A DNA stretch of 24,799 nt from a virus. Under the pieces are notes generated by a model. That model was given only the letters and a program-made list of their open reading frames with translations. It did not search any database and had not been told where the DNA came from. Shown piece by piece: positions 1 through 24,799 of this stretch; position 1 is the stretch's first letter; each line of letters starts with the position of its first letter. The position numbers and the translations under genes were made by a program. Where the stretch lies: positions 1 to 24,799 of the IMG/VR virus record IMGVR_UViG_3300047331_000026; one strand, given 5' to 3'.

Positions 1-398
1 GTGACGTTGAAATGCGAGGCGTTGACCGACGATAGCGCAGACAGACCGGACATGAAGGTATTGTAGGATACCGATACGTCAGTCCCGCCCTGACTGATCG
101 CGACCAAATCAGTCGAGGCCGGTGTATTGCCCGTCTGCAGCTGGTTAATCGCCAGCAAAGTCGGCGTTGCCGACAATGTCCCATTGCTTAGAACGAGATT
201 CTCGCCAACGGTGATGCCCTCGGTACCCCCGCCAGATGGATTACCCAGCAGCTGCCCGACACCAGCGGTCGAGTCGGGCTGCAAGCCGGACAGCAACAGT
301 GCGCGCGTCACCTTGCGTGCGACTCCGGCCTGGCTGACGATCAGCTCGTCGGTATCCGCCGCAGCGGTTGCGGCGGGTAGTTGGTCAATGGTCGGCAT
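1..398 (-). CDS. Phage tail fibre-type protein, N-terminal part (runs off window)
   Basis: An open frame starts at ATG 398-396 and stays open to the left edge, giving 132 residues with no stop. The protein begins MPTIDQLPAA and continues with a conserved-looking opening (TDELIVSQAG, then RKVTRALLLS), followed by Ser/Thr/Gly/Asn-rich sequence. Openings like this are common in fibre or fibre-adaptor proteins at the distal end of tail operons in alphaproteobacterial prophages (family knowledge). It lies 51 nt after the fibre-tail adaptor-like gene and is last of the visible tail genes, which fits a receptor-binding role. The Shine-Dalgarno is weak (AGGG about 10 nt upstream). The C-terminal specificity domain is outside the window, so fibre identity rests on context and style. 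Confidence 0.7.
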   Translation of the reverse strand, partial: MPTIDQLPAATAAADTDELIVSQAGVARKVTRALLLSGLQPDSTAGVGQLLGNPSGGGTEGITVGENLVLSNGTLSATPTLLAINQLQTGNTPASTDLVAISQGGTDVSVSYNTFMSGLSALSSVNASHFNV

Positions 399-449
399 GT
401 CAGTTCAACCCTATGGCGGAGGATGGTGCAAAAATTCGGCGCAGCGCGT

Positions 450-932
450 TCAGAACGCCAGCAAGGGATCACCATCCTCGTCAAGTAGCGGTGTGCCGCC
501 ACTGGTCTGCAAAGCGTCCGGCGGCGAGATGGTGGAGGACAACGCCACGCAAGGGAGCGAAATGGTCCGCTGCAGGGTGCGTCCGCTGGTCGTGCCGATC
601 GCGACCGTCACGCTATAAGTCGTGCCGGCTTGACCGCCCTGAAGCCAAAGCACTGCCGAAAGCCCGTTCGCCGTCGCCTGCATCAGCTCAAGATCACCCG
701 TCGCGTTGGGACTGATACCCACATCGAGCGTCGCAATACTGTCGCCCTCGTTGCCGGCCGCAGCGGGAAAGATGTTGAACTGGTAGTCCAGAATATCAGC
801 CGGATCCTTGGCGGGCCAGGCCAGCGTCGGCGCGGCCGGCGGCGTGCTGCCGCGCGCGTAAGGCACGAACCCGTCCAGGAACACGACCCGCGCGCAGCTC
901 GGAACATACACATGCGTGGCAGGCGTCGGCAT
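450..932 (-). CDS. Fibre-tail adaptor-like phage protein
   Basis: 160 residues from ATG 932, with a strong GGAGG 5 nt upstream. The sequence has a core typical of small phage proteins annotated as fibre-tail adaptors: KDPADILDYQFNI near residues 42-54, a variable beta-rich stretch, then GGQAGTTYSVTVAI and GRTLQRTISLP near residues 99-127. The fold is probably an Ig-like beta sandwich (inference). Its role would be to attach a tail fibre to the baseplate. It sits between an 88-residue fibre-associated gene and a second fibre gene, which supports a distal-tail job. The family is recalled from annotation practice, not from a motif with known chemistry. Confidence 0.65.
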   Translation of the reverse strand: MPTPATHVYVPSCARVVFLDGFVPYARGSTPPAAPTLAWPAKDPADILDYQFNIFPAAAGNEGDSIATLDVGISPNATGDLELMQATANGLSAVLWLQGGQAGTTYSVTVAIGTTSGRTLQRTISLPCVALSSTISPPDALQTSGGTPLLDEDGDPLLAF

Positions 933-978
933 GGAAGCCTCCAGATAAGATCAACGACCTCAACGCGGCAGCGGACTT

Positions 979-1245
979 TCAACCGCCGGCGAGTGCCGCC
1001 AGCTGCCCGTTGAGCAACGCGAGCTGACGCTGCAAGTCGGCGATCGTCACGCCCGCCGCCGTCGGCCGCGATATTTCGGCGGGCGCCGCGAAGTTGGCCC
1101 CATCAAACGTCCAACCGATGTCAACGGCGTCCTGTGCTGTCACATCCACCCACATCAGGCTGGCATGAAAGAGCTGGCGCATGTCGGCATCGGTGGCAAA
1201 CAACTCAGCAACCCGGCCATCTTGAATACGCGCATAGGTTTTCAT
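979..1245 (-). CDS. Small tail fibre-associated protein, possibly assembly factor
   Basis: 88 residues from ATG 1245, with GAGGTGG upstream. The protein opens MKTYARIQDGRVAELF and has VDVTAQDAVDIGWTFDG in the middle, a layout seen in the N-terminal part of tail fibre assembly proteins and small fibre-adjacent phage proteins (a short peptide reading of 'what is in this position', then a W-x-[YF]-[DN]-G element). The C-terminus, residues 66-88, is a predicted short amphipathic helix rich in Leu and Ala. The preceding fibre gene ends at 1250, 5 nt away, so the two are almost certainly co-translated. A chaperone or fibre-capping role is inferred from position only. Confidence 0.6.
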   Translation of the reverse strand: MKTYARIQDGRVAELFATDADMRQLFHASLMWVDVTAQDAVDIGWTFDGANFAAPAEISRPTAAGVTIADLQRQLALLNGQLAALAGG

Positions 1246-1249
1246 CGAG

Positions 1250-2497
1250 CTACCACCTCACGATCACAAAACCGGCCGCGCCGGGACCTCCCGGGTAGGC
1301 CTGATTACCGGCCGACCCGGTGCCCGCACCCGAAGCGCCGCCGCCGGGGAACACCCCCTGGTTGCCGGAGGTTCCGCTGTTCTGTGCTCCACCCATCGGC
1401 GCCGCGCCACCGAGGCCGCCGACATTGGAAATGCCGGCCTGCCCGGACGACCCCCCGGCATTGAAATCGCCACCGCTTCCGCCGCCCCCTGGCGCACCGT
1501 TCTGGGGAGAGGCCAGGCTCGCCAGCGGGTTCAAGCCGCCGCCCGTCGCCGTGACAAAGCTTCCGAAGCTCGATGAGCCGCCAGGCGTCGGGTTGCTGCC
1601 GGACGTGCCGCCCGCGCCACCCGCACCAACCGTCACCCCGATCTGCGTGCCGGCCGTCAAGCCGGTGACACGCTTGCGCCCATATCCGCCGCCGCCGCCG
1701 CCGCCGCTCGGTATTCCGGAGACGGAGGCGAAGCTCCCGGAGCCGCCGCCCCAGACCTCAACTTCCACCTGTGTCACACCGTTCGGAACCGCGAACGTGC
1801 CGGATTGCCCGAACGTCTGGACGCCGGAACCGAAACCTGGCCGCAGCTGCGCGAGCTTGAAGTCGATGAACGGCGCCTGTGCCAGCACTGCAATGTTGCT
1901 GGAGAGAATCGCCAACTGTCCATAGCCGACGGTGATCGAATAAAGCCCCACCCAGCCGTTATCCACCGGCGGCAGCGCCTGCGAACCGGTGGTCGCCGGC
2001 GCCCCGGCCTTAAGCTGGAGCTGAACGACCTGCCTGCGGAGCGTGTTCTGAGCAAGGCCATTGTTGTTGGCGCCAGAAAACGGCTGTGCGGGGTTGCTGG
2101 CATTGTAGTACGACAAGACCAGCGGGTCGGCATCGACTTCGCTCAGCGTCGCCTCGATCATGTAGGCGATCGATTGGCCGGCAGATGTCGGAGCCGCCAG
2201 CGAGAAGCTGGTGGCAGTCAAATTGATCCCGACCTTCACCAGCGCGTCCGTGGTGTCCGCCGGCAGCGAGCCATACGCGGACGCATCCACGACACTGAGC
2301 TGGCTGATGCTGCCCGGGCCGACCTGAACGGCCAGCGAGGCCGGCGATGTCGGCGTGCAGGCCAGGCCATCCACGACCGTATTCGTGCCCAGGCAGGCCT
2401 GCGCCAGGAAGCCGAACGCGACCATGGCGTTGCGGTTGAGCGTCAGGATGTCGGTATCCAGCGGTATGGCGCCCGGATAGACCAGGTTTCGATCCAC
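1250..2497 (-). CDS. Phage tail fibre with Gly-rich C-terminal domain
   Basis: 415 residues from GTG 2497, chosen because GAGGA lies 4 nt upstream. Residues 1-235 are a beta-rich baseplate-attachment and shaft region, including LDTDILTLNRNAMVAFGFL near 13-31 and NGWVGLYSITVGYGQ near 180. From about residue 236 there is a domain with TFAVPNGVTQVEVEVWGGG, then long Gly/Ser/Ala-rich runs, closing with GAAGFVIVRW. That pattern matches Gly-rich adhesin-tip domains of phage fibres and related bacterial proteins, where Gly-rich loops form polyglycine-like bundles that contact the receptor (family knowledge). It follows gpI by 14 nt, the usual P2-like order of I then fibre. Confidence 0.82.
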   Translation of the reverse strand: MDRNLVYPGAIPLDTDILTLNRNAMVAFGFLAQACLGTNTVVDGLACTPTSPASLAVQVGPGSISQLSVVDASAYGSLPADTTDALVKVGINLTATSFSLAAPTSAGQSIAYMIEATLSEVDADPLVLSYYNASNPAQPFSGANNNGLAQNTLRRQVVQLQLKAGAPATTGSQALPPVDNGWVGLYSITVGYGQLAILSSNIAVLAQAPFIDFKLAQLRPGFGSGVQTFGQSGTFAVPNGVTQVEVEVWGGGSGSFASVSGIPSGGGGGGGYGRKRVTGLTAGTQIGVTVGAGGAGGTSGSNPTPGGSSSFGSFVTATGGGLNPLASLASPQNGAPGGGGSGGDFNAGGSSGQAGISNVGGLGGAAPMGGAQNSGTSGNQGVFPGGGASGAGTGSAGNQAYPGGPGAAGFVIVRW

Positions 2498-2511
2498 GGT
2501 GTCCTCGGCAT

Positions 2512-3183
2512 TCAGTTGCTGATTTGCGTCCAGGCCGTCGCCGTCGCCGGCATCACCGCGGCAACGGCTGAGTAGATATCGGCGTCCGTGATCGATCCTT
2601 CGATCATGCTGGCGTTGCCATACTCGATCGGCCCTACTCCGTAACCGGCCGGGCCTCCCCAGCCACTGACTTCGGCGATGCCACCCCCGACGGGACGGAA
2701 CGCCGTCACCAGGACCTGAAGCGGCATACCCAGATCGCCCCAGCCGCCCGCTTGGCCGTAGGCGAGCCCAGAAAAACTACCGCCCTGCGATCCCCAGCCG
2801 CCAGTATCCGCCGAACGCGCCGGCTCGAACACCACGGGCACGCGCCCGGTCAGATCGGTCACGGCCGCAATGATCGCCGCCCGCGTGCCGCGGGTCCGGG
2901 TGATCTCCTGGGTGATCCGTAGTCGGAACGGATCATCGGCTTCATTCGGGTTGCGCTGCAAGCTGGCGCCGAACAGATCGTTGGCGATCATGTCCAGCCA
3001 CACACCGCTCGCCGTGGCGATGCGCGTCTGCTGCCCGACGAAGGCAACCAGCGAATAGACCCAGGCCCAAACCCAGCCAAGTCCCGACAGCAGGCTATCC
3101 AGCACCGGGGTTGTATCGGGAAACCAGCTCGGCGGCAGAACGGACTTCAGCCGGGCAACCATGTCTGATTGATCGCCGGTCAT
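2512..3183 (-). CDS. Baseplate wedge protein, gpI-like
   Basis: 223 residues. The start ATG overlaps the stop of the gpJ-like gene by one base (TGATG), a sign of coupled translation. The N-terminus SVLPPSWFPD followed by aromatic helix-rich sequence (LGWVWAWVYSLVAFV, about 34-48) and LDMIANDLFG is typical of phage tail protein I/wedge proteins, as is the RITQEITRTRGTRAAIIAAVTDLTG segment (about 89-113). The middle is Gly/Trp-rich (about 125-190) and probably loops out to meet the fibre. Order J, I, fibre is the standard P2-like baseplate layout. Family assignment rests on order plus this helical N-terminus. Confidence 0.72.
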   Translation of the reverse strand: MTGDQSDMVARLKSVLPPSWFPDTTPVLDSLLSGLGWVWAWVYSLVAFVGQQTRIATASGVWLDMIANDLFGASLQRNPNEADDPFRLRITQEITRTRGTRAAIIAAVTDLTGRVPVVFEPARSADTGGWGSQGGSFSGLAYGQAGGWGDLGMPLQVLVTAFRPVGGGIAEVSGWGGPAGYGVGPIEYGNASMIEGSITDADIYSAVAAVMPATATAWTQISN

Positions 3184-4307
3184 CAGCTCACCACCACCTG
3201 GCCGGCTTTGACCACGCCGGTCGCCCCAACCACCAGGTCGGCACCACTCCCGTTGATCGTCAACCCGCTGACATTGTTGACTGCTGGCCAGGCATCATAC
3301 GCCACCTGCGCCAAGCGCGTCAGCGCCAGCGGCGCTCCGACCGCCAGTGCGTTGACATAAGACTCCACGGCCCCCGTCACTGCAGCGACCGCCGATGGCC
3401 GATCCGCCGATGCCGGAAGCCCCAGCGTCATTGCGATGGCCGCATCCGTCACCACCGGTCCCTGCGCTGTGAACGTGGTGCCGACCGGCCGCACGGCATC
3501 GACCGCCTGGGTGACCGCGGCAATCAGCGTCGGTGAGGGATTGCCGCTGCCATCGTCGACCGTGACAATGAAGTTGCCCGGCCGGACGGCACCCGTCGTA
3601 TCGACGTTTTCCTGCAGGAAGTAGGTCAGGCCTTGCTGCACGCCTTGCACCGCGTAGCCGATCGCAAGCGGCGTCGCCTGTGAACGGGTGTCAAGAAAAC
3701 TTTGAAACCGCGTGCGCACCGCCGCATCGGACTCGACGTCAATGCCGCCCGCGAGCGGCGCCTGGTTGACGACCGTGTCAACGCCGGGTGTTGCCGAGAC
3801 AATCAGCGTGATCGTGCCAGCCAGCACGTTGCCGCCCGTGCCTGCGGTTTGTGCAACAACCGGTACGGCCATGCTGTAGACACCCGCCAGCATCACATAG
3901 CCGCTCGCGGTCGCGCTGTAGCCGGTCACGCTCGGGCGCGCCGTCACCGCGAAGGTTTGCGAGCCATCCTGCGTGCGGACCAGCAAGCCGACCGGTATTG
4001 TCACACTTCCCAAAGCTGTGTAGCGGCCGATCGTTACCGTCCCTGTTGCCGCCACAGCCGGCAGCCGCGTGACGCCAAAATCGGCCAGCCAGGTATCCAG
4101 GTCGGCACCCACGCTGGTTGCAGCGCGCGTAAGCTGCATCACCTGCACGATCAGCCATTGCATCCACAACCCAAGCGAGGCGTTTGCCTCCAGTACCGCG
4201 CGCAGTGCCGAGCCGACCGTCAAATCCAGCAATTGTGAAGAGGATGCCTGGACCGAGGCGGCGGCGTTCTGAACAAGCGTCGTAAAGTTCTGTAATGACA
4301 ATTGCAT
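3183..4307 (-). CDS. Baseplate protein gpJ-like
   Basis: 374 residues from ATG 4307, with a strong GGAGG about 8 nt upstream. The sequence shows the baseplate J layout: a helical N-terminus (LLDLTVGSALRAVLEANASLGLWMQWL, about residues 26-52), DTWLADFGVTRLPA near 71-84, a beta-rich middle with GTVTIGRYTALGSVTIPVG, and DAAVRTRFQSFLDTRSQAT near 188-206. Its role is to form the baseplate wedge around the hub and trigger sheath contraction (established for P2 and Mu J-type proteins). The preceding gene (gpW/gp25-like) ends 4 nt upstream, and gpI overlaps its stop. Confidence 0.9.
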   Translation of the reverse strand: MQLSLQNFTTLVQNAAASVQASSSQLLDLTVGSALRAVLEANASLGLWMQWLIVQVMQLTRAATSVGADLDTWLADFGVTRLPAVAATGTVTIGRYTALGSVTIPVGLLVRTQDGSQTFAVTARPSVTGYSATASGYVMLAGVYSMAVPVVAQTAGTGGNVLAGTITLIVSATPGVDTVVNQAPLAGGIDVESDAAVRTRFQSFLDTRSQATPLAIGYAVQGVQQGLTYFLQENVDTTGAVRPGNFIVTVDDGSGNPSPTLIAAVTQAVDAVRPVGTTFTAQGPVVTDAAIAMTLGLPASADRPSAVAAVTGAVESYVNALAVGAPLALTRLAQVAYDAWPAVNNVSGLTINGSGADLVVGATGVVKAGQVVVS

Positions 4308-4311
4308 CGCG

Positions 4312-4689
4312 TCAGCCTCCTACCTGAAAGGAAAGCGTCTGCGTCTGGCCGCTCGGCGCGTCGACATAACGAATGTACACATAGACAGTCGTCGGCAGGC
4401 CATCCGGCGCCAGCTGTACCTCGATGACCGGCTCCGGCGTCCGCGCGACGACACTCTCCTGGAAAATCTGCCCGCGCACGACGGCGGCAATTCGCGCCGC
4501 ACTCACCGGCTCGCCGATAAACTGCGGCAATCCGGCGCCATATGCCAGCTGCCAGATGTAATCGCCCGCGTTGGTTAGCAGACGCCGCAACACGCGCTGC
4601 TGCCCTAACAGCGATCCGTCGATTACCGCAAGGTCACCCGTCGGGCCGACCGTGAGGTCTGATCCCCATTGATGCGAAAGGTCGGCCAT
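4312..4689 (-). CDS. Baseplate wedge protein gpW/gp25-like
   Basis: 125 residues from ATG 4689, with AGGA 8 nt upstream. The motif GQQRVLRRLLTNAGDYIWQLAYGAGLPQFIGEP (about residues 28-60), split here by the key residues R-R-L-L-T-x-x-G-[DE]-x-[IW] and Y-G-x-G-[LM], is the signature of the GPW/gp25 lysozyme-like fold found in P2 gpW, T4 gp25 and T6SS TssE. The protein builds the inner baseplate wedge and nucleates the sheath. It lies between gpV-like and gpJ-like genes, exactly the P2 order V, W, J. Confidence 0.88.
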   Translation of the reverse strand: MADLSHQWGSDLTVGPTGDLAVIDGSLLGQQRVLRRLLTNAGDYIWQLAYGAGLPQFIGEPVSAARIAAVVRGQIFQESVVARTPEPVIEVQLAPDGLPTTVYVYIRYVDAPSGQTQTLSFQVGG

Positions 4690-4693
4690 GTGG

Positions 4694-5197
4694 TTAATCC
4701 TGCGGACTCGGAGGTCCGCTCACACCAGGATGGGTATGGACGTCGTAGTGCTGGCGCAGGCGGTTGAGCGAACCCAGACTGTCATAGACGTCACCGGCGA
4801 CATGCAGATCTCCGTTGATCTGTACTGTCCCGTCTGCAACCAGCTTGATGAAGCTTCCGGACTGATGCACCAGCCAAAACTCTCCGGCCGGCGCCGCAGG
4901 CGGGCTGGCCGTCGCGCTGAAGGCGGCGCCGATGACCACGCCGTGATCGGCGTGGCCTTCCTGCGCGACCACCAGCACCTGGTCCCCAGGACTCGGCAGG
5001 CAGACAAGGCCCCAACCGCTCCCCGCCCATGGCGTCAGCACAGGCAACCAGCCGCTCAGCACGCCCTCAGGCTGCAGCGTCACCCGCACGGTCGCAGTGC
5101 TGGAATCGACCGAGGTCACCACCGCAAATCGGGGCTGTGCCGCGCCCTGATCAAGCGCGCCCGCCTGTGCCTTCAGTGCATTGAGGAGACGTTGCAT
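4694..5197 (-). CDS. Baseplate spike protein gpV-like
   Basis: 167 residues from ATG 5197; a TTG two codons upstream (5203) is possible but less likely. Residues 20-90 form an OB-fold-like region (RFAVVTSVDSSTATVRVTL, then WAGSGWGLVCLPSPGDQVLVV and DHGVVIGAAFS), typical of phage baseplate assembly protein V. A short beta-helix follows (FIKLVADGTVQINGDLHVAG). The C-terminus has H154-T-H156-P-G. In P2 gpV the trimer tip binds an iron ion through a His-x-His motif (established); the HTH motif here may do the same, though many relatives carry this motif before a disordered tail. The protein is the membrane-piercing tip of the tail tube. Confidence 0.88.
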   Translation of the reverse strand: MQRLLNALKAQAGALDQGAAQPRFAVVTSVDSSTATVRVTLQPEGVLSGWLPVLTPWAGSGWGLVCLPSPGDQVLVVAQEGHADHGVVIGAAFSATASPPAAPAGEFWLVHQSGSFIKLVADGTVQINGDLHVAGDVYDSLGSLNRLRQHYDVHTHPGVSGPPSPQD

Positions 5198-5238
5198 GTT
5201 CAATCTATCCCGATGTGCGGCCGCGATCCGGCGCCGGC

Positions 5239-6336
5239 TCAGGCGTATATGCTGGCGGCGGTCAAGCTCCCCGGGATCGAAGGACCGGCATCGCTTGCGC
5301 CGCGCATGCGCACCGTTTGGGTGAAGCCGGACCCGAAACCCAACCGGCGGGTGACCTCCTCAACCGTATAGATCTGGTCGAACGCGGTGCCGGTGCCTTG
5401 CAGCTGGACCTGCCCACGCGGAAAGATGGTCATTTCCCCTGCCATGCGTGCCGTCACCCTGCGCTCATGGACCAGCAACTCGTTCAGCTTGGTCTGCGCC
5501 AGCTGGTTAGCCTGGCTGCTGGTCAGGTTGGGCAGCACCACCGCGTAGTTCTGCGCTGGCGCCGCGCCGCTGGCGGCCGCATTGCTCGCACTCCCAGTCA
5601 CCATTGTTTGCTGGGTAGTATTCCAGCTCTTTACAGCCACCGTAATCGGCCCTGCAAGCGTGAGTTCACGATCCAGCCGAAGCTGCTCCACATCCGCAAC
5701 GTCCAGCACGATCGACGGCGCGATCGAGGAAGCGGGCTGCTGAAAATACAAATTCTGCGCTTCGACAAAGACGTCGAACGCCTCCTGTTTGGCAAGGAAC
5801 ACCAGCAAGTCCCAATCGGTCGTCGTGCGGCTGAACTGATCCAGAGTGAGACGCTCGTGCTGGTCCTGATAATAACGGCCGACCAGCGTGGTTGTCGCAG
5901 TCACGATCGGCGTCAGGCCAGCGCGCTGGGCCACGATAGTCGCAATCTCGCTTGATGTCCGGTTCGCGAACGTCTCCTGCGTCCGTGCCTGCACCAGCAG
6001 CGAGGTGAGATCTCTTCCCTCAAGGAGAACCAGACCACGTAACGGTTCGACCGTCACCAGGTCGACGTTGCCCTGCACGAGGCTCTGAGGCGCAGAGATC
6101 CCGTCAGCACTGACCCTGATATCCAGCTTGATATCGATTTCGCTCGCCCAGAATGTCGCATCGAAGCCGGGGTCTGCGCCCAGCGCTACCTCCGCAGTGA
6201 AGTGATCAGCACCCAGATAATTGGTCGAGACAACCTGCGCGCTGCAGCTTCCGTTCAGCGGCACCCCGTTTGCTACGATCAACAGGCTTGGCTGGCGCGC
6301 CGGTGTGCTGATGTTACTGGCTAACAATGCCACCAC
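5239..6336 (-). CDS. Baseplate hub protein gpD-like (late control D family)
   Basis: 365 residues from GTG 6336; GTG 6333 and TTG 6327 are alternatives. The reading frame overlaps the upstream LysM gene by 23 nt. Features of the gpD/gp27 hub family are visible: NYLGADHFTAEVALG near 39-53 (first beta domain), EGRDLTSLLVQARTQETFANRTSSEIATIVAQRAGL near 106-141, and FSRTTTDWDLLVFLAKQEAFDVFVE near 167-191. The hub trimer joins the tail tube to the gpV spike. The name 'late control' is historical: these proteins are structural. The order gpX, gpD, then gpV is P2-like. Confidence 0.88.
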   Translation of the reverse strand: MVALLASNISTPARQPSLLIVANGVPLNGSCSAQVVSTNYLGADHFTAEVALGADPGFDATFWASEIDIKLDIRVSADGISAPQSLVQGNVDLVTVEPLRGLVLLEGRDLTSLLVQARTQETFANRTSSEIATIVAQRAGLTPIVTATTTLVGRYYQDQHERLTLDQFSRTTTDWDLLVFLAKQEAFDVFVEAQNLYFQQPASSIAPSIVLDVADVEQLRLDRELTLAGPITVAVKSWNTTQQTMVTGSASNAAASGAAPAQNYAVVLPNLTSSQANQLAQTKLNELLVHERRVTARMAGEMTIFPRGQVQLQGTGTAFDQIYTVEEVTRRLGFGSGFTQTVRMRGASDAGPSIPGSLTAASIYA

Positions 6337-6499
6337 CCGCCTGTGGGTTCACCACTGGGATCAGCAGGGTAACGACGCCAACGAGTACGGGATCGCTGAT
6401 GCCGTTCAGCTGTGCAATCCTGACCCACTGGGTCGCATCACCAAGCTGCCCAGCCGCGATCTGAAAAAGGTTGCCACCGGCTACCGTGATGGTCTGCAT
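6314..6499 (-). CDS. Tail protein X-like, LysM domain
   Basis: 61 residues from ATG 6499; a longer frame begins at 6550 but would run into the preceding gene, which stops at 6507, and AGG lies about 9 nt before ATG 6499. The whole protein is a single LysM-like module: QTITVAGGNLFQIAAGQLGD, then WVRIAQLNGISDP and a hydrophobic VTLLIP strand. P2 gpX and LysM proteins of Mu-like tails are 60-80 residues and sit directly before gpD, as here. In contractile injection systems these small LysM proteins help glue spike, hub and sheath together (established for eCIS relatives). Confidence 0.82.
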   Translation of the reverse strand: MQTITVAGGNLFQIAAGQLGDATQWVRIAQLNGISDPVLVGVVTLLIPVVNPQAGGGIVSQ

Positions 6500-6506
6500 C
6501 GCTTGC

Positions 6507-7247
6507 CTAAGTGCTCGCGTTGGTGAGATTGACCAGAGCACGCCCTGCATAGCCGGCAGCAGCAGTGAGGGCGCAAAGCGTGCCCGTCGTCACGGCCATG
6601 GCATTCAATGAAGCAGTCCCCACCGAAGCGGTCGCAGCCCCGAACAGCGTGCTCGGATCGAGCTCGTTCCCGACCGATGTGATGGCGCCGCTGATCGACA
6701 GGTTGGTCTGAGTCAAGCTGCCCATCGCCGTATTGTAGGTGGACGTCCCTGCGACCGCCGCCTCCGGCGTCGCTGCAGACGCCTGCGCCGCGGCAATGCT
6801 GACAGAACTCGGCAGGTTCAGCCCTGCCGCCGTACCCAGGTCGTCCAGTACACTGGTGCCAAGATCGACCGCCGCCTCGATCAAGGCCGAAGCATCGTCG
6901 CGTAGTACCAAGCATTGGAGCCGGTAGGGGATCCACCAACCGCAGCGAAAATCGGCGGCAAAGTTCTGGATGATCACAGAATAGATGAACACGTCCCACG
7001 ACAGCGTCAGAACCGCCCCAGCGGCCCGTAGCTCGTCAACCAGACGGGCTCTTACGGTGGCGTCAGAGCCGCTGAAAAAGCCCTGGAACGAAATGGTTCC
7101 ATCCTGCCGTCCCAGGGCGTCTACCACCCGCCGCCCGCCCGGCAGGTCGTGCACCACTAGCCGCTGCGCGCCACCAAAGGTGATTCCGGACGCAACTTCG
7201 AAATTGTCCAGGACTACTGGTCCCAAGACCACCGCAGAATCCGACAT
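6507..7247 (-). CDS. Tail/baseplate protein before the hub (possible Mu gp43 analogue)
   Basis: 246 residues from ATG 7247, chosen because GAGGGG lies 7 nt upstream; a longer frame to 7331 would overlap the tape-measure gene by 28 nt. Residues 1-110 are beta-rich and include GPVVLDNFEVASGITFGG, LPGGRRVVDALGRQDGTISF and WWIPYRLQCLV. The first segment with a GG-[KR]-[QR]-x-x-V-H-x-[LY]-P-G-G-x-R-x-[IV] pattern recalls N-terminal domains of tail proteins between tape measure and hub (Mu gp43/XkdO-P region), which link tube end to hub. Residues 115-246 are Ala/Ser/Thr-rich and predicted helical. Specific function is unknown; position gives the role. Confidence 0.6.
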   Translation of the reverse strand: MSDSAVVLGPVVLDNFEVASGITFGGAQRLVVHDLPGGRRVVDALGRQDGTISFQGFFSGSDATVRARLVDELRAAGAVLTLSWDVFIYSVIIQNFAADFRCGWWIPYRLQCLVLRDDASALIEAAVDLGTSVLDDLGTAAGLNLPSSVSIAAAQASAATPEAAVAGTSTYNTAMGSLTQTNLSISGAITSVGNELDPSTLFGAATASVGTASLNAMAVTTGTLCALTAAAGYAGRALVNLTNAST

Positions 7248-7303
7248 AAGCCAGCCCCTCGTGCCAACTAAGGCCCAAACCGACGCGACAGTCCCGCAGG
7301 TTT

Positions 7304-8410
7304 TCAGGCGCCGATCGGCGCGCCCGCCCATACCGGCGCCATGCGCGGATCGAATGCGGCCCCGCCGCTTGGCGGTCGGCTTGCAGCATGGGCCAGATAG
7401 TCCGCCATCCAGCGTCCCATTTCCGCACCGTCGATGACGATAGTGCCACCCATCGCCTTGTCACGCTGACGTTGGGATTGCTGTCGCGGCGCCGCCGACG
7501 AGGCACGCTCGCGGGCAACCGGACGGTCCTGTATTTGACGTGTTGGCGCCATCTGTGCGCTGTGCGTCACTGGGGCCAAGCTGGCTGCCGCAGGCGTTTC
7601 GGGCTGCGACGGCGGCGGGAACACCGGTGCTAGCCTGGATTCAAGGTAAACCGTCGGCGCGGACGCGCGATCTGCCGCTCGGCTCACTGCCGCGGCTGGC
7701 CGGGCCATTGCCATTGAAACGGCCGGCGTCGCGACCGGCTGGGCAGGCGGCGGCACCGCCGCCTCCGCCAATCTCACCGGACCTACCTGCGGTGCTGCCG
7801 GCACCGATGGCACCGTACGAAACTGCGTCGGCGGAGCGACTACCGGCGGCATCTGCACCGGGGCGATTGGCGCCAATTGAGCGACAGCAGCCGGCGGCGC
7901 GACCGCCGGCGGGGCAGCCGATTGTGTCTTGGCCTCAGCGGCTGGAGGGGCGGCCCGCCTTGCCGGCTCAGTCGTGGCGGCAGGCGATGTCGGCTGGGCG
8001 AGCTCCGGCAATGCGCGCGTCATCGGCGCTGAAGCGGCGCCCGCGATCGCACCAACGGCTGGCATCGCCGCAGGCGGCGTGGGCACAAAGGTCGCGCCCG
8101 GTTTCTCCGGCCAGGCCGCTGGACCTACGGTCGGGACCGCCGTATTTGCCTCATCTGGCGTCTGAGCATTTGCTGCGGTTTGACGCATAGCCGCTGCGGC
8201 AGAATCGCGCGTCCGCGCCGCCATGGCACCGGCCTGCGCCACCCCCGCGCTCACCGCAACGCGCGCGACCTCCTGCAATCGGACCAGATTTGCCGTTGAA
8301 ACGACGATCGCTGTGTCAAGCGTGCGCAACTCACGCCGTATCGTTGCAATACCGGCCGACACGCCATCATCAAGCGCCAGCGTCAGCCCGACCGTATATG
8401 CATCGTTCAC
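7304..8410 (-). CDS. Putative short tape-measure protein, Pro/Ala-rich
   Basis: 368 residues from ATG 8410, overlapping the stop of the upstream gene as ATGA. Residues 1-80 are helical (LALDDGVSAGIATIRRELRTL, then LVRLQEVARVAVSAG), like the start of tail tape-measure proteins. Residues about 84-300 are low-complexity Pro/Ala (blocks such as PPAVAPPAAVAQLAPIAP). The C-terminus (about 318-368) returns to ordered sequence with GTIVIDGAEMGRWMADYLAH. No transmembrane helix, Zn-protease or lysozyme domain is seen. It is the only gene between the chaperone/completion genes and the distal baseplate genes, the tape-measure slot. 368 residues is short for a myovirus (P2 about 815, Mu about 665). If it is not the tape measure, none is visible. 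Confidence 0.65.
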   Translation of the reverse strand: MNDAYTVGLTLALDDGVSAGIATIRRELRTLDTAIVVSTANLVRLQEVARVAVSAGVAQAGAMAARTRDSAAAAMRQTAANAQTPDEANTAVPTVGPAAWPEKPGATFVPTPPAAMPAVGAIAGAASAPMTRALPELAQPTSPAATTEPARRAAPPAAEAKTQSAAPPAVAPPAAVAQLAPIAPVQMPPVVAPPTQFRTVPSVPAAPQVGPVRLAEAAVPPPAQPVATPAVSMAMARPAAAVSRAADRASAPTVYLESRLAPVFPPPSQPETPAAASLAPVTHSAQMAPTRQIQDRPVARERASSAAPRQQSQRQRDKAMGGTIVIDGAEMGRWMADYLAHAASRPPSGGAAFDPRMAPVWAGAPIGA

Positions 8411-8790
8411 CGCAGCGCCTCCCGCAAGGCCTCAGCGGTGGCCGCGCCGATCTCCGCCGCCGCGTCCGAAGCCGCGGCAATCCCGGCCGGCGCCAGGAAG
8501 GGCCTTGGCGGCACCTCGCGGGTTCCCGCTTCCTGAAACACCGCCGCCGGATCGGTCGAGCCCACAACAATGGAGTCGGCCGACACCTCGTGTCCGATGC
8601 TGCCATGCAGGACGCCGGTCTCCTGCCAGGGTGCCGCGTGATCGTCTCCAGGACGACGGGACAAGGCGTCCACCACTGCCGATTCGATCCGCTGGCCGAT
8701 CGCCTCGCTGGCAGCGCGGCGTGCGGCCGCGAGGTCCAGGGCCTGCAGCGATCGCTCCAGGCCACGCACACGCTCCAGCAACTGCTTCAA
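8407..8790 (-). CDS. Tail-completion/minor tail protein, HK97 gp10-like
   Basis: 127 residues from TTG 8790. This start is preferred over TTG 8805 because GGAGG lies 7 nt before 8790, while a start at 8805 would put that sequence inside the gene. The TTG overlaps the stop of the chaperone frameshift product (TTGA), so translation may be coupled. The N-terminal 40 residues are helical (LLERVRGLERSLQALDLAAARRA). Then come HGSIGHEVSADSIVVGSTDPAAVFQEAGTREVPPRPFL, whose [HQ]-E-[FA]-G-T-x-x-x-P-[PA]-R-P-F core is typical of HK97 gp10/phage virion morphogenesis proteins. Those proteins help complete and join the tail. Confidence 0.75.
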   Translation of the reverse strand: MKQLLERVRGLERSLQALDLAAARRAASEAIGQRIESAVVDALSRRPGDDHAAPWQETGVLHGSIGHEVSADSIVVGSTDPAAVFQEAGTREVPPRPFLAPAGIAAASDAAAEIGAATAEALREALR

Positions 8791-9310
8791 CGCTCCTCCT
8801 CCCAACGCAGGTGCAACCAGTCGAAGCTGCCGCCCTGCAACGTTCCCAGGATCACCACGTAAGCCAGCCGCTCATCCGGCGGCAGCGAGAAGGCAACGTC
8901 GAACGGCACCCCGTTCTTGACCAAATAGAGACAGTCGATCAGATCGGGGTGCCGGCTCAGTTTCCCGCGGATGCCACCATCGCCTGGTGATCCGCCGTTT
9001 CACGCGCGCCAAGCGCCGCTGCCGCCGCTGCGATCCCGCTATCACCCAGCCGTGCGACCAGCGCCTCGATCTGCTGCTCATTGCCTGGCACTGGCACCGG
9101 AACGTCGTCAATCGCCAGCACGGAGCACGCCAGCAGCGCCATGCCCAGCCAGGGTTCGTTCTGGGACAGCACCGGGCCAGCCGCCTTGAACAGTCGCAGC
9201 TTGTCCAGTGCGTTCATCCGCCGCAGGCTGAGCCGGCGCCCCTGCGCATCCGTCACGACGCTCGGTTGACCGGCACCTGCTACGATCTGGGCGGTCGGTC
9301 CACCGCTCAT
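8787..9310 (-). CDS. Tail assembly chaperone, long form by -1 frameshift (gpG-T type)
   Basis: Ribosomes reading the chaperone can slip at GGGAAAC (8966-8960) into the -1 frame. The next codon is then CTG at 8960-8958, and the frame stays open for 57 codons to TGA 8789-8787, giving 174 residues in place of 117. The extension begins LSRHPDLIDCLYLVKNGVPF, continues with AFSLPPDERLAYVVIL and ends LHLRWEEER. It is protein-like, with the balanced charge and aromatic content expected of the T domain of G-T chaperones. It ends exactly where the next gene starts (TTGA overlap). Lambda G/GT, Mu and P2 E/E' all make such pairs (established). The event itself is predicted, not observed. Confidence 0.78.
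8957..9310 (-). CDS. Tail assembly chaperone, short form (gpG-like)
   Basis: 117 residues from ATG 9310, overlapping the tube gene stop as ATGA. The sequence carries RRLSLRRMNALDKLRLFKAAG (about 25-45), then helical Leu/Ala-rich segments and VARLGDSGIAAAAAALG. This helical makeup, small size and position between tube and tape measure are those of Phage_TAC proteins, which hold the tape measure soluble and recruit tube subunits. It ends in GGA AAC TGA, at a slippery heptamer, so a longer form is likely also made. Chaperone identity is from position, frameshift and composition rather than strong sequence recall. Confidence 0.78.
   Translation of the reverse strand: MSGGPTAQIVAGAGQPSVVTDAQGRRLSLRRMNALDKLRLFKAAGPVLSQNEPWLGMALLACSVLAIDDVPVPVPGNEQQIEALVARLGDSGIAAAAAALGARETADHQAMVASAGN
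8960..8966 (-). promoter_or_regulatory. Programmed -1 ribosomal frameshift site (slippery heptamer)
   Basis: On the minus strand the sequence is G GGA AAC in register with the reading frame (GCG GGA AAC TGA), the classic X XXY YYZ pattern, directly followed by the zero-frame stop. Slippage keeps good pairing of both tRNAs. A GC-rich segment follows (GAGCCGGCACCCC), but I cannot confirm a pseudoknot or hairpin by eye. Confidence 0.75.
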
Positions 9311-9735
9311 ACGCGCTGCCGCTGCGAAGCAAAGAACTCAAGCTTCTGTTTGACGCTGGAATCACCTTTCCACTGGCCAGAACTCGCCAGCTTGAAGACC
9401 ACCGTGTCATACTGGTAGGTTGATGTCGATCCGTCCGTCTCGGTGACGTATTGATACACCGTGCCGAACGGCACCCCGTCGCCGTTGTAGTACGAAAGTT
9501 CGGCAGCAGCAATAAAGTCGTCGGCGGCCGACGTGCCGCGCTCCAGCTCGAACGTGCCTTCCCAGCCGCGAGGCAACTCGGCGGCAATCTGCGTGCCGTC
9601 CAGCTTGTCGACGCGGATGGAATGCGTGATCTGCTTGCTCTCGAAGCCTGTAACATAGGACAGGTCGACCCGGCCGGCCGGCCCCATCAGCACCAGCTGA
9701 CAGTCGCGGCCGATATTGAAATTGTTGATCGGCAT
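9307..9735 (-). CDS. Tail tube protein
   Basis: 142 residues from ATG 9735, with AAGGAAA about 7 nt upstream. The protein is beta-rich throughout, opening MPINNFNIGRDCQLVL, with GRVDLSYVTGFESKQI, then AELPRGWEGTFELERGTSAADDFIAAAELSYYNG in the middle and a beta-strand C-terminus (YQYDTVVFKLASSGQWKGDSSVKQKLEFFASQR). This matches the tail tube fold of contractile and siphovirus tails: a single beta-barrel hexamer stacked to form the DNA channel. It follows the sheath gene after 13 nt, the standard order, and the chaperone gene overlaps its stop. Confidence 0.85.
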   Translation of the reverse strand: MPINNFNIGRDCQLVLMGPAGRVDLSYVTGFESKQITHSIRVDKLDGTQIAAELPRGWEGTFELERGTSAADDFIAAAELSYYNGDGVPFGTVYQYVTETDGSTSTYQYDTVVFKLASSGQWKGDSSVKQKLEFFASQRQRV

Positions 9736-9748
9736 CTATGATTTTCCT

Positions 9749-11326
9749 TCAGCTCGACTGACCGCTCGGCAGCGTCTGGCGGCTCACCTCGACCGTCTGG
9801 CCGCCCTCGATATTAACGATGAACTTCTCGTTGATGGCCTGGTAGTTCACCTGCGCATCAGACTGCACATAGCCCAGCTGCGTCCGGCTGGATGGATTGT
9901 TGGAGGTGTCACAAACCACGCTGAACGGCAGCGATCCGTCGGTCGAGCCAAGCATTCCCTGCGACAGCATTTTCTGGAAGAAGCTCAACTGCGTCGAACG
10001 GATGTTCTGGAACAGCTGTGCGTTGATGACCTGGCCAACGTACTGGCCCATGCCGGAAGCCAGCGTCGCCGCGATGTAGTTCGTCAGCCGGGTATAGTTG
10101 TCTCCATTGATAGCGGTGTTTGTGCTGGAGTTGTGGCCGCCCCGAACGCCCCAGTAAGCACCCCCAGGCTGCGGGTTCGCAATCACGTCAATGCCCGCGC
10201 TCAACAACGCCGACAGGTCGGCCGAGGCATAGGTGGTCGCCTGCCCGGAACCCGGCGTGCCAGACTTCTGGCTGCCAACAATGGCATAAAGCTGCTTGTT
10301 GAGGCTCGATTGCTCCGGCGAGAGATTAGCCAGCCGGCCCGCAACGAAGCCCTGCGGTGAGACAAGGCGCACGGTGCCGTTCACCTGGTCGGACCACCAC
10401 AGCCAGTCCCCGAACATCAGCTTGGCCGCATAGCTATCAAGCCCTGCGGACTGCACCACCGCCACGGCATTCTGGATGTTGTCCCCGGCGGGCCCGGTCA
10501 GGATCATGTAGACGCCTTCGGAAAGGCCGAAATCGGCTTGCACGCTCCACTGCGTCGGGTCATCCGCGTCTGCCAGCAGGCCCAGGCTGCAGCCCTGACC
10601 GCGCAGCGCATACATCCCGGTCCGCGGCAACGTGTCGGAACCCACCAGCATCATGGCCGTTAGGTTCGTCGCGCCATCGGTGCCGTTCGCAAACGTGTAG
10701 CTGGCGATCACCGGCGAGCCTGCGACCGAATTGCCGGATCCAACCTGCGCGGTGACTAGCTGCGATGGTCCGCGCTGCAGGCTGATGCCGTTGTTGACCG
10801 CGTTCGCAACGTTCTGCCAAAGCTGCGCGCCGGTGCCGGCGATGTTGTCGAACAGCTCCGGCTGCAGCCCCGGCAGCGTGAGCGTCAGCCGCCAGGTGTT
10901 GGCCGCCGAACCAATCCCCACGCTGGCGCTGAGCGAGTTGCCCAGGCTGCCCGTATACGCCGCCGTCAACAGCAGCGCGTAATCCGTGGCGGAGGAACTC
11001 TGCACCAGGCTTTGCGCCGCCGTATCCGTGCCGTCCGTCACGCGCACGCACCGGAAGTTCTGGGCGCCCTGCTGAACGGCGGTCGCGACCTGGGTACCCA
11101 TGTCGAATTTACGCGCCATCAGCGGCCCGAATTGGCTGGCATAGTCGGCCATCGTCGCCGCGATGACCGGCTGGCCGATCGGCCCCCAGGACGCGCTGCC
11201 GACGATGCCGGTGATGTCGGTCGGCACGCCATTCAGGACCAGGTTCTGTGGCGGCACGATCTGCACATACAGATCCGGCACCACCAGCGCGGTGGTGTTC
11301 ACGCTGCCTTGCTGAACAATCGGCAT
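9749..11326 (-). CDS. Tail sheath protein
   Basis: 525 residues from ATG 11326, with GGAGGT 5 nt upstream; a TTG one codon earlier is not preferred. The start overlaps the stop of the 62-residue gene by one base. Sheath features are visible: VNTTALVVPDLYVQIVPPQN near the start, DITGIVGSASWGPIGQPV (about 37-54), the AQNFRCVRVTDGTD element (about 88-101), and in the C-terminal third GGAYWGVRGGHNSSTN, NYTRLTNYIAATLASGMGQYVGQ and a closing beta strand (EKFIVNIEGGQTVEVSRQTLPSG). Sheath subunits wrap the tube and contract to drive it through the envelope. This gene marks the particle as myovirus-type. Confidence 0.95.
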   Translation of the reverse strand: MPIVQQGSVNTTALVVPDLYVQIVPPQNLVLNGVPTDITGIVGSASWGPIGQPVIAATMADYASQFGPLMARKFDMGTQVATAVQQGAQNFRCVRVTDGTDTAAQSLVQSSSATDYALLLTAAYTGSLGNSLSASVGIGSAANTWRLTLTLPGLQPELFDNIAGTGAQLWQNVANAVNNGISLQRGPSQLVTAQVGSGNSVAGSPVIASYTFANGTDGATNLTAMMLVGSDTLPRTGMYALRGQGCSLGLLADADDPTQWSVQADFGLSEGVYMILTGPAGDNIQNAVAVVQSAGLDSYAAKLMFGDWLWWSDQVNGTVRLVSPQGFVAGRLANLSPEQSSLNKQLYAIVGSQKSGTPGSGQATTYASADLSALLSAGIDVIANPQPGGAYWGVRGGHNSSTNTAINGDNYTRLTNYIAATLASGMGQYVGQVINAQLFQNIRSTQLSFFQKMLSQGMLGSTDGSLPFSVVCDTSNNPSSRTQLGYVQSDAQVNYQAINEKFIVNIEGGQTVEVSRQTLPSGQSS

Positions 11327-11514
11327 CAATGACCTCCCTGCTTGGCCGAGGCCGGCGCCGGCGATTGCGGCCTGGCCGCACTCGGCCCGAGCACGCGCAC
11401 GACATTCAGCGCATGCTCGCCGGCCAGAATGGCTCGTATCTTGGCCGGGTCCGTGACCACGGCGCCGCGGGCGAAGCCGCCGAACGGCCTCACCACAACC
11501 AGTTGCGTATCCAT
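11326..11514 (-). CDS. Small protein preceding the sheath, unknown function
   Basis: 62 residues from ATG 11514. The N-terminal 40 residues look folded (QLVVVRPFGGFARGAVVTDPAKIRAILAGEHALNVVRV, split by a strand-turn-strand with a short helix), and the tail is Pro/Ala/Ser-rich. Mu-like phages carry a short protein (DUF2635, about 60 residues, 'VxVxPxxG' opening) in the same place just before the sheath; this one has the matching V-V-R-P-F-G-G start, so it may be an analogue. I do not recognise a function. It overlaps the sheath start, so it is probably co-translated. Confidence 0.6.
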   Translation of the reverse strand: MDTQLVVVRPFGGFARGAVVTDPAKIRAILAGEHALNVVRVLGPSAARPQSPAPASAKQGGH

Positions 11515-11527
11515 CGTTGCTCCCGTC

Positions 11528-12343
11528 TCAGCCGAGGTAGGTGGTGACAGCGTCCAGAGTGCCGGCGCCGATCAACATCGCGGGCTGGTACTCGGTCGTG
11601 GTCGTTGCGTATTCAATGGAATAGATCAGGTCACGTCGGTACAGGCTGGCGTCTTCGGACCGGTCGCTGGTCTCGCCATTGCGGAAGATCATCCTGGCGG
11701 CGGAGCCATCCGGTAGGTCGAGAAAGGCAATTTGCGCCAGATAAACGTCGATCGCCGCTGCCACGGTATCGCGCGTCAGATAATCGGGGCACCAGCAGGT
11801 GATACGAAAATTCTGCAGCTGGCGCCGCACCTCACGGGTCGCCACGCTGCCCGCCACTACCCGGCCAATCAGCCGCGTTGCCGCCTGGATGGTCAAGCTC
11901 GTGCCGCTGTAGTTCACCGCGTAGTCGACGCGGGCCAGCATCGCAACATTCGCGGCGACCATGCTGTCGTTGTCACCGGCCTGGACGGTGTAGACGTAAC
12001 TGTTGCCGTTGATGATGACGCCGGCGAGCTGGCCCACCTGTGGCGTACCGGAAAACGTCACTGTCTGGCCGGCCACGCTCGCGATGAGGGTTGGTGCCTG
12101 TCCCGGCGGCAGCTGCCAGACATAGGGGAACCGCGTCGTGTCGCGGGCCGAGCCGCTCACCGGCAGCACGGTGACGTTCACCGCCCCGCTCGCCAGATCA
12201 GCATTCAAAGTCGCCGGCAGCGGCCAGCCGCGGTAGATACGACAGTCCGCATTGCAGACGCTCGGCGCCGTCGTGCCGTTGGGGTACACGGCCGCAAGCA
12301 CAAGGCCGACCAGCGCCGCTTCGACATCCGATTGATCCGCCAT
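11528..12343 (-). CDS. Phage structural protein, probable tail completion/terminator
   Basis: 271 residues from ATG 12343, overlapping the previous stop by one base. The N-terminus (DQSDVEAALVGLVLAAVYPNG) and C-terminus (TRDTVAAAIDVYLAQIAFLDLPDG, then ASLYRRDLIYSIEYATTTTEY) resemble tail terminator-type proteins, which begin with a helix that 'counts' minor termini and end with beta strands. The middle (about 75-165) is an extra beta-rich insertion with Val/Thr/Gly repeats. Position just before the small gene and sheath also fits a neck or tail-end protein. Exact family is not recognised. Confidence 0.55.
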   Translation of the reverse strand: MADQSDVEAALVGLVLAAVYPNGTTAPSVCNADCRIYRGWPLPATLNADLASGAVNVTVLPVSGSARDTTRFPYVWQLPPGQAPTLIASVAGQTVTFSGTPQVGQLAGVIINGNSYVYTVQAGDNDSMVAANVAMLARVDYAVNYSGTSLTIQAATRLIGRVVAGSVATREVRRQLQNFRITCWCPDYLTRDTVAAAIDVYLAQIAFLDLPDGSAARMIFRNGETSDRSEDASLYRRDLIYSIEYATTTTEYQPAMLIGAGTLDAVTTYLG

Positions 12344-13020
12344 CAGGGCAACGCCTGGTGCACGGCCAGACGCCAGCCAAGCTCGGTCAGTTCGGCCGCC
12401 ACCACAACGCCCCGCCGGCCCAGATCATCCAGCATGAGGTCGCCGGGCATCAGCTCCACACCCTGCACGGCGGGCAGCAGCACCACCCACTCGGTAACAC
12501 CGCCATCCGCCGGCAACCGTCCAAGCGTATGCACCGCGCCCTGCGCCCCGATCACGCTTGCTGGCCAGTCTTGCAGCAAGCGCTGCGACTCCGCCGGCTC
12601 AACGCCGCTATAGGGTGCGGCGCCGACCGTGCGCGTCGTCACCGGGCGCGCGAATGACACAACCCGGTCCGCCCGCACGCACAGTGCCGGCATCAGCCGG
12701 GGCTGCGACGCAATGAACCAGACCTCGTTGTTCTGCAGCAGATAATCGCCGGGCAGCGTATAGGCCATGTCGAACAGTCCATACCACACGGCGTCGCCAT
12801 AGCCGGGCGGGCGCTTGAACTGCGCGTCGGCACCGGTGAAGGCGGCATGCAGACGCACCAGCCGGTTGCTCGCCGACAGCGGCGCCACCGGCCCCGCCGG
12901 ACGATAGACATCGGTCGTCAGGCCCATCGCATGGGCCGCGATCCCCAGGCCGCGGGACATCAGGTCCTGGCGCTGCCAACCCGGATCGGTCAGATCAGTG
13001 GTGGGCGGCAGAGGTCGCAT
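12343..13020 (-). CDS. Conserved phage head/neck protein of unknown function
   Basis: 225 residues from ATG 13020, one base after the preceding gene. The N-terminal region includes MSRGLGIAAHAMGLTTDVYRPAG and SNRLVRLHAAFTGADAQFKRPPGYGDAVWYGLFDMAY. The middle has GDYLLQNNEVWFIASQPRLMPALCVRADRVVSFARP, and the C-terminal part is beta-rich. The arrangement (P-x-x-Y-G-x-x-x-W-Y-G followed by a G-D-Y-L element) looks like a beta-barrel head-closure or neck protein. I do not recognise a characterised family. Its place between capsid and tail genes suggests head completion; that is inference. Confidence 0.5.
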   Translation of the reverse strand: MRPLPPTTDLTDPGWQRQDLMSRGLGIAAHAMGLTTDVYRPAGPVAPLSASNRLVRLHAAFTGADAQFKRPPGYGDAVWYGLFDMAYTLPGDYLLQNNEVWFIASQPRLMPALCVRADRVVSFARPVTTRTVGAAPYSGVEPAESQRLLQDWPASVIGAQGAVHTLGRLPADGGVTEWVVLLPAVQGVELMPGDLMLDDLGRRGVVVAAELTELGWRLAVHQALP

Positions 13021-13401
13021 TCATACCACCAGCGTCACGGTGCCGTCGGACAAGGCGGGCCCCGGGGGCAGCCCCAGGAAGCCGCACAGCCGAAGCCGCC
13101 AGCTGTCGAGCAGCCGCAGACGGTCGGCCACCTCGTTGGCGTTGTGCTGCCAGACCGAAGCCTGGTCAGTATCCAGGTTGCCGCTGGCCGTCGGCACCGC
13201 CGTCTCCAGCGTATTCAGCGTCGCCAGGTAATTGCGAATGACAACGAGCTCGGCGCAGGACAGATTGTTCAGGCGATACTCCATCAGCCCATAGACCTGG
13301 AAAAACCGCCAGCCCTGAAAACCGGCGGCTCCGGCCCCATAGGCCGGATAGCCGCAGAATCGCCTTGCGTCGGTCTTCTCGGCATCCGTCAGTGGTACCA
13401 T
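13021..13401 (-). CDS. Putative head-tail connector protein
   Basis: 126 residues from ATG 13401, overlapping the previous stop by one base. The protein is mainly helical: MVPLTDAEKTDARRFCGYPAYG, then QGWRFFQVYGLMEYRLNNLSCAELVVIRNYLATLNTLE, and a C-terminal VADRLRLLDSWRLRLCGFLGL. An all-helical protein of this size, after the capsid genes and before tail-completion genes, fits the adaptor (gp6/gp15-like) that sits under the portal. No known adaptor motif is certain, so the role rests on position and helical content. Confidence 0.5.
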   Translation of the reverse strand: MVPLTDAEKTDARRFCGYPAYGAGAAGFQGWRFFQVYGLMEYRLNNLSCAELVVIRNYLATLNTLETAVPTASGNLDTDQASVWQHNANEVADRLRLLDSWRLRLCGFLGLPPGPALSDGTVTLVV

Positions 13402-13709
13402 CAGATGACCGATCCATCGCCGAGCGTGAAATAGACGCTACCGCTGCCGCTCGCCAACGCGGCCGCCGCGTGGGTCAGATAGGCGTTCGCGGCCAGCAGA
13501 ACCCGGCTGTTCGGCAGTACCGGCAGGCTTGCCGACGTCGCCGTCACCTGATTGCCGGTGCCAAACGCGACAAACGCAACGGCATTCGCCGCGTTGGTCA
13601 CCAGTACCGTCTCGCCGCCGCCAACCATCGCCACCGACGACGAGGTCGTGCCGGCGGACACACTCACAGTGCCCGCCGCCCGGAACGGCTGGTTGGATCC
13701 GATCGACAT
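13401..13709 (-). CDS. Small beta-rich capsid-associated protein, possible decoration protein
   Basis: 102 residues from ATG 13709. It is Ala/Ser/Val/Thr-rich with alternating strands: AGTVSVSAGTTSSSVAMVGGG, ETVLVTNAANAVAFVAFGTG, SLPVLPNSRVLLAANAYLTH and SGSVYFTLGDGSVI. It lies 15 nt after the major capsid gene, the usual place for a capsid cement protein, and the size suits one. It could also be a small fibre or head spike. I do not recognise a named family; the alternating strand pattern suggests a compact beta sandwich. Confidence 0.5.
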   Translation of the reverse strand: MSIGSNQPFRAAGTVSVSAGTTSSSVAMVGGGETVLVTNAANAVAFVAFGTGNQVTATSASLPVLPNSRVLLAANAYLTHAAAALASGSGSVYFTLGDGSVI

Positions 13710-13724
13710 CGCGCGACCCCCGCC

Positions 13725-15047
13725 TCAGCCGATATGCTCGATCATCACCGCGCGCTTGTAGGCAGCATTGCTCGCGGTGGGAATCGTGGTGCTGTTGGTG
13801 GTGGTGTCCGTCGGCGCGCAGAAGCCGCCGATCCAGTACCAGGACTGCGCGATGATCTGCTGCAGCCGGTCGAGCGGCTCGCGGGTCACCATCGCCACGC
13901 CATCAACGATGGAGATGATCGAGTCCTTCGGGGCCACGTCGTCTGCCGCCATGCCGGCGAAATCACCCTCGATCAACGCACCCTGGCCGCACACGATCGG
14001 CCGGCGGACCAGCAGCCCGGCCAGGGTGGGATGCGACTGCACGAACGACTCCGTTGTCGTGACGAAGCGCAGGCCCAGGAAATCGTTCACCATGCCGCGC
14101 CGGAACACCTGGTTCGCCGATGTCGCCCCCTGGAACAACTGCCGGAAGTCGGGGTCGGTGAACAACTGGCGCGCCGATACCGGGTCGAGATAGCAATTGT
14201 AGACGCCGTCGATCTCCGGCACGGCGTTGGCGCGCAGCGCGGCGACGGCATCCAGCAAGTTCGACATCGTCAGCGTGTCGGTGGCCTGCAGATCGGCGGT
14301 GTTGCTCCGATCGGACGGCCGGACGATCACCGAAGCGGTCGCGGCCTGCACCGTGTTGCCGGCCGTGCCATCGGCCACCGAAACGCTGCTCGACAGCGTC
14401 AGCGTGCCGGAAATACCGTTTGGCGCAGTGGACACATTCGTCGCGGACGGCATCGCGCCGATCACGTCATACGTGTCGCTGCCGATTGTCACAGTCAGCG
14501 GCGCGCTCGCGCTCACCGTCGTCGGAACCCCATAGACAAAGGTCGAGGTAAAGCCGCGGATATCGTCCACCTGGACCGCGGTGCCGGCGGCAGTCAGCGT
14601 CGTGGTGACCCGCGTATTGCCGCCGAAATAGGCGCCGAACAGCGCGTTGCGCGCCAGCTCATCGAGGCTGCGGGCGGCCTGCTCGCCGTTGACATAGGCG
14701 TTCTGGAGGAACTGGCTGGCGATACCCACACGGCTCGTCACCATGTTCAGGTCAGTGGTCGCCGCATAGCTGTTGATCGATAGCGTATACTGCTCCACCG
14801 CCCAGGTCGTGGAGGTCAGGCCATTGTCGAGGTTGGTGTTGGTGTCGGGCGCCATCGGCGTGGTCACGCTGGGCTTCAGCCCGGCCCGCGTCTTGGTGAG
14901 GGTCTCGCCGATCCCCACCGCGATCTCTTCGCGGTCGGCCACCGCCCGATACCCCAGGCGGGAGCGCAGCGCCTGCTCGAACTCGCGCTCCAGGAAGCCC
15001 TGCTGGATGATCGACTGCAAAGCGACCGGAAAATTCTGGATACCCAT
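13725..15047 (-). CDS. Major capsid protein (HK97 fold, P22/N4-gp56-like)
   Basis: 440 residues from ATG 15047, with GAGGA 5 nt upstream. The N-terminus (PVALQSIIQQGFLEREFEQALRSRLGYRAVADREEI) is followed by TKTRAGLKPSVTTPMAPDTN and NSYAATTDLNMVTSRVGIASQFLQNAYVNGEQAARSLDELARNALFGAY, a helix-rich spine region typical of HK97-fold coats. Residues about 155-250 are a Thr/Val/Ser-rich insertion. The C-terminal half has YNCYLDPVSARQLFTDPDFRQLF and FRRGMVNDFLGLRFVTTTE, as in P22- or N4-gp56-type coats. There is no separate prohead protease gene, which fits P22-like assembly driven by the scaffold just upstream. Confidence 0.88.
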   Translation of the reverse strand: MGIQNFPVALQSIIQQGFLEREFEQALRSRLGYRAVADREEIAVGIGETLTKTRAGLKPSVTTPMAPDTNTNLDNGLTSTTWAVEQYTLSINSYAATTDLNMVTSRVGIASQFLQNAYVNGEQAARSLDELARNALFGAYFGGNTRVTTTLTAAGTAVQVDDIRGFTSTFVYGVPTTVSASAPLTVTIGSDTYDVIGAMPSATNVSTAPNGISGTLTLSSSVSVADGTAGNTVQAATASVIVRPSDRSNTADLQATDTLTMSNLLDAVAALRANAVPEIDGVYNCYLDPVSARQLFTDPDFRQLFQGATSANQVFRRGMVNDFLGLRFVTTTESFVQSHPTLAGLLVRRPIVCGQGALIEGDFAGMAADDVAPKDSIISIVDGVAMVTREPLDRLQQIIAQSWYWIGGFCAPTDTTTNSTTIPTASNAAYKRAVMIEHIG

Positions 15048-15086
15048 CTGTGTCCTCGGTGATGCTGGTTGCGCGGGAGGCGATGA

Positions 15087-15491
15087 CTAGAAGCGGCGCC
15101 GGACGATCTCGGCGCGGGCCGCTCGCCATTCGGCCTCGGTCATGTCGGTCGCACGTTTCTGCCGCGGCGGTTGCGCCGGCGGCGGCGCGGCGCGGGAGGA
15201 GGAGGACGCGGCACCAAACAGCCACGGCTTGGCCTGCCGCAACTGCGTGATGATCTGCGCCGCACCCTCGACATCGCCGGTCTCGTTCAGCTTTACGCGC
15301 GACGTATCCACCAGCTTCAGCCCGTCCAGGTCGAGGATGCCGGCACGCACTGCCTCGGCCTTGAGTTCGGCCATGATCAACCGGTTCTCGGCGTCCCGCT
15401 GCACGGCCGTCAGTTGTTGTTCAAGCGCCTCGGCACGCAGCCGCAGATCGGCGACAATGGCCTCGGGGGATGGCGCGTCGGCATCGGACAT
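15087..15491 (-). CDS. Capsid scaffolding protein (phage GP20-like)
   Basis: 134 residues from ATG 15491, overlapping the portal stop by one base. Residues 8-55 form a probable coiled coil (EAIVADLRLRAEALEQQLTAV, then AENRLIMAELKAEAVRAGI). After it come DLDGLKLVDTSRVKLNETGDVEGAAQIITQLRQAKPWLFG, the pattern (A-x-x-[AS]-G-[IV]-x-[DN]-x-D-x-x, then a G-x-x-x-x-[IV]-x-x-L-[KR]-x-x-x-P-x-L-F) of minor structural GP20/scaffold families. The tail is Pro/Ser/Arg-rich and positively charged, as scaffolds often are where they bind coat. Place between portal and coat fits the role. Confidence 0.75.
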   Translation of the reverse strand: MSDADAPSPEAIVADLRLRAEALEQQLTAVQRDAENRLIMAELKAEAVRAGILDLDGLKLVDTSRVKLNETGDVEGAAQIITQLRQAKPWLFGAASSSSRAAPPPAQPPRQKRATDMTEAEWRAARAEIVRRRF

Positions 15492-16909
15492 CAGTGCTTC
15501 CTGTTGTTGCGTCGGTCGGTGGCGATTCGCGTCAGTTCTGCCGCGATGTCCTCAAGGTCGTAGGTATCGGCGACCGCTTTCAGAGCAGTCTCTCGCGATA
15601 TCGTGCCGTTCGAGATCAGAGTGGCCAGGGTCTGCGCATCGCGCAGCCGGTCCTCTGCTGTCAGTGGATACCAGCGCGGCCACTTCAACGTCAGCCGCGT
15701 GTCTGGATCTGGCTTGTAGAGCTCCTGCCCCAGCACCTGCAGCCGGTAGACCTGGGCGGCGCGCAGCACCATGCGCATCAGCCCGACCAGCGCACCCTCG
15801 CCGTAGCTGACCCGAAGGTTGTCAGCCAGCCAGATCAGCCCCTGGTTGAGCATCTCCAGCGCGCGGCCGGATTGCGCCGCGGTGAGCCGGTCAGGATTGG
15901 CCCGGCTGCCATGCAGGGTTTCCAGCGCCAGCTCGCGCAAGGTGCGGACATACTCGATCACCGCCGCCGAAGCCGTGCCGCCGATCTCCAGCAGCTTGGC
16001 GTCGCCCTTTTCGCTCACCACCAGGGCGTTGCCGCCACCCTTGATGATCTCGCCGTCCAAACACGCCGGCTCCTTGATGATCAGCGTCGGGTCGCTGCTA
16101 TATTTCAGCCCGCGTCCAGCCTGGCTCAACTGGTAGTCGATCTCGATCGAGGTCTCGACAGCAGGCCGGAACGTACAGGCGCCATCCAAAGCCGATCCGG
16201 TCGCCGAGGGCCCGGGCAGATTGCGAATCCAGACCACCGGCACGAAGCCGAGCCCATGATGCACCGACCGATGCGCGTCCACCGCCGGTGCGGCTGAAGA
16301 TCCAACCTGGATCGGCTCGTACCAGGTCTCGTCCTCAGCATCCCAGCACCGCATGAACCAGTAGTCGGCGGCGGTCTCGGCAATGTCGTAGCCGCTGTCG
16401 GCCAGCAGCTGGCCGGCGACCTTGTAACGCTCAGTGACCGATACCAGGGTGTCCGGCGCCTCGCGATCCCAGACCGGCTCCAGGGCGGCCGTATCCATGA
16501 CAGTGAAATAAACCTGCCCGCGTAATACCCGCAGCAGGATCGCCACTGAACCTACGCTGCCGCGGATTGCAGCCTCGATCATCACCTGGTTAAGGCGGGT
16601 TTCCTTTACCAGGTCCTCCAGCCGCCCCTGCAACTGCCGGTCGGCACAGTCGATGGTCGGAAAATGCCCTTCGCTGAACAGCAGCGCGACGCTGTCCTCC
16701 ACCACCACGCGGCATAGCCCGTAGCGCACGCTGGGCCGGCGGGCACGCAACGGCACGTACTCACCGCCCGCGGTGCGCTCCTCATGAAACTCGTGGCGCA
16801 GCACGTCGTAGATCGTGCCGTCCAGCACCCGGCGCAGGATGTCCAGCATCCGCGCACGCGGCGGCAAATCGCCGTCGCGCGGCACCAGGTCGCAGATTGT
16901 CTCGAACAT
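15491..16909 (-). CDS. Portal protein (SPP1 gp6-like)
   Basis: 472 residues from ATG 16909, with AAGGAT upstream, 18 nt after the terminase stop. Features of portal proteins are visible: a helical N-terminus (ARMLDILRRVLDGTIYDVLRHEF), then RYGLCRVVVEDSVALLFSEGHFP and LNQVMIEAAIRGSVGSVAILL. The middle has FVPVVWIRNLPGP and IEIDYQLSQAGRGLKYSSDPTL. The C-terminal part (about 340-472) has GRALEMLNQGLIWLADNLRVSYG, LTLKWPRWYPLTAEDRLRDAQTLATLISNGTISRETAL and DLEDIAAELTRIA, typical of SPP1-type portals. It forms the dodecameric DNA channel at one capsid vertex and is the terminase docking site. Confidence 0.9.
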   Translation of the reverse strand: MFETICDLVPRDGDLPPRARMLDILRRVLDGTIYDVLRHEFHEERTAGGEYVPLRARRPSVRYGLCRVVVEDSVALLFSEGHFPTIDCADRQLQGRLEDLVKETRLNQVMIEAAIRGSVGSVAILLRVLRGQVYFTVMDTAALEPVWDREAPDTLVSVTERYKVAGQLLADSGYDIAETAADYWFMRCWDAEDETWYEPIQVGSSAAPAVDAHRSVHHGLGFVPVVWIRNLPGPSATGSALDGACTFRPAVETSIEIDYQLSQAGRGLKYSSDPTLIIKEPACLDGEIIKGGGNALVVSEKGDAKLLEIGGTASAAVIEYVRTLRELALETLHGSRANPDRLTAAQSGRALEMLNQGLIWLADNLRVSYGEGALVGLMRMVLRAAQVYRLQVLGQELYKPDPDTRLTLKWPRWYPLTAEDRLRDAQTLATLISNGTISRETALKAVADTYDLEDIAAELTRIATDRRNNRKH

Positions 16910-16927
16910 GCCTATCCTTGATCGCGA

Positions 16928-18382
16928 TCAGCGCGGCAGGAACGGCACATTGAGGCGCCGTGCCGTCGCACCTTGTTGCAGCAGCAGGGCGAAGGCGTGC
17001 GACAGCGCGTCCACCTGGTCGTCCTTGGCGGCATGCGGGAATTCCATCAGCTCTTCCAGGAAGGCCGCGTTCCAGCCAGCCCGCACCAGCGCGACGTTGC
17101 CGGCCTCCACCTGCGCGACGACCGGCAGCGCCCGCACCAGCTTTGATCCGGTCTCGCGCGAGGCGACCACCCGGAAGCCCGCCAGCCGACTGGTCAGTGA
17201 AGTCACCTGCGCCTTGCCGGCCTGGCCGGGATCCTGCGGGATGCCGATCGTGACCATGCCGCCATCCTCCGCAGCGGCGCGCAGGATCGCCTGCTCGACC
17301 ATCAACGGCGAGCCACGCAGCCGCACCACGTCAAGCACGACAAAGCGGCCGTTTCGTTCGCGTAGCAGCTTCAGGCCCACCGTCCAGTCCGGATCGCCGG
17401 CTACCCCTATAGCCGTCGCCGCCAGGTCCCAGGCGCGCACCGCCACCGCGTCGGCCAGCGCACTCGGTGGCCCGATCAACTCAAAGCGCTCGGTGCGGAA
17501 CGGCCGCCCGTCCGGCGGCATCGGCTGCTGCTGATACTGCGCCGACCAGGTCCGCTCGCCGACGGCGGCACGCTTGCGCGCCAGCGCCTCGGCATTTTCC
17601 CAGTCCGGCCACAGCGCCTCGCCCGGCGCGCGGCCCAGCGGATCGTCTGCCTCGGCCAAGGCGGGCAGACGCAGGCACTGCCATCCCTCGTGGTCTTGCG
17701 CCAGCAAGCGGCCGCCCAGATCATCCTCGTGCCAGCGGGTCATGATCAGCACCACCCGCGCGCCCGGCCGTAGCCGGGTCAGCAATTCGGATCGATACCA
17801 TTCCCACAACCGGTTCCGCGCCCGGGCATTGTCAGCCTCGTGATGCGATTTCACCGGGTCGTCGATAATCACCAGGTCGGCACGGCGGCCAATCATCGGC
17901 CCCCGCACGCCGGTGCCAAAATACTGGCCGCCGGTCGATGTCTGCCAGCGCGTCGCCGCGCCGCCGCCGCGCCCGGCAAATCCGTAGCCCAGCAACTCCG
18001 CATGCTCATGCACCGTCGCGCGCACCTGCCGGCCGAAATGCGCGGCCAGGTCGGCGGTGTGCGAGGCCGCAATGATCGAGCTCTGCGGATGCCGGGTGAA
18101 CCACCACGGTGGAAACAGCACCGATGTGTAGGTCGACTTCGCCGATCCCGGCGGCATCAGCAGCATCAGCCGGTCCACGTCGCCTGCCGCCACCGCCTCC
18201 AGCGCCGCGAGCAGCATCAAGTGGTGCGGCGCCGGCGCCAGCCCGGCGGGCTGCAGCACCTCCGTGGCCCAGTCCGTCAGGCTCTGCCGCGGCGGGTCGG
18301 ATCGCGCTGCCAGCAGCGCAGTACCCCCCGCGCCGGCATACGTAGGCGAGATCGGAATCAGACGCGCGCCCCGGTGTTGCAA
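16928..18382 (-). CDS. Terminase large subunit; start uncertain
   Basis: The packaging ATPase/nuclease is clear. Counting from TTG 18382 (484 residues): Walker A PPGSAKST at 77-84, Walker B LVIIDD at 170-175, coupling motif MTRWHEDDL at 214-222. The C-terminal nuclease shows its acidic residues in VRAWDLAAT (about 340), GIPQDPGQ (about 415) and KDDQVDALSHAF (about 453-464). Key residues look intact. The frame is open back to 18679, but that part runs through a terminator and antisense to the lipoprotein gene, so I reject it. No in-frame ATG or GTG lies between the terminator and residue 42, and no Shine-Dalgarno precedes TTG 18382. An out-of-frame ATG at 18339 would join this frame if a run of six G had seven. 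Confidence 0.9.
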   Translation of the reverse strand: MQHRGARLIPISPTYAGAGGTALLAARSDPPRQSLTDWATEVLQPAGLAPAPHHLMLLAALEAVAAGDVDRLMLLMPPGSAKSTYTSVLFPPWWFTRHPQSSIIAASHTADLAAHFGRQVRATVHEHAELLGYGFAGRGGGAATRWQTSTGGQYFGTGVRGPMIGRRADLVIIDDPVKSHHEADNARARNRLWEWYRSELLTRLRPGARVVLIMTRWHEDDLGGRLLAQDHEGWQCLRLPALAEADDPLGRAPGEALWPDWENAEALARKRAAVGERTWSAQYQQQPMPPDGRPFRTERFELIGPPSALADAVAVRAWDLAATAIGVAGDPDWTVGLKLLRERNGRFVVLDVVRLRGSPLMVEQAILRAAAEDGGMVTIGIPQDPGQAGKAQVTSLTSRLAGFRVVASRETGSKLVRALPVVAQVEAGNVALVRAGWNAAFLEELMEFPHAAKDDQVDALSHAFALLLQQGATARRLNVPFLPR

Positions 18383-18407
18383 AAGGCCAATGGTCGGCGC
18401 TACTCGG

Positions 18408-18432
18408 CGCCCGGTCGCTCCGCGACCGGGCG
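18408..18432. repeat. Perfect 11-bp inverted repeat with 3-nt loop
   Basis: CGCCCGGTCGC (18408-18418), loop TCC, then its exact complement GCGACCGGGCG (18422-18432). The hairpin would be very stable in RNA of either strand. No T-run follows on either side, so it is not a standard intrinsic terminator by itself. It lies 34 nt from the terminator below and just before the uncertain terminase start. It could be a second transcription brake, a processing or protein-binding site, or a scar of the lipoprotein insertion. Confidence 0.7.
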
Positions 18433-18454
18433 TACCCGCGTCAGCCCGACGGCC

Positions 18455-18492
18455 CTGAAACAAAACGAGCGGGGCCTGACCGGTCCCGCTCG
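18455..18492 (-). terminator. Intrinsic terminator on the minus strand
   Basis: Read on the minus strand, CGAGCGGG (18492-18485), an 11-nt loop, then CCCGCTCG (18473-18466), followed by TTTTGTTT (18465-18458). This is an 8-bp GC stem with a U-rich tail, the textbook form. It would stop transcription arriving from the 19861-19089 genes, or antisense transcription from under the lipoprotein gene, before terminase. It lies inside the long open frame of terminase, an argument against the long start. Confidence 0.65.
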
Positions 18493-18514
18493 CAGTGTCC
18501 GCCGCGTCGATGCG

Positions 18515-18543
18515 CAGACGGCCATCATGTCGGAAGATATACC
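18515..18543 (+). promoter_or_regulatory. Candidate promoter for the lipoprotein gene
   Basis: CAGACG (18515-18520) and TATACC (18538-18543) are 17 nt apart, 36 nt before the lipoprotein ATG at 18579. The -35 has three of six consensus bases and the -10 has four. It is the only locally AT-richer segment before the gene. The match is modest. Confidence 0.3.
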
Positions 18544-18578
18544 CCGCGCTGGGGCAATCGGGCAAGGTAATTTTTCTT

Positions 18579-19067
18579 ATGTCAGGCTTTTTTTCTTTCT
18601 CCTCCCGTCGGCACCGCCGGGCCGCCACCTTCGCTTGCATCGGGCTGGCGACGCTGCTGCCGCTGGTCGGCTGCGACACCTATGTCGCCGTCCGAGAAGG
18701 GGCGTCCGCATCGCTCGGCACCGGCCAGACCTTCGCGATCTACGGGCTGGAAGGCCGCTGGGCCGGCGCGGTCACCCCCACCGCCGCCGATTGCGGCGCA
18801 GCGACCCAGGGCAGCATGACCGTCAGCGCGCATGGCTTTGCCTTCGATCCCTTCGGCAGCACCTTCGTCATCAACGGGACCATTTCGGACCGCGGCGAGC
18901 TGCACGGCGTGCTCAAGCGCGAGCTGTCGGCTCAGGGCGGCAAACATGTCGAACGCGCACTGACATTCAACGGCCGCGGCCAGCAGCCGGAGGGCGGCGA
19001 GGCCAGGATCGTCGGCCGCCTCGAATCGGGCCGCTGCACCTGGCAGGTTGCGCTGCAGCGCGCCTGA
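18579..19067 (+). CDS. Small secreted lipoprotein, unknown function (phage cargo candidate)
   Basis: 162 residues from ATG 18579, with AAGG about 11 nt upstream; an upstream start at 18495 would hide the signal peptide. The N-terminus has Arg/His residues (10-14), a hydrophobic stretch and lipobox L29-V-G-C32, so a lipoprotein signal peptide is likely. Asp follows the lipid-bearing Cys; in E. coli Asp at this place keeps lipoproteins in the inner membrane, though the rule is not proven here. The mature part is beta-rich (IYGLEGRWAGAV, HGFAFDPFGSTFVINGTISDRGEL, ARIVGRLESGRCTWQVALQ) with two Cys that could pair. It is opposite in strand to all phage genes around it. No family is recognised. Confidence 0.78.
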   Translation: MSGFFSFSSRRHRRAATFACIGLATLLPLVGCDTYVAVREGASASLGTGQTFAIYGLEGRWAGAVTPTAADCGAATQGSMTVSAHGFAFDPFGSTFVINGTISDRGELHGVLKRELSAQGGKHVERALTFNGRGQQPEGGEARIVGRLESGRCTWQVALQRA

Positions 19068-19096
19068 CCTCGCCACCTGCTGCGCCGTTCAGGCGC
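19060..19096. terminator. Candidate two-way terminator between convergent genes
   Basis: GCGCCTGA (19060-19067) pairs exactly with TCAGGCGC (19089-19096) across a 21-nt loop. The two arms contain the stop codons of the converging lipoprotein and DUF6362-like genes. There is no T-run, so termination strength is doubtful, but the symmetric placement is striking. Confidence 0.35.
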
Positions 19097-19556
19097 CGCG
19101 CCGGTTCAGTCCAGCGACGATGATGTCGATCCCCTGCGCGTGCCAGCGTTGCACCGCCTTGTGGTCGGCGCCCATCGCCGCACCCAGCCGCCGCCAGGGG
19201 AACAGATGCCGCTCGGTCAGCGGGCTCACCAGGCTGCGTGCACCGACAATCCGCCGCAACACGTAGCGATCGTCCGGGATTAGAAGCAGCCAGGTGAACG
19301 CCTCGTCCATGCGGCTGATGCGCGCGTTCGACGGCATGGGTGGCCGCACCTTCCCCGGCCCCCAACCGTAGCTCTCCGCCGCCGCCCGCACGACATCCAG
19401 CGAAGAAGTGCGCAGCTTGGTCGTATATCCGCTCGGCGGCAGCGCCAGGATGGCGGCACCCGCCTCCTCCAGCCGGCTGACCACATATGGCCCATCGACA
19501 GGCTCGCCGCTCCCGCGTCTGGCATTGTCCGGATCGATCATCGTCAGCGTGCTCAT
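19089..19556 (-). CDS. DUF6362-like phage protein, possible small terminase
   Basis: 155 residues from ATG 19556, with AAGGA 7 nt upstream, 11 nt after the preceding gene. The sequence has VVSRLEEAGAAILALPPSGY (about 25-44), then a core RTSSLDVVRAAAESYGWGPGKVRPPMPSNARISRMDEAFTWLLLIPDDRYVLRRIVGARSL (split across helices) and LFPWRRLGAAMGADHKAVQRWHAQGIDIIVAGLN at the C-terminus. The last part reads like a helix-turn-helix (R-R-[LI]-[GA]-x-x-x-G-x-[DS]-x-x-[AT]-x-x-R-W). Proteins of this type sit just before terminase in many alphaproteobacterial prophages, so a DNA-recognition small terminase role is a reasonable inference. Here an opposed lipoprotein gene separates the two. Confidence 0.65.
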   Translation of the reverse strand: MSTLTMIDPDNARRGSGEPVDGPYVVSRLEEAGAAILALPPSGYTTKLRTSSLDVVRAAAESYGWGPGKVRPPMPSNARISRMDEAFTWLLLIPDDRYVLRRIVGARSLVSPLTERHLFPWRRLGAAMGADHKAVQRWHAQGIDIIVAGLNRRGA

Positions 19557-19567
19557 GGGCGGGTCCT

Positions 19568-19861
19568 TCAGCGGCTGAAAACGGGGTATGGATAGGGCGC
19601 GCCGTCAAGCAGGGTGCCTCGGGTCAGCAGGCCCCAGGTCTGCGGATGGCCGGCCGGAAGCGGCGGCCGGTTCGGGTCCTCCGCCGGCGCTTGCGGCATC
19701 ATCGGTAGCAGCCGCCGGGCGCCCAGCCGCCGCCCTCGCTCAATCGTCGTCCAGCGGGTCAATCCCAGCGTCGTCGCGATGGCATCCCAGCTCTCGCCGC
19801 TGCCACGCAGCGCGGTCAGTCGCTGATCCATCTCTGGTGACCATCTCGTCAGGCTATGCAT
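19568..19861 (-). CDS. Small HTH protein (Myb/AsnC-like), first gene of the late operon
   Basis: 97 residues from ATG 19861, chosen because GGGAG lies 7 nt upstream; the frame is open to 19915 without a good site there. Residues 7-50 (WSPEMDQRLTALRGSGESWDAIATTLGLTRWTTIERGRRLGARR, read as helix, helix, recognition helix) form a compact helix-turn-helix like those of prophage proteins labelled AsnC family or GcrA/Myb-like. The C-terminus is Pro-rich and has GHPQTWGLLTRGTLLDG. It leads the minus-strand operon and is divergent from the XRE gene. It may regulate the operon or act with the next gene in DNA recognition for packaging. Confidence 0.65.
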   Translation of the reverse strand: MHSLTRWSPEMDQRLTALRGSGESWDAIATTLGLTRWTTIERGRRLGARRLLPMMPQAPAEDPNRPPLPAGHPQTWGLLTRGTLLDGAPYPYPVFSR

Positions 19862-19886
19862 CGGCAGGCTCCCTACTGACGCTGCC

Positions 19887-19915
19887 GGCTTACCCGAACA
19901 AAACAGGAACGTCAA
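19887..19915 (-). promoter_or_regulatory. Candidate promoter of the minus-strand operon
   Basis: On the minus strand TTGACG (19915-19910) matches five of six bases of a -35. Exactly 17 nt on is TAAGCC (19892-19887), a poor -10. Transcription would start near 19880, about 20 nt before ATG 19861. The weak -10 suggests an activator may be needed. Confidence 0.35.
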
Positions 19916-19919
19916 TCAT

Positions 19920-19947
19920 ACTAACACTGTAAGTTAGTCAGACTGAC
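19920..19947. promoter_or_regulatory. Two inverted repeats, candidate operators in the divergent region
   Basis: ACTAAC (19920-19925) and GTTAGT (19933-19938) form a perfect inverted repeat with a 7-nt spacer. GTCAG-A-CTGAC (19937-19947) is an 11-bp odd palindrome sharing two bases with it. Both lie between the divergent HTH and XRE starts in a region clearly lower in GC than the genes. Such sites are typical of XRE-family operators, so autoregulation by the XRE protein is likely but inferred. Confidence 0.5.
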
Positions 19948-19950
19948 CGT

Positions 19951-19956
19951 TAAGAT
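19951..19956 (+). promoter_or_regulatory. Candidate -10 element of the XRE gene
   Basis: TAAGAT has four of six consensus bases and ends 5 nt before the ATG at 19962, so a transcript would begin at or next to the start codon. The best -35 (CTGTAA, 19927-19932, 18-nt spacing) is weak and overlaps the first inverted repeat. Confidence 0.35.
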
Positions 19957-19961
19957 GCCCT

Positions 19962-20327
19962 ATGTCCGATTCCCCTACGCCCGCCGCCCCGCCCGACCTC
20001 GGCCACCGCCTGCGCCAGTTGCGCCAGAAACGTGGCCTCACCCAAGGCCAACTGGCGGCAGCCGTCGGCGTCAGTCGCAGCGCGGTTGCGCAATGGGAAA
20101 GCGGTCGGGCGGGTCAGGCCAGCCTGCATTTGCGGCGTCTCGCCGACGCACTCGGCGTGCAGATCGACGACCTGCTGCTCGGCGAGCAGCACGCCATCGA
20201 GACCGTCGCTCAGGCCGGCGACGAGCGCGCCCTGTTGCGCCTCTACCGCGGCTGTTCTGCGTCCGACCGCCAGCTCCTGCTGCTCATGGCACGCCGCCTC
20301 GGCTCAACTGCTGCGCCCAGCAGCTAA
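19962..20327 (+). CDS. XRE-family transcriptional regulator
   Basis: 121 residues from ATG 19962; an in-frame TGA at 19944 leaves no other upstream start. Residues 13-70 are an XRE/Cro helix-turn-helix: LGHRLRQLRQKRGLTQGQLAAAVGVSRSAVAQWESG, with the conserved T-Q-x-x-L-A (27-32) and S-x-x-x-V-x-x-W-E (38-46), then LRRLADALGVQIDDLL. The C-terminal part is helical and may dimerise (DERALLRLYRGCSASDRQLLLLMARRLG). There is no Shine-Dalgarno sequence before the ATG. It is divergent from the phage operon and 143 nt ahead of the adhesin gene, so it could control either. Phage repressor and host regulator are both possible. Confidence 0.9.
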   Translation: MSDSPTPAAPPDLGHRLRQLRQKRGLTQGQLAAAVGVSRSAVAQWESGRAGQASLHLRRLADALGVQIDDLLLGEQHAIETVAQAGDERALLRLYRGCSASDRQLLLLMARRLGSTAAPSS

Positions 20328-20344
20328 CGCCGGGAAGCGACCGC

Positions 20345-20396
20345 CTCTGAAGAGTAGCGGTTACCTTTTAGAAATGCCTCTTTTTCAGAGATTTTT
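20345..20396 (+). terminator. Candidate terminator after XRE; gap before the adhesin
   Basis: CTCTGAA (20345-20351) pairs with TTCAGAG (20384-20390); with G-U pairs the stem reaches 10 bp around a 26-nt loop, and ATTTTT follows (20391-20396). The loop is long, so it is a weak call. Downstream, TAGAAT (20400-20405) resembles a -10 but has no -35 at the right distance. The rest of the 143-nt gap shows nothing further until the adhesin's Shine-Dalgarno. Confidence 0.33.
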
Positions 20397-20470
20397 ACGT
20401 AGAATTCAGCTCAATCCCTCATTCCTCCGTCAGCGGCACACGCGGTGCCAGAATTTGAGCGGAGCGAGAC

Positions 20471-23400
20471 ATGTCCGGATCGAGCACGACCATCAATGGC
20501 GCCGCCGGAGGCTTGCTGCAGGACACCACCGGCAACACCGTCATCGATCTCGGCAGCCAGCCCGCCTCGGTCCTTGCCGGCCTCGGCACCGACACCATCG
20601 TCGGCGGCAGCGCCGGCATCTCGGTGTTTGCCGCCAACGACCTCAACAATCTCGATGTGCAGGGTGGCGCCGGCACCTTGGTGGTCTCCCTGCTGGATCT
20701 CAGCGGCAACCTGGCCGGCGGCAATGTCACCCTCTCAGGCGGCAGCGCCGGCGAGACGGTCACCGGCGGCTACGGCAACATCGCCATCGCCCAGGCCGGC
20801 GCACTCACCCTGCACCCCGCCAACGGCACCGTGCACATCACCGCCGACGGCCGCCCCATCACCGTCTGGGCGTCGGACAACAGCGGCTACGAGGTATTCA
20901 CGCCGACCACCGGCACCACCGTCATTGTCGCACCCACGTCGGACGGCTACGGCCACACCGAAGTCACCATCGGCAACAGCGAAACCGTCGCACTCGGCAA
21001 CGGCTTCGAAACCATCGGCAGCTCGATCGCCTACCTGACAGGCGCCAGCTCAACCACCTTCGGCAACCCGATCATCCCGGCTCCCGCAACCCCGGTCGTC
21101 AGCGGCCTGACGCCTGCGACCGATACCGGCGTCTCTGATACCGACGGTATCACCACCGACACGCGGCCAGCCTTCACCGGCACCGCCGTGGCCGGCGACC
21201 AGGTGGTGCTGTACATGGATGGCTACACCGAGCTCGGCACGTCGGTGGCCAATGCTCAGGGCAACTGGACGATCACCCCCGCCGCCGCCCTGGGCGCCGG
21301 TACCCACAGCATCACCGCAGAAGCGCTCGATATCTCCGGCGTGCCGAGCAATTTCTCCAACGCCTACAGCGTCGTCATCAGCACCACCGGCCCCAGTACC
21401 CCGGTCATCACCGGCCTCGATGCCAGCACCGACAGCGGCACGGTCGGGGACAGCACCACCAACATCCGCAACGTCAAGATCGACGGCACGTCCGATCCGA
21501 ACGACACCATCGTGCTCTACGATGGCGCTACCTCGGTTGGCAGCGGCGTTGCCAATGCCAGCGGCACCTGGTCCGTCACCAGCACCGTGGCACTGACCGA
21601 CGGCGCGCACGATCTCACCGCGGTCGCCACCGACGCGGGCGGCCTGACCGGGCCCACCTCATCCATCTACGTCGTGACCATCCAGACCACCGCCCCGCTG
21701 CCGCCCACCAACGTGATCCTGGATCCCGGCAGCGACAGCGGCGTGGCCGGCGACGATCTGACGCATGTCACCTCGCCCACGATCGACGGCGCCGCCCCAT
21801 CGGGCGAGACGATCAGGGTGAGCCTCGACGGCACCATCCTGGGCAGCGTCACCGCCGACAGCTCTGGCGACTGGTCCTACGCCATCACCTCCGTGCTGAC
21901 GGCCGGCACCCACGTCGTCACCGCCAACGCGATCGATGATGTCGGCAATATCAGCACCGCCGCCACCCTCGACCTCACGATCGAGCCCACGGCGCCTGCC
22001 CCAGCCATTACCGGCACCGTCGCCACCACCGGCACGATCACGGCCGGCCACCTCACCAACGCCGGCACGGTCACCCTCTCGGGCACCACCACGCAGGGCG
22101 CGACGCTCGCCATCATGGACGGCGGCACCACCATCGGCACCGTCGTCGCCAGCGGCAGCGGGACCTGGTCCGACACCGTGGCGCTCGCGCTCGGCGAAAA
22201 CACGCTGACGGCGATGGTTCATTACGATGCCGCCGGCAACAGCAACGGCCCGGCCTCCGCCGCCCTGGTGCTGGACGTCTACCCGGCGACGCCGGCCGCG
22301 CCCACCATCGCCGGCCTCGCCCCTGCCAGCGACAGCGGCACGCAGGGCGACCAACGCACCGACATCGCCACGCCCACCCTGGTCGGCACCGGCACCGCCG
22401 GCGAACTCGTCACCGTGCTCAGCGGCAACAGCGTTGTCGCCACCGGCACGGTCGGCACCACGGGCACCTGGTCCGTGACCATCGGCACCGCCCTGCCGGT
22501 CGGCGCCACCACCACGCTCACGGCCACCGTCACCGACATCTTCGGCACCACCAGCAGCCGCTCGACCGGCTACGCGCTGACAATCGATCCGACGCCGGCA
22601 CAGCCCGCCATCGCGCTGACGGCCGGCGGCACCATCGCCGGCAGCGCCGAACCGCAATTCACCATCACCTCGGGCGACTCCCTCGCCGACACCTTCACCA
22701 TCTACGATAACGGCACCCAGATCGGTCTCCTCGCGGCGCCGCAGCAGAGCTCGCCCGCCGTCTTCACGCCCAGCACACCGCTGCCGATCGGCTCCGACAC
22801 CATCGTCGCCGTCGCCTCCAACAGCTACGGCGACCTCAGCAACGCGGGCACGGTGGTCATCACCGTCCAGCCCGCCGCGCCGACGCTCGATCCTGCCAGC
22901 GACAGCGGCACGCCAGGCGACGACAGGACCAATGTCAGCCGGCCGCAGATCGACGGCACCGCAACCGCCAATGCCCACGTCACCGTCCTGGACAATGGGG
23001 GCTCGATCGGTGTCACGACTGCCAGCGCCTCCGGCGCCTGGACCTTCACGCCGACCAGCGCGCTGGGCCTCGGCGGCAACACCATTGTCGCCATGGTCAC
23101 CCTCGGCAACAACACAACCATCGCCTCCAACCCGCTCGACCTGACCATCCAGACCGCCGCTCCGACACCCGCCATCACTGCCGCCGTCGCCACCAACACC
23201 GGCACCGTCACCGTCGCCGACCTGACCAACACCGGCACCATCACGCTCAGCGGCACGGCCGAGCAGGGTGCGACGATCATCGTCATGGACAACGGCGTCA
23301 TCCAGTCCGGCAGCGCCATCGTCAATGGCGCCGGCGCCTGGTCCGAAACCCTCACCGTGCAACAGGGCCTCAACACCCTCACGGCAGAAGTTTCCGACGA

Positions 23401-24799
23401 CAGCACCGGCAACAGCAGCGCACCTTCGGCACCGCTGGTGCTGACCGCCTACCCCGCCGCGCCGGCCGCGCCGGCCATCAGCGGCCTCGCCGCCGCAGAT
23501 ACCGGTGGCGAGGGCGGCGCGCTCACCGCCGTCACCAGCCCCACCCTGACGGGCACCGGCTTGGCGCAAGAAACCGTCACCCTGCTGCAGGGCGGCACGG
23601 TGATCGGCACCGGCACCGTCGCCAGCAGCGGCACCTGGGCGGTCGCTGTCGGCACGTCGCTCGCGGTCGGCCAGCACGTCATCACCGCCGAACAGTCCGA
23701 CCCCTTCGGCCGCACCAGCGCGGTCTCGGCCAGCTACACGGTCACGATCGAACCGGTCTCCGCGCCCAGCCTTGACGCCGCCAGCCAGAGTGGCAGCAGC
23801 ACCAGCATCACCAAGATTACCACCCCCCGCATCGACGGCGTGGCGACACCCAACGCGAGTGTGGTGCTGGTCGATAACGGTGGCACCATCGGCAGCACAA
23901 CCGCCAATTCGGCGGGGAACTGGTCGCTGCAGCCCAGCGCCCCGTTCCTCTCCGGCGCCAACACCCTCGTCGCGATGGTGGTCGTCGCCAACGGCGACAC
24001 CGTCGCCTCGTCCCCCTTCGTCCTCACGATCCAGACCAGCGCCGCGGCACCCACCATCACCTTGGCCGCCGCCAGCGACAGCGGCGTCCTCGGCGACGAT
24101 CTTACCAACGTGACCATGCCGACCCTGCTCGGCGCCGCCCCCGACAACGGGATCGTCCGGCTCGCCGACAATGGAACGCTCCTCGCCACCGTCACCGCCA
24201 GCGCGCAGGGGGCCTGGTCGTACACGCCGACCGCCGCGTTCGCCAGCGGCACCAACCTGATCACCGGCGTGGCCACCGATGTTGCCGGCAATATCAGCGC
24301 CGCCGGAAGCCTTGACCTTACAATTGAGACTAGTGTTGCTCCGCCTGCCATCCTCTCCTTTTCACCCAACACCGGCTTGGTGCCGGCCAACAACGACACC
24401 GGCGCTTCGGCCATCACGCTCTACGGCACCGCCGCCGCCGGCAGTGAGGTCATCGTCTACGACAACGGCACCGAACTCACCGAAATCTCGACCAGCAACG
24501 GCCAATGGACGCTCGCGGCCACGCCGACGCTCGGCACCAACAGCTACACCGCAGAGATCGCCAGCGATCCGGCCGGCAACGCGAGCAGCCTTTCCTCGGC
24601 CTTCGTGGTCACCCGCCTCGCCGCGCCCCCGAGCCCCACGATCAGCGGCCTGGCCACCGGCAGCGACAGCGGCGTGGTCGGGGATGGCATCACCAACGTC
24701 ACCCGGCCCAGCTTCACCGGCACCGGCGCCGCCGGCGACCTGGTCAGCCTGCAAAATGCCGGCAGCGTCATCGCGACCGGCACCGTCAACTCCAGCGGC
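20471..24799 (+). CDS. Giant Ig-like repeat surface adhesin, incomplete
   Basis: The frame runs from ATG 20471 (GGAG 6 nt upstream) to the window end with no stop: 1443 codons. There is no N-terminal signal peptide. Residues 1-200 are a Gly/Thr/Ala-rich beta region (TNTVIDLGSQ-like start, LNNLDVQGGAGTLVVSLLDL, GRPITVWASDNSGYEVF, NSETVALGNGFETIGSSIAYL). From about 203, Ig-like domains follow in tandem, each with a D-S-G-x-x-G-D start, a V-x-[VL]-x-[DN]-[NG]-G strand and a G-x-W-[ST] strand. The layout fits BapA/Bap-like biofilm adhesins exported by type I secretion, whose export signal is C-terminal (off-window). Function as adhesin is inferred from architecture. Confidence 0.85.
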   Translation, partial: MSGSSTTINGAAGGLLQDTTGNTVIDLGSQPASVLAGLGTDTIVGGSAGISVFAANDLNNLDVQGGAGTLVVSLLDLSGNLAGGNVTLSGGSAGETVTGGYGNIAIAQAGALTLHPANGTVHITADGRPITVWASDNSGYEVFTPTTGTTVIVAPTSDGYGHTEVTIGNSETVALGNGFETIGSSIAYLTGASSTTFGNPIIPAPATPVVSGLTPATDTGVSDTDGITTDTRPAFTGTAVAGDQVVLYMDGYTELGTSVANAQGNWTITPAAALGAGTHSITAEALDISGVPSNFSNAYSVVISTTGPSTPVITGLDASTDSGTVGDSTTNIRNVKIDGTSDPNDTIVLYDGATSVGSGVANASGTWSVTSTVALTDGAHDLTAVATDAGGLTGPTSSIYVVTIQTTAPLPPTNVILDPGSDSGVAGDDLTHVTSPTIDGAAPSGETIRVSLDGTILGSVTADSSGDWSYAITSVLTAGTHVVTANAIDDVGNISTAATLDLTIEPTAPAPAITGTVATTGTITAGHLTNAGTVTLSGTTTQGATLAIMDGGTTIGTVVASGSGTWSDTVALALGENTLTAMVHYDAAGNSNGPASAALVLDVYPATPAAPTIAGLAPASDSGTQGDQRTDIATPTLVGTGTAGELVTVLSGNSVVATGTVGTTGTWSVTIGTALPVGATTTLTATVTDIFGTTSSRSTGYALTIDPTPAQPAIALTAGGTIAGSAEPQFTITSGDSLADTFTIYDNGTQIGLLAAPQQSSPAVFTPSTPLPIGSDTIVAVASNSYGDLSNAGTVVITVQPAAPTLDPASDSGTPGDDRTNVSRPQIDGTATANAHVTVLDNGGSIGVTTASASGAWTFTPTSALGLGGNTIVAMVTLGNNTTIASNPLDLTIQTAAPTPAITAAVATNTGTVTVADLTNTGTITLSGTAEQGATIIVMDNGVIQSGSAIVNGAGAWSETLTVQQGLNTLTAEVSDDSTGNSSAPSAPLVLTAYPAAPAAPAISGLAAADTGGEGGALTAVTSPTLTGTGLAQETVTLLQGGTVIGTGTVASSGTWAVAVGTSLAVGQHVITAEQSDPFGRTSAVSASYTVTIEPVSAPSLDAASQSGSSTSITKITTPRIDGVATPNASVVLVDNGGTIGSTTANSAGNWSLQPSAPFLSGANTLVAMVVVANGDTVASSPFVLTIQTSAAAPTITLAAASDSGVLGDDLTNVTMPTLLGAAPDNGIVRLADNGTLLATVTASAQGAWSYTPTAAFASGTNLITGVATDVAGNISAAGSLDLTIETSVAPPAILSFSPNTGLVPANNDTGASAITLYGTAAAGSEVIVYDNGTELTEISTSNGQWTLAATPTLGTNSYTAEIASDPAGNASSLSSAFVVTRLAAPPSPTISGLATGSDSGVVGDGITNVTRPSFTGTGAAGDLVSLQNAGSVIATGTVNSSG
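21079..24799 (+). repeat. Tandem Ig-like domain array in the adhesin
   Basis: Twelve full domains and part of a thirteenth start near residues 203, 307, 407, 508, 607, 707, 803, 897, 997, 1096, 1190, 1288 and 1385, a period of 94-104 residues (about 300 bp). The protein repeats are clear; the DNA is diverged. Domains 4 and 8 (shared A-P-A/T-P-A-I-T, then L-T-N-x-G-T-[VI]-T-L-S-G-T), 5 and 9 (D-x-F-G-R/T-T-S), 7 and 10 (A-P-[TS]-L-D, N-T-[IL]-V-A-M-V) and 3 and 11 (D-S-G-V-x-G-D-D-L-T, G-N-I-S) are pairwise most alike. Confidence 0.85.

Follow-up and report, generated by a model that had tools for sequence, protein, structure and literature searches.

The slippery site of phage lambda has the sequence G_GGA_AAG. 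Frameshifting that yields G and G-T products is widespread in long-tailed phages, and in lambda both gpG and gpGT bind the tape measure while T binds the tube protein, the short product being in excess at a ratio of 30:1 (PMC5009743). Phage Mu uses -2 frameshifting for its tail chaperone, and the haloarchaeal viruses HCTV-1 and HCTV-2 have G-T frameshifts at G_GGA_AAC and A_AAA_AAC (PMC5009743). In E. coli these two heptamers work poorly and X_XXA_AAG performs best, and stimulatory structures follow a spacing rule of 5-8 nt (PMC4066793). The closest described phage to the one analysed here is Komagataeibacter phage phiKX1 (LC644975), whose deposited annotation lists two hypothetical proteins, G and a shortened T, without a frameshift, and whose paper mentions neither a chaperone nor a frameshift.

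We analysed a 24.8-kb viral record from IMG/VR (the whole stretch, hereafter the window) that carries head and contractile-tail genes on its minus strand, including those for terminase, portal, major head protein, sheath, baseplate and fibre. The original prediction had placed a programmed -1 frameshift of the G-T type in the tail genes of this record, and the slippery site, the -1 frame, the lack of a start for T, the gene position and the conservation across hundreds of loci all bear it out. We judge at a probability of about 0.92 that this contractile-tailed phage uses a lambda-type programmed -1 ribosomal frameshift. The literature searched, the coverage of which was incomplete, yielded no report of a frameshift in this phage family, which thus appears not to have been described before in this respect; from the sequences compared below, the frameshift is well supported.

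The G/T junction in the tail gene cassette

The cassette, read along the minus strand, begins with the contractile tail sheath gene (9749-11329; phrog_23, E 8e-45), followed by a gene of 142 aa (9307-9735; phrog_12993, function unknown, E 8.7e-42) that is a tail-tube candidate by position. Next comes the zero-frame ORF of G (8957-9310, 117 aa; phrog_20383, function unknown, E 3.6e-21), the predicted tail assembly chaperone, and then T, the -1 frame extension (8787-8960). Downstream lie a tail completion or Neck1-like gene (8407-8790; phrog_5, E 4.8e-11), whose TTG start at 8790-8788 overlaps the T stop TGA (8789-8787), and a 368-aa gene (7304-8410) that is a tape-measure candidate by position and length variation. 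The two overlapping frames of G and T therefore lie between tail-tube and tape-measure candidates that were both assigned by position only. The tape-measure candidate has no family match, is short and is rich in Ala and Pro; its counterparts in relatives range from about 250 to 630 aa, a variation that fits the expectation for a tape measure and that suggests short tails of varying length. In some relatives a gene of 110-130 aa intervenes before the length-variable gene downstream of T. Elsewhere in the window (20400-24760), several minus-strand ORFs, one of them of 672 aa, have no PHROG match.

The 3' end of G reads ...TCC GCG GGA AAC TGA, with the heptamer G_GGA_AAC (8966-8960) in zero-frame register and abutting the stop TGA (8959-8957). 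From the C of AAC (8960), the -1 frame runs for 57 sense codons (LSRHPDLIDCLYLVKNGVPFDVAF...EEER), predicting a G-T fusion of 174 aa. All of these sequence details, including the register, the 57-codon frame and the TTG overlap, had been given correctly at the outset. GGGAAAC occurs only once on the minus strand of the window, at this junction. Searching with the T frame uncovered 476 candidate stretches in viral contigs, and viral and genome contigs together (from metagenomes, isolates and phages) gave 190 non-redundant loci. A heptamer sits at the junction in 187 of them (G_GGA_AAC in 161, A_AAA_AAC in 25 and A_AAA_AAA in one), and on the basis of this shared location it is not a chance occurrence. 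The zero-frame stop follows the heptamer directly in most relatives; where it does not, TCG or TTG mostly comes next and the zero frame closes slightly later. The heptamer is likewise kept at the junction in 37 of 40 distant loci, there nearly always as A_AAA_AAC. Together the two frames give one product, as would be seen if an ordinary frameshift mutation or a sequencing error had split a single ancestral gene, but the recurrence of the same split and heptamer in metagenomes, isolates and phages refutes this explanation, to which we assign almost no weight at all.

The composition of the heptamer is constrained beyond its register. At least nine switches of the first triplet between GGG and AAA are needed on a tree of 145 G+T proteins, three of them forced by well-supported branches, and no mixed first triplet (e.g. 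GAG) was found among the 187 relatives with a heptamer, a pattern that is not expected from protein constraint alone. No AAG-type site was seen, AAC being present at nearly all sites. The extension lies in the -1 frame at every locus with a heptamer, and none has the -2 arrangement of Mu. A few loci depart from this picture: the slip site of L020 is short by one A; L224 (4001) has an intact T and lacks both the heptamer and the 5' stem arm, pointing either to decay or to T being made in some other way; L240 (Rhizobium) has G_GGG_GAA in place of the usual heptamer; and L377 has none at the expected place. In L387 and L388, both from genome G587, the heptamer lies 4-5 codons upstream, with C_CCT_TTG instead of A_AAA_AAC in L388. 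These exceptions may reflect errors, decay or other types of shift.

T bears the marks of coding sequence. Across 52 codons, stops are absent from the T frame at 190 of 190 loci and from the zero frame at none, and divergence at T-frame codon positions 1, 2 and 3 is 0.26, 0.23 and 0.61, respectively. The original prediction had made a conserved heptamer, a -1 frame free of stops and synonymous-site constraint its tests, and all three are seen, the last in these divergences and in the nearly fixed codons of the stem described below. Could T nonetheless be a separate small gene that is coupled to G and initiates without any frameshift at an internal ATG or TTG or at the CTG overlapping the stop? 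Annotation offers some precedent, as in phiKX1 a CDS of 59 aa that begins at an internal ATG omits the first T residues (BCZ76064.1; L322 5351-5530), a short CDS is annotated at T on one Pantoea plasmid, and in the window the first possible start, a TTG at T codon 13, would give 45 aa. Yet no T-frame start (ATG, GTG or TTG) exists upstream of T in 151 of 190 loci, and 113 of 190 lack one both upstream and within the first 12 T codons. Codon 1 is nearly always Leu, spelled CTG, CTA, CTC or CTT, so that conservation does not act on a CTG start, and residues 1-12 evolve as coding sequence. A separate gene would also leave the heptamer and the paired stem unexplained; we therefore regard this possibility as already largely refuted and as very unlikely. 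T is instead probably made as a C-terminal extension of G, with no usable start of its own apparent in most relatives.

The RNA hairpin downstream of the heptamer

A predicted stimulatory RNA hairpin, which had escaped the original prediction and adds to the evidence for a frameshift, spans 8954-8904 on the minus strand. Its arms, CGGCACCCCG (8954-8945) and CGGGGTGCCG (8913-8904), form a stem of 9-10 bp with a weaker inner stem within the loop, and the 5-6 nt that separate it from the heptamer agree with a structure placed about 5-8 nt downstream. For a 90-nt segment of the window the folding energy is -40.6 kcal/mol (z -4.5). Of 187 relatives, 174 retain every one of the nine core pairs and the others eight of nine, versus 1.7% with all nine when the same peptides were recoded synonymously with the family's own codon usage. 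Codon choice is almost invariant where the third base falls within the stem (Val18 GTG at 100%, Gly17 GGG at 99% and His4 CAC at 97%, compared to 46% for GTG and 26% for GGG elsewhere), while Pro19, Asp21 and Phe24 beside the stem show ordinary codon choice.

Covariation also points to a conserved helix. In a diverse set of 63 rows, 94.7% of core cells pair, versus at most 51% when the alignment was slid, and the covariation score is 0.188, versus 0.090 for shuffled and at most 0.081 for slid alignments. Compensatory (two-sided) changes occur at four of the nine core pairs, as in the Pantoea and Aquitalea prophages, where a C-G pair is replaced by an A-U pair, and in more distant relatives the helix often extends through the loop. 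RNAalifold returned almost nothing from the full 61-row alignment and the stem at -12.9 once eight rows, including ones with the stem shifted by one base, had been removed; with 170 near relatives it gave -14.0 versus a best of -6.5 in column shuffles. The alignment row of L396 lacks the first columns, with its stem columns in register. A search of Rfam for the structure gave no match.

These features also bear on whether the frame is changed by the ribosome or by slippage of RNA polymerase. Some relatives have six A in a row (A_AAA_AAC), possibly enough of a run for polymerase slippage, but GGGAAAC, the form in the window and in most of its near relatives, contains no long homopolymer, and a heptamer in codon register followed by a spaced hairpin is a ribosomal arrangement; we hold transcriptional slippage to be highly improbable. 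Under programmed -1 ribosomal frameshifting, most ribosomes would end G at TGA 8959-8957, and a minority would stall at the hairpin with GGA in the P site and AAC in the A site, slip back to GGG and AAA and continue into T to yield the G-T fusion.

Predicted products and distribution of G and T

We infer that slippage occurs and that its products act as a tail assembly chaperone, the latter from the gene position and a weak structural match of G to the chaperone of HK97. The AlphaFold model of G (pLDDT 93.5) has as its best PDB match the HK97 tail assembly chaperone 2ob9, a weak one: Foldseek gave a probability of 0.69 (E 0.23, TM 0.43/0.46, 12-17% identity), and a Z of 5.3 lies above the next rows and below the level that proves kinship. 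The best of five T models scored 90.5 and the other four 55-74, with no fold match in the PDB, and T has no credible match in Pfam, PHROGs or PDB sequences. No Pfam chaperone family gave a match with E of 1 or below for G or T, or of 5 or below for 20 members of T, and G and T are accordingly not filed under the Pfam tail assembly chaperone families. The missing sequence match to a named chaperone family and the missing fold match of T would also suit a genuine frameshift whose product is something other than a tape-measure chaperone, such as a minor structural tail protein. Against this stand the location of G and T, which follow immediately on the sheath gene and the gene in the tube position and precede a tape-measure candidate of variable length, and the HK97 chaperone being the best structural match of the G model, and we consider such a product unlikely. 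As chaperones by analogy with lambda, many G and few G-T would coat the tape-measure protein, T would recruit the tube subunit, and the ratio of G to G-T would govern tail assembly. Some 170 bases without annotation thereby gain a putative function; the existing picture of tail assembly itself is unchanged.

Hundreds of related phages and prophages, most of them from acetic-acid-type bacteria, retain the slip site and the hairpin. A wider profile search detected T in 160 of 397 genomes of Acetobacteraceae (the family of Acidisphaera genome G001), roughly two fifths of those sampled, and in 4 of 385 genomes of the class of G001. Single-sequence tblastn of T against the phage collection gave no match, although phiKX1 carries T. 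The G/T signal also occurs, with A_AAA_AAC, AAA or AAT, in tail cassettes of prophage-like character on plasmids of Pantoea, Aquitalea, Paraburkholderia and Rhodovastum (L417, L418, L420, L422 and L423), where T falls in an unannotated gap. On one contig (CAIYCW010000145.1; L206 and L209), two G/T cassettes lie in opposite orientation about 34 kb apart. Annotation generally omits T or gives a fragment of it: the frame had been expected to be missed by gene callers, and besides phiKX1, T falls in a gap of about 170-190 nt in most of the plasmid prophage records that were examined. The relatives form an extensive natural collection of a single bacterial frameshift signal, a heptamer with a covarying hairpin, in which near-exclusive AAC-type sites can be set against rules derived from E. 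coli.

Comparison with known frameshift systems

AAC at the A site is a eukaryote-like choice that is inefficient in E. coli. One proposal, which we consider doubtful, is that this Asn codon sets the chaperone ratio, with the long covarying hairpin compensating and slippage depending on tRNA-Asn; if true, slippage would proceed via tRNA-Asn (perhaps its queuosine), unlike the tRNA-Lys of lambda. The presence of two host lysine tRNAs as the cause of AAC over AAG did not hold up. Patterns for both tRNA-Lys(CTT) and tRNA-Lys(TTT) occur in five of five Acetobacteraceae genomes examined, and ARAGORN confirmed most of these candidates but found no tRNA in L330, the CTT candidate of G001. Against the explanation, Pantoea prophages also use AAC, and Enterobacterales are expected to have only the UUU tRNA-Lys. 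AAG sites have also been reported in species with both lysine tRNAs (PMC4066793). The codon could instead be held in place by the conserved Asn/Leu found at the junction.

The locus resembles lambda gpG/gpGT in that a predicted -1 slip where G ends adds T, in that G lies just downstream of the tail-tube gene (here a candidate), and in that the slip site belongs to the X_XXY_YYZ class. Unlike in lambda, the heptamer ends in C (AAC) rather than G, the stop of G abuts it and a strong covarying hairpin follows, the tail is contractile, and G and T have no match to Pfam chaperones. HK97 is brought in by its chaperone 2ob9, the best and yet weak PDB match of the predicted G fold (TM about 0.45). Mu likewise makes the chaperone of a contractile tail through a frameshift, but the parallel drawn with it in the original prediction is inexact because the shift in Mu is -2 (PMC5009743) as opposed to -1 here. 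HCTV-1 and HCTV-2, which are archaeal siphoviruses, share both heptamers and the kind of gene that contains them. Closest of all is phiKX1, with homologous sheath, G and T, in which the junction reads A_AAA_AAC TGA and is followed by a stem as in the window.
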